A DNA stretch of 64,000 nt from Bacteroidota bacterium. GTDB lineage: Bacteria > Bacteroidota > Ignavibacteria > Palsa-1295. The stretch spans positions 576,510-640,509 of the forward strand of contig JAJPIO010000009.1 of NCBI GenBank assembly GCA_021324735.1, given 5' to 3'. The position numbers and the translations under genes are program-made. Positions within the stretch are counted from its first letter, which is position 1. Each line of letters opens with the position of its first letter. The notes beneath the pieces are model-generated. The model worked only from the letters and a program-made list of their open reading frames with translations, made no database searches and had not been told where the DNA came from. Of this stretch, positions 1 to 64,000 are shown piece after piece.

Positions 1-456
1 CGAAGGCATCTTATCCACTGCGTCTCGCAGGCCGACGATATCGAGCGTTTCCAGGATCTTTTGTTCGCGCTCCGGGGCGCTCAATTCGGTATGCTTCACA
101 AGAAATAATTCAAGGTTCTGGCCGACGGTCATGGAGTCGAACAGAGCCGCTCCCTGAAACAAGAATCCCATCTCGGAGCGCAACGCCAGTAGTTGACCTT
201 CGTTCATCGTTGTGACATCCCTATCGCGGTACACGACTTTACCGGCATTTGGCTTTAAAAGCCCAACAATGAGCTTTAGTAAAACGCTCTTGCCCGTGCC
301 GCTTTTTCCCATGAGCGCAACGGTCTCGCCATGCCGTACCTGGAACGAGACGTCGCGAAGCACCGGCCGATCGAACGAGATCGATACACGATCGATGTGC
401 AAGAGTGGCCCCGAATCCGGATGGACCTCTTTTTTATGATGATGGAACAGACTCAT
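1..456 (-). CDS. mlaF: MlaF-type ABC transporter ATP-binding protein (partial, cut by window edge)
   Basis: The first 152 codons are visible; the C-terminal part (LSGG signature, Walker B) lies beyond base 1. Translation shows a Walker A GKSGTGKS at residues 50-57 and a Q-loop in FLFQGAALFDSMTV at about residues 98-111, which is characteristic of the MlaF/Ttg2A ATPases. These drive phospholipid (or related lipid) movement between inner and outer membranes together with the MlaE permease. The ATG at 456-454 directly abuts the MlaE stop codon (457-459), so the pair is translationally linked. The assignment rests on both the motif and the MlaE neighbour. An MlaD gene is not visible and may follow off the edge. 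Confidence 0.9.
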   Translation of the reverse strand, partial: MSLFHHHKKEVHPDSGPLLHIDRVSISFDRPVLRDVSFQVRHGETVALMGKSGTGKSVLLKLIVGLLKPNAGKVVYRDRDVTTMNEGQLLALRSEMGFLFQGAALFDSMTVGQNLELFLVKHTELSAPEREQKILETLDIVGLRDAVDKMPS

Positions 457-1278
457 TTACGATGGCCAGAGCATGAGAGTGATCTTAACGAAGAGGACGT
501 CGAGCACGATGATGAGAAGCGAACTGGTAACCGCAGCATCGGTCGCCGAACGGCCCACACCTTCTGTACCTCCAGAGGAGTTATACCCCTCGTAACACCC
601 GACGATACCAATAGTAAATCCGAAAAAGATCGTTTTGACGATGCCGGGCAGATAATCGCTGAATTCTACACTATTTACGACGCTGGTGATAAAGTGATTC
701 AGTGTCATGCCGGCCTCGATCTTTTCGACGACCCAGGAGCCCACGAGTGCCAGCAGGTCCGCATAGATCGTGAGCACCGGTAGTGCGATCATGCACGCGA
801 CCACACGGGTAAACACCAGCAATTTATAGGGATCGAGCGCAGCGACCTCCATGGCATCGATCTGCTCGGAAGCGCGCATCGAGCCCAGTTCAGCGCCAAT
901 ACCGGCTCCGACACGGCCACCTAAAATAACGGAGATCAGCACCGGCGAAAGTTCGCGCATCACGCTAATGGCGACCATGGCCGGTATAAAGGCTTCCGCC
1001 CCAAACTTGATCATCGTCGGGCGGCTTTGCATCGTAAGCACGGCTCCGATGACAACGCCAACGACCGTTACTAAGGAAAGCGAGCGAAATCCGATCGCAT
1101 TGAGCTGGCGGATAATCTCTTTGAACTCGTATGGCGGTCGGCCCAGCGTCTTTATAAAGCGAACGGCAAAGAGCCAGAGTCCTCCCAGGAGTACAAGGCC
1201 TCCGACCCAGCGATCAACGGCTGAGGAACTGGGTTTCTCTTCGGTGGCGGGTGCTGGAGCGACTTCTTGTTCTGCCAT
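457..1278 (-). CDS. mlaE: MlaE family ABC permease
   Basis: Inner-membrane permease of the Mla lipid transport system. The protein has several hydrophobic segments and the family hallmark around GGRVGAGIGAELGSM followed by R-SEQIDAMEVAALDP, the region conserved in MlaE/TGD1 proteins. The reading frame extends to a TTG at 1320, but the ATG at 1278 (MAEQEV) fits the usual family length of about 260-275 residues. The first 25 or so residues from this ATG are polar and Ala/Pro/Glu-rich, then membrane spans begin. The stop is followed immediately by the mlaF ATG. It works with MlaF as a lipid transporter; the direction of transport cannot be read from sequence. Confidence 0.9.
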   Translation of the reverse strand: MAEQEVAPAPATEEKPSSSAVDRWVGGLVLLGGLWLFAVRFIKTLGRPPYEFKEIIRQLNAIGFRSLSLVTVVGVVIGAVLTMQSRPTMIKFGAEAFIPAMVAISVMRELSPVLISVILGGRVGAGIGAELGSMRASEQIDAMEVAALDPYKLLVFTRVVACMIALPVLTIYADLLALVGSWVVEKIEAGMTLNHFITSVVNSVEFSDYLPGIVKTIFFGFTIGIVGCYEGYNSSGGTEGVGRSATDAAVTSSLLIIVLDVLFVKITLMLWPS

Positions 1279-1463
1279 GAATGTCCGGGTGAGTTTCGGA
1301 GCGTCCGTATTACGCGGCAAAGCAATGCGTATTCCAACTCTGCCGTTCCTGAGAAAACGGTATTACGATACGCAGAATTTCCTCCGTTTTTAATTCTATA
1401 GCAGAAAAAGGGTGGCAAAAAACCGTTAAATGGGTCTTTTGCCACCAATCGGTGCCCATCGTA

Positions 1464-1613
1464 CTATACAACCGTGCGACGGCCTCGAATAAGGTTGAGT
1501 ATAAAGAGGATGATAGCTACAACGAGCAGAATGTGAATCCAGTATGCTGCCGAGCCGAAGCTAATGAATCCGATCAGCCACAAAACCACGAGTAGTGCTA
1601 TAAGGAACCACAT
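1464..1613 (-). CDS. Small lmo0937-like two-helix membrane protein
   Basis: A 49-residue protein from ATG 1613: two hydrophobic helices separated by a short turn, ending in the basic tail LIRGRRTVV. This matches the widespread lmo0937-type small membrane proteins of unknown function (VLWLIGF...IHILLVVAI... RGRR). The same frame runs upstream as far as 1733, but that extension is Arg/Gly-rich, overlaps the response-regulator gene and has no family counterpart, so it is not counted. No strong ribosome binding site is visible. It sits just downstream of the response regulator and could share its transcript. Confidence 0.7.
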   Translation of the reverse strand: MWFLIALLVVLWLIGFISFGSAAYWIHILLVVAIILFILNLIRGRRTVV

Positions 1614-1666
1614 AAGATGTAAAAGATAATTGTGTGAAAAGACTGCAGCTTCTCGTAAGGCAAAAT

Positions 1667-3046
1667 TTACGCCGCAACCTCTTCCTTCACTCCGGCCTCC
1701 TGCGCTACACCGTATTCTTTCAATTTTCGCCACAATGTGGTGGTTGAGATGCCCAGCCGTTCACAGGTCAGCACTTTATTGCCATGCATCGAGTGGAGGG
1801 TCTCGAGGATATAACGCTTTTCAAGCTCATCCAATGTCGGTTGATCTCGAAGGATATCGCTTACACTGATCTGCGGCTCCGTCAGGTCCTTCGGGAAATG
1901 CTCGGAGCCGATGACGGGTCCTTCTGCAAGGATAACCGAACGTTCGAGCACATTCTGCAGCTCGCGGATATTACCCGGCCAGTCGTAGGCCATCATCTCA
2001 TCCAGGGCTTCCTGGGAAAGCTGGCAACTTCCGCGGCCAAATTTCTCGCAAAATTTTTCGACAAAATATTGTGAGAGCATTGGGATGTCGGACTTGCGCT
2101 CGCGGAGCGGTGGAAGGTTAAGCGAAATAACGTTAACGCGATAATACAGATCCTCGCGGAACCGCTTTTCGGAGATGAGTTTCTTCAGGTCCTTATTGGT
2201 TGCGCAGATCACTCTCACATCGACCATGATTGGCTTCGAGTCACCGATCCGATAGATCTTGTGGTCTTGTAAAAAGCGCAGTAATTTCACCTGAAGTGGC
2301 AATTCCATCTCGCCCAGTTCGTCTAAGAAGATGGTACCGCCGTTCGCTTCTTCGAAGAGTCCTTTTTTATTCGTTTGTGCGCCGGTGAAAGCACCTTTGA
2401 CATACCCGAACAATTCCGACTCCTGAAGGTCTTTCGGCAGGGCGCCGCAATTGATCGGTACGAACGGTTTATTATGACGCGCAGAATTGAGGTGCAGTGC
2501 TTCGGCAATGAGTTCTTTTCCAGTACCCGACTCACCCATAATAAGAACAGTGGAATCGGTCGGCGCCACCTTTTTGACAATGCCTAATACTTCCAGCAAT
2601 TGCGGATGGTCACCGATAATATTTTCAAAGCCTTCGCGGAGTCCGGCGATACGCGTGCGGAGTGCGATCGCTGTTTGCAGGCTGCTTTTTTCCGCTGCTT
2701 TCTCGACTAAGAGTACGAGTTCATCCGGTACAATGTCCGCCTTGCGCAGATAATCGTAGGCGCCGGCCTGCATAGCTTGAATACCGGTACGCTCGGAGCC
2801 GGCTCCGGTCATTACGATGATCTCCGTGCCAGGGGAGCGTTGACGGATCTGCTTGACGAGATCGATGCCCGAAAGGCCGGGCATATTCATGTCCGTTACG
2901 ATAACGTCTGCACCCTCTGCCTCAAATTCTTTCAGGGCTTCTTCCGCGGTCGATGCGGTCGAGACGCGATGACCACCGCGTTCTAAGATCGTTCGGTACG
3001 AGAGCAACACATTTTGCTCGTCGTCCACTAATAATACATTTGCCAT
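1667..3046 (-). CDS. Sigma-54-dependent response regulator (NtrC/AtoC type)
   Basis: 459 residues with three domains. The receiver (about 1-120) has D8/D9, phospho-acceptor D52, T80 and K102. The AAA+ sigma-54 interaction domain (about 140-370) has Walker A GESGTGKE at 171-178 and the sigma-54 contact loop GAFTGA at 218-223. The C-terminus carries a Fis-type helix-turn-helix (CERLGISTTTLWRKLKEYG). It would activate sigma-54 promoters after phosphorylation. The likely partner is the kinase encoded 124 bp upstream on the same strand. Target genes cannot be inferred from the window. Confidence 0.93.
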   Translation of the reverse strand: MANVLLVDDEQNVLLSYRTILERGGHRVSTASTAEEALKEFEAEGADVIVTDMNMPGLSGIDLVKQIRQRSPGTEIIVMTGAGSERTGIQAMQAGAYDYLRKADIVPDELVLLVEKAAEKSSLQTAIALRTRIAGLREGFENIIGDHPQLLEVLGIVKKVAPTDSTVLIMGESGTGKELIAEALHLNSARHNKPFVPINCGALPKDLQESELFGYVKGAFTGAQTNKKGLFEEANGGTIFLDELGEMELPLQVKLLRFLQDHKIYRIGDSKPIMVDVRVICATNKDLKKLISEKRFREDLYYRVNVISLNLPPLRERKSDIPMLSQYFVEKFCEKFGRGSCQLSQEALDEMMAYDWPGNIRELQNVLERSVILAEGPVIGSEHFPKDLTEPQISVSDILRDQPTLDELEKRYILETLHSMHGNKVLTCERLGISTTTLWRKLKEYGVAQEAGVKEEVAA

Positions 3047-3170
3047 TTCCGATTGTTGCGACTACAAAAAAGCTTTACAAGCTTACAAAGGCTTCTCTAT
3101 GTGTGGCGATCGCCGTGACGGACCGAAGCAACCACCATTCCGATTCCTTGACAACAAAACCTTATAAGAT

Positions 3171-3917
3171 TCATGCCGACGGTTGAGCAGGTAGCGGTAG
3201 CAGTATCCGTATTTCGGTCTCTTTGCTCGCAGAATCGCTTAATTCGAGCGTTCCGCCGTGTAATTCAACGATACGCTTTGCTAAAGGCAGTTTTAATCCG
3301 AGGCCAGTGCGACGAGGCAGCGTTGCGCTTTTCGACGGTATCGGCGAAAATACCTCCTGAAGTTCTGCTTCGCTGAGTTTCGGCTCCCGGTCGTCTGCAA
3401 CGACGATCTGGCAGCTATCGAGTTTATCTAACCGGAATGTAATGTGGCGTGCTTTGGCAGAATGGGCGGCCTCCGCGAGCGAACGCAATACGAATGTGAG
3501 TGCGCCTGCATCTGCGTCCGTTATAAGTTTATTTTCGGAAATATCGCAGGTAACGGATAGTCCTTCCCGGGAAAGATCAGCCGCGCGAGCTCGAACAAAT
3601 TCGACCAGGTCGATCGGCAGCAGGATAAGTGACTTTGTCGAAACGTATTTCGAAAATTCCTCGACGACGGATTTCAGGCCATTGCATTCTTCTTCAATAC
3701 CATCCAGGAAGGGTTGTATGTCTTCCATAGATACCGTTCCGTTGCCGGTATTAATGATATCCTTAATGAGGTAGATCGAACTTGCGATCGCGCTGATCGG
3801 ATTATTTAACTCATGGATCAAATGCCGGCCTAAGCCAGAAAGAAAAGCGAAGGTCCGTTCATCCGGTTCGAACGGCTGGTCGGTCACCTGGTCGGTCTTT
3901 AACGGTTCTAAGCCCAT
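3171..3917 (-). CDS. Soluble histidine kinase with degenerate ATP-binding boxes
   Basis: 248 residues without membrane spans or a sensor domain. The H-box is HELNNP with phospho-acceptor H35. The C-terminal HATPase-like domain ends in RRTGLGLKLPLAKRIVELHGG, a good G2 box. The usual N-box asparagine is not evident (the aligned segment reads FVLRSLAEAAHSA) and the G1 D-x-G-x-G is replaced by DDREP. It is the probable partner of the sigma-54 regulator directly downstream. The missing N and G1 residues suggest weak or altered ATP use, or a scaffold role, but they could reflect a divergent subfamily. Confidence 0.85.
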   Translation of the reverse strand: MGLEPLKTDQVTDQPFEPDERTFAFLSGLGRHLIHELNNPISAIASSIYLIKDIINTGNGTVSMEDIQPFLDGIEEECNGLKSVVEEFSKYVSTKSLILLPIDLVEFVRARAADLSREGLSVTCDISENKLITDADAGALTFVLRSLAEAAHSAKARHITFRLDKLDSCQIVVADDREPKLSEAELQEVFSPIPSKSATLPRRTGLGLKLPLAKRIVELHGGTLELSDSASKETEIRILLPLPAQPSA

Positions 3918-3971
3918 CGTTTCGTAAGGAATCGATATGAAAAAACCGCACCAATCGGAAATAGTGCGGCC

Positions 3972-4003
3972 AAATAAAAAAGCCGCCTAATAATAAGCGG
4001 CTT
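3972..4003 (-). terminator. Rho-independent terminator after the TPR gene
   Basis: Inverted repeat AAGCCGC / GCGGCTT (3980-3986 and 3997-4003) with a 10-nt loop. On the minus strand it is followed by a T-rich run, as expected for a terminator about 20 bp past the end of the TPR gene. It separates the TPR transcript from the kinase gene. Confidence 0.9.
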
Positions 4004-4022
4004 CGCAAATTTTTACTTCTAA

Positions 4023-5780
4023 TTATTTTCTTCCCTTTTTAGGAGATTCTTCTGCGCCCGCGCCTTTCAGGTATTCCAGGCCTTCCTTTGCGCCTTTGTT
4101 ATTCGGATCGAGCTTTAATACTTCCTCATACCAATGGCGTGCTTTGGCGAACTCGTGCTGCTGGTGGTATGATTGCGCAAGTAGCAATTCGAAATTCGGA
4201 AGGAACGGTGACTTGCTCCCTTCGAGCGATTTGACAGCAATCTCCAAATGCTCCGCTGATTTTGCCCATTCTTTATGGGCCGCTTCATGATATCCCATGA
4301 ATCCTTCCGCGAGACCTACCGTATCCGCACGGCCGGCCGCTTTGGCGGCTTCGGCTAATTTTTCGAACGCCTGTTGCGCAGTATCCGAGGCGGCGTTCGA
4401 TGTCAGCTCGTCGAATGCCATTTGGTATCGCACCTTCAAAGAGTTTGGATCTATGGCCAATGCCTTCTCGTAGTACTGTTTGGCAAGATCTGGTTTTTTG
4501 GCGGCGGCATACGCTTCACCTGCAGAAAGATACCATTGTACCGATGGATTCTTCGCGGCGATCCCGGCAAATAACTCACCAGCCTCCGCGTATCGCTTTT
4601 GCGCATACAGCAGATTGACGATAGCCAATTGCGTTTCCATTTGTTGCTGCGGTGTGCGGAGGGAATCACCTACGAGCGATTTTTGAAGCATGTTAATACC
4701 GCCTGCCGTATCTCCGGAGACGACGAGGGCTGTGCCGAAATAACTCAAGTCCATCGGATTGAGATTATTCGCTGCTCGGTAGATCTCCAACGATTTTGGA
4801 TACTCGTGCGAATAAAAGTAGCTGCGCGCCATGAGAAGCTGTATTTGATTCGCCAGCGAGTCCTTAGCAGACTGCTTCAGATCCTGGTTTGGAAGTGACG
4901 CCTTCACAGCTTCCAGCGAGGGGAGCGCTTCTTTATATTGTCCGCTCTCGGTCATGGTACGTGCCAGTAAAAGCTGACCGGCAAAATCATTCGGACGCAA
5001 TTGCGCATACTTTTGCGCGTATTTCATTGCGACCGGATATTGCTTCGCGAGATAATACAGATTACCGATCTGATAGTACGCATCGGCATAATTCGAATCG
5101 ATCTTGATGACCTTGAGCCACTCTTCCGCCGATTCATTGTATTTGCGCGTACGCAGGTAGAGGCCGGCGAGTTTGGCGTGCACCGCCTCATCGTTCGGAT
5201 CGAGATTCATCGCCTGCTGATACTGGCTGATCGCAAGCTCCGGAATATGCTGGCGCTCGTACAGTTCTGCGAGACCGATGTATGAGCGAACATCCTTATC
5301 GTTCAATTGCTGTGCGCGATAAAGAGTGATCTCTGCCGGTTTGAGCGAGTCGATCGAAATGTAATAACTGCTCAGTGCGACGAGCGGAGCGATATCCTTA
5401 TCGTTTAGCTTGATCGCCTGATTAAATTCTGCAAGCGCATCCTGAATGCGGCCCTGCTTGCCATAGACCGTTCCGCGGGCGATACGAACCAACTCATTAC
5501 GGCGGTCAATTTCGAAGGCGGCTTGCGCTTCAGTTAGTGCTTGAGGAATATCGTTCATCGCTACAAGCGCGAGGGCATATCCCGCATGAGCTTCTGCATT
5601 TTTAGGCTCTTGCTGTACTAATTGCCGCAAGTTGAACTCTGCCTCGCGTGCGTTGCCCAGGTCCAAAAGACGAAGCGATTGTTTGACTCGAGTGTCCGTC
5701 GCCTGCGCGAAGCCCGTATGGCTCCAACCTGCAAGCAAGACGATGAATAAGAGAGAGATAATGAAACGTACGTTCTTCAC
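4023..5780 (-). CDS. Exported tetratricopeptide-repeat protein
   Basis: 585 residues from a GTG start. A signal peptide (KNVRFIISLLFIVLLAGWSHTGFAQ) is followed almost entirely by 34-residue TPR units, roughly a dozen (for example PNNAEAHAGYALALV, KDVRSYIGLAELY, PNDEAVHAKLAGLY). It is probably a periplasmic protein-protein interaction scaffold. It is the last gene of the exbB-exbD-exbD-tonB-tonB-PstS cluster, an order common in Bacteroidota, where a TPR protein regularly follows the PstS-like gene. Its molecular role is unknown. A strong terminator follows. Confidence 0.88.
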   Translation of the reverse strand: MKNVRFIISLLFIVLLAGWSHTGFAQATDTRVKQSLRLLDLGNAREAEFNLRQLVQQEPKNAEAHAGYALALVAMNDIPQALTEAQAAFEIDRRNELVRIARGTVYGKQGRIQDALAEFNQAIKLNDKDIAPLVALSSYYISIDSLKPAEITLYRAQQLNDKDVRSYIGLAELYERQHIPELAISQYQQAMNLDPNDEAVHAKLAGLYLRTRKYNESAEEWLKVIKIDSNYADAYYQIGNLYYLAKQYPVAMKYAQKYAQLRPNDFAGQLLLARTMTESGQYKEALPSLEAVKASLPNQDLKQSAKDSLANQIQLLMARSYFYSHEYPKSLEIYRAANNLNPMDLSYFGTALVVSGDTAGGINMLQKSLVGDSLRTPQQQMETQLAIVNLLYAQKRYAEAGELFAGIAAKNPSVQWYLSAGEAYAAAKKPDLAKQYYEKALAIDPNSLKVRYQMAFDELTSNAASDTAQQAFEKLAEAAKAAGRADTVGLAEGFMGYHEAAHKEWAKSAEHLEIAVKSLEGSKSPFLPNFELLLAQSYHQQHEFAKARHWYEEVLKLDPNNKGAKEGLEYLKGAGAEESPKKGRK

Positions 5781-5868
5781 AGCTATCTTTATGTTCTTCA
5801 GTGGTCTACGATTATACTGTCTACGCTAATACTTCAAAAGTTCTTCGGCACGTGCCGTTAATAATTTA

Positions 5869-6774
5869 TCACTTAGCCGGTACCAATTTCAGCGGCTGCG
5901 TTTTTGGAACGATGCCGAAATTCTTAAATACGGTTTGGCCATGTGCGGTCATTGTATACGCAAAAAATCCGCGAGGCACCGTGTTCGCAAGCTCCGAGGT
6001 GTAGCCCATCACCATTGTAGTAAGTGGATAAACGCCTTCTGCAATGTAGGCGATATGCAGCAACACCGGCTCCGAGACGCCTTGCGAGCTTAGGTCATGC
6101 GGAATGACCGGTAGAAATTTGACGCTCGTATCATTCTTCGCATCGAGGTAATGCTGCCAGGCGCATCCGGTAAAGCCGATCGTTTTGGCATCGCCGGCTA
6201 CTCGGGTTAACAGGCTATCGGTGGTGGAGTAGCGCTGAAGATAACCTTTGGTCTGCTGAGTGCCAGCTACGGAATCCAATACCGATTCGACGCTGGAAGG
6301 ATAAGCGGGAAATATTTTCGTCAGCGAGCCACCTTCGGAACTCACCATCGTTTTAAGATCGCTCAACCGGATCGTGCTCTGCAAATTCGACGATGAAACG
6401 ATGCAGCCAATGCCATCCTCCGCCATTTTATACTCCGGCATCGAGGTCGAATCTTTCGCAAACAGTGCTTGCTCTTGCGCCGTCATGTAGCGATCGATGA
6501 TAATTGCGCGCGCTTCGTGATTCATCAGTTCTCGCACTGCTTCGCCGGCACTTACATACTTTACGGTGACGTGGGCATCGGGGCACTCGCTCATGTAGCC
6601 GTGCACCAGGCTATCGATCACAGGTTTCAGCACTTCGTCCGCGACGAGTTGAAAGTTACCGCTCGTTGCTGTTTCATTCGAGGCGCTGTCATTCATCTGC
6701 GTGTTCTCTTGCTTTCCGCACGAGGCAAGTAAAAGGCCGATCAAGCTTACGGTGAGATAGAAGTGACGTCTCAT
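5869..6774 (-). CDS. PstS-like substrate-binding lipoprotein
   Basis: 301 residues with a lipoprotein signal peptide (LIGLLLASC, lipid-attachment Cys19). The body resembles the periplasmic phosphate-binding PBP-like fold (ADEVLKPVIDSLVHGYMSECPDAHVTVKYVSAG at the start; VSEPVLLHIAYIAEGVYPL...MVMGYTSELANTVPRGFFAYTMTAHGQTVFKNFG near the end, matching the PstS 'gypl.r.lyly' region). No PstABC genes are nearby. In this gene order the protein belongs to the TonB cluster, so it may act as a periplasmic or cell-surface binding factor rather than an ABC partner. Confidence 0.8.
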   Translation of the reverse strand: MRRHFYLTVSLIGLLLASCGKQENTQMNDSASNETATSGNFQLVADEVLKPVIDSLVHGYMSECPDAHVTVKYVSAGEAVRELMNHEARAIIIDRYMTAQEQALFAKDSTSMPEYKMAEDGIGCIVSSSNLQSTIRLSDLKTMVSSEGGSLTKIFPAYPSSVESVLDSVAGTQQTKGYLQRYSTTDSLLTRVAGDAKTIGFTGCAWQHYLDAKNDTSVKFLPVIPHDLSSQGVSEPVLLHIAYIAEGVYPLTTMVMGYTSELANTVPRGFFAYTMTAHGQTVFKNFGIVPKTQPLKLVPAK

Positions 6775-6786
6775 GATAGCGGTGGT

Positions 6787-7089
6787 TTAGGATAGCGGTG
6801 GTTTAGGCGCAGCGGCGCTGCTTCCGGCAATGGTGATCTTACTCTTATACTGATTCGCTTTGCGGATCGTCGAGATGCCGGTGTAGATACGGAACAGTCC
6901 GTAGAGTGCGATAACGGCTCCAAAGCCGATCCTAAAATTTGTGATCGGACCTAAATATCCCTGAACGAGCAATACGAAGGCAGCAAAACACATCGCGAAA
7001 AACCCGACCACAAGGTAGATGAGACCGACTACTTTGCTCGGTGGCCGTTCGATTCGATCGCGTTGACGTGGTGCTTTCGGTGGGAGCAT
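6787..7089 (-). CDS. Small two-helix membrane protein of the TonB cluster
   Basis: 100 residues: a basic N-terminus, then two hydrophobic segments (VVGLIYLVVGFFAMCFAAFVLL and FGAVIALYGLFRIYTGIS), and a short polar tail ending in APKPPLS. No family is recognised with confidence. It lies 3 bp downstream of a TonB gene and 12 bp upstream of the PstS-like gene, so it is almost certainly co-transcribed with the ExbB/ExbD/TonB genes. A role as an accessory membrane component is inference from position only. Confidence 0.7.
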   Translation of the reverse strand: MLPPKAPRQRDRIERPPSKVVGLIYLVVGFFAMCFAAFVLLVQGYLGPITNFRIGFGAVIALYGLFRIYTGISTIRKANQYKSKITIAGSSAAAPKPPLS

Positions 7090-7092
7090 AGT

Positions 7093-7845
7093 CTATTTAT
7101 CGCTAAGTTTGAAGTGCACAGTGCGATTGATCCACACGCTCACTGGTGTGCGGCCCTGCAATGCAGGTGTGAATTTCTCTTTCATCATAGCCGCAATAGC
7201 TGCATCCTTAAAAATATCGTAGTCCCATTTCTGTGGCACTATCTTAAGAATATTGCCATCATCTCCGATGAGCGCAGAAATAATAACCGTGCCTTCCAAT
7301 CCGCTTCTGCGTGCGACCTCAGGATAAATGATGAGGTGTTCCAGCGGCTGAGTTTCCTGTGGCTCGACCGAAACTGGAATAAAGTCATCAATACCTGGCT
7401 CTGCTTTACGAGGCTGAATATTCAGGTTTGCAGTGCTCTGCTTATCTAAGTCGAGAGTCGGCTTTGCATTGACGATCACCGATGATTGCCGGTTAATATC
7501 TGGTAACGTAAGCTTTGGATCGATCACATCGGGTATGGGTACAGGAATGCCAAACTTTGGGTGCATTACTGTTTGCGCAAGTGCAGGGATGATCGGAGAA
7601 AGATTGGGTGGATTGACTTGCGTTGATGGCGGAGCAACGAATATCGCGGGATCATGGGTGAAAGAAGGGATCGTTCGCTGTTCCGTAGTAAAATACCATG
7701 ACCATCCGACGTATAGCAATATTGCCATCAGGTGAAGGGCGATGGAAACCCCGAGAGCATTGGAAAAATACTTACGGTAATTCTTTTTTAAATCTATTCC
7801 TCCGAACTGCTCCAGTTTGTCGACAACCAACGTGCTGAGTGCCAT
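7093..7845 (-). CDS. tonB: TonB family protein (second tandem copy)
   Basis: 250 residues. The N-terminal cytoplasmic segment MALSTLVVDKLEQFGGIDLKKNYRKYFS is followed by one membrane anchor (about residues 28-50), a Pro-rich periplasmic spacer, and a C-terminal TonB_C domain (YPEVARRSGLEGTVIISALIGDDGNI). It transmits proton-motive energy from ExbB/ExbD to outer-membrane receptors. Strong Shine-Dalgarno AGGAGG lies 6-7 nt before the ATG. It is a clear paralogue of the gene at 7944-8696, with the same length and near-identical N-terminus, but a divergent spacer; it therefore arose by tandem duplication and may serve different receptors. Confidence 0.92.
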   Translation of the reverse strand: MALSTLVVDKLEQFGGIDLKKNYRKYFSNALGVSIALHLMAILLYVGWSWYFTTEQRTIPSFTHDPAIFVAPPSTQVNPPNLSPIIPALAQTVMHPKFGIPVPIPDVIDPKLTLPDINRQSSVIVNAKPTLDLDKQSTANLNIQPRKAEPGIDDFIPVSVEPQETQPLEHLIIYPEVARRSGLEGTVIISALIGDDGNILKIVPQKWDYDIFKDAAIAAMMKEKFTPALQGRTPVSVWINRTVHFKLSDK

Positions 7846-7900
7846 AACTGCCTCCTCAATTCGTTATTGTGGAGAGAATACAACCAGATCATTTACGATG

Positions 7901-7933
7901 TGAGAAGGGATTACCACGTGTAATCCCTTCTCA
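7901..7933. other. Perfect 14-bp hairpin between the two tonB genes
   Basis: The inverted repeat arms are GAGAAGGGATTAC and GTAATCCCTTCTC (7902-7914, 7920-7932), extended by one T-A pair, with loop CACGT. There is no T tract on either side, so it is not a standard intrinsic terminator. It sits in the 98-bp gap between two co-directional tonB genes. It may stabilise or process the mRNA, or attenuate expression of the distal genes. Confidence 0.7.
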
Positions 7934-7943
7934 ACCATCGAGT

Positions 7944-8696
7944 TTACTTCCCGTTCAACCTAAAGTTGATCGTACGCGTGATCCAGATTCGGAGTGGCGT
8001 ACCATTCTGTCGTGCCGGTGTGAATTTCGCGCTCTTCATCGCATTGATAGCGGCGTCCTTGAAGATATCGTAGTCCGATTTCAGAACTTCGACCTTCTCG
8101 ACGTGACCATCTTTACCAATGAGCGCCTGCACGGTTACTTTACCCTCGAGTCCGCTGCGGCGAGCGACTTCGGGATACTGCACGAGCTTTTCGAGCGGCT
8201 GAATTTCGTGCGGCTCTTCCGAGACGTCGATAAATTCATCCGGACTCGGATCGGCTTCCTGGACCGGCGTCTCGATATGGAGATCGACCGGACCGTTCGA
8301 AGTGACCGGAGCATTGTTCGTGACCGGCGCCGGAGTCGGCTCGTTCATGTTCGGCAGCGTGAGCTGCGGAGCGATAGCATCCGGTACGGGTACCGGAACG
8401 CCCAGGCTCGGGCGAACGACGTCACTCGGGGGTGGCGGAGTAACGGGCTGCGCTTCTTCCGGATGATCTTCCGTCGAAGGCGGCGGCGCTAACTCGGCGA
8501 TCGAGTGAATGCGAATATGTGGTACACGCTTATCGTCGTTCGAAAACCACGACCAGCCAATATATAGCAGGACGAGCAGCAAGTGCAGTGCGATCGAAAG
8601 CCCGAGCGCGTTCGAGAAATATTTTTGGTAATTTCTCTTGAGGTCGATACCTCCGAACTGCTCCAGCTTTTCCGATACTAAGTTACTAAGTGCCAT
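7944..8696 (-). CDS. tonB: TonB family protein (first tandem copy)
   Basis: 250 residues with the same layout as the downstream copy: cytoplasmic N-terminus MALSNLVSEKLEQFGGIDLKRNYQKYFS, one membrane helix, a spacer rich in Pro, Glu, Thr and Val (residues about 60-165), and a TonB_C domain (YPEVARRSGLEGKVTVQALIGKDGHVEKV). Shine-Dalgarno AGGAGG precedes the ATG. It is 12 bp downstream of exbD. The protein couples the ExbB/ExbD motor to outer-membrane receptors such as the BtuB-like receptor at 43.5 kb. Confidence 0.93.
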   Translation of the reverse strand: MALSNLVSEKLEQFGGIDLKRNYQKYFSNALGLSIALHLLLVLLYIGWSWFSNDDKRVPHIRIHSIAELAPPPSTEDHPEEAQPVTPPPPSDVVRPSLGVPVPVPDAIAPQLTLPNMNEPTPAPVTNNAPVTSNGPVDLHIETPVQEADPSPDEFIDVSEEPHEIQPLEKLVQYPEVARRSGLEGKVTVQALIGKDGHVEKVEVLKSDYDIFKDAAINAMKSAKFTPARQNGTPLRIWITRTINFRLNGK

Positions 8697-8708
8697 TGCC
8701 TATCCTCC

Positions 8709-9209
8709 TTACAAATTATTGACGAGCTCGTGATCTTTATCGTCCATAGCGACGAGACTGAATCGCTTTTCCGTTTGCCCTAATTGAGCCTGCGTCAGGT
8801 TCAGTGCATCGATCATGTTAACGAGCGTCTGGTACTTCGCATCGCGGTCGATCTTGATGAGCGTCGAAAGCTTCGGATTGACCTGAAGATGTTGCTTCAG
8901 AATTCCGGGTACATCTTTCTCTGCTACCTTCTGCGGCGGCTCGCTGCCCATATTCCAGAAGACCGTAAGGTCCTTGCGAATACGGAGCGTGAGCAAGTTC
9001 GACTCTGCGATCTGCACCGGCACTTTGCTATCCGGCGGCATGGTGATCTCCATGACCTGCGGTGTTAGCAGTGTCGTCGTCAGCATGAAGAACGTGAGCA
9101 GAAGAAACGCCACGTCGACCATGGGCGTCATATCGAGGCGAACGCCAAGACGCGCATGTTTTTTACCTTTGCCTTTTTTACGGCCTCCTGATTGAACTAC
9201 TTCTGCCAT
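8709..9209 (-). CDS. exbD: ExbD/TolR family biopolymer transport protein
   Basis: 166 residues. A basic N-terminus (GGRKKGKGKKHARLGVRLDMTPMVD) leads into one membrane helix (VAFLLLTFFMLTTTLLTP) carrying the conserved DMTPMVDVAFLLLTFFMLT motif, whose aspartate (MVD) takes part in proton translocation. A periplasmic domain follows. It is part of the ExbB/ExbD motor, 2 bp downstream of a second exbD. Two exbD genes in a row are common in Bacteroidota TonB clusters. Confidence 0.95.
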   Translation of the reverse strand: MAEVVQSGGRKKGKGKKHARLGVRLDMTPMVDVAFLLLTFFMLTTTLLTPQVMEITMPPDSKVPVQIAESNLLTLRIRKDLTVFWNMGSEPPQKVAEKDVPGILKQHLQVNPKLSTLIKIDRDAKYQTLVNMIDALNLTQAQLGQTEKRFSLVAMDDKDHELVNNL

Positions 9210-9211
9210 GG

Positions 9212-9757
9212 TTAGCTCTTCTCCTTCGTCATGGTAATAAGGTTCATTCGTGTCGCACCGTACTTCTGTAAGGCGTGCATCACATCATCGATGGACCCAA
9301 AGCTAACGGCGGAATCCGCGTTGATAGCATAGCGCATCGATGGGTTTTGCAAACGAGCTTGCTGCACGACCGTCTCGAGTTCTGTTTTCGAAACGCGTAC
9401 GGCAGCTTTCATCATGAGTTGCTGATCGGTAAGCGGCTGGCCGGTCTTATCGTCGACGCGGTTGAGCGGCTTAAAGATAGCAGGGCGGTCTTTTTCGTCC
9501 GATACTCCAAACGTAATAACGGTATCGGTGCGGCCGTCCGAGAGCGGCTTAAGACCCACGCTGACCGTCGCAATATGTGCATCCGGTAACTTCGTCGTGT
9601 CGGCTTGTGCGACCGGAAGCTGGATCGTAAGCGGCTCGTCGCTCTGCGGCTTGAACTTCGCCGTGAGCATGAAAAACGTCAGTAGCAGAAAGCCGACATC
9701 GACCATTGGGGTCATGTCCAGCCTAAAGCCGTGACGCTTCATTTTGACTTTTGCCAT
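9212..9757 (-). CDS. exbD: ExbD/TolR family biopolymer transport protein
   Basis: 181 residues with the same architecture as the next gene: MKRHGFRLDMTPMVDVGFLLLTFFMLTAKF at the N-terminus, a single helix with the functional Asp, and a periplasmic domain that is longer than in the neighbouring copy (insertion around GLKPLSDGRTDTVITFGVSDEKDRPAIFKP). It lies 105 bp downstream of exbB; the gap holds an inverted pair of heptanucleotide repeats. Confidence 0.95.
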   Translation of the reverse strand: MAKVKMKRHGFRLDMTPMVDVGFLLLTFFMLTAKFKPQSDEPLTIQLPVAQADTTKLPDAHIATVSVGLKPLSDGRTDTVITFGVSDEKDRPAIFKPLNRVDDKTGQPLTDQQLMMKAAVRVSKTELETVVQQARLQNPSMRYAINADSAVSFGSIDDVMHALQKYGATRMNLITMTKEKS

Positions 9758-9760
9758 AGG

Positions 9761-9855
9761 TTAGTCCTAAGTTCTGAGTGCTAAGTCCTAAGTGAATGTT
9801 GCATGAAAGTCCCAATGTTACCCCAAGTCACTAAGGACTTAGGACTGAGGACTTT
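9761..9855. repeat. Inverted pair of heptanucleotide repeat arrays between exbB and exbD
   Basis: Positions 9761-9793 read as five degenerate 7-mers (TTAGTCC, TAAGTTC, TGAGTGC, TAAGTCC, TAAGTGA). Positions 9829-9855 carry four copies of the same heptad on the opposite strand (AAAGTCC, TCAGTCC, TAAGTCC, TTAGTGA). The consensus is TNAGTNC. The two arrays can pair in the mRNA. Similar heptads recur at 20.5-20.8 kb. They resemble in form the short tandemly repeated (STRR) heptamers described in cyanobacteria; any homology is not implied. Confidence 0.75.
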
Positions 9856-9862
9856 CCACTAT

Positions 9863-10657
9863 TTACGCAGTGGCTTTCACTGCGAGGAAGCGCGTGTTGA
9901 GCGTCTCGACGAGATTGAGTGCGGCTTCGTCGATCGTATAGACGAAGGCATCGACCTTATTCGTAAAGAAGTTATAGAACACGATCGCGATGATAGCGCC
10001 GAAGATACCGAAGGCCGTGTTAACGAGCGCTTCCGAGATACCGATAGAAAGCTGTGTTGCACTGGCAGCGCCCGCTTCACCAAGAGCGCGGAACGACCGG
10101 ATCATACCAAGTACCGTACCTAAGAGGCCGACCATCGTGCTGATGGAGGCGATCGTCGAAAGTCCGATCAGATTGCGCTCGAGGAGCGGCGTCTCGATCA
10201 TCGTGGCTTCTTCGATCGTGCGCTTTACTTCGGCGAGTTTGAGTTCGGCTTCGAGGCGGTTCTCATTGCGAAGCTCTTTGAAACGCTCGAGACCGGCGCG
10301 AACGATATTCGCTACCGTACCACGTTGTTTGGAGCAGAGGTCGATCGCTGCATCGATGTTGCCTTCGTTCAGGCGGGTCTCAACATTGTGAAGGAATTTG
10401 TTGATGTCGCCCGAGCCCTTCGCCTTCGACAGCGAGAAAAAGCGCTCGATGATGAACGTAAAGACCATGATCGTCAGCATGAGCAGGAGCGGTACGATGA
10501 TACCACCAGTATAGATGATACCCATAACGTCCTTCGGATGCTCTTTACCGGCATCGGAGAAGTGAGATGAGGCGCCAAAGATCACAGAGTAAATGATCAC
10601 CGCGGCGATAAATGCGGCCACAATGACGATAGATACAAAGACAGAATTCTTCTTCAT
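9863..10657 (-). CDS. exbB: MotA/TolQ/ExbB proton channel family protein
   Basis: 264 residues with an N-terminal membrane segment (SVFVSIVIVAAFIAAVIIYSVIFG), a second span (GIIVPLLLMLTIMVFTFIIERFF), a cytoplasmic loop of about 100 residues, and two C-terminal spans with the conserved ExbB/TolQ core LLERNLIGLSTIASISTMVGLLGTVLGMI...SIGISEALVNTAFGIFGAIIAIVFYNFF. It forms the proton-conducting motor with the two ExbD proteins. It is the first gene of the cluster, so the promoter should lie in 10658-10850. Confidence 0.94.
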   Translation of the reverse strand: MKKNSVFVSIVIVAAFIAAVIIYSVIFGASSHFSDAGKEHPKDVMGIIYTGGIIVPLLLMLTIMVFTFIIERFFSLSKAKGSGDINKFLHNVETRLNEGNIDAAIDLCSKQRGTVANIVRAGLERFKELRNENRLEAELKLAEVKRTIEEATMIETPLLERNLIGLSTIASISTMVGLLGTVLGMIRSFRALGEAGAASATQLSIGISEALVNTAFGIFGAIIAIVFYNFFTNKVDAFVYTIDEAALNLVETLNTRFLAVKATA

Positions 10658-10789
10658 GGAATGGGAAGTTAGTCGGTTTTCGAAAAATCGAGTGAACTAC
10701 GTTGGAAAGCCCTATAAAGGAATGGGCCAGAGCAAAAAATGGCGATTACGAGCCAAAATCGGCAACGTCGCCATGCAATACTCCTGAAT

Positions 10790-10843
10790 TATGCAGGAGC
10801 GAGAGGAGTGCTTCCTGCAATATGCAGGGGCACTATGCAGGAG
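10790..10843. repeat. Three TATGCAGGRG repeats upstream of exbB
   Basis: Near-identical decamers at 10790-10799, 10821-10830 and 10834-10843 (TATGCAGGAG, TATGCAGGGG, TATGCAGGAG). The first also forms an inverted repeat with CTCCTG at 10781-10786. They sit about 130-185 bp upstream of the exbB start, a plausible place for a regulator-binding region, but no known operator is recognised. Confidence 0.45.
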
Positions 10844-10855
10844 GGGTGAAACAAA

Positions 10856-10886
10856 CGAAGCAACCCCGGACCAGGGGATTGCTTCG
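10856..10886 (-). terminator. Terminator after the VWA lipoprotein gene
   Basis: The inverted repeat CGAAGCAA...TTGCTTCG encloses CCCC/GGGG (10856-10867 and 10875-10886). On the minus strand it is followed by TTTGTTTC. It lies about 30 bp downstream of the VWA gene stop. Confidence 0.75.
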
Positions 10887-10916
10887 TAGAGGGACGCGCT
10901 GTTTTTAACTACAACC

Positions 10917-11981
10917 TTACTTGAAAGTCACCGAGAACGGTGCTTCGACGGTCGAATTATCTGGCAGTTTGATCTTAAGGCTGCTCGACACCGTTTGCCC
11001 ATGCAGGGTGTAGCTGTTGGGCAGTGACACATGCCATTGTGAATGATAATACTGCACGCCACCACGAATGACGTTGGAAAGTCCCGCAAAGTAGGAGACC
11101 ATCTGCCGCGAGTCATTCGTATGCATGACAGAACCGCCTGTGTTCATTGCTGCACTGATGAGGGCGGTATCTAACCCAGTCTTCAATGCTATGGCAAAGA
11201 TCTTTACATTAGAATTCACCGCATGAGTAATAGCGTCCCAAAGGCTCGCTCCCGGGTAATACATATAGGACTCGTTATCCTCGCCATCGGTAAAAACGAC
11301 CAGGGCCCTATTGGTATTATGCCCCATGAGTGCGAGGGAGTCAGTCTCATTATACATTGCGTCGTAGAGCGGTGTACCACCACCAACCTTTAACGCCAGC
11401 GTCTCAACGGTGTCCTCGAACGCACTGGTATTATGAGTGAACGGACCATAGGAATGGAGGTAAGTGCCATCGTGCAGGCTATCCTGGAACGTGGATAGCT
11501 GTACTTCATCGGCACTTGGTAAAAGCTTGGTCGCATCGAGGAAGAGCTTTGCCGCGATGAGACGTAAGTTAAGTGGATCGGTCTGCCGAATGCTGCCAGT
11601 TTGATCGAGCAGGAGTTCTGCAGAGTAGGGACCGAATAAACTCGAGGTAAGATTGCCACAGGCGAGCTGTGCGAATGTGGTATCCATGGGACCAACGATC
11701 GTGATCGAATTTGATGGCAAATTCGAGATCGCGTGACCGTTGGAATCGACGACGAAAAAGTCGACGAAGAAATTGCCGGAGTTGCCGTTAACTACGCCGG
11801 CTTGTATACCAATAATGCCGGCCGAGGGTAAACTCGTCGGTGGCCCCACCGGGGGCTGTACCTGCGTAGCGGTACGACAGCCGTTCGCCATCACAGCAAG
11901 GGAAAGGGCGAAGAACAAAGGAAAACCGAAAGCTTTGGAAATCTGCAATGATTTCACTGATCGCACGACACGCTCGCTCAT
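10917..11981 (-). CDS. VWA-domain lipoprotein
   Basis: 354 residues. The signal peptide ends in a lipobox (LSLAVMANGC), so the mature protein should be lipid-anchored. A von Willebrand factor A domain spans about residues 105-300: the metal-ion site is DQTGS (variant of DxSxS), followed by GGTPLYDAMY (conserved Thr) and VVFTDGEDN (conserved Asp). The C-terminal roughly 60 residues look like a beta-sandwich. It probably mediates metal-dependent binding in the periplasm or on the cell surface. Shine-Dalgarno AAAGGA precedes the ATG. Partners are unknown. Confidence 0.88.
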   Translation of the reverse strand: MSERVVRSVKSLQISKAFGFPLFFALSLAVMANGCRTATQVQPPVGPPTSLPSAGIIGIQAGVVNGNSGNFFVDFFVVDSNGHAISNLPSNSITIVGPMDTTFAQLACGNLTSSLFGPYSAELLLDQTGSIRQTDPLNLRLIAAKLFLDATKLLPSADEVQLSTFQDSLHDGTYLHSYGPFTHNTSAFEDTVETLALKVGGGTPLYDAMYNETDSLALMGHNTNRALVVFTDGEDNESYMYYPGASLWDAITHAVNSNVKIFAIALKTGLDTALISAAMNTGGSVMHTNDSRQMVSYFAGLSNVIRGGVQYYHSQWHVSLPNSYTLHGQTVSSSLKIKLPDNSTVEAPFSVTFK

Positions 11982-12098
11982 AATATTCGTCCTTTCTTGT
12001 TTGCAAAGGCAAGGTCTTATTGCAAAGGCAATGGAATAACCCGGCAGTGATGCCGAAGTTACAGACGAATTTGAGAAAATTTTACGGTGCGAGGATCG

Positions 12099-12428
12099 TC
12101 AGACCAGTAGCCAAATAAAAGCGATCAACGCGACGACGGCGTGAGCGATCAGCACATGAGTGGAAATCGCCTTTTTTCGGGCATGATACGCAAAGAACAT
12201 AACGATACCGATAATGGCAGCAATAAGGAAGACGATCATCGCATTGGTAAAGTGAGTCGTGCGATTATTATCGTTGATCGACGTAATGACCATTATGACC
12301 AGACCGGTAATGGCAAAAATGGCATGAAGCAGACTTATTCCCGTCGAAGGATACGGTTGACCTCGAAACAGCCGCTGCCAGGCCATGAAGCCACCAATGA
12401 TGATCGCGGTCGCGTATAAATAGAACAT
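12099..12428 (-). CDS. Four-helix membrane protein, function unknown
   Basis: 109 residues with four predicted membrane helices (FYLYATAIIIGGFMAW, LHAIFAITGLVIMVITS, FTNAMIVFLIAAIIGIVMFFAYHAR, HVLIAHAVVALIAFIWLLV) and His residues at helix ends (LLHAIF, LIAHAVV) that could in principle bind haem. No family is recognised with confidence; it resembles in size and layout small cytochrome-b561-like or SirB-like proteins. It is directly downstream of the 127-bp repeats. Confidence 0.65.
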   Translation of the reverse strand: MFYLYATAIIIGGFMAWQRLFRGQPYPSTGISLLHAIFAITGLVIMVITSINDNNRTTHFTNAMIVFLIAAIIGIVMFFAYHARKKAISTHVLIAHAVVALIAFIWLLV

Positions 12429-12431
12429 AAG

Positions 12432-12812
12432 AACCAGGATTTATCGGATTTAGAAGGATTTACAAGATTGATTTTTAAGGATTTAGCGATTTGCTAAGCT
12501 CGTTCGTTGCTGTAGCAATAGATCCTGAAATCGTACTATCCTATAGATCGTGTTTGCAAACCAGGATTTGTTGGATTTAAAGGATTTACAAGATTGATTT
12601 TTAAGGATTTAGCGATTTGCTATAAGCTCATTCGTGCTGTAGCAATCGATCCTGAAATCGTACTATCCTATAGATCGTGTTTGCGAACCAGGATTTGTTG
12701 GATTTAAAGGATTTACAAGATTGATTTTTAAGGATTTAGCGATATGCTAGAAGCTCATTCGTGCTGTAGCAATCGATCCTGAAATCGTACTATCCTATAG
12801 ATCGTGTTTGCA
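12432..12812. repeat. Three tandem copies of a 127-bp repeat
   Basis: Units begin at 12432, 12559 and 12686, each starting AACCAGGATTT and ending near ATCGTGTTTGC. Copies 2 and 3 are nearly identical; copy 1 differs more (about a dozen substitutions plus compensating small indels). The first 60 bases are built from smaller GGATTT/GGATTTA words. The repeats fill the 408-bp gap between the small membrane protein (ends 12428) and the MFS gene. There are no unique spacers and no ORF. Confidence 0.95.
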
Positions 12813-12836
12813 AAAGGAGTGCCTATAGGGCAGGCA

Positions 12837-14108
12837 TTATTCGAGGTCCTCGCCCCTCAAACGACGAAGTTTGGGTGCAAAACCGGCGACCGCACCAACC
12901 GTAATAAGCGTCATAATACCTCCAAAAAGCACTGACGGGACGAGTCCCATAAGCTTTGCTGCTAAGCCCGATTCAAACGCGCCGATCTCGTTCGACGTAA
13001 TGATAAACATGCTATTGATCGCTGCAACGCGACCCCGCATCTGGTCCGGGGTCATGAGCTGAATGACGGTAGACCGAATGATCACGCTGACGCTATCCGT
13101 TGCACCGTATAGCACGAGAAGAGCAAGAGCGAGATAAAAATTGGTCGAGATTGCGAAGAGGATGATCGAAACGCCGAATGCACAAACGGTCCACAAAATT
13201 TGCTGTCCGACGCGTCCACGCAATTTATAATGCGCAAAAAGCACAGAGACTAACACTGCACCCACCGATGGTGCCGCCTGTAATAAGCCCAATCCTTCTG
13301 CGCCAACGTGGAATATTTCGGAAGCATAGACCGGTAACATTGCTACCGCACCACCGAATAATACAGCGAAGAGATCGAGCGAGATAGCGCCAAGAATAGG
13401 TTGATGTCGGAATACGAATTTCCATCCTGCGACGATACTTTGTAAGTTCGATTCTTCGCGCGAGCGCCGTTCGAACGGGCGGCGTGGTATTAGAAAGACT
13501 GAGAACGCTGCAACTATCGTGAGTACGACATCGACGACATACGCGGATGAGATGCTAAAATATCCGGCGATGAGTCCACCGATCGTCGGCCCCAAGATCG
13601 CGCCGGTTTGCCACGTCGAGCTATTCCATGCCGCTCCATTGGCATATAACTCTTTGGGCAGAACTTCTGCATTATACGCGAAGGATGCCGGACTGAGCAG
13701 GCCGGAGGCAGCGCCGGCAATAAAGATCATCGCATAGATGGGCCAAATGCCGGTCGTGGGATAGAGCGACGGCATAAGGAATGAGAGCGCAAGCAACCCA
13801 CTGGAAGAAATAATGAGCGCTGAGCGGGAAAGTATAACTAACCGGCGGCGCTCGGTACGGTCCGCAACGTGCCCGGCAAAGAGCGCGACGAGCAGTGCTG
13901 GTATCGCTTCCACCAGTCCCGCGATACCGATAGGAAGGGGATCGTGTGTAAGGCCATATACCTGATAGCGTACGACCACCACTTCCATTTGGCTGGCGAT
14001 GGTGATCGCAAGACGCGTAAGGACGAGTACACGGAAATCCCGAACGCGTAGTGCTGCGTAAGGGTCGTGCTTTGGAATCGGTTGTGGTGAACGCGAAGAA
14101 GACTTCAT
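12837..14108 (-). CDS. MFS transporter (EntS/MFS_3 type)
   Basis: 423 residues with 12 predicted membrane helices and a cytoplasmic mid-loop (residues about 205-225, PRRPFERRSREESNLQ). The motif GHVADRTERRRLVILSR after helix 2 is the MFS motif A (D-R-x-G/E-R-R). The N-terminus (DPYAALRVRDFRVLVLTRLA) is typical of the MFS_3 group, which contains the enterobactin exporter EntS and macrolide exporters. The substrate is unknown. It lies 20 bp downstream of the ankyrin gene on the same strand. Confidence 0.88.
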   Translation of the reverse strand: MKSSSRSPQPIPKHDPYAALRVRDFRVLVLTRLAITIASQMEVVVVRYQVYGLTHDPLPIGIAGLVEAIPALLVALFAGHVADRTERRRLVILSRSALIISSSGLLALSFLMPSLYPTTGIWPIYAMIFIAGAASGLLSPASFAYNAEVLPKELYANGAAWNSSTWQTGAILGPTIGGLIAGYFSISSAYVVDVVLTIVAAFSVFLIPRRPFERRSREESNLQSIVAGWKFVFRHQPILGAISLDLFAVLFGGAVAMLPVYASEIFHVGAEGLGLLQAAPSVGAVLVSVLFAHYKLRGRVGQQILWTVCAFGVSIILFAISTNFYLALALLVLYGATDSVSVIIRSTVIQLMTPDQMRGRVAAINSMFIITSNEIGAFESGLAAKLMGLVPSVLFGGIMTLITVGAVAGFAPKLRRLRGEDLE

Positions 14109-14127
14109 TTAAAGACGGGCGACCTCG

Positions 14128-15423
14128 TCAGTGTAGCGGGTCTGTCAAATACTTGACGACCGACATCTCATTGTTCTTGCGATAAAATTCGGAAGCAGTC
14201 ATCCCTTCTTTATCCTTGGACTTCTGATCGCAGCCGTGCGTGGTCAGCAAATGTATAAGATATTCAAAGTTCTCCTTTGGCAGATAGTAAAGTGCCGTAC
14301 GGCCCTGTTTATCTTTGAGGTTTGCATTTGCACCGCGATGGAGCAAGGAGTCAACAATGGCGTCATAACCACCCTGCACGGCAAACATGAGCGGCGTTTG
14401 TCCCAGACGATTTTGTATATTCGGATTAGCACCGTGATCGGTAAGTCCCAGTGCCATATCCATGCGACCAGCGTGCGCGGCAAGGTGCAGCGGTGTATCG
14501 CCGGCGCTATCGCCAACATTCGGATTCGCTCCCATTTTGATGAGTTTTATTACCGTACCCGGTCTGTCTTCCCAGGTGGCTAAGTGCATCGGCGATTGAT
14601 GATACTTATTAAGCGCATTAACAGAAGCATGATGGGCAATGAGGAGGTCGATCACCGAATCGTTCGCTCGCCAGGTGGCAGCAAGGTGGATCGGTAAATT
14701 TCCGTTTGCACCCTTAGCATTAATGTTGGCGCCATGTGCGATCAGGGTCTTTACCACATCGGTGTGTCCGCCTTCCGATGCAAAGTGAAGCGGTGTATAG
14801 CGATCGATCGGCTGGCCCGGAGCATGAACGGTTTCCCGCGCCGATGCACCATGCTCGAGAAGTTGTACTACAATGTCATTATAACCGCCTTCCGCCGCAA
14901 TATCCAAGGGGGTCATGCCATCCGTTTTACGTGCCAGTTTTGGATTCGCATGATCGGCAAGCAATTCTCGTACGCTTTCCAAGCGTCCGTTCTCGGCTGC
15001 TTCGAATAATGGGGTTTCGCCAACCAGATTTGGTTTGTTAATAGCGGCGCCATGTTTGAGCAGCAGTGCAACGATATCGGGATGCCCGTTCGAGGCCGCG
15101 AGGCTAAGAGGCCGCTCACCATCGCCATCTTCCGGATCGATCTCAGCTTTATGTTCGATGAGCACTCGTGCGGCCTTCGACTTTCCACCGAACGCTGCTT
15201 GATGAAGTGGCGTCCAACCGTCCTCATTCTCTTTGTTGAGGGATTCGGGCGAGGTCATAAGCGCCGCTTTAACGGCGTTCGAGTCGTCCCACGCGACCGC
15301 CTGAGTTAGCTGGACCGGTTCACCCATCTTGGGACCGCCAGTTTGAGCGATGCCAGGCTCTACAAGAAAGGTAATCTGAGAGAGAACGATGAAAACAGCG
15401 GAGAGAGCAAATGCTTTTATCAT
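14128..15423 (-). CDS. Exported ankyrin-repeat protein
   Basis: From ATG 15423 the protein has 431 residues and starts with a signal peptide (MIKAFALSAVFIVLSQITFLVEPGIAQ). The frame continues 22 codons upstream, but that extension would precede the signal peptide, so the internal ATG is preferred. The rest is about 11 ankyrin repeats of 33 residues (for example DGWTPLHQAAFGGKSKAARVL, GETPLFEAAENGRLESVRELL). It is probably a periplasmic binding scaffold; the partner is unknown. Confidence 0.88.
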   Translation of the reverse strand: MIKAFALSAVFIVLSQITFLVEPGIAQTGGPKMGEPVQLTQAVAWDDSNAVKAALMTSPESLNKENEDGWTPLHQAAFGGKSKAARVLIEHKAEIDPEDGDGERPLSLAASNGHPDIVALLLKHGAAINKPNLVGETPLFEAAENGRLESVRELLADHANPKLARKTDGMTPLDIAAEGGYNDIVVQLLEHGASARETVHAPGQPIDRYTPLHFASEGGHTDVVKTLIAHGANINAKGANGNLPIHLAATWRANDSVIDLLIAHHASVNALNKYHQSPMHLATWEDRPGTVIKLIKMGANPNVGDSAGDTPLHLAAHAGRMDMALGLTDHGANPNIQNRLGQTPLMFAVQGGYDAIVDSLLHRGANANLKDKQGRTALYYLPKENFEYLIHLLTTHGCDQKSKDKEGMTASEFYRKNNEMSVVKYLTDPLH

Positions 15424-15532
15424 ACGGATATCCAATTTAGAGAGAGAAAGCGCTTTTTCCAAGCTCAAAAGTTCGCATATTGAAAACATAATCGTAGGAC
15501 GTTTTGCGCCAGACCCGCGTTAGCTCATCGCT

Positions 15533-16090
15533 ATGGACCGTAGAAAATTTCTTGAAACCCTTGCTCTCGCAAGCGGCGGGCTCGCTGTTGTTAACTCCAT
15601 TTCGGATATTGGAAAGGCCTCGGCAAAGGTACGCTCTCGGATCGTTTCGCCGGACGTTCGCGAAATTCCGCTCAATTTGGAAGACACGCCTGAGCTAAAG
15701 CCGATCGGTGGATTCTATCACCTCGAGGTCGAAGATCTGGAACGAGACATTATCGTCGTTCATACAGGCCCGAACCAGTATACTGCGGTTGATATCAAAT
15801 GCAAGCATCGTGGCTGCGATGTCAGCTACGATATTGAGGATAAGAAGTTTGTGTGTCCCTGCCATGGCTCAGAGTACGATCTCTATGGCCGGCTGCTGAA
15901 AGGTCCCAGTGAAAAGCCGCTCGCATACTATCATACCGAGTTAAAGGATGGCGCAGTGATGGTTACTGTTTATGGTACGAGCGATGCAGTGCCATCGAAT
16001 TCGATTCCGCCAGCGCTCGACTCGACCAAAACAAAGCCGTTGTTTAAAGCCGATTCCACCGCCACCGATTCCACGGGTGGAAAATTCTAA
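15533..16090 (+). CDS. Rieske [2Fe-2S] protein with Tat signal
   Basis: 185 residues. The N-terminus MDRRKFLETLALASGG is a twin-arginine (Tat) signal. The Rieske cluster site reads C90-K-H92...C108-P-C110-H111, and the extra cysteines C95 and C110 are placed as in bc1/b6f Rieske proteins, where they form a disulfide that stabilises a high potential. A Thr/Ser/Pro-rich tail follows. No cytochrome b gene is adjacent, so it is either a distant subunit of a quinol oxidoreductase or a stand-alone electron carrier. Confidence 0.87.
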   Translation: MDRRKFLETLALASGGLAVVNSISDIGKASAKVRSRIVSPDVREIPLNLEDTPELKPIGGFYHLEVEDLERDIIVVHTGPNQYTAVDIKCKHRGCDVSYDIEDKKFVCPCHGSEYDLYGRLLKGPSEKPLAYYHTELKDGAVMVTVYGTSDAVPSNSIPPALDSTKTKPLFKADSTATDSTGGKF

Positions 16091-16138
16091 GCGGAGTGAT
16101 TGGCAAACTAAAGTTTGCTCTACATACTTGGGTACGTT

Positions 16139-18052
16139 GTGAGAGTTTCCTCCGACCAAATAGAACGCGTTCGGGATGCGACGAATATTGTCGATCTCGT
16201 GGCGGAGCATGTTCGGCTAAAAAAACGCGGCCGTAATTTTATTGGTCTGTGTCCCTTCCATAATGAGAAGACACCCTCTTTTAATGTATTAGAGGATAAG
16301 GGCATCTTTAAGTGTTTTGGCTGTGGCAAGGGAGGCGATGTTTTCTCGTTTCTCATGCAGGTTGAAGGGCTCACATTCCCGGAAGCATTGCAAAAGTTAG
16401 CGAAGCGTGCTAACATCGAATTGGAAGGTGTGCAGGCAGAAGCCGATGAGGCGATCCGAAGCGAGAGAGAATCGCTGTTAGCGATGCTTCGAGAAGCGGC
16501 GGCATTCTATTATCGCACGCTTCGAAGCCCCGAAGGAGACAAGGCCCGCGAATATTTAGCTGGTCGGGGAATAGAGGTCAGAATTAAGAAAGCATCGGAT
16601 CCAAAGGGCCCGAAAGTGCTCTCAATAGATGAGAAATTCGCCCTGGGCTACGCACCGGAGCAACCGGGTAGGCTTATCGAACACCTCCTCTCGAAAGGAT
16701 TCTCGATCGAGAAGCTCGAAGCTGGCGGTCTTGTCGCCCGGCGTGATGGAGGTAATGATTACGAGCGCTTCCGTGGGCGTGTGATATTTCCGGTCTTTAA
16801 CGCCACTGGCCGAATTGTCGGATTTGGCGGAAGAGTATTGCCTGGAAGTTCGAAGGATGTAGCGAAGTATATCAATTCTCCCGATACGCAGGTCTATCAC
16901 AAATCGCAGATCTTGTACGGGCTTTATCAGGCCAAGGACGCCATCCGCAGAAAAGGATTTGCAATATTGGTGGAAGGCTATGCCGACGTGATCGCAGTCT
17001 ACCAAGCTGGTATTGAGAATGTCGTAGCCGCAAGTGGGACGTCGCTGACGATCGAGCAATTGCAATTACTTCGCCGGTATACAACCTCGGTGGTCCTGTT
17101 ATTCGACGCAGACACAGCGGGAAAGAATGCTGCGATCCGAGGGATAGAATTAGCGATCGAAGCGGGCTTTGATGTCAATACCGTTGTACTGCCGGCCGGC
17201 GAGGACCCCGATAGCTTTATTCGCGCAAAAGGCAAGGACGCGTTTGAAGCGGCCGTCGAGCATCGTCAGAGTTTTATCGAGACCAAAGCGCAGTGGTTCG
17301 AAGAGCAGGGCGCTTTTCGCGATCCGGGACAAATGGCGGTAGCCGTTCGCTCGATCGTCGAGACCATCGCGAAAGTACCTGATGAACTCAAACGGGCGTT
17401 CTTTATTCAGAAGCTCGGTGAGCGATTTCATTTAAGCGAACAACTTCTTACCGCTGAACTCGCGAAACTGCTTTCGAACAAACGCGAAGAACCCGAACGC
17501 AAACTGCGTTCGTTCGACGCCCCTCTAATAGAAGAACAAGAAGAAGAGCATCACGACAATTACGATATTGCCGTAACGAATTCGGAGGGCGTACTGCTCG
17601 AAGCAATGCTGGCTGATCCGGTCAATGTTGCGCGGCTGGTCGAGGATACGGAGTTTGGTCTCGATCTCGTCGCGCATCCGCACGTGCGTGAATTGCTTAG
17701 CTATCTTATCCAGCGAGTAGAAGAGGATGATCTGCCAACCATCTCTCAATTGCTGGACGAATTTCGAGGCAAGCCCCAGTTCGAATCGTTGCTCACGACC
17801 TACGGGATGACGCAAGAGCATCTTAGTGCAAACTGGGATGATGTGATAACGGAAGAACCGCACGTGCAAAAGGCCCGACAGGCCATTATGGCGCTCGAAC
17901 GCGCTGCGATCGATAAACGCAGGGAAGAATTACCAAAATTGGTAAAGCAAGATCCCTATTCGGACGAGCACTTGCGCGAAATGCTTGAACTCGCCGAGAG
18001 ACCGGAACTCAAGAAACGGCTCACCCAGCAGATCAGCGAGGAAGACGAGTGA
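16139..18052 (+). CDS. dnaG: DNA primase
   Basis: 637 residues from GTG 16139 (MRVSSDQIERVRDATNIVDLV); the frame also allows a TTG at 16115, but the GTG matches the family start. The CHC2 zinc finger has C38, H41, C59 and C62. The catalytic core follows, with the TOPRIM domain (ILVEGYADVIAVYQAG, then VVLLFDADTAG for metal binding). The C-terminal region should bind the DnaB helicase. It synthesises RNA primers at the replication fork. The stop overlaps the GTG of the methyltransferase gene by 4 bases. Confidence 0.96.
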   Translation: MRVSSDQIERVRDATNIVDLVAEHVRLKKRGRNFIGLCPFHNEKTPSFNVLEDKGIFKCFGCGKGGDVFSFLMQVEGLTFPEALQKLAKRANIELEGVQAEADEAIRSERESLLAMLREAAAFYYRTLRSPEGDKAREYLAGRGIEVRIKKASDPKGPKVLSIDEKFALGYAPEQPGRLIEHLLSKGFSIEKLEAGGLVARRDGGNDYERFRGRVIFPVFNATGRIVGFGGRVLPGSSKDVAKYINSPDTQVYHKSQILYGLYQAKDAIRRKGFAILVEGYADVIAVYQAGIENVVAASGTSLTIEQLQLLRRYTTSVVLLFDADTAGKNAAIRGIELAIEAGFDVNTVVLPAGEDPDSFIRAKGKDAFEAAVEHRQSFIETKAQWFEEQGAFRDPGQMAVAVRSIVETIAKVPDELKRAFFIQKLGERFHLSEQLLTAELAKLLSNKREEPERKLRSFDAPLIEEQEEEHHDNYDIAVTNSEGVLLEAMLADPVNVARLVEDTEFGLDLVAHPHVRELLSYLIQRVEEDDLPTISQLLDEFRGKPQFESLLTTYGMTQEHLSANWDDVITEEPHVQKARQAIMALERAAIDKRREELPKLVKQDPYSDEHLREMLELAERPELKKRLTQQISEEDE

Positions 18053-18747
18053 AGACTCAGGAATTCTTCGACACCGAAGCTCCGCAATGGAGCGCATTAT
18101 ATGAAGAGGACCCTCGCTTCCATCGGCGGTACCGACGAATTACTCAACTGTTATCTCAACTCCTTCGCAATCCTGGTCGAGCGTTGGATGCTGGATGTGG
18201 AAGCGGTGTGTTCAGCCGTTATCTCTCTTTAAAAGGTTGGCAGGTTACGGCGTTCGATGCTTCGCCGGAAATGATCGAAGCCGCGGAAGAAATACCATCG
18301 AACGTCCAGTATCAATGTTCTACCATCGAAGACTTTGCTTCACCGGATGCCTCGTTCGATGCAATTATCTCGTTCAGCATGATCGAGTACGTTGAAGACG
18401 ATCATGCAGCGATCCATAAGTTAGCAAAATTTCTTAAACCCGGAGGGATCCTGATCGTCAGTGTCCCCAATCGTAGCGGATTACTTCGCAAACTCGAGGG
18501 AATAATCTTTGGAATTCGTACTGTGAGCCGCAACAGGATATTCTCGAATAGAGGAGAGTACTTGAAGTTTCAGAAACAGCAATACACTTCGTTCGAACTT
18601 GATTTCCTGATGAGGCAGGAAGGACTTAAGAAATTGCGAGGTATCTACCTGAATGCCGGTATCGCCAGCCCCGAATGGCTTTTGCCGATCTTCGAACGCC
18701 GGTGGTGGGCAGCAATGTATTGCGCTGCGTACGAAAAGAAAAGCTGA
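18049..18747 (+). CDS. Class I SAM-dependent methyltransferase
   Basis: 232 residues from a GTG that overlaps the dnaG stop (GTGA). The SAM-binding motif I is RALDAGCGSGVFSRYL, followed by acidic VTAFDASPEM (ribose contact) and FDAIISFSMIEYV (motif IV). Methyltransf_11/25 type, similar in layout to UbiE/UbiG-like small-molecule methyltransferases. The substrate cannot be told. Coupling to dnaG looks positional rather than functional. Confidence 0.85.
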   Translation: MKTQEFFDTEAPQWSALYEEDPRFHRRYRRITQLLSQLLRNPGRALDAGCGSGVFSRYLSLKGWQVTAFDASPEMIEAAEEIPSNVQYQCSTIEDFASPDASFDAIISFSMIEYVEDDHAAIHKLAKFLKPGGILIVSVPNRSGLLRKLEGIIFGIRTVSRNRIFSNRGEYLKFQKQQYTSFELDFLMRQEGLKKLRGIYLNAGIASPEWLLPIFERRWWAAMYCAAYEKKS

Positions 18748-18774
18748 TCTTTTGTTCTGTTATTATTCCTGTGG

Positions 18775-19203
18775 TTAGGAGTAATGTGGGAAGATCTGAT
18801 ACAGCATGAAGTAGATTATCACGCCGGTAGCACTGACATACAGCCATACCGGATAGGTCCACTTGGCGATCTTTACATGCTTATTGTATCGTGCCCGTAA
18901 ACCGCGAATGAGAGTAAGCGTCGCGAGTATCGGCACGGCGGCAGCCAGAACGGTGTGTGTGCCAAGTAAGATGAAATAGATCGTTCGCGATAGTCCTTGT
19001 CCGCCAAAATGTATGACTCCAGCATTATAGTGATAAACAAGATAGCTGACGAGGAAGACGATCGAGGTTGAGAACGCCGCGATCATAAGCGCCCGATGTT
19101 GCTTGATCTCTTTATGCTTAATGCGATTACGAGCGATGAGCAGAAGCACCGCACTGGCACCGTTAAGTCCTGCATTGATAGCCGGAAGATCGCTTACAGT
19201 CAT
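18775..19203 (-). CDS. ctaM: DUF420 membrane protein (CtaM-like)
   Basis: 142 residues, four predicted membrane helices, with the DUF420 pattern LPAINAGLNGASAVLLLIARNRIKHKEIKQHRALMIAAF...SYLVYHY, and conserved histidines at helix ends. In Bacillus and Staphylococcus, DUF420 (YozB/CtaM) is needed for making haem A-containing oxidase. It overlaps the sco1 stop by 4 bases and is the last gene of the oxidase assembly set, which supports the same role here. Confidence 0.85.
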   Translation of the reverse strand: MTVSDLPAINAGLNGASAVLLLIARNRIKHKEIKQHRALMIAAFSTSIVFLVSYLVYHYNAGVIHFGGQGLSRTIYFILLGTHTVLAAAVPILATLTLIRGLRARYNKHVKIAKWTYPVWLYVSATGVIIYFMLYQIFPHYS

Positions 19204-19808
19204 TCGCTTGTCTCGTTTTTTAGAACGTCGATATCGGCAAGGATCTGCTTTCGTGCCTCATCTTCGATACCGTAATAATATCCGCGCACCCGACCTTTTG
19301 TATCTACGAGCGCGAACTTCGGGCTGTGAATGATCGGAATATCCTGGTCTCCACCGACGGAGTCCAGCGGAAGATGGAATCCGTCCTTTGCCACACGATA
19401 GATCTCCGATGTTTTGCCCGTAAGGAAGGACCATCGCGCCGGATCGGCGTGATGTATTTCCGCGTAAGCCTTTAGTGTATCGGGCGCATCATGCTTCGGG
19501 TCGACACTGATGGATGCAAGGCGAATATCGGGCTGGTCCTTGAGTGCTGTTTGCAGTGCGAACATTTTCGAGGTCATGATCGGACAGACGCTGCCGCAAT
19601 GAGTAAAGATCATATCAGCGACCCAGATGTGACCTGCATAATTTTTGAGCGTAACCGGAGAGCCGTTCTGATCGATAAGCGAAAAATTAGGTAAGGCACC
19701 ATAATCGACCAACGTTCTGGTTGGCTTCGACAATTTCGCGATGGAAAGCCCAACAATGAGGAGGAGGGAAGCTCCGAACAGACCCCAAAGAAGAGTACGA
19801 GACTTCAT
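19200..19808 (-). CDS. SCO1/SenC copper chaperone for cytochrome c oxidase
   Basis: 202 residues from ATG 19808 (MKSRTLLWGLFGASLLLIVGL, a membrane anchor); an upstream in-frame ATG at 19847 adds 13 residues without family support. The thioredoxin-like fold carries the copper site C71-GSV-C75-P and H161, as in Sco1. It inserts copper into the CuA site of oxidase subunit II. It is encoded between oxidase subunit III and the DUF420 protein. Confidence 0.93.
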   Translation of the reverse strand: MKSRTLLWGLFGASLLLIVGLSIAKLSKPTRTLVDYGALPNFSLIDQNGSPVTLKNYAGHIWVADMIFTHCGSVCPIMTSKMFALQTALKDQPDIRLASISVDPKHDAPDTLKAYAEIHHADPARWSFLTGKTSEIYRVAKDGFHLPLDSVGGDQDIPIIHSPKFALVDTKGRVRGYYYGIEDEARKQILADIDVLKNETSE

Positions 19809-19871
19809 AATGCAAGCGACTTCGTTCAGCCGCTTAACACTAATCACTCCCAGACAGTGCGATTTAGAATG

Positions 19872-20468
19872 CTATAGGTAAATAACTCCGAAAATGCCAA
19901 GCCAAATGACCAGCATCGCGCTGACAAAGTAAGAAAGATGGAGGTAACTCAGCGCGGAACGTGTATAACGACGCCAGTGAAGAGTCCAGCGGTACTTGCT
20001 GAGAATGTAGACCATGCAGGCAAGAATGTGTAAATGAAACACACCCGTAACGAGAAAATAAATACCGCCGAATACCGTCCGAACAGGGATGCCATTGGAA
20101 AGTAAGCTTTCCCATTCGAGCGCATTCAGGACCAGAAATCCTGCAAGTGCAATGACCGCGACGAGCAGAGATGCTCGCATACTCTTGAGAGCATTACGGT
20201 TCTGCATGATAACGCTGATTCCCAACAAAATTGCTGCGGCCGCTAAACAAATGATGCTACGGGCCACAAGGGCAGTGTGGAGATGAGGCAGATCGGCAGG
20301 TGGCCAGGTCGTTGCACCGCCGCGCAGTACAAAGTACGCTCCGACGAGTCCGGCGAAGATCATCGCATCCACCGCCAAGCCGATAAAGAATAGAAATCGG
20401 CTATTGTCGATGAGCGCCTGTGGGCCACCCGTTACGAGCCCCGGCTGTTCGAATAGCGTCTCCGACAT
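19872..20468 (-). CDS. Cytochrome c oxidase subunit III family protein
   Basis: 198 residues with five membrane helices, as in the short CtaE/CoxC/CyoC form. The pattern NSRFLFFIGLAVDAMIFAGLVGAYFVLRGG at the start and FGGIYFLVTGVFHLHILACMVYILSKYRWTLHWRR...SYLHLSYFVSAMLVIWLGIFGVIYL at the end fits subunit III. Subunits I and II are not in this window, which is unusual for this gene and suggests a split locus or an accessory copy. Confidence 0.87.
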   Translation of the reverse strand: MSETLFEQPGLVTGGPQALIDNSRFLFFIGLAVDAMIFAGLVGAYFVLRGGATTWPPADLPHLHTALVARSIICLAAAAILLGISVIMQNRNALKSMRASLLVAVIALAGFLVLNALEWESLLSNGIPVRTVFGGIYFLVTGVFHLHILACMVYILSKYRWTLHWRRYTRSALSYLHLSYFVSAMLVIWLGIFGVIYL

Positions 20469-20803
20469 AGATCCGTGCTGAGTCCTTCCTAAGTGCTCAG
20501 AGCTATATGATTACGAGATGCGGCGCTGTACTAAGTACTAGAGTGAAAGCTGCAACCTGGTGTCGGTGGTCTCCTTAGCTGCAACCTCAATGAAAAATTA
20601 TGAAGTTCCACCACTAAATAAGACACCGTACAATGGCAAATTATAAGCACCATTAATGCCAAACGGGAAGAAAGAGAAAAAGCCGAACGTGCTAAGTCCT
20701 GGTCATAATACTGAGTCCTACGTTCGGATATGGCGGTCGCAAGAGAGAAAACTTACATAACCTTGGGAATACTAAGCACTTAAGGACTCAGAACGTAGCA
20801 CTT
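20469..20803. other. 335-bp intergenic region with heptad repeats
   Basis: There is no gene here. Degenerate TNAGTNC heptads occur at about 20474-20500, 20528-20545, 20689-20721 and (minus strand) 20770-20793. An 8-bp perfect inverted repeat CCGAACGT / ACGTTCGG encloses the third array, and a direct repeat AGCTGCAACCT occurs at about 20549 and 20578. It separates the CtaB/CtaA genes from subunit III and probably holds the promoter of the latter, although no clear TAnnTTTG box is seen. Confidence 0.6.
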
Positions 20804-21709
20804 TTACGCTTTATCGATCACCATCAGCGCCAGGAGGACCGGCAGATAGATGATCGAGGCAAAGAGAAGCTGTTTTGCAGAAGTATTCGTGCGAAGCATT
20901 GCCGTGCGGATGGCAGCGATCGCGAAGCCAATTCCAAGCAGGATTGCACCAGCAAAATAAACAGGACCGGTCAGGTGCAATAAGGTCGGCATAAAGCTAA
21001 CCGGGATGAGGGCCAATGTATAACTCAATACCTGAAATGCCACGCGTGTGCCTTCGGGGTCGATCACAGTAAGCATCGGAAACCCTGCGCGAGCGTAGTC
21101 CTTCCGGTACATCCAGGCGATCGCAAGAAAGTGTGGTATTTGCCACAAGAATAGAATGGCGAAGAGCGACCACCCTCCAATGCCGATCTCGTTTCGGACG
21201 GCAGCCCAGCCGATTAGGATCGGAAATGCGCCCGGGAAAGCACCGATCAGTGTTGCGAGATGGGTCTTCTTTTTAAGCGGTGTGTAAATAAAAAGATAAC
21301 CAATAAGGGTAGCCGTCGCAAGGATGGCAGGCAACGGACCCACAAATTCCGCCATATAAATAGCGCCCGCGATCGAGCAGAGAATGCCGAAGATAAGTCC
21401 GGTTAGCTGCCGCATACGCCCGGAAGGAAGGGGGCGATTTTCTGTACGACGCATCATCGCATCGACATCCATTTCGAGCACTTGGTTGAGTGCACCGCCG
21501 CCGCACGTAACGAGTGCTGTTGCGATCATGGTATGAATGAAGAGCGTCAGATCGAATGTCTTCGATGCTAGCCAGAACGACGTAGCCGTCGTAAGCAGTG
21601 AATAAAAACCGATGCCAGGTTTGGTGAGGTCATAGAAATCGCGCAGCAATTGCCGCCATTCGAAGGATGGCGACGGATCAGGAAGTGTCGGATTTGCTGC
21701 GCTATTCAT
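20804..21709 (-). CDS. ctaB: Protohaem IX farnesyltransferase (haem O synthase)
   Basis: 301 residues, a UbiA-family prenyltransferase with about nine membrane helices. The first Asp-rich motif is NQVLEMDVDAMMRRTENRPLPSG and the second is YRKDYARAGFPML, both diagnostic of CtaB/CyoE/COX10. It adds a farnesyl group to haem B to give haem O. Its start abuts the stop of ctaA, which then makes haem A; the pair is co-directional and probably one operon. Confidence 0.96.
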   Translation of the reverse strand: MNSAANPTLPDPSPSFEWRQLLRDFYDLTKPGIGFYSLLTTATSFWLASKTFDLTLFIHTMIATALVTCGGGALNQVLEMDVDAMMRRTENRPLPSGRMRQLTGLIFGILCSIAGAIYMAEFVGPLPAILATATLIGYLFIYTPLKKKTHLATLIGAFPGAFPILIGWAAVRNEIGIGGWSLFAILFLWQIPHFLAIAWMYRKDYARAGFPMLTVIDPEGTRVAFQVLSYTLALIPVSFMPTLLHLTGPVYFAGAILLGIGFAIAAIRTAMLRTNTSAKQLLFASIIYLPVLLALMVIDKA

Positions 21710-22747
21710 TTATGCTTTAGCTCCTGCGATCGCAGCGGTCGTCGTAACTTTTCCAGCGTCATGCGCCGCATACACATGCCAACTTAAGATCATAATATAC
21801 GTCATCGTGCCCAGGATCGCTGCGCCGCACGATACATGCAGCGTGGTCGGCGTTACTGCTTTCTGTGTCCAGATCGTAATGGCACCGAGCGTTATCTGGA
21901 CGCCTAATAAGAACATTGCAAGAAGTGTTGCAACTGCCAGGCGACGATTCTTCGAATGATATCGAAAGACAATTCGCGCTGTCGTGAAGGTTAACAGTGT
22001 AACGAGAAACGCACCGACGCGAGTATGCAGGAAATTGATCACAGTTCCGAATGACGTAAAGTCGGGGACCAAGCCGCCATTTGGCGCGAGCGGAAATGTT
22101 GGGATTGCAAGCCCGGAGAACGTATGCCGCATCCAGGCGCCGACGATCAATTGTGTAAAGATAACGATCACTGTAATAAGGGAAAGCATTCGCACCCCAA
22201 AGCGACTGGGTTCGATGATCTTCGTCGATGTTTCTTCCCAACGCTTACCGGTTACCATTGCAATTGCGAGTGAAAGGCAGAAGACCGCCTGACCAAGCCC
22301 GGCATGAGCGCTCGAAACGGCTGGAGGAAGATACAGGAGCACCGTCATTCCGCCAAGAATTCCTTGTAAAATAACGCCGCCCAATGCAAGCCATCCCAGG
22401 CGTTTTACCCACGATCGTGTTTCATATCGCTGTAAAAGAAAAGCTTGTACCAATATCAATAATCCAACGAACGAAGCAAATAGGCGGTGCGTGTGCTCGT
22501 AGAAGATATTGCCGATCCAGTCCTTCATCGGGAAGGTGAACATGTTCCAGCCATAGCTGGTCGGCCAATCCGGCACGGAAAGTCCGGCTTGATGGCTGGT
22601 TACGAGTCCGCCAATAAAAAGAAGGAGGAAGCAGCAGGCGGCGGTCAGAAGTGCAAAGCGGTGCAGCCACGGATTGTATCGAAGGTCGTTCGACGAGGCC
22701 ATACCGACAGTAGCAGAGTTGTTCGGCATAATAAAGGAGGCGTTCAT
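21710..22747 (-). CDS. ctaA: Haem A synthase (CtaA/COX15)
   Basis: 345 residues with eight membrane helices and the two-fold COX15 pattern: GGLVTSHQAGLSVPDWPTSYG with the following EHTHRLFASFVG (haem-ligand His pair) and, in the second half, FLHTRVGAFLV and TLHVSCGAA. It oxidises haem O to haem A for the cytochrome oxidase. The long form (type with C-terminal extra helices) is common in Bacteroidota. It is immediately upstream of ctaB. Confidence 0.94.
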   Translation of the reverse strand: MNASFIMPNNSATVGMASSNDLRYNPWLHRFALLTAACCFLLLFIGGLVTSHQAGLSVPDWPTSYGWNMFTFPMKDWIGNIFYEHTHRLFASFVGLLILVQAFLLQRYETRSWVKRLGWLALGGVILQGILGGMTVLLYLPPAVSSAHAGLGQAVFCLSLAIAMVTGKRWEETSTKIIEPSRFGVRMLSLITVIVIFTQLIVGAWMRHTFSGLAIPTFPLAPNGGLVPDFTSFGTVINFLHTRVGAFLVTLLTFTTARIVFRYHSKNRRLAVATLLAMFLLGVQITLGAITIWTQKAVTPTTLHVSCGAAILGTMTYIMILSWHVYAAHDAGKVTTTAAIAGAKA

Positions 22748-22846
22748 GATGCGGCCCGACGTGACGAGGATGACCGCGAACGCATACGTTGCAAGGCGCG
22801 CGAAAAACGTGTGAAATTAGGGTGAAATTCCCTCAGCATTTTGGGG

Positions 22847-23599
22847 CTACCGTGCAGTGATGCTAAAATCGGCCCTTTGCGTCTCTTTGGCCTTGACCGA
22901 GATCTTCTTTGTTTCTACGACAGCATTGTCGCTTCCGGTGGTGGATTCATGCCACAATTCCAGCGTATAATCGCCCGGTGGTACCCCTTTGATCTCGAAA
23001 TGTCCGGTCGAATCGGACACTGCGAAAAAGGGATGTGGCACGACACCAATGTAGCAGTTCATCCAGCCGTGCACATCACACTTGATCGTCTTGATACCTG
23101 GAGTCTCGAAGTGTGAAGACATCGGGGCCATACCTTGCGGGAAGATACGATTAAAGCTTTCGCCAACAGATGCGGACGTTAGATGGACATTGTGCAACGT
23201 GCTATCGCTATTCAGGACTTCCAGCGGCTGGCCGAGTATGAGTCCCATGACGTGTGGCTTATAAACGCAGTGCCGTTGATCGAGCAGGGCGGGCGAAGTT
23301 GGTATGGTATACTTCTTATTGTCAAGGCCATCTTTAATATAGATAAAGGCATTGGCAACCTTACCGTTGTTTACGATCCAATGCTGCGCCGTAACGGAGG
23401 CACGGTCGCATCCGACGTTATCGCCGCATAGAAATGTTTGTGGTGCCGGACATGGACCCTCAAGAATAACAGTACCGGAAATCGTCCCTCCATTGGTGGA
23501 GTCAATGGCCATTCCCACCTGGGAATTTGCTGAATCCTTGTGTGAACATGCACACAGAACTAACAATAAACTTATGGCAGCAAGAAATCTGGTTGACAT
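22847..23599 (-). CDS. Cupredoxin-like lipoprotein with carboxypeptidase-regulatory domain
   Basis: 250 residues with a lipobox (LLLVLCAC, Cys18). A blue-copper-like site is seen: His136 or His139 (STLHNVHLT), then C174-D-V-H177-G-W-M180, the cupredoxin C-x2-H-x2-M pattern. A carboxypeptidase-regulatory-like beta-sandwich follows (STGHFEIKGVPPGDYTLELWHE). It heads the oxidase assembly set, 99 bp upstream of ctaA. A role as a membrane-tethered periplasmic electron or copper carrier is inference from the copper site and position. Confidence 0.8.
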   Translation of the reverse strand: MSTRFLAAISLLLVLCACSHKDSANSQVGMAIDSTNGGTISGTVILEGPCPAPQTFLCGDNVGCDRASVTAQHWIVNNGKVANAFIYIKDGLDNKKYTIPTSPALLDQRHCVYKPHVMGLILGQPLEVLNSDSTLHNVHLTSASVGESFNRIFPQGMAPMSSHFETPGIKTIKCDVHGWMNCYIGVVPHPFFAVSDSTGHFEIKGVPPGDYTLELWHESTTGSDNAVVETKKISVKAKETQRADFSITAR

Positions 23600-23698
23600 A
23601 CGGCGACATAAAGGATTGCGACACGGCTACAAACGAGCTACACCGCTATTAGTTTGCGTTCGACTGAACTTTAATCGTTTTTGTTTGGCTCTCTCGGC

Positions 23699-24556
23699 AT
23701 GTTTCAAAGAGACCAGCGCCTAAACGATGCTTATGCTTATTGCCGCCAAATAGCGCTCGGTCATTACGAAAATTTTCCAGTTGCTTCGATACTGATCCCT
23801 GGCCGTCTCCGCCCACATATCTTTGCACTGTATGCGTTCATGAGAACGGCGGATGATTTTGTCGATCTGCCGCATCGATCTTCCGAAGAACGCTTACAAC
23901 TTCTTTCCGACTGGCGCGGCCAGCTTATGGATGCGATGAATGATGTTGTGCCCCATCATCCTATTTTTCTCGCATTGCAAACTACAATGCGAACGTTCGA
24001 TCTCGATTATGGGCTGCTGCATCTGTTGCTCGATGCGTTCGAATTCGATGCAAGAGGGAATGTCCACTTTGATAGCTACGATGACCTTCACTGGTATACC
24101 AAACGATCGGCAGAGCCGGTAGGCCAACTGGTGCTGGCCTTGTTCGGCTATAAGGATAGTGAGCGGATCGAGTGGTCGAATGACATATGCACCGCACTTC
24201 AGCTCATTAATTTTCTACAGGATGCTCAAGACGATCTAAAGAACGGACGTTGTTATTTCCCGAGAGAAGATTACGAGCAGTTCGATATATCATCCTATAA
24301 TGAACTTTCCACTGCAGCTTGTGGCGATGAGCTAATTCGTTTCGAATGTGAACGTATAAACAAGCTTCTGGATAGCGGCAAGCAGTTACCCCAAAGCGTC
24401 GACGGAAGATTACGATGGGAGTTACGCGCCACACTTGGCGGAGCTAACATAATGCTAAAAAAAATTAGACGCATGGGTGCTGAAGTATTTTGGCAGCGGC
24501 CTAAACTTTCCGCGCTCGAAAAAAGTCAGATCCTTTTCGCCGGTCGTGGATATTAA
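23699..24556 (+). CDS. hpnC: Squalene synthase family protein HpnC
   Basis: 285 residues from ATG 23699 (a TTG at 23681 is in frame but less likely). The two Asp-rich prenyl diphosphate motifs are MRTADDFVDLPH and LINFLQDAQDDLKNGRCYFP. The N-terminus (YAYCRQIALGHYENFPVASILIPGRLRPHIFALYAFMR) is typical of HpnC, which turns presqualene diphosphate into hydroxysqualene. hpnD follows with an 11-base overlap. Phytoene synthesis is an alternative that motif reading alone cannot exclude. Confidence 0.87.
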   Translation: MFQRDQRLNDAYAYCRQIALGHYENFPVASILIPGRLRPHIFALYAFMRTADDFVDLPHRSSEERLQLLSDWRGQLMDAMNDVVPHHPIFLALQTTMRTFDLDYGLLHLLLDAFEFDARGNVHFDSYDDLHWYTKRSAEPVGQLVLALFGYKDSERIEWSNDICTALQLINFLQDAQDDLKNGRCYFPREDYEQFDISSYNELSTAACGDELIRFECERINKLLDSGKQLPQSVDGRLRWELRATLGGANIMLKKIRRMGAEVFWQRPKLSALEKSQILFAGRGY

Positions 24557-25427
24557 CGGCTTCTCTGCTGTTGCACGAAAAATATCGCCCAATCTGGTGG
24601 CATCACAACGCAGCAATTTCTTTTACTCGTTTTCCTTTCTTCCGCGAGCGCAGCGGGAAGCGATGCACCGCATTTACGATTTTTGTCGGTATACCGATGA
24701 TCTCGTAGACGAAGGAGAAGCCACTATAAGTGAAGAAGAAAAGCGTGCTCGGCTAAACGAATGGCGAGAGGAAGTGAAAGCGTGTTATACTGGGGCGCCT
24801 TCTCATCCTATTTTGCTGGCGTTACAGGGGGCTATCAATCTGTTCGAAATACCTCAGGAATATCTTCTTACCCTTGTGGATGGCGTGGAGATGGACCTCA
24901 CCAAGAACCGTTACACGACCTTTGAAGAGCTGCAGCAATACTGTTATGCAGTGGCGAGTGTGGTAGGGCTTATCTCGATACAAGTCTTTGGATATAAAGA
25001 AGAGGAAACACGAGAGTATGCTATAAACCTCGGTTACGCTCTCCAACTCACGAACATTCTTCGCGATGTCCCGGTCGACGCCGCAAAAGGCCGCATTTAT
25101 CTGCCTCAGGCAGATCTTCGCCAGTTTAGCTATACCGATGAAGACGTCTTCCATAAACGTTATGACCGCAGGTTTGTTGAGCTAATGAAGTTCGAAGCAT
25201 CCAGGGCAAAAGGGTTTTATTCAACAGCTCACTCCTTCTTACGAAAGGAAGATCAGGCCCGCATGTTTCCGGCAGAGATCATGGACGCTGTCTATTTTCG
25301 TCTGTTGAATAAGATCGAACAGGCAGAGTATAACGTGTTCGATCGTCGTATTACAGTTTCGACGCCGCACAAGCTTGCGATCGCTCTAAAGTTCTGGATG
25401 AATCATCATTTCATACACGCCAAGTGA
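24546..25427 (+). CDS. hpnD: Squalene synthase family protein HpnD
   Basis: 293 residues from GTG 24546; the frame is open back to 24477, but that stretch lies inside hpnC. Motifs YDFCRYTDDLVDE and LTNILRDVPVDAAKGRIYLP are the two diphosphate-binding sites. HpnD makes presqualene diphosphate from two farnesyl diphosphates. Together with hpnC it would give hydroxysqualene; the reductase HpnE is not adjacent. The stop overlaps the GTG of ruvC. Confidence 0.87.
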   Translation: MDINGFSAVARKISPNLVASQRSNFFYSFSFLPRAQREAMHRIYDFCRYTDDLVDEGEATISEEEKRARLNEWREEVKACYTGAPSHPILLALQGAINLFEIPQEYLLTLVDGVEMDLTKNRYTTFEELQQYCYAVASVVGLISIQVFGYKEEETREYAINLGYALQLTNILRDVPVDAAKGRIYLPQADLRQFSYTDEDVFHKRYDRRFVELMKFEASRAKGFYSTAHSFLRKEDQARMFPAEIMDAVYFRLLNKIEQAEYNVFDRRITVSTPHKLAIALKFWMNHHFIHAK

Positions 25428-25984
25428 TAATTCTCGGTATCGATCCTGGCACGCTGGTCACCGGCTATGGTGTGATCGAGTCTCTTCAGAAGGGTAGCAA
25501 ACTCTCGCTGGTAGAATATGGCACGATCGAATCGAAGCGCATTGCTTCGCTGCCGCTGCGATTGCGCACGATCTTTACCCGTCTTACCGCTGTCATTGAA
25601 CGTGTCGAACCGGACGAACTTGCGATCGAGTCGGCCTTCTATCATAAGAATGTACAATCGACGCTGAAACTGGGGCACGCTCGGGGTGTTGCTATATTAG
25701 CAGGTATCTTAAAAGAAGTGACGGCTGCGGAGTATGCACCGCGCGAGGTCAAGCGTGCCGTTGTCGGTAACGGGAATGCCTCGAAGGACCAGGTCGAGTA
25801 TATGGTGCGTGCAATGCTTGGGCTGAAAGAATCGGATAAGAAACTGCCGGATGCCTACGATGCACTGGCCGTCGCCATCACACATGCAGCGCGCTCCGGT
25901 GGCTCGACCGCAAAAAAGTCGTGGAAAAATTGGAAACAGTTCGCGGAAGAGAATCCGGAGCGAATTCGTGGTCTAAAAGTATAG
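25424..25984 (+). CDS. ruvC: Holliday junction resolvase RuvC
   Basis: 186 residues from GTG 25424 (MIILGIDPGTLVTGYGVIE). The catalytic acidic residues are D7, E69, D143 and D146 (LPDAYDALAVAITH), spaced as in E. coli RuvC. It cleaves Holliday junctions with RuvAB. It overlaps hpnD by 4 bases, an arrangement without obvious functional meaning. The C-terminal tail of about 30 residues is basic. Confidence 0.96.
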   Translation: MIILGIDPGTLVTGYGVIESLQKGSKLSLVEYGTIESKRIASLPLRLRTIFTRLTAVIERVEPDELAIESAFYHKNVQSTLKLGHARGVAILAGILKEVTAAEYAPREVKRAVVGNGNASKDQVEYMVRAMLGLKESDKKLPDAYDALAVAITHAARSGGSTAKKSWKNWKQFAEENPERIRGLKV

Positions 25985-25990
25985 GTAAGC

Positions 25991-27214
25991 ATGGGTTCAA
26001 AAAAGCGTTTTTCTTTCCCAACGGTCGTTGCGGTCTTTTCCATTTTTTATATTTCGTGTTGTACACGCCCGGCTTTTGCCCAGCTTGCCCCGCAGGACCT
26101 CACCCCCGATAGCTATGTTAAGCTACAGATCGACGACTCGTCTGAATTTTATGTCAATATACTCGGTCGTCCGTTACCCGATCGCATCATCGCCGAGACT
26201 CGGTATGGCCGTCTCGAAATTCCGTTGCGGCGCATCACGGGAGTCATCGATTATCGGTATAATTACGTACAGAAGGATGACCTGAAGCGTGACGCTTTGA
26301 AGAATGAAGCCGACGCTCAGAAGTACAACGTTACCCAATATCTTTCCCGACCCAAGATACCGGACCTTTCGAGAGTAGCAACCAAAGATCACAATCTGTT
26401 TACGGGCCATCGTTATTTGTTCGACGATAGCGCCCATGTGATCTTACAAACCGATTTCGGTACGCTCGTTTTTAAGTATCCAGATATCGATTATGTTGAG
26501 AACTGGTCGGGTGAGGGCGATCGACGCGAAAGCTTCGTAACTTCAGCGTACGTCGCTGTAAAAGATCCAATGGCTTCGCAAGATTTTTTACTTCCCACTG
26601 CCCGTGCATTCGGGGAAGGTCATGCATTTATTTCCGATTATATGGTCGCCGGGCTTCAGCTTAATTACGGCGTGACCGATTGGATGAGCCTGAACGGTGG
26701 GGGAATCTTCGCGCCATTCTTGCCAACGACGGTAAATGCCGGTACTGCCGGTATCAAGCTAACGCCGCTCGCAAGCGATCTCTTCACTGCTGCAGCCGGA
26801 TTTCAGGGAGTGTATTCGAAAGTCGTCAAGCTCAATCGTATCGCATTCCCGTATGTGGCCTTCACCTATGGTACCTGGGAATCGGAATTGACGCTCCTGG
26901 GTGGCTATGCGTGGCAAAGTAACGATTCGGCGGGCTTCGTAACGTATCCTCAGAACTCGTTCATCGGTGCCGCAGGGGATATGCGCGTTGGCGAGAACCT
27001 CAAAGTTGGGCTTGAACTCTATTTCGTTGGCGATTTTGGTATCGTGCCGACGGTCTTCTCGGTCCGCTATTTTGAGAATGATTTCACGATCGATGCAGCG
27101 GTAGTTTTTTCGCTATACAAAGCAGGGGCGAGCAGCATGAAAACGTTGGGCGAATATGTGTTCAACACCAGTTTCGATGTGATACCGATGGTGAGTGGAT
27201 CGTATCATTTTTGA
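25991..27214 (+). CDS. Putative outer-membrane beta-barrel protein
   Basis: 407 residues with a signal peptide (VVAVFSIFYISCCTRPAFAQ). The N-terminal part (about 30-160) may be a small periplasmic domain. From about residue 200 on there are alternating short beta strands (YMVAGLQLNYGVTDWMSLNGGGIFAP, KVGLELYFVGDFG, FTIDAAVVFSLYK) and the C-terminus ends in Phe (GSYHF), typical of outer-membrane barrels. No specific family is recognised. It starts 6 bp after ruvC; the bidirectional terminator follows. Confidence 0.7.
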   Translation: MGSKKRFSFPTVVAVFSIFYISCCTRPAFAQLAPQDLTPDSYVKLQIDDSSEFYVNILGRPLPDRIIAETRYGRLEIPLRRITGVIDYRYNYVQKDDLKRDALKNEADAQKYNVTQYLSRPKIPDLSRVATKDHNLFTGHRYLFDDSAHVILQTDFGTLVFKYPDIDYVENWSGEGDRRESFVTSAYVAVKDPMASQDFLLPTARAFGEGHAFISDYMVAGLQLNYGVTDWMSLNGGGIFAPFLPTTVNAGTAGIKLTPLASDLFTAAAGFQGVYSKVVKLNRIAFPYVAFTYGTWESELTLLGGYAWQSNDSAGFVTYPQNSFIGAAGDMRVGENLKVGLELYFVGDFGIVPTVFSVRYFENDFTIDAAVVFSLYKAGASSMKTLGEYVFNTSFDVIPMVSGSYHF

Positions 27215-27260
27215 AGCGCAAGCTAAAGCGCAAGCTAAAGCGCAAGCTAAAGCATGCGCT
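27215..27260. repeat. Three tandem copies of AGCGCAAGCTAA
   Basis: Perfect 12-bp units at 27215-27226, 27227-27238 and 27239-27250, then a partial copy ending AGCATGCGCT. The array can form AGCGCA/TGCGCT hairpins. It starts directly after the stop codon of the barrel gene and precedes the terminator. Confidence 0.9.
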
Positions 27261-27263
27261 ACA

Positions 27264-27294
27264 AAAAAGCCCTCCGCAATGCGGAGGGCTTTTT
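27264..27294. terminator. Bidirectional intrinsic terminator
   Basis: Perfect stem AAAAAGCCCTCCGC / GCGGAGGGCTTTTT with loop AAT. A-tract and T-tract on the two sides allow function in both directions. It lies between the convergent barrel gene (plus) and the sorting-domain gene (minus). Confidence 0.95.
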
Positions 27295-27319
27295 GACAAG
27301 AATAAGTAACAAAGGGGGA

Positions 27320-27832
27320 TTATCGCACGATCGTTACTCGGCTTTGTACCAATGCACCGGGTATCCGTGCGGCGAGAATATATGCGCCGCTTGCAATACC
27401 GGTGAGATCAAAGCTTACCGAATGAGAGCCATCCGGCCACGGACCATTTAGTAGCGTTCGCACTTCTTTGCCGGTGAGGTCAAAGAGGCGAAGATCGATA
27501 TTCGCCGCGGAGCCAAGCGTTAGGCTGACGTTCATCACGTCCGACGTTGGGTTCGGCCATGTCGAGACCGTTAGCCCTGAGGCTGACGTTGTGGACACGC
27601 TGTTAGAAGAAGCCGCTTGCTCTGAAGTCCAGAATCCAAGTTGAGCATTGATGGTCCCGTTTGAAGCGGTACCAGTAACAGCTTGTCCTGCCGTTAAGCC
27701 GGCGTTGATCGTCCCGTTTGAGGATTGGCTTCCACCTGAACTAACAACCGCCTTCTGCAGCATTACCTGTGCACTTCCAAGGCTTGGAAGTAGTAGCACA
27801 GCGACTGCGATCAAGAAAAATCGTTTTATCAT
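27320..27832 (-). CDS. Small secreted protein with type IX sorting domain
   Basis: 170 residues: signal peptide (FFLIAVAVLLLPSLGSAQ), a short Ser/Gly/Asn-rich body (QSSNGTINAGLTAGQAVTGTAS...) and a C-terminal Por/type IX sorting domain (LTVSTWPNPTSDVMNVSL...GAYILAARIPG...RVTIVR). The body is only about 60 residues, so this is mostly a secretion tag on a short adhesive-looking segment. It lies 12 bp downstream of the long repetitive protein, probably in one operon. Confidence 0.8.
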   Translation of the reverse strand: MIKRFFLIAVAVLLLPSLGSAQVMLQKAVVSSGGSQSSNGTINAGLTAGQAVTGTASNGTINAQLGFWTSEQAASSNSVSTTSASGLTVSTWPNPTSDVMNVSLTLGSAANIDLRLFDLTGKEVRTLLNGPWPDGSHSVSFDLTGIASGAYILAARIPGALVQSRVTIVR

Positions 27833-27844
27833 ATCTTCTCCCGC

Positions 27845-29662
27845 TTATTGGTTGATGATAAGATAATTAAAATCCAAATTAGAAGAAAGCGGTACTGCTC
27901 CGATAAGACCCACAGTGAAGGTACCCGTGCCGGTGCTGGTAATGCGGATCGGAGTCAGACCGGAAAGAGCAGAATTCACTGTCAAAAAGATCATGGAATT
28001 TGCTTTCGCATACACGTTGGAGATCACTGCGGTCAGTGAGCCTGCGGAGATCGTACCACTCCCGACAGGACCAACGAGCGATAATCCACCGACTAATCGG
28101 GCAGCCGTTCCACCGGAAGCGGATGTCGAGTCATACAACGCAGTTTGAGCTGTAGAGCGAATCGTGGTTGCTCCATTTGCTGCGACAGTAAATACGCCCT
28201 TTCCTGTTGAATCCGATGCGGAAATAAGCGCAGATCCGGTAGCATTCGATGTGTTTTGAATCTGTAACACTGCTCCATTCGCCACGGAACCAGTCGCGTT
28301 AATGGCGGCCCCACCCGTTGAGCTGACGGTCAATCCGGCGCCGGAAGCGGATGACTGTACGGTCGCTGCACCGTTCGCACCGATGGTGAACAGCGTATTT
28401 CCTGTGCTATTTAATGCCGAGATCAACGTTGCGCCGGCACCGGTCGCAGTGTTCTGTAAACGGAGTATCGCGCCATTGGCGTTATTCGCCGTCGCGCTAA
28501 TGGCGGTCGTTGCATTGCCGTTGATCGTCAGCGCGGTATTCGCGTTCGATGTCAGTGTTGCTGCACCGCTGCCAGTGAGTGTAAAGATATTCTGTCCTCC
28601 GGAATTTGCTGCCGTGATGAGATTACCGCTTGCCGAAGCCGACAGGTTTTGTAATTTGAGAAGCGAGCTCGAGCTATCCTGAGGCGCGGTGAGGGTAAGC
28701 CCCTGATCGGTAAGATCGAGCACTGTTCCTGAAGCGCTCATAGCCCGAATGATCTGTCCGGTCGCAACGCCGGAAGCATTCTTCACTTGCAATGCGGCGT
28801 TCGCGGAAGAATTCGTCGTTGCATTGATGGCGGAATTCAAAGTCGACAGTGCATTGATCGCGACTCCACCGCCCGTGTTGGAAATGTCCAACGCTGCAAG
28901 ATTTCCAGATGTTGTGGCGGTAAGTGCCGAACCGCCCGTAGCGTTCAGCTGCAATGCCGAACCCGTACCGGTGTTGGCCAACAGTTCGGCTGAACCCGTA
29001 CCGGAGTTCGTTAAAGTTAAGAGTCCGCTACCTGAATTTAATGTTTGCGAGAACGGAAGCGAAAGCCCACTGCCTGAACCCGTAAAGTTGAGTGAGATCG
29101 TGTCGCCGCTCGTTGTCACGCCAAGGTTTCCACCTCCCATGATATTCACTGCGCCGCGCATACCGTTAATGCTGGTAACGATATTCTGTCCGACATTTTG
29201 CAAGAGCGATGAATCGAGGCGCGTGAGTATGTTCGCACCAACATTCAAAGCAACCCCTGCGGTATCTGCAACATGCGCTGTAGCTGCGGAAGGTACACTG
29301 CCGATCCGAAGGCGGGGTGTTAGCTCGGCGCCACCATCGACTGAAATTCCAAGCTCGTAGTTTGTCCCGGAATTAATAGTAAGGTGCTGATTCGCATTCG
29401 AGCCAAGCATTACCGTAAAGACGCCATCAGTGGTATTGACGTTATCGGTTTCTGTGTATACGGCATTGGAGCCGCCTACCGTGTAAACATTGATTGTGAC
29501 CTGATGCGAACCGTTCGCGACCGCAGTGCCATTCATGTCCGTTAAACGGCCCTGTACGGAAAAGCTGGTGTTCGCAGAGGTATTTGCATTCTGAGCATGA
29601 AGTGCTGGAGTAGAAAGAAGAAGCACGAGCAATATGCTCGTAAAATTGAGGCAAAGTTTCAT
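27845..29662 (-). CDS. Long Ala/Thr/Gly/Ser/Asn-rich repetitive surface protein
   Basis: 605 residues from ATG 29662 with signal peptide (LCLNFTSILLVLLLSTPALHAQ). The N-terminal domain of about 110 residues (SFSVQGRLTDMNGTAVANGSHQVTINVYTVGG...TPRLRIGSVPSAATA) is common in Bacteroidota surface proteins. The rest is low-complexity beta-rich repeats of about 65 residues with recurring words such as NGAILRLQNTATGAGATLIS and FTIGANGAAT. It is probably a fibre or beta-solenoid adhesin. It has no sorting domain of its own, but the next gene does. The start chosen is the one that opens the signal peptide. Confidence 0.75.
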   Translation of the reverse strand: MKLCLNFTSILLVLLLSTPALHAQNANTSANTSFSVQGRLTDMNGTAVANGSHQVTINVYTVGGSNAVYTETDNVNTTDGVFTVMLGSNANQHLTINSGTNYELGISVDGGAELTPRLRIGSVPSAATAHVADTAGVALNVGANILTRLDSSLLQNVGQNIVTSINGMRGAVNIMGGGNLGVTTSGDTISLNFTGSGSGLSLPFSQTLNSGSGLLTLTNSGTGSAELLANTGTGSALQLNATGGSALTATTSGNLAALDISNTGGGVAINALSTLNSAINATTNSSANAALQVKNASGVATGQIIRAMSASGTVLDLTDQGLTLTAPQDSSSSLLKLQNLSASASGNLITAANSGGQNIFTLTGSGAATLTSNANTALTINGNATTAISATANNANGAILRLQNTATGAGATLISALNSTGNTLFTIGANGAATVQSSASGAGLTVSSTGGAAINATGSVANGAVLQIQNTSNATGSALISASDSTGKGVFTVAANGATTIRSTAQTALYDSTSASGGTAARLVGGLSLVGPVGSGTISAGSLTAVISNVYAKANSMIFLTVNSALSGLTPIRITSTGTGTFTVGLIGAVPLSSNLDFNYLIINQ

Positions 29663-29804
29663 AGCGTTATGATTGATAAGGTAGCAATGGGTTAGCGACA
29701 ACAACGGGCTGCCACCAACGTAGAAAAACGACCCAGCCGTAACCCAGCAATTCGCGGGCCAAGGATTAAGCGGAGCTAATGGAGGAGTAATCGAAACCTA
29801 TTGG

Positions 29805-31235
29805 CTATTCGCCAATGATCTTCGCTAGCTCTCGGTGAGAGATGGTAAGGGCGACGTCGTGATTAATGATACCCAATTCCAACAACCGATCGACTGCCAC
29901 CTTCTTCGTTTTCTGCTCGATCTCTTGCACGGAGTCGGTACCGAAAACATGCTTGAGCCAATGGACACCCTTGGCTAAATGAGTCCTCTCATCGGCGTTT
30001 ACATAGTCGAACATCCGGCCGGTAAGGTCATCGCCTTTGTCGTACGCTTCTCGGGCATATCGTAAGCACTCCTGGACGATGTTCGCCTCACCGAATAAAT
30101 TGATCTCGGCAAAGGAATATAATGCGGGCATCTTCGTACGGACCTTTATACCGAGCAATCGATTGAGCAGATCGTAGGGATCATAACCGAGAGCTTCCAT
30201 TGCCTTATGGCCAAGTTCAGTATGACGAGTCTCATCCCAAATGATTCGAGAGAGATCGTAATCAAATCCGAATGGTACATCGCGAATCTCGTAGAGAACA
30301 TTGCCGAACGTTTCGATCGCATCCATCTCATCTCGCTGAGTGCGAACGAGGTTAAGCCGTGTCTTGTCGAAGTCGCTTTCGTATACCTTTGCATGATGCG
30401 CCGCATCCTTACCACCGGTCGATGCAGCATCATTATCCGCAACCTGATACTCATACGTATGCTCGAACGTACCAAAGCGCGGATCGCGCGTTGCAATAAA
30501 CGAGCGTTCAAACGGTGGCTTACCTTCTGAACGTAGCGATTGCGGTCGCGGGCCTTTAAGGAGTGTGCCGGTCACACTACCAAACGAGCGCAGTAATTTT
30601 TCGAGGTGGTACTGCCATTTGTGCAAGCCCGCTTCCTCATAACCACCTTGTATGTATGCTTCGATCGCTCCCTTGCCCCAGGCGATCATCTCGTCATAAT
30701 CAGCGAGAATGTGCCGGATCATTCGCACCGTCGGTGCATCGGCCACTTGATCGGTATGCGCGGAATGTTCGGTATACGCTTGTTTTATTGCAGGCAACAC
30801 AACTCCGTAAAGACCCGCAACGAAGTGAGCAGATGTTTCCGAATATATCAGCTCGTTAAAGAATTCGGTAATATCCGGCGAGTGAAATTTATCAGTTGCT
30901 TCTTCCGGCATTCGAAGCTCAGTGAGCCGTGTACGGATCTTCATACCGGCTTCGGCGTGCCAGTAAATGTGCCGTCCAAATTCTACTTTGACCTCGAACT
31001 CCGGTGTCCCCATGCTCCAGCCCGCTAAAGAGCGGAGCATATTACGCTCGAAAGAAAAGAATCGGAGAAGGCGTTTCTGATTTTCTTCGACTGTAAAATC
31101 TCCTCCGAGCCTGCGAAGATCTTTGGGAAAATTATAGCGCTTAAGCGGGAGACCAACACCGCGCAGTTCGCGTGAGTCACTCCATGCTTTTTCCATTTCC
31201 TGATTTTTATCCTGAGGATGACCGTTCAGCTCCAT
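29805..31235 (-). CDS. Ferritin-like diiron-fold protein, function unknown
   Basis: 476 residues, no signal peptide or membrane span. ExxH motifs typical of a four-helix diiron bundle are E335-T-R-H338 and E416-R-T-H419, with E308 (DEMDAIETFG) as a likely further ligand; an earlier candidate set lies at E85/H89/H93 and E133/H137. The overall pattern resembles DUF455-like and other ferritin-like proteins, but the length is about twice that of a single bundle, so two bundles are possible. The reaction is unknown; oxygen-dependent redox chemistry is a guess from the fold. Confidence 0.7.
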   Translation of the reverse strand: MELNGHPQDKNQEMEKAWSDSRELRGVGLPLKRYNFPKDLRRLGGDFTVEENQKRLLRFFSFERNMLRSLAGWSMGTPEFEVKVEFGRHIYWHAEAGMKIRTRLTELRMPEEATDKFHSPDITEFFNELIYSETSAHFVAGLYGVVLPAIKQAYTEHSAHTDQVADAPTVRMIRHILADYDEMIAWGKGAIEAYIQGGYEEAGLHKWQYHLEKLLRSFGSVTGTLLKGPRPQSLRSEGKPPFERSFIATRDPRFGTFEHTYEYQVADNDAASTGGKDAAHHAKVYESDFDKTRLNLVRTQRDEMDAIETFGNVLYEIRDVPFGFDYDLSRIIWDETRHTELGHKAMEALGYDPYDLLNRLLGIKVRTKMPALYSFAEINLFGEANIVQECLRYAREAYDKGDDLTGRMFDYVNADERTHLAKGVHWLKHVFGTDSVQEIEQKTKKVAVDRLLELGIINHDVALTISHRELAKIIGE

Positions 31236-31348
31236 ATCACTCCGAGACTTGTGGGATCAGAGCGAACAACTGGCCGGTCGAGTATAGAATTCCGATTTAA
31301 GCACATTCATGGTAGGGGTGCTTAAATCGCTGATTCTCAAGGGAATAT

Positions 31349-31897
31349 CTACTCCATTCCGTGTGTGTGAGGACTTAGCCGGTAATCCATATTCACTACG
31401 ATAGCTCCGTTAGGAGTCTTTTCCATATTGTTCTTATAGATCGATCCTTTTGAATAATCCTCACCCAGCTGAGTGACGAGCATTTTCGATATTTCTTCGA
31501 TCTGCTCCGAGGTTAGGTCTTCCACGGCTTGTGTGATCTCTTTCGACGCCAGAGCGCGAGTGGAAGACCCGATACCTTGATAGGCCGGGATAAGATCGGC
31601 GCGAACAGTAAGAATGCCCCCAATTGGTTGTGGCTCGTACTTCACAAACACATGGATCGCATGTTCTTCGAGAATGTGCTGTGCCAGACCGGTGAGAGTA
31701 CTCGCGTTGCAATGTTTATCATGCTCTTCGATGATCTGTTGTGCGCAATGGCGTATCTTGGGCAGGATCGTATCGAAGGCCGGTCTAAATGCCGAACCGG
31801 CGTTCTGGGAAGAAGAGCCATCGGGGTGCTGGGCAATTGCTGACGTGGAGCAGAAAAAAGATGCGGCGACGAAAACAAGCGACAAGACTAATTTCAT
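31349..31897 (-). CDS. Exported protein, function unknown
   Basis: 182 residues: signal peptide (KLVLSLVFVAASFFCSTSAIAQ) then a soluble domain with several His residues (IRHCAQQIIEEHDKHCNASTLTGLAQHILEEHAIHVFVKYEP) and a helical segment (SKEITQAVEDLTSEQIEEISKMLVTQLG). No family is recognised. The His/Cys/Glu cluster could bind a metal. It is divergent from the symporter gene, with a 79-bp gap. Confidence 0.6.
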   Translation of the reverse strand: MKLVLSLVFVAASFFCSTSAIAQHPDGSSSQNAGSAFRPAFDTILPKIRHCAQQIIEEHDKHCNASTLTGLAQHILEEHAIHVFVKYEPQPIGGILTVRADLIPAYQGIGSSTRALASKEITQAVEDLTSEQIEEISKMLVTQLGEDYSKGSIYKNNMEKTPNGAIVVNMDYRLSPHTHGME

Positions 31898-31976
31898 AAT
31901 GATATTGTGCGTTAATGCCAGTAGAAACTTACGGACATTACAATATACATTTGATCTTTATTCGTAGATTTGAAGA

Positions 31977-34070
31977 TTGCGTTTTCTCGGCCTACATATT
32001 ATTGATTGGGCGATCATTGGGCTCTACCTTGTGGTCCTAATTGTGATCGGTCGTCGCATGCAGCGGCGCATTCGGTCGACCCGCGATTTCTTCCAAGGCA
32101 ATCGTAGCTTCGGCCGGGTCCTGATGGGGTTTCTCAATTTTGGCAATATGGTCTCGGCCGATCAGGCCGCGGGTGTGACGCGCGAGATCTATCGACAGGG
32201 ATTGCAGGGCGTCTGGTTTCAGAATCTCGTTCTCTTTATCACCCCTTTCTATTGGTTTACCTCGGTCCTTCAGCGCCGAGCTCGATATTTGGCGCCCGGT
32301 GATATTTATGAGCACCGGTTCGAGTCGAAGTTCTTAAGTGGTCTTTTTGCCGTCTATTTGCTGCTCGCAGCGATCTACGGTTCATCGATCGGATATCTCA
32401 TTACTGGAAAGACCATGCAGGCGGTGATGGTAAAGCCATCATACGAGTATAGTGCAAAGGAAGCTGCGAGCATCGCGGGATTTCAGGAAATGCGCCAGCT
32501 CGAAGTAAAAGAGCAAAGTGGAATTTTACCGGACAGCCTAAAACAACGCCTTACACAACTCCACGAACAAGAACGACAAGGTAAGATCAGTGGTACCATA
32601 TCGTACCTCGATATTACAACGTTCTATCTTATCTATGGTGGAGTTACTGCGGCGTATGTAATAATGGGAGGACTTTTTGCGGCTGCTTTTACCGATGTCC
32701 TACAAGGTATTATGATACTCTTGCTCTCGACCATCCTTATTCCGGTTGGCCTGATGAAGCTTGGCGGATTTAGTGGTCTTCATGCACGAGTATCGGATGA
32801 CATGTTCCGGCTCTTTGGCAGTGGTGCGGGCAGTGAGTATACGTGGTGGTTCGTCGCAACGATGGTGTTAGTGAATCTTATTGGTCTCGCACCTCGAAGT
32901 TTTACGATAGGAGGTGCCGCGAAAGATGATAATGCTGCACGGACTGGTATGGTTAGCGGTGCTTTCGTAAAGCGCTTTATTATGATAGGCTGGGCGCTAA
33001 CCGGCCTTATCGCGGTTGCACTATACTCCGGTCAATTATCAGACGCGAGCTACATTTGGGGTACGATGACGAACGACCTTCTCGGTGCAGGATTTGTCGG
33101 TCTTATGATCGCAAGTGTACTTGCTGCGAATATGGCGTCGAAAGCATCTTCCAGTTTGGAGTGGTCTGCCGCATTTACAAAGAATATTCTCTTGCCGTTG
33201 CGTCCACAAACATCGGAGATAACGCAGGTCCTTGCCGGACGCATCGTTATCTTCCTTGTTCTTATCGGAGGAATTGGCTTTGCCTATATGGTGGACGACA
33301 TTTTTATTGTCTTCAAGTATGTGCTCTCAATTGGTACTATAATCGGTCCATCACTGTGGCTTGTTTATTTTTGGCGCAGGCTAACGACCAAAGCGGTGAT
33401 CATGCAAATGCTGCTGTCGATATTCGTTACAGTCGTCGTTCCGAACGTTGTGCCAGCGATACAATCGCTTCGTGAAAGCCCTGCATTAACCGTAGTAACA
33501 CACGGTCGAGAGGAACATGAAGTGGTTCGCGCGAAACAAGAAGACGTAAAAGAAGGACGAGCGAAAACAATAGGCCAGGAGATCATTAAGGTAAAGCGCG
33601 AAGAACCAGCCGGTATCTATTTCGAGAATATCGAGGCGAAGGCAGATGGCCACAGGATCGGCAGCGGTCTTTTCCGCTTCCAATTATGGGTCGTAGGTCT
33701 TTTCGGAATCAATCTTACCTCCTTTAGTAAAGCCGGGCTTTCGGCCACTTCATTTCTTTTCGATATTGTTTTTCCGTTCGTAATTCTGTTTATCGTGAGC
33801 GTCATTACTCGACCGAACAGCGAGCGGGTCCTTCGCGAATTTTATGCGCGGGTACATACGCCGGCTATCGCAAATACCGAGCAGGATGCTATTGAAGTAT
33901 TGAAGCGGATCGATGATCCTTCTCTTGTTGAACGCGACAAGATATTCCCTCACACCAATTGGGAATTTTGGAAGCTTACGAAACAAGATTATATTGGCTT
34001 CGGACTTTGTTGGTTGGGAGTGGTAGCTATTGTTGGATTATATTTGCTGCTCACTCATATCGGTTCGTAA
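31977..34070 (+). CDS. Sodium:solute symporter (SSS family)
   Basis: 697 residues from a TTG start; an in-frame stop lies just upstream at 31971. The N-terminal helix (IIDWAIIGLYLVVLIVIGRRMQRR) and the following FFQGNRSFGRVLMGFLNFGNMVSADQAAGVTREIYRQG match the SSS core. About 13 membrane helices are expected. A hydrophilic insertion of about 80 residues lies before the last helices (roughly residues 495-575, Lys/Glu-rich). A possible TAnnTTTG box (TACATTTG) lies at 31946-31953. A sugar or organic acid substrate is likely but not assignable. A glycoside hydrolase gene follows after 32 bp. Confidence 0.85.
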   Translation: MRFLGLHIIDWAIIGLYLVVLIVIGRRMQRRIRSTRDFFQGNRSFGRVLMGFLNFGNMVSADQAAGVTREIYRQGLQGVWFQNLVLFITPFYWFTSVLQRRARYLAPGDIYEHRFESKFLSGLFAVYLLLAAIYGSSIGYLITGKTMQAVMVKPSYEYSAKEAASIAGFQEMRQLEVKEQSGILPDSLKQRLTQLHEQERQGKISGTISYLDITTFYLIYGGVTAAYVIMGGLFAAAFTDVLQGIMILLLSTILIPVGLMKLGGFSGLHARVSDDMFRLFGSGAGSEYTWWFVATMVLVNLIGLAPRSFTIGGAAKDDNAARTGMVSGAFVKRFIMIGWALTGLIAVALYSGQLSDASYIWGTMTNDLLGAGFVGLMIASVLAANMASKASSSLEWSAAFTKNILLPLRPQTSEITQVLAGRIVIFLVLIGGIGFAYMVDDIFIVFKYVLSIGTIIGPSLWLVYFWRRLTTKAVIMQMLLSIFVTVVVPNVVPAIQSLRESPALTVVTHGREEHEVVRAKQEDVKEGRAKTIGQEIIKVKREEPAGIYFENIEAKADGHRIGSGLFRFQLWVVGLFGINLTSFSKAGLSATSFLFDIVFPFVILFIVSVITRPNSERVLREFYARVHTPAIANTEQDAIEVLKRIDDPSLVERDKIFPHTNWEFWKLTKQDYIGFGLCWLGVVAIVGLYLLLTHIGS

Positions 34071-34102
34071 TATCCTTCTTCATTCTCCGTCCTCATAATA
34101 TT

Positions 34103-36064
34103 ATGCCTCAGGCACTTCACCCTGATTTCGAGACGACTCTTCCGGATACCGATTACTTCTTCTTCGGCTCCGGACGTATTCAAGCGGCAGTCCAATGGTG
34201 TAGGGGAGAGAAAGGTACTGCTTTAGGGCTACTTATTTCTGATCCGGTACACTTTGCGCGTAAATGGTCGACGCATCTATTTCACCCGGAGTATGGACTT
34301 GAACGAACCATGCTGACTGTGATCTTGGACGGTGAACGCTACCAACCAGATGAGTTGACGCGCGTCGTGTGGTATCCGGATGAGATGCCAGGCGTAACCG
34401 CTATGTGGCAAGCTGGCGATGCTTATGTCATCGAACGGTTTGTTACTGCTTATGATGAGCCGATCGTTATGAGAGAGATCACGTTAAGCGGACGCTCGTT
34501 CGAGAGTGCTGAATTGGAAGTTGCACTCTACGCTAATCCGGCTCTGTTCAATGAATTTCTTGGTAATGCTTATGCCCTGATGGCGCGTGGATATGACTCT
34601 ATCCTTGTAAGCTCACACGCATCTGGTCATTTTCACGAGCGGACATTGCGTGTGCCATTTTACAACAACGATGGCATGTATCAGGCAACCTTATATTATT
34701 CGCTTGGCCCGGACATGCCGAGCATCGGTGTCCATGATCTGATCGAAAAAGAAAAAAAATACTGGACCGAGACCTGTGCCCGATGGACGTCGCCAAATCC
34801 ATCGCCGCTTATTCAGGAAATTGAACGCATATTCACTGCCTCGGCAAATGGGTTGCGAGCAGCCGTAGCGGATACTGGAAGGTTCGATGCGAGTATTTGG
34901 CAATATGGTTACGAATGGTCCGGTGATGCCTCGATGGTTGCGGAGGCGCTGGTCTATTCTGGACAATTCGAAGTTGCACGTAATGTACTTGAAAATATTC
35001 TCACTCGCCTTACCATCGACGAAGGAATGGCGATGGAGTCAAGCCGATTTCGTGGTGGTCCGGATGCCGAGCTAAACAATAATGGTGAGATATTGAAAGC
35101 GTGTCGCACCTATCAGCAATGGAGTGGCGACCCGTTCTTTATTCAGGATTTTTATCCGCGTATTTCCGCGATAGCCAATTATTTGCTTCGTCCGGAGTAT
35201 CTGGATGGCGAGACGGGTATGCTCAAAGCATGTCGCGATATTTGGGAGCGGAACGAGGCAACGGGCATTTTGCCGGGCTATGATGTTTCGCATCAAACGT
35301 TCGGCATACTTGGCTTACGCGCTGCAAGCAAAATTGCCAATGATATCGGTGCTGCGGAAGATGCGCGCCGCTGGGGTATAGCTTCGGAGCGCATGCGCGA
35401 AAGCTTTCTCGCTCATCCAACGCACTCCATGATCGCGAATGGCCGCATCATTAAGCGCCGGTTGCTGGATGGTTCAATTCAAACATCGCTTCAGAAAAAG
35501 GAATCGGAAATTGATTTCCTTCGAGCGTTCGTGCCACAGGGAATGCCGCTGGCCAAAGAAGGAGCGCATGCCTGGGAGCCGGATATCTCCGAGGTGTTTC
35601 CAATCTGTTATGGCATTATCGATCCGAGGTCAGAGACGGCGCTTCACACGATCGAAGCGATGGATGAATTATGGTCGCAAGCATGGGATGGCGGCGGCTA
35701 TGGACGTTACAATGTGCTTTCAGAGCCGGATTCACCCGGTCCGTGGCCGTTTGCGACAGCCTATGTTGCGGCTGCTTGTATGGAAACTGGTGATGTTAAG
35801 CGCGCGCAACGAGCGGTCGAGTGGCTTATTGAGAAGGCGGGAGCAGGCGGAAGTTGGTTCGAATTTTATGGCGATCGTCCCACCCCGCCATTACCTCCGA
35901 CCGGCATTATTGTTTGGGGATGGGCGCAATGGATAACGCTCGTAGTAAAGCACATGCTTGGTGCGCATGTGAAAGATAACGAGCTTATTATTCGTCCGAG
36001 GCTCGGCGGCTTTTCTGGTGAGCTTCGATTTAGAGAGTCGAGTGTTAGGATACCAGTGCCGTAG
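34103..36064 (+). CDS. (alpha/alpha)6-barrel glycoside hydrolase
   Basis: 653 residues from ATG 34103; the open frame before it overlaps the symporter gene. An N-terminal beta-sandwich (about 1-235) precedes an (alpha/alpha)6 toroid with motifs WQYGYEWSGDASMVAEALVYSG (catalytic-side loop with Trp/Asp), DAELNNNGEILKACRTYQQWSG and WERNEATGILPGYD. No signal peptide. It resembles amylo-alpha-1,6-glucosidase/GH15/GH63-like enzymes acting on alpha-glucans, but the exact family is not certain. The stop codon lies inside a REP hairpin (36056-36068), so the last two residues come from the repeat. It is probably co-transcribed with the symporter. Confidence 0.75.
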   Translation: MPQALHPDFETTLPDTDYFFFGSGRIQAAVQWCRGEKGTALGLLISDPVHFARKWSTHLFHPEYGLERTMLTVILDGERYQPDELTRVVWYPDEMPGVTAMWQAGDAYVIERFVTAYDEPIVMREITLSGRSFESAELEVALYANPALFNEFLGNAYALMARGYDSILVSSHASGHFHERTLRVPFYNNDGMYQATLYYSLGPDMPSIGVHDLIEKEKKYWTETCARWTSPNPSPLIQEIERIFTASANGLRAAVADTGRFDASIWQYGYEWSGDASMVAEALVYSGQFEVARNVLENILTRLTIDEGMAMESSRFRGGPDAELNNNGEILKACRTYQQWSGDPFFIQDFYPRISAIANYLLRPEYLDGETGMLKACRDIWERNEATGILPGYDVSHQTFGILGLRAASKIANDIGAAEDARRWGIASERMRESFLAHPTHSMIANGRIIKRRLLDGSIQTSLQKKESEIDFLRAFVPQGMPLAKEGAHAWEPDISEVFPICYGIIDPRSETALHTIEAMDELWSQAWDGGGYGRYNVLSEPDSPGPWPFATAYVAAACMETGDVKRAQRAVEWLIEKAGAGGSWFEFYGDRPTPPLPPTGIIVWGWAQWITLVVKHMLGAHVKDNELIIRPRLGGFSGELRFRESSVRIPVP

Positions 36065-36139
36065 GCACGCAATGTTAGTAGCCGGTGACGCAAGTCACCG
36101 GAAAAGGATTATAGAAAACGAGTTAAGTGCCGAAGGCAC
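36056..36139. repeat. REP/BIME-like hairpin cluster, left of the transposase
   Basis: Three hairpins: GTGCC-GTA-GGCAC (36056-36068), CCGGTGAC-GCAA-GTCACCGG (36082-36101) and GTGCC-GAA-GGCAC (36127-36139). The module is the inverted counterpart of the cluster to the right of the transposase gene. Confidence 0.92.
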
Positions 36140-36158
36140 GAAATGTAAGGAGGTAATA

Positions 36159-36626
36159 ATGGGATCGACCTTCTCGTCTATTTTGCTACATTATGTCTTC
36201 GCTCCTAAAGGTCGCGAGAACAAATTGCAGGAGTCGTTTCGAGAAGAGCTTCATAAGTACATTACCGGCATAGCTCAAGCCGGAGCATATCCCTGCCGCA
36301 TGCTCGCAACTGGCAGCGCCACAGATCATATGCATTTGCTAGTAAGCACGCACCCAATGGTTGCTCCTGCCAAATTGATCCAACTTATCAAGACCAATAG
36401 CTCTCGCTGGATAAATGAGCGAGGCTTTCTACGCAATCGCTTTGAATGGCAAGAAGGGTATGGAGTGTTTTCTCATTCGATTTCACAGAAGTCGGTGGCT
36501 GCTCGATACGTATTAACTCAACGTGAGCATCATCGTAAGAAGACATTCAAGGAAGAATACTTTGAACTCCTCCGAAAACATGGTATAGAGTTCAAAGAAG
36601 AATATGTACTCGACTTTTACGATTGA
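36159..36626 (+). CDS. REP-associated tyrosine (Y1) transposase, IS200-like
   Basis: 155 residues from ATG 36159, with strong Shine-Dalgarno AAGGAGG 5 nt before it. HUH motif in TDHMHLLVS (His-x-His) and a downstream Tyr in WQEGYGVFSHSISQ are the catalytic elements of Y1/TnpA_REP transposases. No tnpB is adjacent. REP-type hairpins flank it on both sides in inverted orientation, the layout of a domesticated RAYT with its own REPs. It would nick single-stranded DNA at a REP hairpin. It looks intact. Confidence 0.88.
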   Translation: MGSTFSSILLHYVFAPKGRENKLQESFREELHKYITGIAQAGAYPCRMLATGSATDHMHLLVSTHPMVAPAKLIQLIKTNSSRWINERGFLRNRFEWQEGYGVFSHSISQKSVAARYVLTQREHHRKKTFKEEYFELLRKHGIEFKEEYVLDFYD

Positions 36627-36631
36627 CTAAC

Positions 36632-37465
36632 ATGCCGTGCCTTCGGCACTTCTCAGTGGTTTGGTGGCTGTGGTCCGGTGACTTACGTCACCGGCTACCG
36701 ACATATTGTGCCTTCGGCACTTGGGTATTGTGCCTAAATCTTATGTGTCCGCCAATCGCCTCTGCCCAGCATCTTCGCATCTTCGCCTGTGCGATCGGCA
36801 ACGACAGTACCGGTGCATTCATGGGGGGAAGCACCAATGGCTCGGGACTCTACCAATCGGATGACACGGGCAAGACCTGGAAGCACCTCGGCTGGAATAA
36901 TATCAAATGCTATTCGATGGATATGGTGCAATCCTCGAACGGACGAATCCTTTATGAAGCAACAGGTCTCGGAGTTCTTCGCTCAACGGATTATGGCGAG
37001 CATTGGAAGCAAATAACGGATTGGCGAATATCAGAAGTAATGGATATTGCCATCGATCAAAAAAATCCCAACGAGATATATCTTGCCACGGCGCATGGAC
37101 CGTGGAGAACGAGAGATGGGGGCAAAACGTGGAGCGAGTTTCATAACTCCAGACAGTACAGTAATGGAGTTCAATTTATTGACTCTGTACCAAACTTCTT
37201 TGAAAGGCAACTGCATTTTGTTGGTGGAAGACCGGAGCAACTGGATTCGGCTGATATATCGGGGAAGGCTAACATTCTATTGCATCCCCCCGATGAGAAC
37301 CCTGCAGTTGTCTTAATTTCCACTTTAGGAAACGGTATTTATTTCGGGGAGCAAGTTCGCTATCCTTGCGGCGAGTTCGCCAAAAGCAGTTATTGCGATC
37401 CGTGCCAGAATGTACTGCCGATGCGCCAAATATGGAGACTTAGAATGTTTGGGGTAACGCCGTGA
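36632..37465 (+). CDS. Secreted BNR/Ycf48-like repeat protein with REP-derived N-terminus
   Basis: 277 residues from ATG 36632 (a TTG at 36623 is also in frame). Residues about 1-35 are encoded by the REP cluster (the segment GDLRHRLPTYCAFGT is read from CCGGTGAC... and GTGCC-TTC-GGCAC), then a hydrophobic signal stretch (WVLCLNLMCPPIASAQ). The mature part has BNR-like repeats (GLYQSDDTGKTWKHLG, GVLRSTDYGEHWKQIT, GPWRTRDGGKTWSEF), which build beta-propeller blades. It ends early compared with usual propellers and has no sorting domain, so it may be a truncated gene. The stop overlaps the next GTG (GTGA). Confidence 0.65.
   Translation: MPCLRHFSVVWWLWSGDLRHRLPTYCAFGTWVLCLNLMCPPIASAQHLRIFACAIGNDSTGAFMGGSTNGSGLYQSDDTGKTWKHLGWNNIKCYSMDMVQSSNGRILYEATGLGVLRSTDYGEHWKQITDWRISEVMDIAIDQKNPNEIYLATAHGPWRTRDGGKTWSEFHNSRQYSNGVQFIDSVPNFFERQLHFVGGRPEQLDSADISGKANILLHPPDENPAVVLISTLGNGIYFGEQVRYPCGEFAKSSYCDPCQNVLPMRQIWRLRMFGVTP
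36637..36720. repeat. REP/BIME-like hairpin cluster, right of the transposase
   Basis: Hairpins GTGCC-TTC-GGCAC (36637-36649), CCGGTGAC-TTAC-GTCACCGG (36675-36694) and GTGCC-TTC-GGCAC (36708-36720). The linker CTACCGACATATT matches the reverse complement of the left cluster linker with few changes. It lies inside the start of the following ORF. Confidence 0.92.
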
Positions 37466-39306
37466 CGAATTGTAGAATCTTCCGAAGTCTTTCCGGTGAC
37501 TTACGTCGTCGGCTACTGACATGGTGTGCCAGCACTATGATGGCTTGCATCCTCCTGACGACAAGTGGATATGGACAATCGCGGCAAACAAAGTCATTCG
37601 TTCTTTCTCGCATCGCCTCAACCCCCGTTCGCAATGATTTTGCCATTGTTGCAGCAAAGATTCGCACTGGTACCGATACCGCTCACGCCTACAAACAGCT
37701 CGATACGCTTCTCTCACGCGCCTATGGTGACATGTTTTGGATGTACGGTTGTGCCGGACTTTATTATGCAACAGCCGACGTATTGCGACCTGAATATAAG
37801 GCAAAGATTCGTTGGGCTTGGAAACATCATACACCGTATCGCGGCGATACGGAGAATCACTTCCTGATGTACTATGGCTCGCTGCTCCTGATGAGTCAGG
37901 AATGGCCGGACCTGCCCGATACCGAGTGGTTCATGGGTAAGTCATCGAAGGAGATTTACAATGAGTCCAAAGAATATCTCTATCACTGGATCGACGAGAC
38001 GGTACGAAATGGGATGACCGAATGGTCATCTCCACGATATGGATACTACTATATCACACCGCTCGTATTGCTTGCCGAGTATACGAAAGACACTCGCCTT
38101 AAGCATCGCTTCGAGATGATGCTTGAATATATCCTTGCCGATTATGCGTCCGATTATTTGAATGGCTGCTATTGCGGCGCTCATTCCCGTGTTGGTGATG
38201 ATGCCGCGATCGATCCTCGTGCGGCAGAGATTACTTCCTATGGCGAGTACTTCTTTGAGGATTCGGTCAAGCATCTTTTGCCGGATGTAGCATTTGCGGC
38301 TATGACAAGTTTCGAATGCCCAACTATTATCCGTGATATTGCAAAAGATCGTTCACAGCCATACGAGCAATACTCCTTCAAGCGTGGAAGGCAGATGATT
38401 CGCTACCTGGATAAGTGGAGTAACTGGGCGGTATATTCGAATTCTGGATCCGAAGATTATTCTCACGATAGCACCATACGAGCCGGTGCACTCTTGGACA
38501 GCACGCTTCATGCTCCCGTGTACAAATACGAATACATGACGAAGGACTACTGCCTCGGCTCCATGCAGGGCGGTATTGTACAGCCGATACAGCAGCAGTC
38601 GTGGTCGCTCGTCTTTAATTCGGATAAGCCGCATAATATTATCACGGGATTGCATCCTTATGTAAGCGCCGAAGAACTGGGCATGTTCTTTCCGGAATAT
38701 CCAAGCTGGCAACTCGAACGCATCGAGCGTGTAAAACGCGGCTATTCGAGCGAGGACAAATGGTACGGCGGCTCACCATACGAAAGGATCTATCAGGATA
38801 AGAATGTGCTTGTCGCTTTATATGATCTGCCGGATAGTGTGAAGTATCACCATGTGGATCTATTCTTACCATGGAACGAGCATCAGGTGGATTCTACAAA
38901 GCCGGTTAATACGAGTGCAGAATATATACCCGATTGGCGAGTATTTAAATATGACTCAATTCGTGTAGGGGTTTATCCGCTTGCGGAATTTCATGAGATA
39001 AAAGATCCGAATGGAATGCGCCTTAGAATGAGTGCCAGGCATTGCGGTTACGTTATTTATTGTGAAAGCGCGCGCTCCGTAAGCGCGCGAGATTTTATTG
39101 CCAAGCTGGTCGGATGCGATCTACAGGAGAAGACAGACAGAATTTATTCCAAAGGAGATAACGGACGAACAATCGATGTTTCTCTTAGTCCCACAAGAGA
39201 TGGGTCCTGGCTTTTCAAATCCATGTTCCTTAAATCAAAAAAAGGAAGTGGCATACTAACTATGCGCTATAAAGGCGAGAAGCGGGTGCTGGATTTTAGA
39301 GAGTAA
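37462..39306 (+). CDS. Secreted protein of unknown function, possible alpha/alpha-toroid enzyme
   Basis: 614 residues if read from GTG 37462, which overlaps the previous stop; a start at ATG 37537 or 37540 would give a short signal peptide (MACILLTTSGYGQ). The upstream codons include a decayed REP copy (37493-37535). The body is rich in aromatic residues: GDTENHFLMYYGSLLLMSQEWPD, ETVRNGMTEWSSPRYGYYYITPLVLLAEY, DEDYSH-type motifs. The helical first half plus beta-rich second half suggests a polysaccharide lyase or hydrolase with an alpha/alpha toroid, but no family is certain. No sorting domain is seen. Confidence 0.6.
   Translation: MTNCRIFRSLSGDLRRRLLTWCASTMMACILLTTSGYGQSRQTKSFVLSRIASTPVRNDFAIVAAKIRTGTDTAHAYKQLDTLLSRAYGDMFWMYGCAGLYYATADVLRPEYKAKIRWAWKHHTPYRGDTENHFLMYYGSLLLMSQEWPDLPDTEWFMGKSSKEIYNESKEYLYHWIDETVRNGMTEWSSPRYGYYYITPLVLLAEYTKDTRLKHRFEMMLEYILADYASDYLNGCYCGAHSRVGDDAAIDPRAAEITSYGEYFFEDSVKHLLPDVAFAAMTSFECPTIIRDIAKDRSQPYEQYSFKRGRQMIRYLDKWSNWAVYSNSGSEDYSHDSTIRAGALLDSTLHAPVYKYEYMTKDYCLGSMQGGIVQPIQQQSWSLVFNSDKPHNIITGLHPYVSAEELGMFFPEYPSWQLERIERVKRGYSSEDKWYGGSPYERIYQDKNVLVALYDLPDSVKYHHVDLFLPWNEHQVDSTKPVNTSAEYIPDWRVFKYDSIRVGVYPLAEFHEIKDPNGMRLRMSARHCGYVIYCESARSVSARDFIAKLVGCDLQEKTDRIYSKGDNGRTIDVSLSPTRDGSWLFKSMFLKSKKGSGILTMRYKGEKRVLDFRE
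37493..37535. repeat. Decayed third REP copy
   Basis: CCGGTGAC-TTAC-GTCGTCGG followed by CTACTGACATGGTGTGCC and AGCAC. It matches the right cluster at 36675-36720 except for several mismatches in the right arm and in the last hairpin. It lies in the N-terminal coding region of the secreted protein. Confidence 0.85.
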
Positions 39307-39307
39307 G

Positions 39308-39679
39308 TTATTGCGGCAAGTATTCAACAAGGTCGGGATACTCGGCCCTAAATATTTTTTCGCAATAATCCCGGAGGATCGGAATATCCTCGTAAGCAGT
39401 CTTCCATACTTTGAAGATTTCCGTCCCAAAGTATTCGTGAACAATATAATTTCGAAAGCCTTTGATCTTAATCCATTCCGCATCAGAATGCTTTGCCTTT
39501 AACTCTTCCGAAAGATGCGCAGCAGCTTCACCAATGATAACAAATTGGTATGAGACGGCGCTGTGAAATAACTCATCGTTGACAAAATCGTCGAAGGTTT
39601 TCGTACCGCCGCGAAAGCGGGCAATGTGATCCGCGGCTTCGATAATATCAACAAGGCGGGTTGCGTCAGGCCGCTTCAT
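39308..39679 (-). CDS. hepT: HepT-type RNase toxin (DUF86)
   Basis: 123 residues. The HEPN ribonuclease signature R76-N-Y-I-V-H81-E-Y (R-x4-H-x-Y) is intact. HepT toxins of the type VII systems are kept silent when their MntA partner adenylylates the tyrosine of this motif. It overlaps mntA by 14 bases, antitoxin gene first. The pair reads as functional on sequence. It ends 1 bp from the convergent secreted-protein gene. Confidence 0.9.
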   Translation of the reverse strand: MKRPDATRLVDIIEAADHIARFRGGTKTFDDFVNDELFHSAVSYQFVIIGEAAAHLSEELKAKHSDAEWIKIKGFRNYIVHEYFGTEIFKVWKTAYEDIPILRDYCEKIFRAEYPDLVEYLPQ

Positions 39680-39971
39680 AAATAACGCGAGCCTCCGGAA
39701 GCACTTCCCTTCGGACTAATGGTTTCAAGCTGCCTTTGGGTGCAAGATCAACTTTAGTCCCTAATAATTGAGCAAGTTCGTGCTGAAGCGAGAGATAGGC
39801 GATAAGCCCGGAATGATCGTCCGGCAAAAATTCCACAAGTAAATCGAGATCGCTATCGGGCCGGTGATCGCCGCGCGCGCGCGATCCAAACACCGAGAGT
39901 TCTTTCACCCGGTATTTTTGGCAAAGAAGCCGCAATTCCACTTCCGGAACAGTGATCCCTGATATTTGCAT
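39666..39971 (-). CDS. mntA: MntA-type nucleotidyltransferase antitoxin
   Basis: 101 residues of the minimal nucleotidyltransferase fold. The motif G29-S30-x10-D41-x-D43 (FGSRARGDHRPDSDLDLLVEF) has the metal-binding Asp pair needed for AMP transfer. MntA antitoxins neutralise HepT by adding AMP to it. It is first in the two-gene operon, as is usual. Some MNT-HEPN pairs act in phage defence; that role here is not shown. Confidence 0.9.
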   Translation of the reverse strand: MQISGITVPEVELRLLCQKYRVKELSVFGSRARGDHRPDSDLDLLVEFLPDDHSGLIAYLSLQHELAQLLGTKVDLAPKGSLKPLVRREVLPEARVIYEAA

Positions 39972-40006
39972 ATCGGCTTAACAATGCAACGCAAACGGGC
40001 GTTCGA

Positions 40007-41206
40007 TTACCGTTTTAACTTCGGATCGAACGCATCACGTAAGCCATCGCCGAAGAGATTGAAGGCAAAAACAGCAATCATAATGGCAAGCGCAGGGAAG
40101 AGTGTAAGCCCCCAGTTGGAGCCAGCGGCGATAAAGCCGTAACCATCGTGGATCATCTGCCCCCACGTGGCGGTCGGCGGCTGTACGCCTAAGCCGAGAA
40201 ATGAAAGCGATGCTTCGTAGATGATGGCATTCGCAAACCCCGCCGTGGCGATTACGATAATCGGTCCAAGTGAGTTGGGAAGAATATGTCGGAAGATCGT
40301 CCGCATATTCGAAAGGCCCAACGCCTTGGTTGCTTCGACGTACTCTGTTTCGCGAAGCGAGAAAAACTGCCCACGGACGATACGAGCCATATCGACCCAT
40401 TCGGTAATACCGATAGCAATGATCGTCTGCCAAAGTCCTAGACCAAGCGCGATCGAGATCGCAATGATAAGAAGCAGAGATGGTATCGACCAGACAACAT
40501 TCGTAAACCACATGAATCCATCATCGACCCAGCCACGATAATATCCAGCGAGAGAGCCAATAAGCACACCAATAACAAGACTGCACAATTCCGCGAAGAA
40601 GGCAACCGTAAGCGAAATACGTGCACCATACATCAGGCGTGAAAGCACATCGCGGCCATAGCGATCGGTGCCAAGATAATAAGTGGGCGTCTTGTGCCAT
40701 TCCTTTTCTGAAGAACCAGCAAGGCGAGAAAGAGGAATAGACTTATCGCGGCCTTCTTCCGTTGTATAGATAACTCGATCGCCTTGGATCCGGTATTCAC
40801 CAATTGGAATAGGAATGGTTTGATTCGGATCCACCTCGCTTTTGGTGATCAGTACATTACCTTGAAATCCGATCTCTTTGGTTGAGTATTCAAGCACCTG
40901 CATGTTCGGATCGAACGGTGCAAGAAGTCCGGCAAAGAGGGCAATGAAAATGAGGATCACCGTGATCGCCAAGCCGATCATCGCCAGCTTATTGCGCTTG
41001 AGCCTCCGCCACGAGTAATACCAAAGTGAATGTGGCTGCTCTGTAATGAGACCGGCGTTCTCCTGCTTTCGGCGTTCCGCCTCTTCCTTGGTTAGCCGCG
41101 GTGGCACTGATGCGCGAGCAACAAGCTCGTCTTGCAACTCCTGTTCGGGAAGTGTTGCTTGAACGATCACATCTGTCCCATTATTCGAGTTTGTAGTCGT
41201 TGCCAT
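40007..41206 (-). CDS. Oligopeptide/dipeptide ABC permease (OppC/DppC type)
   Basis: 399 residues: a long polar N-terminus, first helix at about residues 72-94 (KLAMIGLAITVILIFIALFAG), a periplasmic insertion of about 95 residues, then five helices. The EAA loop YVEATKALGLSNMRTIFRHILPNSLGPIIV contacts the ATPase. It forms the translocation pore with the OppB-like protein encoded just upstream. No binding protein or ATPase gene is adjacent, so the rest of the transporter must be elsewhere. Confidence 0.92.
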   Translation of the reverse strand: MATTTNSNNGTDVIVQATLPEQELQDELVARASVPPRLTKEEAERRKQENAGLITEQPHSLWYYSWRRLKRNKLAMIGLAITVILIFIALFAGLLAPFDPNMQVLEYSTKEIGFQGNVLITKSEVDPNQTIPIPIGEYRIQGDRVIYTTEEGRDKSIPLSRLAGSSEKEWHKTPTYYLGTDRYGRDVLSRLMYGARISLTVAFFAELCSLVIGVLIGSLAGYYRGWVDDGFMWFTNVVWSIPSLLLIIAISIALGLGLWQTIIAIGITEWVDMARIVRGQFFSLRETEYVEATKALGLSNMRTIFRHILPNSLGPIIVIATAGFANAIIYEASLSFLGLGVQPPTATWGQMIHDGYGFIAAGSNWGLTLFPALAIMIAVFAFNLFGDGLRDAFDPKLKR

Positions 41207-41216
41207 GGAATAGATG

Positions 41217-42152
41217 TTAACTAAGTTTTACACGGGGATCGAGGCGAGCGTAGACGACGTCGACAATAAAATTCACGACGACGAAGATTACTGCTGAGAA
41301 GATAACCGTACCTTGAATGATCGGAAAATCGCTGCGGGTAATAGCATCTACCGCTTGCAATCCGATCCCGGGCCAGTTAAAAATATACTCGATAAAGTAG
41401 GTACCGACAAGGAGTCCTGCAAGCCAAGCGCTGACGGTCGTTACGACGGGATTGAGCGCATTCCGTAGTGCATGTCGATACACGATCGATTTCCACGGTG
41501 CACCTTTCGCTTTGGCTGTACGGACGTAATCGCTCGACATTACTTCCAGCATGCTCGAACGAGTAACGCGTGCGATAATAGAAACTGGACGTAAGGCAAG
41601 AACCAACATTGGCAAGACCAGGTATTCCAGATGCAGTTCGCCGCCTTCCCACATGTAGCCCGAGACAGGCAACCAATCGAGCCAGGAGCCAAACACCAGC
41701 ATGGCCAACAAGCCCATGACGAATGCCGGTATTGAAATCCCAATTAGCGCAAACAGCATGGCGGCATTGTCAAAGAGACTATACGATCGTATTGCACTTA
41801 ATACTCCAATGCCTACACCAAGTACCGAGGCGATCAGCATAGCGCTGATGGCGAGTGTTGCTGTCGCACCGAAGCGATCCCAAATGCTTTGGAGTACGGG
41901 ACGATTGGAAGTAAAAGATCGGCCTAAGTCGCCTTGCGCGACATTACCGAGAAATCGTACGTAACGCTGCCACGCGGGCAAGTCCAGTCCCAGTTCATGG
42001 CGGATAGCGGTTTGCGTTGCGAGATCGGCACGCTGACCCTGCATCATGCGTGCCGGGTCAGGCAATAAATTCATAATAAAGAAGACGACCGTAACCACGC
42101 CAAATATGACAAGGATAGAATACGTCAGTCTTCGAATCGTAAAAGAGAGCAT
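41217..42152 (-). CDS. Oligopeptide/dipeptide ABC permease (OppB/DppB type)
   Basis: 311 residues, six membrane helices, with the family N-terminus FTIRRLTYSILVIFGVVTVVFFIMNLLPDPARMMQGQ and EAA loop YVRTAKAKGAPWKSIVYRHALRNALNPVVT. It pairs with the OppC-like protein 10 bp downstream. Peptide uptake is the usual function; nickel or other substrates are possible. The start is opposite the GNAT gene, with a 49-bp divergent gap. Confidence 0.92.
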   Translation of the reverse strand: MLSFTIRRLTYSILVIFGVVTVVFFIMNLLPDPARMMQGQRADLATQTAIRHELGLDLPAWQRYVRFLGNVAQGDLGRSFTSNRPVLQSIWDRFGATATLAISAMLIASVLGVGIGVLSAIRSYSLFDNAAMLFALIGISIPAFVMGLLAMLVFGSWLDWLPVSGYMWEGGELHLEYLVLPMLVLALRPVSIIARVTRSSMLEVMSSDYVRTAKAKGAPWKSIVYRHALRNALNPVVTTVSAWLAGLLVGTYFIEYIFNWPGIGLQAVDAITRSDFPIIQGTVIFSAVIFVVVNFIVDVVYARLDPRVKLS

Positions 42153-42201
42153 CGACTTTTAGACGTTGCTTTAGACAACAATTTGCAGAGATAAGAAAGC
42201 A

Positions 42202-42651
42202 ATGAACTTGGGGAAATCATTCATTGAAACGGAGAATTCCCTCTCTGTGACTGAAGAAATACAAATATCGATTGGGAATGTTCGCCTGGAAGAACTGGAG
42301 CCATTCTTTAGCGGCTGGACATGGACGCCGACAGTGGAAGCCAGAACCGCGTTGGTTGAGAAGTCCGATATTGTTGTGGCGGCTCGGATGGGGAAGAACC
42401 TGATTGGGATTGCAACCGCACTTACAGACGGTGGCTTTTTTGCCTATCTTTCATATCTGGAAGTCCTGCCCCAAGCGCAAGGACATGGCGTAGCAAAAAA
42501 GCTTGTCGAGAAAGTAGTTGAAATGGTGAAAGATCAATATGATATTGCCACCATTACAGACTCCGAAACGGTCGCTTTTTACGAAAAGGTCGGTTTCACT
42601 AATAATGTCTCGGGCGTTCACTTGAGATTTCTTCCGAAGAATAAAGAGTGA
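42202..42651 (+). CDS. GNAT family N-acetyltransferase
   Basis: 149 residues. The acetyl-CoA binding motif A is LSYLEVLPQAQGHGVAKKLVEKVV (Q/R-x-x-G-x-G/A), and the C-terminal DSETVAFYEKVGF is the usual GNAT ending. The N-terminal region is divergent. The substrate is unknown. It is transcribed away from the OppBC genes. Confidence 0.88.
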   Translation: MNLGKSFIETENSLSVTEEIQISIGNVRLEELEPFFSGWTWTPTVEARTALVEKSDIVVAARMGKNLIGIATALTDGGFFAYLSYLEVLPQAQGHGVAKKLVEKVVEMVKDQYDIATITDSETVAFYEKVGFTNNVSGVHLRFLPKNKE

Positions 42652-42654
42652 TCG

Positions 42655-42978
42655 CTATTCTAACTTTACGGCCGTTCCATAACAGATCACTTCAGTCACA
42701 CCGCCCATGATCTCGGTAGCGTCATAACGCACGCCGATAATACCGTCGGCACCAAGCTGCGAGGCATGGTCGACCATCTGTTCAAATGCATCGTTACGGG
42801 CTTGCTCACAGAGTTGAGTGTACATCGTAATGTTGCCACCAAAGATCGTTTGAAGTCCAGCAGCGAACGAGCCGACGATAGAGCGAGAGCGGACGATAAT
42901 GCCACGCACTACTCCCAAATTTCTGCTCACCTTTTTACCTGCAATGTCAAAGGATGTGGTAATATTCGCGTGATCCAT
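42655..42978 (-). CDS. YbjQ/UPF0145 heavy-metal-binding-domain protein
   Basis: 107 residues from the ATG at 42978 (another ATG directly before it, at 42981). Shine-Dalgarno AGGAGA lies 7 nt before the chosen start. Motifs [69 protein letters not shown] are typical of the YbjQ family, which forms pentamers; the biochemical role is unsettled. It is convergent with the GNAT gene with only a few bases between. Confidence 0.9.
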
Positions 42979-43046
42979 CATATGTCTCCTTATTGTGATT
43001 GTTTGAATACAATAATACTGCTTTCCTTTCTCGTAGCCACAAATCA

Positions 43047-43076
43047 TTGGTCAGTATATTAAATCACATATCTTTG
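43047..43076 (+). promoter_or_regulatory. Bacteroidota-type promoter for the B12 riboswitch transcript
   Basis: TTG at 43047-43049 and TATCTTTG at 43069-43076, spaced by 19 bases, fit the TTTG-N17..23-TAnnTTTG consensus. The start of transcription would fall at about 43083, directly at the 5' end of the cobalamin riboswitch. Confidence 0.75.
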
Positions 43077-43084
43077 CAACCAAG

Positions 43085-43314
43085 TACGTGGTGCCTCATA
43101 GCATGAGCGATCGTGCGCGAGGTGAAAAGGGAATCTCGTGAGAGAACCCTGCCGTGATCTCACGGTTGGTTTTTCAATTCGAGAGCTGCCCCGCAACTGT
43201 AACTCCGGACGAGCGATCGTCCACCTAAGACCACTGGGTAAAATCCGGGAAGGCAAGAAGCATGAGGGATCATTTACGTGATCGTTCAATGCAGGAGAAG
43301 CCAGGAGACCTGCC
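43085..43314 (+). ncRNA. Cobalamin (AdoCbl) riboswitch
   Basis: Conserved blocks in order: GTGGTGCC near the 5' end, GGTGAAAAGGGAATC, GAGCTGCCCCGCAACTGTAA, CCACTGGG...GGGAAGG, and the B12 box GCCAGGAGACCTGCC (43300-43314). These are the standard elements of class I cobalamin riboswitches. It precedes a BtuB-like receptor, so cobalamin should repress uptake. The expression platform is the terminator at 43438-43478. Confidence 0.95.
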
Positions 43315-43437
43315 ACAGAAAAGCAGCACAGCGCTGCTCTAATCAACATCATTTGCCTTCGAGGGAGAGGCAGGAGTTACAAAAGATCGACGTTGCACCG
43401 TGGCGGTTTCCGCTCTCGTGCTTTGATTTTTGTCAGT

Positions 43438-43478
43438 ACTCCTATGCTCGCCCAGGAAGGCCGCATAGGAGTTTTTTT
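43438..43478 (+). terminator. Riboswitch expression-platform terminator overlapping the btuB start
   Basis: Stem ACTCCTATG (43438-43446) / CATAGGAGT (43464-43472) followed by seven Ts. The 3' arm contains AGGAG, the best ribosome binding site for the TTG start at 43477. The hairpin could thus act both on transcription and on translation. Confidence 0.85.
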
Positions 43479-45462
43479 GTCTCATTTCGCAGCGTTCTGT
43501 CTGATGGTTTTCGGGATTGCATTCAGCAATCCTGTATGGCTGCATGCGCAATCATCTGACGACTCTCTCCGGCACCTTCCGGCTAAAACGGTTGAGATCT
43601 CGGCGCCCCGCCCCGCCGATCTGCCTGTTATCGATGCTCGTCAAGTCGAGATAAAGCCTGCTGTAAGGCTCACCGAGATCACCGGCTCGACCATTACCTC
43701 TGATGTGTTGCGTGCCCTGTCATCATCATTGGATGTAAGACGCTATGGCCCCCTTGGAAGTATTGCAATCCCCAGCTACCGAGGATTACCGGCAGAATAC
43801 ACCATCGTTTATCGCGATGGTATTCGCCTTACGAGCGAACAGCTTGGCCTCACCGATCTTGGCCAGCTTTCGCTGCATGGGATTTCTCATGTCGAGCTGA
43901 TTCCATCGTCCAGTGCCGTGCTGCTTGGTGGCGATGCTGTTGGGGCGGCGATCGATCTGGTAAGCCAGACAGCGGATTCCACCTCACTCCAAATTGGTAG
44001 CGATCAGATATCTTATGGCGAGGGATTTCCTGAGCAATCGTATTACGGCCAGATCACCGCAAAGCCATCGCCATCATTTTCCATTCTTGGTGGTTGGTCG
44101 CTCGATCAGTCAACGGGGGCGTTTCCGTTTTTCCAGGATGCAGTACATCCCACGGTGCTTCGCGAGAATAATGATGCGATCCTACGAAGTGGGAATATAA
44201 GTGCTGTTTGGAATGCGTCGGACCAAACGCTCGTACATTTTATAGGTAATTACTTCTTCGCAAATCGGGGCTCGCCCGGCGCGGTGATCACAGAAGGGCG
44301 TGGCGCAAGTTCGTTAACAGCCCGCCTCACCGATGAGCAAGGTCTTGCGGCAATAAAGATCGATCACGATGCCGAAGATTGGAATGGCACGCTCACACTA
44401 CAATATCAAAATCAATACGAAGCATTCAACGATCGTGTTCAAGGCTTTAACGATAGCGCCATCAATATCCTTTATGGCTTCCAGGCACGCGCGAACAGAA
44501 AATTAAATGATTGGCTTAGCGGCTATGCAGGTGTTGATCTTTTGCACACGCGGCTTACTGGCTCGAGCAACGTAAAGCCGGATGGTAACTCCATTATTGG
44601 GCGCGACCGCTTCGGCGCTTATACGGCCGTGTCAATAACCCCGAGCGAGTTGCTGCAAGTAACTGCTTCCTTGCGGCCAGAGTATGTCTCGGACCTAAAC
44701 GAGTTTGATCTTTTGCCCCAAGCTAGTATCGATTATACTCCTAGATCATGGCTGGATTTTAATGCCGCTTATAGTAAATCGGCTCACGCTCCTACGCTAA
44801 ACGACCTCTATTATAAGCTTTATGGTCAACCAACTCTTAAGCCCGAGCGCGCCGATAATTGGCAGGCAACACTCGCAATTCAGCCACACCTTTGGAGTAT
44901 TATGCCAAAGCTCTCAGCGACCTACTTCAATGCTCGCATTGAGAACGAGATCGTATGGCGACCGGATATTCTCGGTACATCGGCATGGTATCCCTATAAT
45001 ATTGGCGTTGCCGGTATTCACGGCTGGGAAATAAAAGCCGAAGGCACATTGGGTCTTTCCCCACACGCGGCTGTACATCTGGAAGAAGGGTACACTTTCC
45101 TTACTTCTCAAAATTTAACGCCGGGCGATAGTAACTATGGCCGAGAACTGATCTACTCGACGCCGCACAGTTCGCTTACCACCATTCAGATCGAGCATGA
45201 TAAGTGGGGAAGTATCGCTGCAATGCTGCGATATCGCGATCGCAAATGGACGGATGCTGCCAATGTCGATACAGCATCACGATTACCGAGTGTGTATCTC
45301 TATACACTCACCCTTGCTACTCGTGAATTTCGTCTCGGACAGTTCGGAGTGCATGCGCTTTTTTCGATCGATAACTTAACGGACGAGCATTATGTGGAGG
45401 TCTTGAACTATCCCATGCCCGGCCGTACCTACAAATTTTCCATTCAACTCAAATACTTTTAG
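43477..45462 (+). CDS. btuB: BtuB-like TonB-dependent receptor
   Basis: 661 residues from TTG 43477, which has AGGAG 5 nt upstream and opens a good signal peptide (MSHFAAFCLMVFGIAFSNPVWLHAQ); the frame is open back to 43393. A plug domain (SLDVRRYGPLGSIAIPSYRGLPAEYTIVYRDGIRLTSEQLGLTDLGQLSLHGISHVELIPSSSAVLLGGDAVGAAIDLVS) precedes a 22-strand barrel that ends in Phe (LKYF). It is predicted to import cobalamin or a relative across the outer membrane, from its place behind a B12 riboswitch. It depends on the ExbB/ExbD/TonB system. Confidence 0.88.
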   Translation: MSHFAAFCLMVFGIAFSNPVWLHAQSSDDSLRHLPAKTVEISAPRPADLPVIDARQVEIKPAVRLTEITGSTITSDVLRALSSSLDVRRYGPLGSIAIPSYRGLPAEYTIVYRDGIRLTSEQLGLTDLGQLSLHGISHVELIPSSSAVLLGGDAVGAAIDLVSQTADSTSLQIGSDQISYGEGFPEQSYYGQITAKPSPSFSILGGWSLDQSTGAFPFFQDAVHPTVLRENNDAILRSGNISAVWNASDQTLVHFIGNYFFANRGSPGAVITEGRGASSLTARLTDEQGLAAIKIDHDAEDWNGTLTLQYQNQYEAFNDRVQGFNDSAINILYGFQARANRKLNDWLSGYAGVDLLHTRLTGSSNVKPDGNSIIGRDRFGAYTAVSITPSELLQVTASLRPEYVSDLNEFDLLPQASIDYTPRSWLDFNAAYSKSAHAPTLNDLYYKLYGQPTLKPERADNWQATLAIQPHLWSIMPKLSATYFNARIENEIVWRPDILGTSAWYPYNIGVAGIHGWEIKAEGTLGLSPHAAVHLEEGYTFLTSQNLTPGDSNYGRELIYSTPHSSLTTIQIEHDKWGSIAAMLRYRDRKWTDAANVDTASRLPSVYLYTLTLATREFRLGQFGVHALFSIDNLTDEHYVEVLNYPMPGRTYKFSIQLKYF

Positions 45463-45468
45463 AAATCC

Positions 45469-46560
45469 ATGAAGAAAAATCTTCTACTATTAGGCCTTTG
45501 CGCGATACTTGGCGGAGCGTTCGGAGCCTGCAAATCGGCAACGGAACCCGCTCCTAGTATCAACGGCAGCCTTACGTCCTTGCCGGTCCATGATACCATC
45601 GTCCCAGCCACGAGCGATCGTGTTCTTTTCGTCGGTAATGAGGGCAATTTTGGTAAAGCAAATGCATCGCTCGATGTCGTGGTCTTTCATTCGGGTAATG
45701 GAGGAAAGGTCGACACCACCATCTACAAGGGTGTACTCACCGGTCTCGGTTCACCGAACGATGTTGTGGTAAACGGTAACCAGGTATACATGCTCGATAA
45801 CACTGCCAACTCGATCGATTTCTTTTCTGCGAGCGATCTCAATAGCGCACGGGGTATTCCAGTCGGACTCGATGCACCGAACAAAATGGCGCTTATTGGT
45901 TCGAACTTGTTGCTCGTTACCCGCCGCATGAATAACACTGCCGCCATTATCGATCTTACGACTGATAATATCGTTGATTCCATTGCCATCGGTGAGCCGA
46001 GTATTGCCGTAGCGGTGATGAATAATAAAGCCTATATTACGAGCAGTGCAACTTCGTATGCCGGGCCATATCATTTGAATGTGGTAAATCTTGCCACTCG
46101 TAAAGTGATCAAACAGGTCGCTTTGACGGGCTCTGGCGAGGAAGCCATTGCGGATAGCACTAATAACACCGTTATTATTGGTGCTACTGGAGATTTTGTG
46201 TCGATTCGGCCACGGCTTTATTATGTAAACGTCAGCACTGATGTGCTTCAGGATTCTCTCGAGTTCAGAACGGCGCAGAGCGACGGAGAAATCATCGTTG
46301 GACCCAAGAATTTTATCATCGCGGACGGCGTAGTCTACCGCTTAAATGGAATTAGCCACCAGTTGGGTCAGCCTCTCATTAATTCATCAACATCCTACTA
46401 TAAAGGTTATTACGATAGCCATGCAGACGAGCTATATCTGGGGGTCAATGATTTTACCAGTGGAAAAGGAAAGGTAGATGTTTATAGTGGTTCGACGGGC
46501 ACTTTCAAGTGGTCGTTCAATACCGGAATCGCCCCTGCACATTTCGCGTTCTACCACTGA
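45469..46560 (+). CDS. YncE/DUF5074-like beta-propeller lipoprotein
   Basis: 363 residues with lipobox (GGAFGAC, Cys21). The rest has repeating beta-propeller words (GSPNDVVVNGNQVYMLDNTANSIDFF, PNKMALIGSNLLLVTRRMNNTAAIIDLTTDNIVDSI), as in YncE-type proteins. Such lipoproteins often sit next to BtuB receptors in Bacteroidota. It begins 6 bp after the receptor and is under the same riboswitch. A role as surface lipoprotein helping B12 capture is inference from position. Confidence 0.8.
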   Translation: MKKNLLLLGLCAILGGAFGACKSATEPAPSINGSLTSLPVHDTIVPATSDRVLFVGNEGNFGKANASLDVVVFHSGNGGKVDTTIYKGVLTGLGSPNDVVVNGNQVYMLDNTANSIDFFSASDLNSARGIPVGLDAPNKMALIGSNLLLVTRRMNNTAAIIDLTTDNIVDSIAIGEPSIAVAVMNNKAYITSSATSYAGPYHLNVVNLATRKVIKQVALTGSGEEAIADSTNNTVIIGATGDFVSIRPRLYYVNVSTDVLQDSLEFRTAQSDGEIIVGPKNFIIADGVVYRLNGISHQLGQPLINSSTSYYKGYYDSHADELYLGVNDFTSGKGKVDVYSGSTGTFKWSFNTGIAPAHFAFYH

Positions 46561-46586
46561 TTCATCAAAATCACCACTCTTTTACA

Positions 46587-47135
46587 ATGAACGATACACA
46601 ACGACAGGCGCTCGTGGCCGGAATTCTGGTAGTGTTCGCCGTCTTGACGCGCGTACTCTTCAATACGCTGCACGTTTATAATTTTAATGCCGTGATGGCG
46701 GCCGGCCTTTTTGCCGGTGCGTATCTTGGCCGAAAGCGAATGGGCTTTATCGTGCCCTTTGCAGCGATGCTCGCAACCGATGCTATTCTTGGTTTCTACG
46801 ATTGGAAGCTGATGCTCTTCGTCTATGCAGCATTCGGGGTTTCCATTCTGATCGGCAAGTTCTATGCGAAGGATGCAACACTCCTTCGCTGGATCGTGTC
46901 GGTGCTCGGAGGCTCGTTCCTGTTCTTCGTGGTAACGAACGGAGCGGTATGGATGCTTTCGGAAGGCTCGATCTATCCGAAGACGGTGGCCGGGCTTATT
47001 CAGTGCTATACAATGGGACTTCCGTTTTACAAGAATACCCTCCTTGGCGATCTGACATGGAGTGCCGTGCTCTTCGGAAGTTACGAACTGATGCGCTTGA
47101 AAGTACAGAAGAGAGTCGCTGTCGTAGCGCAGTAA
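46587..47135 (+). CDS. DUF6580-like ECF-type membrane protein
   Basis: 182 residues, five or six membrane helices (ALVAGILVVFAVLTRVLF, FNAVMAAGLFAGAYLG, MGFIVPFAAMLATDAILGFYDW, MLFVYAAFGVSILIG...). The fold and motif GFIVPFAAMLATDAILGFYDWKLMLFVYAAF resemble substrate-specific components of ECF transporters and DUF6580 proteins. It is the third gene of the B12-riboswitch transcript, so it may be the inner-membrane part of cobalamin uptake; no ECF A/A'/T genes are nearby. Confidence 0.75.
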   Translation: MNDTQRQALVAGILVVFAVLTRVLFNTLHVYNFNAVMAAGLFAGAYLGRKRMGFIVPFAAMLATDAILGFYDWKLMLFVYAAFGVSILIGKFYAKDATLLRWIVSVLGGSFLFFVVTNGAVWMLSEGSIYPKTVAGLIQCYTMGLPFYKNTLLGDLTWSAVLFGSYELMRLKVQKRVAVVAQ

Positions 47136-47157
47136 GGATGATAGTTTAACATTCATC

Positions 47158-47190
47158 GAAGGCTCTCCTAATAGTGAGGGCCTTCTTTTT
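47158..47190 (+). terminator. Intrinsic terminator between the DUF6580 gene and the PP-loop gene
   Basis: 10-bp stem GAAGGCTCTC / GAGGGCCTTC (one G-T pair; 47158-47167 and 47176-47185) followed by TTTTT. The next reading frame can start at GTG 47191, immediately after the T tract. Confidence 0.9.
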
Positions 47191-47895
47191 GTGTACGAAC
47201 GAAAAAATTTGAAGACAGTATTATCGTGGAGCAGTGGAAAAGATAGCGCGTGGGCGCTGCACGTTCTGCGTTCACAAGGCGTGGAAGTAAATGCACTGCT
47301 TACCACGGTCAATGAGGCATTCGGCAGGGTAGCGATGCACGCTGTTCGTCGAGAACTGCTCGAAGCACAGGCAGAAGCTACCGGTGTTCGGCTTAAAGTC
47401 GTTGACTTGCCATGGCCGTGCTCCAACGAAGTATATGAGGAGCGAATGCGTATCGCTACCAATGCCCTTGTTGAAGAGGGTTTTGATACGATCGCGTTCG
47501 GCGATCTCTTTCTGAGAGATATTCGTGAGTATCGCGAAGAGAGGTTGGAAGGTACTTCTATAAAACCGATTTTCCCTCTGTGGGAAATTCCGACCGATCG
47601 ATTAGCAAAGGAAATGATCGCCGGTGGTTTGAAGGCACGCGTAACCTGTGTCGATCCACGAAAGCTTACTTCGGATTTCGCTGGTCGTGAGTGGAATGAA
47701 GAATTTCTCCGCGATCTTCCAAGTAGTGTTGATCCATGCGGAGAGAATGGAGAGTTTCATACCTTTGTGTATGATGGGCCAATGTTTAATACTCCGCTCA
47801 ATATCCTTAGCGGTGAAGTAGTTGAACGAGACGGATTTGTATTTGCCGACATCTTGCCGTTAATACGAAAACAGGAGAGTGTACTTAGTGAATAA
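47191..47895 (+). CDS. PP-loop ATPase of the Dph6 (diphthine-ammonia ligase-like) family
   Basis: 234 residues from GTG 47191; a TTG at 47209 would give the more usual start MKTVLSWSSGKDSAW. The PP-loop SWSSGKDSA binds ATP. Conserved GDLFLRDIREYREE and EFHTFVYDGPMF match COG2102/Dph6-like proteins. Bacteria lack diphthamide, so the archaeal/eukaryal reaction does not apply; the bacterial substrate is unknown. The gene lies behind the B12 genes but after a strong terminator, so any link to cobalamin is by position only. Confidence 0.85.
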   Translation: MYERKNLKTVLSWSSGKDSAWALHVLRSQGVEVNALLTTVNEAFGRVAMHAVRRELLEAQAEATGVRLKVVDLPWPCSNEVYEERMRIATNALVEEGFDTIAFGDLFLRDIREYREERLEGTSIKPIFPLWEIPTDRLAKEMIAGGLKARVTCVDPRKLTSDFAGREWNEEFLRDLPSSVDPCGENGEFHTFVYDGPMFNTPLNILSGEVVERDGFVFADILPLIRKQESVLSE

Positions 47896-49048
47896 AATGG
47901 ACGAGTTTGGATCGATGAATGGAAATGCTGAAGGAAAGCGTAAACCTGCGCGCCTGGTGCTTGAAAATGGCGCTGTCTTTCGCGGCTACGGGTTCGGCGC
48001 GCTCGATGTGACCCGACAGACCGGTGAAGTCGTTTTTACGACGAGCATTACCGGTTATCAGGAAATACTTACCGATCCATCCTACGCAGGCCAGATCGTC
48101 ACGATGACGAACCCGCTCATGGGAAATTATGGGGCAAATAGTGAGGACATGGAGAGCCGCTGCCCCTTTGTAAGCGGCTTTGTCGTTCGTGAAGCAGCCG
48201 AGCGTTATTCGAACTGGCGGGCAGGCGAAAGTCTCGATAAGTTTTTGGAAGAGAACGGCATTCTTGGTATCGAACAGGTTGATACACGCCGCTTAGTTCG
48301 CTTACTTCGCAGTGAAGGTGCTATGAGGGGTGTTCTTTCCACAGAAAGCCTTACCGATGACGAACTGGTGAGGGTAGCCCTTGAGAGTCCCAAGATGGCG
48401 GGCCTGGATCTTACCAAAGGTGTTACCACTCGTGAGCCGTATGACATGGCGGGTCCTACCGTTAACAGTTCGTGGAAAAAGCCACCACATGTGGTCGTGC
48501 TGGATTATGGTATCAAGCAAAATATTCTTCGCAAACTGGTTGACCACGGCGCTCAGCTCACGGTCATGCCTTCGACGACAACGCTGGAAGAAATTCTCGA
48601 ACAAAAGCCAGACGGTATTTTCCTTTCCAATGGTCCCGGTGACCCGGATGCAGTGAAGGATACGATCGCGATGCTCAAGCATCTCATCAAACGCGAAGAG
48701 CATCCGATCTTCGGTATTTGTCTGGGACACCAGTTACTTTCACTCGCATTAGGGGGTCAGACGTATAAATTAAAGTTCGGCCACCGCGGAGCCAACCATC
48801 CGGTCAAGAACCTACTATCGGAAAAGATCGAGATCACCTCACAGAATCATGGCTTCGCCGTCGATTGGAAGTCGATGCCCAACGATTGTGAATTGACCCA
48901 TCTTAATCTTAACGATCATACGGTCGAAGGCTTTCGCCACAATAAATTACCTATCTTCGCCGTCCAATATCATCCGGAAGCATCGCCTGGTCCGCACGAG
49001 AGTGACTATCTCTTCGACCAGTTCATGGAAAGTATTCGTAAGAATTAA
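47888..49048 (+). CDS. carA: Carbamoyl-phosphate synthase small subunit
   Basis: 386 residues from GTG 47888, which has AGGAG 10 nt upstream; ATG 47897 is the alternative. The C-terminal class I glutamine amidotransferase has FGICLGHQLL with catalytic Cys278 and QYHPE. The N-terminal domain matches CarA (LVLENGAVFRGYGFG, GEVVFTTSITGYQEILTDPSYAGQIV). It supplies ammonia to CarB, whose gene is not in the window. It overlaps the end of the PP-loop gene by a few bases. Confidence 0.95.
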   Translation: MNKMDEFGSMNGNAEGKRKPARLVLENGAVFRGYGFGALDVTRQTGEVVFTTSITGYQEILTDPSYAGQIVTMTNPLMGNYGANSEDMESRCPFVSGFVVREAAERYSNWRAGESLDKFLEENGILGIEQVDTRRLVRLLRSEGAMRGVLSTESLTDDELVRVALESPKMAGLDLTKGVTTREPYDMAGPTVNSSWKKPPHVVVLDYGIKQNILRKLVDHGAQLTVMPSTTTLEEILEQKPDGIFLSNGPGDPDAVKDTIAMLKHLIKREEHPIFGICLGHQLLSLALGGQTYKLKFGHRGANHPVKNLLSEKIEITSQNHGFAVDWKSMPNDCELTHLNLNDHTVEGFRHNKLPIFAVQYHPEASPGPHESDYLFDQFMESIRKN

Positions 49049-49085
49049 GGCAGAGCTTCCTTTTCTTAGCGCATTGATTATTTTC

Positions 49086-49109
49086 CAGCCCGGCTTGTTT
49101 ACCGGGCTG
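49086..49109. other. 8-bp hairpin upstream of lon
   Basis: CAGCCCGG / CCGGGCTG with loop CTTGTTTA (49086-49093, 49102-49109), 11 bp before the lon ATG and 37 bp after carA. There is no T tract after it, so it is not a normal terminator. It is not the CIRCE element. Confidence 0.5.
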
Positions 49110-49120
49110 AACATACCATA

Positions 49121-51880
49121 ATGGCCAAAAATAAAGCAGAAAAGCCCACGGAGATCGTGGAAAAGGAGAGTCGCCTGAATCAGGAGGCAGCAGAGCAGTC
49201 GGGGATTGCCGAACTCGCGGAGGAGCGCGTCGTTCTTTCGGATTCCCACGAACCTGTTATCGATATTCCCGAATGGGTGCCAGTCCTCGCCCTTCGAGAC
49301 GTTGTGATCTATCCCTATATGATCTTTCCGGTCCTGGTCGGACGCGAGTCTTCGCTGGGATCGGTAACAGCTGCGATCGGTCGCGAGCGCTATCTTTTTC
49401 TCGTTGCCCAGCGTGACGCTCAACAGGAAGAACCCAAGCCGGACGAGTTATTTCGCTTTGGTACGCTTGCCAAAGTAGTACGGATCATCCGATTGCCGAA
49501 TGGGCTCATGAAAGTGCTGGTCGATGGCCTCGAACAAGCCATGGCGATGGAATACCGCTTCAACGAAGGGCACATCGAGGCTAAGTTGAAGATCATGAGA
49601 CCGCAGGAAGTGCCGATGACGGAATTAGAGGCACTTACTCGTCATGCCAGCGATCTCTTTCGCCAGTATGTGCGTCAGTCGCGTCAGGTGCCGCAAGAAG
49701 TGCTGATGGCTTTCGAGAACACTGCCGATCCGCGTCGTAAGCTGTTCTATATCGCTGCTCACCTGACGAAGGATATCGGTAGTAAACAGCATATTTTAGA
49801 AATATCGGATCTTCGCGATCAGTATCTTCATCTTACAGCGCTTTTGGCAACCGAACTCGATATTCTGAAGATCGAGCAGGAGATTGATGAAAAAGTACAG
49901 CAAACGATCCAAAAATCGCAGCGGAAATATTTTCTAAGCGAGCAGATCCGTGTCCTGCAAAAAGAATTGGGAGAAGATGTTGATGAACAGCATCCGGAAT
50001 TCGGCAAACTCGTAGAGCAACTGAATGAAGCGGGGCTTCCGGAGCAAGCTCGTCAGCGTGCAGACGAAGAGTTAGAGCGGCTTAAGAAGACGCCGCCTAT
50101 GTCGCCGGAAGCATCGGTCATTCGTACCTATTTGGAGTGGCTTGCTACGGTGCCATGGAAAAAGCGGACGAAGGACCACCTTAATATCGAGCATGTCCGA
50201 GAAGTGTTGGAGCGCGACCATTACGGTCTTGAAAAGCCGAAAGAGCGTATTCTCGAACACATCGCAGTACTGAACCTCGTTGAAAAAATGCGAGGTCAAA
50301 TTCTGTGTCTCGTCGGTCCACCCGGTGTTGGTAAAACATCGCTGGCTCGCTCGATCGCCAGTGCGCTTGGTCGCGAGTTTGTGCGTATTTCACTCGGCGG
50401 TGTTCGCGATGAAGCAGAGATCCGTGGTCATCGCCGCACCTATATTGGCTCGCTCCCCGGAAAGATCATTCAATCAATGAAGCGGTCAGGTGTAGTGAAT
50501 CCGCTTATGCTGTTGGATGAGGTCGATAAAATGTCTATGGATTTTAGAGGCGATCCAAGTTCGGCGTTGCTTGAAGTTCTCGATCCGGAGCAAAACAGCA
50601 CCTTTACCGATCACTACCTTGAGGTCGATTACGATCTAAGCAATGTTTTCTTCGTAACGACGGCAAATGTTCGTTATAATATTCCGCTTCCTCTTGCCGA
50701 TCGTATGGAGGTCATCGAGATACCGGGCTATCTCGAACATGACAAGTTAGAGATCGCGAAGCGGCATGTTATTCCAAGTCAACTTCGCTCGCATGGGCTT
50801 CCCGATGGTAGTGTAACATTCGAGGACGAAGCGATCCTTCGTATTATCAGGCAATACACGGAAGAAGCGGGTGTGCGTAGCCTTGTTCGACAGATCGCAC
50901 GCATTTGCCGTAAAGTAGCGCGCTCCATTGTAACGAACGCCTACAAAACGAATGGCCAGCAACCCGCCGTAAGCACGAATGAGACGCCCGAAGGTGGAGC
51001 AGCGAACGTAAAAGTGAGCGAGCACGGCATTCTCAAAGTAGAAGAGAATGGTAATGCGCAGCCAAAAGAATTTGAAACGCAGGGATATCATAAAGAGCCA
51101 CTTGCAGTACCGGAGGGTTTCCATGTAACGGTTACGGCAGCTTCGCTCGAGGAGTATCTCGGCGTTCCAAAGTATCTCATCACAAAGAGCGAACTTGGCC
51201 CCAAAGTGGGAGCCGTTATGGGACTCGCCTGGACTAGCACCGGTGGTGATGTTCTACCCGTTGAAACTGTGTTGATCGATGGGTCGGAGCGGCTTACATT
51301 AACGGGACAATTAGGAGATGTGATGAAAGAATCGGCGCAGGCCGCACTTACATACATTCGAGCCCGCTATAAAGAACTTAAAGTCCCACGTGATTTTACG
51401 AAGCACAAAGAAATTCACGTTCACCTGCCGGAAGGAGCGATCCCGAAGGACGGGCCTTCTGCCGGCATTACGCTTATGATGGCGATCATCTCAGCCGCTA
51501 CTGGTCGACCGGTACGCGGAGACATTGCAATGACAGGTGAGATCACCTTGCGAGGTAACGTCCTCGCGATCGGTGGCTTGCAGGAGAAACTGCTGGCGGC
51601 AAAGCGGGAAGGCATTAAAGCGGTGCTTATCCCGGACGCTAATCAGCCGGCACTTGCCGAGATACCTGCGGCGATCAAAGAAGGCTTAAACATTATCCCG
51701 ATCTCTTCGGTCGATCAGGCTGTGCCGATCGTATTCGATCTTAAGACGCCGGCCGAGCAGTTAAAGCGTTCGGAACCTGATCAAAAGAAAGCAACGGCTA
51801 CGGTTGCAAGGGCAGATACTAAAAAGAAACCGCGGCCTCGCGCACAGGCACGAAAGCCGCAGATCAAAAAGAAAAAATAA
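49121..51880 (+). CDS. lon: ATP-dependent protease Lon
   Basis: 919 residues (usual length about 800). An N-terminal LAN domain begins after an extra 40-residue acidic leader. The AAA+ domain has GPPGVGKTS and LDEVDKMS; the protease domain has the Ser780 (KDGPSAGIT) and Lys823 (GLQEKLLAAKREG) dyad, 43 residues apart as in E. coli Lon. An extra polar segment of about 50-70 residues lies between the AAA+ and protease domains (residues about 605-660), and the C-terminus has a Lys/Arg-rich tail. It degrades damaged and regulatory proteins. Confidence 0.96.
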   Translation: MAKNKAEKPTEIVEKESRLNQEAAEQSGIAELAEERVVLSDSHEPVIDIPEWVPVLALRDVVIYPYMIFPVLVGRESSLGSVTAAIGRERYLFLVAQRDAQQEEPKPDELFRFGTLAKVVRIIRLPNGLMKVLVDGLEQAMAMEYRFNEGHIEAKLKIMRPQEVPMTELEALTRHASDLFRQYVRQSRQVPQEVLMAFENTADPRRKLFYIAAHLTKDIGSKQHILEISDLRDQYLHLTALLATELDILKIEQEIDEKVQQTIQKSQRKYFLSEQIRVLQKELGEDVDEQHPEFGKLVEQLNEAGLPEQARQRADEELERLKKTPPMSPEASVIRTYLEWLATVPWKKRTKDHLNIEHVREVLERDHYGLEKPKERILEHIAVLNLVEKMRGQILCLVGPPGVGKTSLARSIASALGREFVRISLGGVRDEAEIRGHRRTYIGSLPGKIIQSMKRSGVVNPLMLLDEVDKMSMDFRGDPSSALLEVLDPEQNSTFTDHYLEVDYDLSNVFFVTTANVRYNIPLPLADRMEVIEIPGYLEHDKLEIAKRHVIPSQLRSHGLPDGSVTFEDEAILRIIRQYTEEAGVRSLVRQIARICRKVARSIVTNAYKTNGQQPAVSTNETPEGGAANVKVSEHGILKVEENGNAQPKEFETQGYHKEPLAVPEGFHVTVTAASLEEYLGVPKYLITKSELGPKVGAVMGLAWTSTGGDVLPVETVLIDGSERLTLTGQLGDVMKESAQAALTYIRARYKELKVPRDFTKHKEIHVHLPEGAIPKDGPSAGITLMMAIISAATGRPVRGDIAMTGEITLRGNVLAIGGLQEKLLAAKREGIKAVLIPDANQPALAEIPAAIKEGLNIIPISSVDQAVPIVFDLKTPAEQLKRSEPDQKKATATVARADTKKKPRPRAQARKPQIKKKK

Positions 51881-51891
51881 ATTTAGAGCGG

Positions 51892-53718
51892 TCAGCGGAT
51901 GACGTTGATCGCTCTTCTTACAATGCCGTTTTCTGTTTCCAGATTGAGGTAGTAAACTCCGGTCGATAAATTCGAGCCGTCGAATGTGAGTTGATGTTCT
52001 CCAGCCTCTTGCTTGCCATTAAGTAGTGTTATTATTTGCTTGCCCATTGCATCGGATACAAACAATCGCGTTTGTGAGGGGGCTGCGAGTTTGAAGGAGA
52101 TCTGCGTTTTGCCGGAGAACGGATTGGGATAATTCTCCGATAGCTCCACTCCCGGATCGACGGATGAGAGTCGTTCAACGCGAGCACTAGCAGAAGATAT
52201 GAACGCTGCATACACTCGAAGACGGCCCGCATTGTCACGACCGTCAGACCAGACCGGGATGGTGTAGTTGGAAGTGGTAAGGACGTGAGTATACTCGCCT
52301 ATACCAAAATTGCCATTGACATCAGCCACATTATTAAAGTCCATTGGCTGGCTTGCGACCGGTGTGTTGGTCCAAGTTTGGCCGTGATCCGTTGAGCGGG
52401 CCAGATAATACCGTCCAACCTGATTGGCCGGATCTTCACGGCGGTCGTACCATGTCACGGCAATCTCGCCTTTACCATTGACGGCAATGCTCGGATAAAA
52501 ATGGTCGGTATAAGTGCCATTAACGCCATTGCTATCATTGTTCACTACTTGTGCCGGACTCCACGTTTTGCCATTATCGGTCGAACGACTAAAATATATG
52601 TCCGTACCATGCCCTTCATCCTGAGTGACACCAAGAGCATTCCACACCATATATAAGTTACCGGTCACTGCAGTATCGATCGAAAGATGAGGGCAGGGAT
52701 AATTGCCGGGAGCACGAACGCCAAAGATCAGGTCTCCTTTTGCATCTGGTGATTGCCCCGGAATATCAGCATCAGAAATTTTTACTTCCGGCTGGAACGT
52801 GCGACCTCCATCCGACGAATAAACGTGGTAGATACCAAAGTTTACGGTGTCGGGTGTTCCCATGAACGTGACATGTACTCCGCCGAGAGCATCTACACCA
52901 ATGCTTGTATACTGCACGGCTTTCATCGCGTTAGATGAAACGTGTACAGCCGGCTCCATCGAATCGACATTTGGCAGTTTACGACGAAGCATTACACCAA
53001 AGTATTTTGCGTCTAAATGCGTCCACGCAGCGTAAAGAGTATTACGATAGGGGGAATTGCTGCGATCGACGGCAAGCCATTGTTTATCGTCAAAACCGGT
53101 GGTTGTATCGACCGTCCCGGCACTGGCATTGTAAATAGACCACGCATTCCCAATGTATCCGTTCGTAGAGCGTTTCCAGGATTGACCGCCATTGGTGGAA
53201 TAAGCCCAATACATACCGGTGTGGACAGTGTCCAGTGAGCTAGGATTAAGATACAGATCGATCCACGACATATATGCTTTGCCATTCGCATCGAACGCAA
53301 ATACCGGATCACCTCCTCCTTCAACAAGAACGCCGGCTTCATAGGGGGCTGGCTGGAATGTGCTCTTCTTCCAACTCGTACCAAAAGTGGTTGTATAATA
53401 AATCGGCAGCGTCATAGTGGTCGAAAGTCCGATCGGACCAACAATAATATTGGTACTGTCTGCCGGATTGATCGCCGCATCCACTTCTGATTCAGGGCTT
53501 CCACTGCTGATTCTTACCTCACGCGAGGCCAAAGGAGCTTCTCCGGAGAGTGTTCCCAATGGAGTCTTCGTAAGTTGAGATGATGGGTGTGATTTTTCAC
53601 GAAGCGCTTCTTCGATGTGGCGCAAACGATAGGCTCGCATTGAACTCTCCGATACCTGCGCTGTGGTTGTAACAGGTACTAAAAAGAGTATCGTTAGTAG
53701 GACAAAATAATACTTCAT
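51892..53718 (-). CDS. Secreted sialidase-like BNR protein with type IX sorting domain
   Basis: 608 residues: signal peptide (YYFVLLTILFLVPVTTTAQ), six or so BNR/Asp-box repeats (STNGGQSWKRST, SSDGGRTFQPEV, STDNGKTWSPAQVV, STDHGQTWTNTP) in a beta-propeller, and a C-terminal sorting domain (LSENYPNPFSGKTQISFKLAAP...TGVYYLNLETENG). The catalytic Arg triad of true sialidases cannot be confirmed by eye. It is predicted to be on the cell surface or released. Convergent with lon; the two stops are 11 bp apart. Confidence 0.87.
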   Translation of the reverse strand: MKYYFVLLTILFLVPVTTTAQVSESSMRAYRLRHIEEALREKSHPSSQLTKTPLGTLSGEAPLASREVRISSGSPESEVDAAINPADSTNIIVGPIGLSTTMTLPIYYTTTFGTSWKKSTFQPAPYEAGVLVEGGGDPVFAFDANGKAYMSWIDLYLNPSSLDTVHTGMYWAYSTNGGQSWKRSTNGYIGNAWSIYNASAGTVDTTTGFDDKQWLAVDRSNSPYRNTLYAAWTHLDAKYFGVMLRRKLPNVDSMEPAVHVSSNAMKAVQYTSIGVDALGGVHVTFMGTPDTVNFGIYHVYSSDGGRTFQPEVKISDADIPGQSPDAKGDLIFGVRAPGNYPCPHLSIDTAVTGNLYMVWNALGVTQDEGHGTDIYFSRSTDNGKTWSPAQVVNNDSNGVNGTYTDHFYPSIAVNGKGEIAVTWYDRREDPANQVGRYYLARSTDHGQTWTNTPVASQPMDFNNVADVNGNFGIGEYTHVLTTSNYTIPVWSDGRDNAGRLRVYAAFISSASARVERLSSVDPGVELSENYPNPFSGKTQISFKLAAPSQTRLFVSDAMGKQIITLLNGKQEAGEHQLTFDGSNLSTGVYYLNLETENGIVRRAINVIR

Positions 53719-53741
53719 GTCGCCTAGACCAAAATTAAAAA

Positions 53742-55301
53742 TTAATTGCGAAGACGGGGAGATGCATCATGTAACTTCATTATCTGGATGCGGCCTATCA
53801 TACCAACCGAGTCAAAAAATAGTTCGTTACGATGGGCTGTCGTAGCAATGTCTTCGATAAAGGGCTTGAGATCGGCAATGTAAACGAAATTCTCGTTGTG
53901 GAGATAAGAAGCAAGCCGCCCCTGCTGATGCGCGTGCAGTGCGTCCGTATTCACTTTGCCATCTAAATTGATCACATTGGGAGAAACAAAGCTCGCAATT
54001 CCAGACTGCAGCATTCCGATCTTATCATTTGGGTGCGACGATGCAAACTTTCCAATATCATAAAACTCAGCATCATTCGCTTTTAAATAATTTTTTGTAT
54101 AGCGACTACCATCGAACGCGATAACACTTATGAGAACGATCACTGCTAGGGTAGGAACAAGCTTTTTCCATCGATCGAGCAGTATCCTATAGATCGTCGG
54201 GAGAGAGGTAGCAACCGCTAATAACCACACGATTCGTAAGGGTTGAAGATATCTCGCAATAAAATGTGGAGCTCGGAAAAAGAGTGTGTAGTAAACGACT
54301 AGCACGATCCCGAACAAGAAAAAAGGCAGCAAATAAGAGAAGTGCACTCTATTGCGAATGGACGCTCGAAACCGTCGGTCGCGTATGACGATAATAAGAA
54401 CTGCCGCACATACTACGACAAGAACGATGCGGAATGAAAGATCGAGACTATCCGGAGCGTAAAAGATAAGCAGAAAAATATCGGTGACTGCTTGTATTGC
54501 ACGCCTAAAATTTTCACTCGGTGGGATTGGCCAGATATTCTCCGCCTGACCACTTGTGGGCATTAGATTGCCAAAGTAAATGGCATTATAGATCCACCAC
54601 GGCAAGCTGATGAGGAATGCAACTGCTGTAAATGTTAGAGCTTGTTTTTTCCTTCGCTTTATTGTTTCTGCAATAAATAAAATTGTTACCAGAATAGCCG
54701 CATCGATCCGCGTCAGAACCGTCACTCCGAGCACAACTCCCAACCAAATTGCTCGGCTGGATTTTGAGCCGCCTGCTGTTTGGAACTGAGAATAAAGAGC
54801 GATTACTGTAAGCAGCAAAAAGGAGTATAGTCCTGTTTCCAGTCCGTTTGTCGTTTGCGCAAAAATTTGGAATGAGAATGTCCACAAGAGCGCACCGATG
54901 ATCGGAATACTCATCGAGTTTTGCGTTGACTCAGGTTTTACAAGCGAACGCAATACGAACGCTGTCATCCATACCGAAGCAGCTGCTACAAGACCAGCAA
55001 GAATGAACGATAGCCGAACGGCAAGCCATTGCTCATTCGCCGAAAGGCAAAAGAGAGGCACATATAAAAAGGTGAACAATGGCTGGAATCCATTGGTAAG
55101 GTGATGACCGTCGACCGTAGGACCTAATCCGTTTGCCAGGTTTCGAGCAATACTGAAGAGGTAATAGGCGTCGTCGCCGTAAGGCAAAAGGGTGAGTTGG
55201 TGAACGGGTCGGAAGGCGAGTGGTATGCGGAGAGCAAATGCGGTGACAGCAAGAGCCCACAAGGCTATTTTTTCACTCCGGCTGAACGTACTTCTCAGCA
55301 T
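53742..55301 (-). CDS. ArnT/PMT-like membrane glycosyltransferase
   Basis: 519 residues with about 12 membrane helices and a C-terminal periplasmic domain. The first loop (PVHQLTLLPYGDDAYYLFSIARNLANGLGPTVDGHHLTNGFQPLFTFLYVPLF) carries the acidic pair DD expected for GT-C catalysis, where a lipid-linked sugar is the donor. The donor and acceptor are unknown. It lies 23 bp upstream of the sialidase-like gene on the same strand, so they may share a transcript. Confidence 0.82.
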   Translation of the reverse strand: MLRSTFSRSEKIALWALAVTAFALRIPLAFRPVHQLTLLPYGDDAYYLFSIARNLANGLGPTVDGHHLTNGFQPLFTFLYVPLFCLSANEQWLAVRLSFILAGLVAAASVWMTAFVLRSLVKPESTQNSMSIPIIGALLWTFSFQIFAQTTNGLETGLYSFLLLTVIALYSQFQTAGGSKSSRAIWLGVVLGVTVLTRIDAAILVTILFIAETIKRRKKQALTFTAVAFLISLPWWIYNAIYFGNLMPTSGQAENIWPIPPSENFRRAIQAVTDIFLLIFYAPDSLDLSFRIVLVVVCAAVLIIVIRDRRFRASIRNRVHFSYLLPFFLFGIVLVVYYTLFFRAPHFIARYLQPLRIVWLLAVATSLPTIYRILLDRWKKLVPTLAVIVLISVIAFDGSRYTKNYLKANDAEFYDIGKFASSHPNDKIGMLQSGIASFVSPNVINLDGKVNTDALHAHQQGRLASYLHNENFVYIADLKPFIEDIATTAHRNELFFDSVGMIGRIQIMKLHDASPRLRN

Positions 55302-55776
55302 ATCGTGCAGTTAACGCCATAAACGACCAATCATTCGGACTGTAGGCTGAACCGAGTGAAAATTCACTATTCATTATTCAAAAAGGCCTGTTTACGAGGA
55401 ACTCCACAGCAGGTGAAAGGCTTAATAGGTTCTTGAATTAGCCCGGGGAGTGGCCCGTAAGGAGTGCTCTACAGTTTGCACAGGTTGTTAACCTAATCGC
55501 TCATTCCCAGACGGCCTAATTCAGAGGAGTAAACTCTCACTACGACGATGCTCTTACCGAGATTCGTCCGTGCTACGGCTAATGCGTAGGGTTGCCTCGA
55601 ACTAGTATAAGCTCCCACTCAAGGGATTTACAACAGAATTTTATAAACTAATCGATTGACAGGACGGCCCTGTTACCTGGTGCTCCTTTTTTAGGCAGGT
55701 GCCTCCAAAACACGTAGTTGCGGGCGTCGCAAAAATTAATCGCCCTTAGCTCACTTTTGAACTTAAGGACTATACA
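55302..55776 (+). ncRNA. 475-bp structured noncoding region before the RGG-flavoprotein
   Basis: No reading frame with coding character. Nested helices are visible: TGAATTAG (55434-55441) with CTAATTCA (55516-55523), GGGAGTG (55446-55452) with CATTCCC (55502-55508), and inside them GTGC/GCAC and AGGTT/AACCT. A second hairpin GACGA/TCGTC encloses CTC/GAG (55544-55568), followed by CCGT-GCT-ACGG. ACAGG/CCTGT lies at 55659-55673. It does not show RNase P, tmRNA, 6S or SRP signatures. It may be a small RNA gene or a long 5' leader. The strand is inferred from the downstream gene. Confidence 0.35.
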
Positions 55777-57771
55777 ATGTACACAATCATCGGCGGAGGT
55801 TTTGCAGGTCTCTCCGCAGCTTATTTTCTCCACCGCGCGGGCAAAGATGTCACGCTTCTCGAGTGGTCCCGTGGTCTTGGTGGTCGTGCCTCTACCCGTA
55901 ATGTGGGATACCGGACGATGGACTCCGGCGCTCAGCGCATCGATCTTTCTCCGCTTAGTGTAAACAAACTCGAAACAGATGCTCGTGCTCTACTCCGCGA
56001 AGTAGCGGTCGAGCGTGGCGTGTTGCAACACCTCGTGCCGTTTCCGGGGCCGGTGTATCGCTTCGATGGCCGTTCGATCGGTACGGCACATCAGGTCGAG
56101 ACGCCAAATTGGTCGTTCCTCGAAGCTGGCATGAAAGTATTCGCCGATGCGCTCGTGAAGGATATTCCAGTTCGTACACATACCCGCATCAGCGATATCG
56201 TTTTTGAAAAGGAGCATTATCAACTCCGCAATCAGCGAGGCGAATTAATGCAGTCGGATGGGCTCGTCATTGCACTACCCGCTCCGTATGCTCTCGCGCT
56301 TCTTCTGCCACATGCTGAGACGAACAAAAAAGTAAAGAAGATCACCGATCTCTTCAACGATGTCAACTACGAGCCGATGATCGGCGCAATGTTCGGCACA
56401 ACGAAGATCGACTTCAAAGAGCATTTTTCTGCACTCTTCACGGACGATGTAACAGCGCCGATCTTCTGGCTATCACAGGAGAATATTCGGCGTCCGCTCG
56501 GCATCCGTAAGAATGAAATGGCATTCGTGCTGCAACTCGGCGCCGAAATTAGTCACGAGTACGTACTCAAAACCGATCGCGAAACATTCATCGCGATCGA
56601 GCGCGTCTTCGAAGAAGTGCTCGATGTCGCGCTACCCGACATCACCTATGGTGAGATCCAGCGGTGGCCCGCAGCATTCCTTGCTTCGTCACCGTTCACG
56701 GTGGACACGATCAAGGCATCCGATTTTAAAGTACCGCTTTACCTCGCCGGCGATTACGTCGCGGGGCAAAGCTCGATGGCTTCCGCATTCTGGAGCGGTA
56801 AGCAGATCGCCGATCGCATCTTAGGCGAAGATACCTTCAAGTATATCGCCGAGCCGAAGCGCGATCAGGCACGGCTTGCGGAAGAAGCGTGGAAGCCGGC
56901 AGAGCCGACTCCTCGTGCACCTCGTAAGTCTCCGCCCAAGCCGCAGCGCAAGCACGCCAAAAAGAAATTCGATGCCGAAAAAGGCAAGCGCATTACGGTC
57001 CAGGGTGGCCCACGCAGGGAAAAAACTGGCGGCTTCAAGAAGAAGTCGTTCGGTGGACCTCCACGCGGTGGACGCCCGCAAGGACAAGGAGGCCCGCGCC
57101 GCAGCGGACCACCACAGCGTGGCGGCCAACAGCGCCAAGGTGCTGGCGGCGGAGGCGGCTGGCAGCGTGGCGGACGCCCGCAAGGCCAGGGCGGTCGTCC
57201 ATCCGGTCCGCGTCAAGGCGGAGGAGGTGGTCGTCCGGAAGGTGGTCGTCAATGGGGTCAGGGTGGAGGCTATCAGGGACAAGGCCGAGGCTATCAGGGC
57301 CAAGGCGGAGGTTACCAGGGTCAGGGCCAGGGTGGCGGATACCGCGGAGGCGGTCGCCCGCAAGGCGGATCTCGACCACAAGGTGGCGGCGGTGGTCGCC
57401 AATGGGGCCAGGGCGGAGGACAAGGTGGCGGCTACGGAGGCCAAGGCCAGGGCGGTTACGGCGGACGCCCGCAGCGTCCGGGTGGCGGTGGCCGTCCACA
57501 AGGCGGACCACGCCCGCAAGGCGGCGGCGGATACCAACCGCGCCAGCCACGCGACTACAACTCGCCGCAAGGCGGACAGGGTGGCGGTGGCGGACAGCGC
57601 CGGCCAGTTCGCGGACAGGTCGTCTACTCGACCAACGTTCGCCAGGGGCCGCGCGAGCAGGGCGGCGGCGGACAGCGTGGCGGTGGATACCGACCGCGCG
57701 GTGGCTACGACGGCGGTCGTCCGGGCAATGGCGGACGCTATAACGAGGACGACAACATAGGAAATCGCTAA
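55777..57771 (+). CDS. FAD-dependent oxidoreductase with a long RGG-type tail
   Basis: 664 residues. Residues 1-355 are a renalase/COG3380-like FAD oxidoreductase: dinucleotide motif MYTIIGGGFAGLSAAYFLHRAG, then LLEWSRGLGGRAST, and the C-terminal FAD contact LYLAGDYVAGQSSMASAFWSGKQIAD. Residues about 356-420 are a basic Pro/Lys linker. From about 421 to the end the chain is almost only Gly, Arg, Gln and Pro with RGG, GGRPQ, GGYQGQ repeats, a disordered tail of the type that binds RNA. Shine-Dalgarno AAGGA precedes the ATG. The flavin reaction is unknown. The Gly-rich part is one open frame with the enzyme and no frameshift is seen. Confidence 0.85.
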   Translation: MYTIIGGGFAGLSAAYFLHRAGKDVTLLEWSRGLGGRASTRNVGYRTMDSGAQRIDLSPLSVNKLETDARALLREVAVERGVLQHLVPFPGPVYRFDGRSIGTAHQVETPNWSFLEAGMKVFADALVKDIPVRTHTRISDIVFEKEHYQLRNQRGELMQSDGLVIALPAPYALALLLPHAETNKKVKKITDLFNDVNYEPMIGAMFGTTKIDFKEHFSALFTDDVTAPIFWLSQENIRRPLGIRKNEMAFVLQLGAEISHEYVLKTDRETFIAIERVFEEVLDVALPDITYGEIQRWPAAFLASSPFTVDTIKASDFKVPLYLAGDYVAGQSSMASAFWSGKQIADRILGEDTFKYIAEPKRDQARLAEEAWKPAEPTPRAPRKSPPKPQRKHAKKKFDAEKGKRITVQGGPRREKTGGFKKKSFGGPPRGGRPQGQGGPRRSGPPQRGGQQRQGAGGGGGWQRGGRPQGQGGRPSGPRQGGGGGRPEGGRQWGQGGGYQGQGRGYQGQGGGYQGQGQGGGYRGGGRPQGGSRPQGGGGGRQWGQGGGQGGGYGGQGQGGYGGRPQRPGGGGRPQGGPRPQGGGGYQPRQPRDYNSPQGGQGGGGGQRRPVRGQVVYSTNVRQGPREQGGGGQRGGGYRPRGGYDGGRPGNGGRYNEDDNIGNR

Positions 57772-57792
57772 CCTCGTAACATATTGATTTGC

Positions 57793-57827
57793 AAAGGGGC
57801 GTGTGTAAACACGCCCCTTTCATTTTG
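57793..57827 (+). terminator. Terminator after the RGG-flavoprotein
   Basis: Perfect 12-bp stem AAAGGGGCGTGT / ACACGCCCCTTT (57793-57804, 57809-57820), loop GTAA, then CATTTTG. It lies 22 bp after the stop. Confidence 0.9.
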
Positions 57828-57955
57828 TGCTTGAGCGAAATATCAAAAAAATTCTGTTTTTGTTTTGCGTTTTCATTTCATGAATAACACGGGGTTCCCG
57901 GATTTCCGAAAATGTGAAGGGATTCTTTATAGCAGTTTTTTTGAAGATTTTCAAA

Positions 57956-57988
57956 TTGCTTAACTTCGCTGTTGAGAGAGTATATTTG
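57956..57988 (+). promoter_or_regulatory. Bacteroidota-type promoter before the 110-residue gene
   Basis: TTG at 57956-57958, 22 bases, then TATATTTG at 57981-57988. Transcription would start at about 57995, at or next to the ATG 57997, so the message may be almost leaderless. The preceding AT-rich stretch (57825-57955) has no gene. Confidence 0.6.
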
Positions 57989-57996
57989 TTATATCA

Positions 57997-58329
57997 ATGT
58001 ATACCAACGTCCCTATCTACCGCTCGAAGACTATGAGAAGAGTTGCTGGCGAAAGGTCACTTCTGTTTTTGTCAGGTCCATTCTCAAATCCATCAACTCC
58101 TGGTGCGAACGATGTCTCGATCCTGGTCCACTATTGCAGTTCCGGATCGACCATTAGTGCACAGGTCTATGATGGCCTTGGAAATCCGGTTGGAAGTGCT
58201 ACCACATATACTTCCGATGCCCAGGCCTGGGACCGGCTCCCGATCGTGTCGCCTTTGACCGCAGGGACCTACTTCGTTGTAGTTACGGTAGGTAGTTATT
58301 CGAAAACGTTAGGATATACAGTCTATTAG
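57997..58329 (+). CDS. Small protein of unknown function
   Basis: 110 residues from ATG 57997; ATG 58033 is a second possible start. The second half (SGSTISAQVYDGLGNPVGSATTYTSDAQAWDRLPIVSPLTAGTYFVVVTVGSYSKTLGYTVY) has the strand pattern of an Ig/PKD-like or C-terminal sorting-like beta-sandwich. No signal peptide is evident. It is bounded by a promoter and a terminator, so it forms a single-gene unit. No family is recognised. Confidence 0.55.
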   Translation: MYTNVPIYRSKTMRRVAGERSLLFLSGPFSNPSTPGANDVSILVHYCSSGSTISAQVYDGLGNPVGSATTYTSDAQAWDRLPIVSPLTAGTYFVVVTVGSYSKTLGYTVY

Positions 58330-58337
58330 TAGTAATA

Positions 58338-58370
58338 TCCCGGAATGGCGTAAGCCATTCCGGGAATTTT
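58338..58370 (+). terminator. Terminator directly before the secreted BNR gene
   Basis: Perfect 12-bp stem TCCCGGAATGGC / GCCATTCCGGGA (58338-58349, 58354-58365), loop GTAA, followed by ATTTT. The next gene starts 7 bp later at 58377. Confidence 0.92.
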
Positions 58371-58376
58371 AAAGTT

Positions 58377-59705
58377 ATGCGCTCATTTACGCTAATTGCC
58401 ACATTGGTAGGAATGCTCTTATCTACAAATCTTATCGCTCAATGGCATAAGATCGCGGATTTTCCATGCTCGGGATTTGGGACGACCATTGACGAGCCTA
58501 TCTTGTCTGTTTATTTTCTGGACCTTTCGGGTCCTCCACGTATAGGATTCACTGGTACCGAATCAGAACTCTATAAAACTACCGACGGAGGAATATCCTG
58601 GACAAAAGTCTGGGGAAATGGGTGCTACGACTTATTTGGAATCACAGATATTTGCTTCAAGGATAGCCTTAACGGATGGTTCTCAATCTTTGACGGCTCA
58701 GGCACGATAGGCGATACGGCGTGCTATCGAACGACCGATGGTGGTAACACCTGGAAGCCGATCGAAATACCCAATTCCACATTTGGAAGTCTTAATGTAT
58801 ATTATCATTCCGTAGAGGGTCGCCTTTTCCTGAGTATGGCTGATTATAGTGGAATGCGGATGTCAACTGATTTAGGCAGTCACTGGAGCGAAGTTACGAA
58901 AATAGAGACGGGAGGACTCTCGTTCTTCAACGATTCAATGGCAGTAGCTGCATCATACCCCGAGGATGGAGACAGCACTCATTTTATCGTTCGAACAACG
59001 GATGGAGGCTTAACATGGGACTCAGTCACGACACCGTCTTCCTGTCATCAGCCACTGGCTATTCCAGGCACGTCCATTTGTTTTGCATCTACATGGGGGC
59101 CAATTCAAATCTATCGGAGCGATGATTATGGAGTAAGTTGGAAATTGATAAAGGACTTTGGTCCTCTAGCTGACACACAATATCATCAGATCGCTCCCTA
59201 CGGAGATGGAGTGATCGCCGGTCCTCTTTCACGACTTTCAATACTGACCGATTGGGGTACCTATGTTTCGACGGATGAAGGGGCTCGCTGGACCAAGGAA
59301 GTGGGAAGTCCTAAATACAGTCTTTCTGGTGCTGGTGGTCAAACGTTTTACAGTGCCAAAGGCATCACGGTGGCCGGTGCTGCGGGTGGGGGACTATATC
59401 AAGGTTTCGGTTTATGGGAAGAATCGTGGCCGCAAGCAAGCGTCGTCAACGAGTATTTCACATCGAGCGATGAGTTGATCGTATGTCCGAATCCGGCATC
59501 GCAGCGGATAGAGATTACCAGTGCAACTGGTGACATCCATCTCTACGATTATCTGGGCCGCGAACGAAGTGTTGGGCTGAAGCAAGCATCGCCCACGATG
59601 CTTACGACCTACATGTCCGTTACACTCGATGTCTCACATTTTGAACCGGGCTTGTATATTCTTCGGTCGGGTTCGCGATCGGCGAAGGTAGAGATAGTGC
59701 GTTAA
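58377..59705 (+). CDS. Secreted BNR/Ycf48-like protein with type IX sorting domain
   Basis: 442 residues: signal peptide (FTLIATLVGMLLSTNLIAQ), beta-propeller repeats (TTDGGISWTKVW, TTDGGNTWKPIE, TTDGGLTWDSVT, SDDYGVSWKLIK) and a sorting domain (LIVCPNPASQRIEITSATGDIHLYDYLG...FEPGLYILRSGSRSAKVEIVR). It is probably a surface or secreted protein of unknown ligand. Its repeats resemble those in the protein at 36632-37465, although that copy lacks the sorting domain. Confidence 0.85.
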   Translation: MRSFTLIATLVGMLLSTNLIAQWHKIADFPCSGFGTTIDEPILSVYFLDLSGPPRIGFTGTESELYKTTDGGISWTKVWGNGCYDLFGITDICFKDSLNGWFSIFDGSGTIGDTACYRTTDGGNTWKPIEIPNSTFGSLNVYYHSVEGRLFLSMADYSGMRMSTDLGSHWSEVTKIETGGLSFFNDSMAVAASYPEDGDSTHFIVRTTDGGLTWDSVTTPSSCHQPLAIPGTSICFASTWGPIQIYRSDDYGVSWKLIKDFGPLADTQYHQIAPYGDGVIAGPLSRLSILTDWGTYVSTDEGARWTKEVGSPKYSLSGAGGQTFYSAKGITVAGAAGGGLYQGFGLWEESWPQASVVNEYFTSSDELIVCPNPASQRIEITSATGDIHLYDYLGRERSVGLKQASPTMLTTYMSVTLDVSHFEPGLYILRSGSRSAKVEIVR

Positions 59706-60528
59706 GGTCATTTTCGTATGACCTGAGAATTTTGTATTATATTTGCAAAAGCCGATTGGATCATCCCTCGGCGAAACGCAAAATACTTAGAACCTACCGC
59801 TTAATTGCTACAAATTGAACGAATGGCGTAAAACGGCCATTCGGGTGCAGAAAGAAACAGGGTCACAGATTAGTGACCTAATTCGATGTGTAACCTTTTC
59901 GCGTTTCGTCGGTCTTTATAACAGCAGCAGCGATGAGTGAGAAATCACGAACCTGCTTATGAATTAGTAGCAAAACAGATAATTTCAGAAGGAAACTTGA
60001 TACGGTACTCTGTCTGATGCCGATTTGCGCTTGGTCTGAAAGAACTAAGGGCTAAGCCGGAATCGGATACAAAAGCATGAACGCTCATACTGTGAGCACT
60101 CCTATCATGAGTGATCAAACGTTGAGAGGCCATGCGACGAGGCTAAATTGATTTGCCGCTTTGAGCGGATGGATGAAAGCTCATTCGTGAGTGGGCATCC
60201 ACCGGACCTACACTCCGGAATTTCGACTCGATACATATGCAGCAGTGCCATGGATCGACGAGAATATGCGTAAGCGATACGTTCTCTGTTCGCCCAGAAT
60301 CGGACGTGAATGGAGGAAGTGGCAAAGTGGATCGCCAGCGATTTAATAATGTCGTGAGCGATTCACAAGGAGATCGGTAGCGATCTCAGCTCAAAGCGGC
60401 AAGTCACCATTTTACGATGAGGTCAATCGCTTCATCGGCCTTAAAGTCGGACGGAGTAAGTGAGCAATCATTGGAGGGCGCACATCAGAATGATGACGCC
60501 ATCCGCGTTCAACTAACTTCTGAAAGAT
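59706..60528 (+). ncRNA. 823-bp hairpin-rich noncoding region, candidate structured RNA or leader
   Basis: No coding frame of note. A TATATTTG box lies at 59738-59745. Hairpins include CGAATGGC/GCCATTCG (59820-59843), GGTCAC/GTGACC (59861-59878), GTGA-GAAA-TCAC with a GNRA loop (59937-59948), CTTGGT/ACTAAG (60030-60049) inside CCGATT/AATCGG, and GGATG/CATCC enclosing CTCA-TTCG-TGAG (60171-60200). The strongest feature is a long-range helix: TGATTTGCCGCTTTGAGC (60149-60166) pairs with 60389-60406 over 18 positions with one G-T pair, closing a 222-nt domain. A last hairpin (60473-60504) precedes the next ATG. The helix arms could also be read as terminal inverted repeats of a 258-bp mobile element. 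Confidence 0.4.
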
Positions 60529-60936
60529 ATGTCAGCGACAACTGTTCGATCCTCAGCTTCGTCCGTTCCATCCCACAACCATGCATACGTCGGGGCGCAG
60601 TCCTCGCGTAATCTCGCACCCTTCGTCGATCTTCAGCAGAGTCCGTACGCCCACGTTCCTGCTGCACCGGCGAACGATGAGCACGGCAATCCGGTAGCAG
60701 ACCTTATCCCGGACGAGGTCTATCAGCTTCTCCGTTCGAACGATCTCATTAGTGAAAAAGGGGTGCGCGATTATATGATCCGCCGTACGTTCAAAGCAAT
60801 GCGCGAGAACAAAGCGATCAAGAGTTCGGAAGCACTCGAACGCCTGCAGGCGATCTATCCGTACTTGCAGATCGATACGATCCGAAAGATCATCTATCGT
60901 ATTGGTCCGGGCAGCAACCGGAAGATGATGTTTTAA
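60529..60936 (+). CDS. Small HTH-like protein, function unknown
   Basis: 135 residues. The first 45 residues are Ser/Ala/Pro/His-rich and probably disordered. The rest is helical and basic (LIPDEVYQLLRSNDLISEKGVRDYMIRRTFKAMRENKAIKSSEALERLQAIYPYLQIDTIRKIIYRI), with LERLQAIYPYLQIDTIRKIIYRI looking like a helix-turn-helix. DNA or RNA binding is plausible but not shown. Shine-Dalgarno is weak (GAAAG). It directly follows the structured noncoding region. Confidence 0.65.
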   Translation: MSATTVRSSASSVPSHNHAYVGAQSSRNLAPFVDLQQSPYAHVPAAPANDEHGNPVADLIPDEVYQLLRSNDLISEKGVRDYMIRRTFKAMRENKAIKSSEALERLQAIYPYLQIDTIRKIIYRIGPGSNRKMMF

Positions 60937-60981
60937 GCTGTCGAGCGATGGGGCTCGCGATCGCGAGTACACAGCGAGAAC

Positions 60982-63882
60982 TTACTGCACGATCAGTTTG
61001 CGGATAGAGCGGGCGGTAGCGGTAGATAGCTCCGCCCAATACACTCCCGGCTGAAGGTTAATGCTTGAAATAGTAGTATTATAAGAGCCTGCTTCAAAGC
61101 GCTCATCCAATATATGAGCGACGACATCTCCGAAAATATTCTTCACAACAAGCGTTGTGAAGGAGGCGTCGGGAAGAGAGAAGGCTATCGTGCTGGAGAT
61201 GTTCACAGGGTTTGGATAAACGCCTGTAATGCCGAAGCCCGGAGCGGCTTGCGAGCGTTCGAAGCTGGATGCGGAACCTGCAAGGATTTCCAGGTCATCA
61301 ACCCCGGCTTCGACAACGGCACCGACAAAATCGCTTGCAATAAAACGCAGCTTTATTTTTGACGAGGGAGTTACGTAGTCGCTCACATGAAATACGGTGG
61401 CGATCCAGCCATTGGTAGAAGCGTGGGTACGTTGTATATCCTTCCAGGTCACACCATCATCGTTCGATATCTGCGTTACCCACTCGGGTACACCCGGGTT
61501 ATCACCCTCATCGTTCGAATAGTAGTACCAATAACGAATCAGAGGCGATGCGACATCGCTCAGATCGAGCGTATTCGTTGTGAGCGTTGTCGCGCCGCTA
61601 TCGACATCATCGGCCTCGACATCGGGTGAATTGAAATTACCCGTGATATAACACATCGTACCATACGGTGTATGGTCCGTGTCCTGCTGTACGTAGTCAC
61701 CGGGAAGATCGTACGTACCAATGGGCATAGCACGCACCCATCGGCCCGTAACAGCGCGGTCCGAGGGATCGGCAAGGGACCAGCCACGATCGCCTTCGCA
61801 ATTATCAACATAATTCGATCTATATCCGACTACGAACGCGTAAGGCTCTCCGTCGATCGGCCATCGAAAGGCATGCCCGGTATCGATATCTAAACGGGCC
61901 GAAAAATAATAACGAACGATCGAGCCGCTCTTGGCTTGCGGAATATCGGCGATAAAAACCGAATCGTTTACAGGCTTACAGGCAGTAGCGGCGAAATGCT
62001 CTTCATCGTCATAACTATAATATAAAAGGACGTGTGCGGTATCCAAACCGCCGACCATTCCAGTATAACGAATGTGTACGGTCACAGAATAACTATTCGC
62101 GTCAGCCTCCTGATCAGGCACGAGGAGGGGAGTGACGTCGATCACCGGTGCAAGCGTGATGCCGTGTTTTGCAAAGGCGCTCAGGATCGAAGCGGAGTGT
62201 GGCGTGCCATTACCCAGATCGTTATCCGTATCATCGACCAGTAAAAGATCGATCAGAGTGTTTACCAGTGCACTCTGGTAGACATCTTTACCAATAATAT
62301 CCGGTGCATCCGGATCCATCCATTCTGTTTGAGTGAACAGGTTCTCCGCGGCATCGTGGCCGATAAGCTTACGAAGGTCCCAGAACGCGCCGGAGATAAT
62401 TTCACCGTTAACGTGTGGATCGGAATTGAGGTCCTGTGGAAAGGACCTTGTATTATCACAGCTTCGTAAGATTTGGCTTGGCTTATCAGGGTACATTCCA
62501 ATGCCAATACGCGGATCGTCCCGAAGGAACGCGCTAAAAACATCTGCAAACCCTTCGCTGAGCGATGCATTAGTAAGCCGACCGTTCGCGCTATTCTCAT
62601 AGCGCTCCTGCGCGACCAGATGTCCGAACTCATGATAGATCACGTCAGCGACCTCGCCAGAATTTTCGCAGCCATCACCAGCGCGGTAAAAATTCAGCGT
62701 ATTACTGTCGGCATCATAAAAGGCATTGCAGGCGAGAGGGAGATTCACATGGATGCGAACCGTATCATCAGAAATGGTAAGGGCCGTATCACGACGGTGG
62801 CAATAATTTCGCGCATATTCTACGTGATAGAAAGCATCGCGTTCAGCGGGATGTGAATTTCGGTCGTCCCATAGATAGGTGTATGGTTGTTTGAAGTCCG
62901 CACGAAGCGTATCGTTTGTGGAATCGTATCGAGTAACTAACTCAAAGGGACCGCTGAATTGAGTTGTGAATTCGTGCGATTGTAACCCGGAATCCTGGAG
63001 AGTCCAATTTCCGAGTGAGTCGGTTTCAAATGATGTTCCTCCGATCCTGCACGCGACGCGCGGTAATCCAACCGTGACGGCAGAGTCGAGCGGTGAATGA
63101 AGGTGGACTTTTGCAAGTACTTTACCGGAGATAACAGAAGCGGCCGCTTCACCACCGACGAATTCCAGCAGATCTTTTTTCTCGATCAGTTTACCAGTGG
63201 CAGCGTCAATAGTAAGTCGATAAAAATGTGGCGGAAGGGATTCGCGAACGTTCACTTCGTACGCTAATCGCTGCATTCCATGATGGCGGGAGTATGCATA
63301 AATCAGGGCAGGCTCCGAGACCCTTACTATCGAAGAATTCTCATCCTCACCAAGATAAGTATGCAAATGTTCTTTTACGAACTCCGCAGATATTGCTGGG
63401 GTAGCCGCATTACTTGCGAGCGTTGCAAAATTCGATCGAACTGCTAATAACTTTCCGTTTATTGCACCGATGGTCACGCTCATTCCTCCATCTTGAACCG
63501 GTATACCGTTATGGAACGTCTGAAAGGAAGACTGCCAGACATTATTTACTCGACGGCATTTTGTAAGTCGCGCAAGTTGTCCGTTCGTAGTGGTGCTGAG
63601 GATCTCGCTCACGATCTCGCTCGCAGCGCGCCCAACGTGAATGGGATCGTTCCTTTCCGTTGCTTCAAGGAGCGGCGGCGAATTTCGATTTGCGAGGAAA
63701 AGAGCCACCGATTTCGATCGTAATGCAGGTTCGAGCGACCTGACAGCAATTTGTACGTTCGGTTGGACACTGGCGGATGGCAGAGTTTGGCAATAGCATA
63801 CCGTTGCCATCCCAACCATAAGGGACAGCAAAAGAAAAAGGAGAATAAAGTTAGGGAATAGACCCCGCGGGGACGGTCTCAT
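60982..63882 (-). CDS. Secreted M36/fungalysin-like metalloprotease with type IX sorting domain
   Basis: 966 residues from ATG 63882; an upstream in-frame start at 63921 adds 13 residues. Signal peptide (FPNFILLFLLLSLMVGMATVCYCQ), an FTP-type propeptide (about 60-240), then the peptidase with zinc site H417-E-F-G-H421 and third ligand E443 (SLSEGFADVFSAF). A beta-sandwich region follows and the C-terminus is a sorting domain (FGITGVYPNPVNISSTIAFSLPDAS...PGVYWAELSTATARSIRKLIVQ). It is predicted to be exported and activated by removal of the propeptide. Confidence 0.9.
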   Translation of the reverse strand: MRPSPRGLFPNFILLFLLLSLMVGMATVCYCQTLPSASVQPNVQIAVRSLEPALRSKSVALFLANRNSPPLLEATERNDPIHVGRAASEIVSEILSTTTNGQLARLTKCRRVNNVWQSSFQTFHNGIPVQDGGMSVTIGAINGKLLAVRSNFATLASNAATPAISAEFVKEHLHTYLGEDENSSIVRVSEPALIYAYSRHHGMQRLAYEVNVRESLPPHFYRLTIDAATGKLIEKKDLLEFVGGEAAASVISGKVLAKVHLHSPLDSAVTVGLPRVACRIGGTSFETDSLGNWTLQDSGLQSHEFTTQFSGPFELVTRYDSTNDTLRADFKQPYTYLWDDRNSHPAERDAFYHVEYARNYCHRRDTALTISDDTVRIHVNLPLACNAFYDADSNTLNFYRAGDGCENSGEVADVIYHEFGHLVAQERYENSANGRLTNASLSEGFADVFSAFLRDDPRIGIGMYPDKPSQILRSCDNTRSFPQDLNSDPHVNGEIISGAFWDLRKLIGHDAAENLFTQTEWMDPDAPDIIGKDVYQSALVNTLIDLLLVDDTDNDLGNGTPHSASILSAFAKHGITLAPVIDVTPLLVPDQEADANSYSVTVHIRYTGMVGGLDTAHVLLYYSYDDEEHFAATACKPVNDSVFIADIPQAKSGSIVRYYFSARLDIDTGHAFRWPIDGEPYAFVVGYRSNYVDNCEGDRGWSLADPSDRAVTGRWVRAMPIGTYDLPGDYVQQDTDHTPYGTMCYITGNFNSPDVEADDVDSGATTLTTNTLDLSDVASPLIRYWYYYSNDEGDNPGVPEWVTQISNDDGVTWKDIQRTHASTNGWIATVFHVSDYVTPSSKIKLRFIASDFVGAVVEAGVDDLEILAGSASSFERSQAAPGFGITGVYPNPVNISSTIAFSLPDASFTTLVVKNIFGDVVAHILDERFEAGSYNTTISSINLQPGVYWAELSTATARSIRKLIVQ

Positions 63883-64000
63883 ACGTATTCTTGCTCGTAT
63901 TGCAAGTACCGTCCTGAGCAAAAAGTTGCTGAGGTGAGACCGTAAGCTTTTTTCAGGAAAAACGGGCGGAAAGTCGGTCTGCCGGCCTATAAAAGATTAT

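Follow-up and report, generated by a model that had tools for sequence, protein, structure and literature searches.

A putative long mRNA leader with predicted pairing over the start codon of a small helical protein gene in Ignavibacteria

Introduction

What does an apparently non-coding but extensively folding interval do for the small gene that it directly precedes? The question is raised by the 823-bp gap at positions 59706-60528 of the window, i.e., the whole stretch of 64,000 nucleotides analyzed here from an assembly of the class Ignavibacteria (GCA_021324735.1). An earlier sequence-only reading had proposed a candidate large structured RNA closed by an 18-position long-range helix and had left three options for it: a new RNA, a regulatory leader of the gene at 60529, or a MITE with 18-bp terminal repeats. 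A general class of cis-regulatory mRNA leaders consists of long, structured 5' leaders in which the translation start is sequestered. The comparison of homologous regions described below favors the leader option, to which a probability of roughly 85% is assigned.

Results

Fold of the gap and the inner helix

No convincing gene was found in the 823-bp gap, in agreement with the initial description. The forward strand at 59740-60528 folds with an energy of -295.9 kcal/mol (z = -10.3 vs shuffles), and the reverse strand of the region folds more weakly (z = -3.6). The long-range helix between 60149-60166 and 60389-60406 is present as originally described: 14 contiguous Watson-Crick pairs are followed by one G-U and three further pairs (17 Watson-Crick pairs and one G-U over 18 positions), with 222 nt inside. 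When mismatches are allowed, it reaches 60169/60386, so that its arms occupy 60149-60169 and 60386-60406 of the forward strand. A perfect inverted repeat of 14 appeared in none of 300 mononucleotide shuffles of the region (maximum 13), but 3 of the 78 other 823-nt tiles of the window also carry one of at least 14; the length of the helix alone is therefore only suggestive.

Covariation within the window's genus supports the helix. On the aligned arms, 93.1% of cells were paired and double changes occurred at four pairs, a count matched by 2 of 500 shuffles, and sliding the partners by one to three columns reduced pairing to 28-43%. The element TCACCATTTT (60404-60413, forward strand), just 3' of the helix, is conserved with small changes in G006, G005, G004, G002, and G001. 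The helix is absent from the short leaders of other genera and is thus an inner stem confined to one genus; the helix that recurs throughout the family is an outer one, closing over the AUG. These structure calls rest on per-leader folds and hand-trimmed helix arms, because RNAalifold, applied to the 5' part as aligned by MAFFT, returned an unreliable mixed fold owing to misaligned inserts.

A search of 59400-60800 against 4227 Rfam families returned no match at the gathering threshold or at E<=5, beyond SNORD82 with 17.8 bits vs 43. Elsewhere in the window, Rfam places a Cobalamin riboswitch at 43072-43331 (+; 86.5 bits) and two inverted copies of Acido-Lenti-1, at 36055-36101 (-) and 36675-36721 (+). 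The latter lie on either side of a gene for an IS200-like Y1 transposase (36018-36626; PF01797, E 3e-21), and this "sRNA" looks here like the hairpin ends of an IS200-like transposable element.

Homologous leaders in the family

Same-genus relatives were found by DNA similarity, and the wider set was collected by a protein search with the downstream product. In each of the 13 family genomes examined, which represent five genera, the same gene is immediately preceded by a homologous leader; 12 of these leaders are complete. This constant position before a single gene family is what a cis-regulatory leader should show. In the window's genus, five other genomes have the full region immediately before this gene, and in a sixth, G002, it is cut by a contig end; in the other four genera (six genomes), the leader is shorter and recognizably related in every case. 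The 12 complete leaders share one anatomy: a dyad, mostly AGGKCA-N8-TGMCCT, is followed by TGTWAC, 16 nt, and GGT, then by a local hairpin in most of them, an identical UUGAUAC box, an interior whose length varies widely, and the start codon. Small palindromes ATGAGCRATCAT are found repeatedly within or beside the leaders of G001 (L019), G003 (L018), G004 (L017), and G006 (L015) and look like inserted hairpins that lengthen the interior. An aptamer core conserved across members, by which a riboswitch would be recognized, was not found, since across genera only the 7-nt UUGAUAC box is kept and the interior is replaced.

Promoters and upstream DNA elements

Two promoters can be read on the forward strand. 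The promoter box noted earlier at the 5' side, TATATTTG at 59738-59745 (P1), is confirmed by direct reading and corresponds to TAnnTTTG, the primary-sigma -7 box of Bacteroidota (PMC9723704). The other five complete genus leaders carry it in the same position (as TATTTTTG in G004), and so does leader L040 of G009. The second, P2, is an ECF-sigma-type promoter at 59889-59914, composed of TGTAAC (-35), N16, and GGTC (-10), which the sequence-only reading had missed; the functional unit also extends further than that reading had it, as far as the start codon (60529-60531). Only transcripts from P1 would contain helix H1, whose 5' arm TTGCTACAAATT (59805-59816) pairs with 59962-59973. H1 recurs as TTTGCTACTG/CAGTAGCAAA and similar sequences in G006, G005, G003, and G001 and is absent in G004; as its core sequence is invariant, it offers little covariation. 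Between the H1 arm and P2 lies the dyad GGGTCACAGATTAGTGACCT (59860-59879), upstream of the ECF -35, which may be a DNA operator or, in P1 transcripts, a hairpin; it is recognizable in 12/12 leaders at a similar distance from the -35. A second dyad, AGGTCA-N8-TGACCT, at 59705-59724, right after the stop codon of the upstream gene and before the TATATTTG box, resembles it.

The spacing from TGTWAC to GGT is identical in all 12 leaders. Genomes of the genus each contain 4-13 sites of the extended motif TGTWACCTTTT-N5-TTCGTBGGTC, against none for the reversed control, and copies of the motif elsewhere precede genes for Sigma70_r2 proteins (L068, L069, L070) and for many large secreted or surface-type proteins. 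Judged from these motif positions, the distribution is that of a putative ECF regulon with its own sigma gene among its members. The two marks of an ECF-sigma promoter, a TGTAAC-like -35 and a GGT/CGT-like -10 at fixed spacing and the sharing of this motif with an ECF sigma gene, are thus both found, in 12/12 leaders and before three Sigma70_r2 proteins, respectively, and a stress-type (ECF) sigma factor apparently activates the leader. In other families, none of 80 regions preceding the homologous gene carried the P2-type motif. Within the regulon at large (L058-L087), where the motif is common to ECF sigma and large secreted protein genes, spacing and -10 letters vary between the genera of the family. 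An ECF-like TGTAAC-N16-GGTT also lies at 12038-12063 (-) of the window, upstream of a 354-aa lipoprotein-like ORF.

Pairing over the translation start

The outermost pairing joins an anti-start strand ACAGATAATTTCAGAAG (59975-59991) to a start-side strand CTTCTGAAAGATATGTC (60517-60533), which includes the AUG at 60529-60531; a second closing strand, TACTCTGTCTGAT (60006-60018), pairs with 60446-60458, all on the forward strand. The pairing ACTCTGTC:GAC(A/G)GAGT is kept, at least partly, in five of six genus members, and most of it is lost in G003. When the 12 complete leaders were folded separately, the strand beside the UUGAUAC box paired with the translation start in every one, usually including the AUG, as expected of a cis-regulatory leader. 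The span of this pairing is 532 nt in the window and 92-408 nt in relatives. Expected closing pairs number 19-34 in the 12 leaders vs means of 1.5-5.4 in dinucleotide shuffles (each p 0.01-0.04, values that should not simply be combined by multiplication because the leaders are mutually related). The probability that the AUG is paired is 0.58-1.00, its main partner lying 15-31 nt upstream of the box in 12/12 leaders, minor alternatives aside. Mean long-range pairing of the AUG is 0.86 in the leaders vs 0.40 in 26 homologous genes of other families (p = 3e-5), several of which likewise have a paired AUG.

The strands involved have different sequences: CTCTTTGAT:ATCAAAGAG, TTCTTTGAT:ATCAAAGAA, TGATACGAT:ATCGTATCA, TTGATACG:CGTATCAA, ATTGATACT:AGTATCAAT, and CTTTCAGAAG:CTTCTGAAAG. 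Since the complementary sequences differ between genera, it is the pairing, rather than the sequence, that is conserved. The register of the closing helix shifts between genera, so this support consists of retained complementarity and not of column-by-column covariation. Uncompensated within-genus substitutions occur in CTTTCAGAAG:CTTCTGAAAG (G005, G006), the overall fold of L033 is no better than that of its shuffles (z -1.0), and in L035 the reverse strand folds better than the forward one. Neither a conserved alternative (ON) structure or hairpin nor a conserved or shared upstream ORF was found among the leaders; a local UUCAGA:UCUGAA hairpin is possible in the window's genus only.

The UUGAUAC box

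The box (59997-60003, forward strand), identical in 12/12 complete family leaders, falls within the closing helix or outside it depending on the genus, and its invariance in both situations means that pairing alone does not explain it. The exact box also occurs in 12 of 80 homologous upstream regions from other families, always 51-59 nt before the ATG (L036, L047, L097, L105, L157-L159, L162, L167, L173, L174, and L178), against a shuffled expectation of 0.4, and on the reverse strand it was found in that interval in none of the 80. A GGAG element often precedes the box by about 18-22 nt, and the variable spacing argues against a rigid promoter. Judging by this distribution, the box is probably a recognition site that existed before the long leader.

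The downstream protein

The gene at 60529-60936 (+) encodes a 135-aa protein whose helical core, about 80 residues long (N54-Y123), is conserved; a protein search detected this core in 139 of 294 genomes of the class. The AlphaFold model has four helices, with a core pLDDT of 84-97. The Pfam/NCBIfam search returned no family above cut-off, Foldseek gave no PDB relative, and structure searches found nothing convincing among viral models. DUF433 (PF04255) weakly matched 3 of 29 protein members, all below threshold (best E 0.02), and YPYLQFDTIRKIVY resembles the C-terminal motif of this family. The label "HTH-like," given to the product earlier, is plausible from the last two helices of the model and is unproven.

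Discussion

Among the three options offered at the outset, the leader of the 60529 gene is the best supported, since position, promoter, box, and start-codon helix are all conserved family-wide. The comparison of sequences shows a conserved anatomy, a covarying inner helix, and a start pairing kept in five genera despite sequence change. A scheme that would combine these features runs as follows. Transcription would begin near 59920 from the ECF-sigma promoter and, in the window's genus, also from the upstream primary-sigma promoter. The leader would then fold into one large closed domain, of which the covarying 18-position helix would be an inner, genus-only stem, and the segment just 5' of the UUGAUAC box would pair with the translation start. 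Such a fold would block ribosomes, and expression would depend on the ECF factor as well as on some event opening the helix; the box would most likely be recognized by another factor, perhaps the encoded protein itself, which would shift the balance. The start pairing probably controls translation of the small helical protein. That this protein autoregulates its synthesis through the leader is suggested much more tentatively. Equally speculative, and on balance doubtful, is the wider idea that the box is an RNA target of the downstream protein, that the class-wide family would consist of autoregulatory RNA-binding proteins, and that in this bacterial family a short site has grown into an ECF-controlled leader of several hundred nucleotides covering the start codon.

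Other explanations start from the same observations. A separate trans-acting large non-coding RNA, like OLE, ROOL, or GOLLD and encoded upstream by chance, would account for the large strand-specific fold with its own promoters and for the conservation of the inner helix and the flanking CACCAUUUU in the genus. Such a free-standing RNA is nevertheless unlikely: the region always adjoins the same gene and pairs with its AUG, its interior is replaced between genera whereas the start-pairing ends persist, Rfam offers no match, and no separate terminator was identified. It is improbable, too, that the elements act mainly as DNA, the ECF promoter being joined by an operator at the dyad and by inverted repeats that a looping repressor would bind, and that the RNA fold is a by-product. 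The fixed promoter spacing, the dyad conserved upstream of the -35, and the nearly invariant H1 arms TTGCTACTG/CAGTAGCAA would suit such a role, but the strand asymmetry of the fold in the genus and the G-U-tolerant covariation of the inner helix speak for RNA, and pairing is kept amid sequence change, whereas an operator would keep its sequence.

A transcription attenuator, in which helices followed by U-runs would end the mRNA early unless prevented, finds some basis in the U-runs that follow helices in most members, namely CACCAUUUUU after the inner helix in the genus and UUUUUU after the box helix in L034, L035, and L041. The stems, however, span 100-220 nt or more and the genus U-run lies several nucleotides away, which would make poor intrinsic terminators, and G003, L032, and L040 have no such arrangement; we consider this explanation very unlikely. 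As for a MITE or another dispersed mobile element, the 258-bp unit is indeed bounded by an 18-position inverted repeat, but a search for dispersed copies gave one match in the whole 3.55-Mb genome, the unit occupies a syntenic position before the same gene in relatives, and its arms covary; single copy and synteny refute this option.

As a cis-acting leader covering the start, the RNA is of an already known kind; its family is undescribed. It shares with start-sequestering leaders the pairing of a distal upstream segment over the start codon region and the attachment to one gene, and departs from them in a reach of up to 532 nt, an embedded ECF promoter, and the lack of a known ligand or Rfam family. 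The length of the reach and the growth around a class-wide box are its unusual aspects. OLE, ROOL, and GOLLD (PMC12286853) are likewise several hundred nucleotides long with an elaborate strand-specific fold; unlike the present RNA, they are free-standing, without reported pairing to a gene start, and no sequence or covariance-model match to them was found here. With regard to the promoter, ECF factors are tied to type IX secretion genes in P. gingivalis, through PorXY-SigP (PMC4800418), and in F. psychrophilum, with SM6 promoters (PMC9723704). The present system resembles these regulons in that an ECF-type motif precedes ECF sigma and secreted or surface protein genes, and it differs in the letters of the motif (TGTWAC-N16-GGT).

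The leader described here adds a covariation-supported leader RNA family, undescribed before, to a poorly studied bacterial lineage and provides an example in which the strand that apparently covers the start codon is over 500 nt distant. Moreover, the 7-nt site conserved ahead of a widespread family of small proteins without known function makes the possible autoregulation directly testable.
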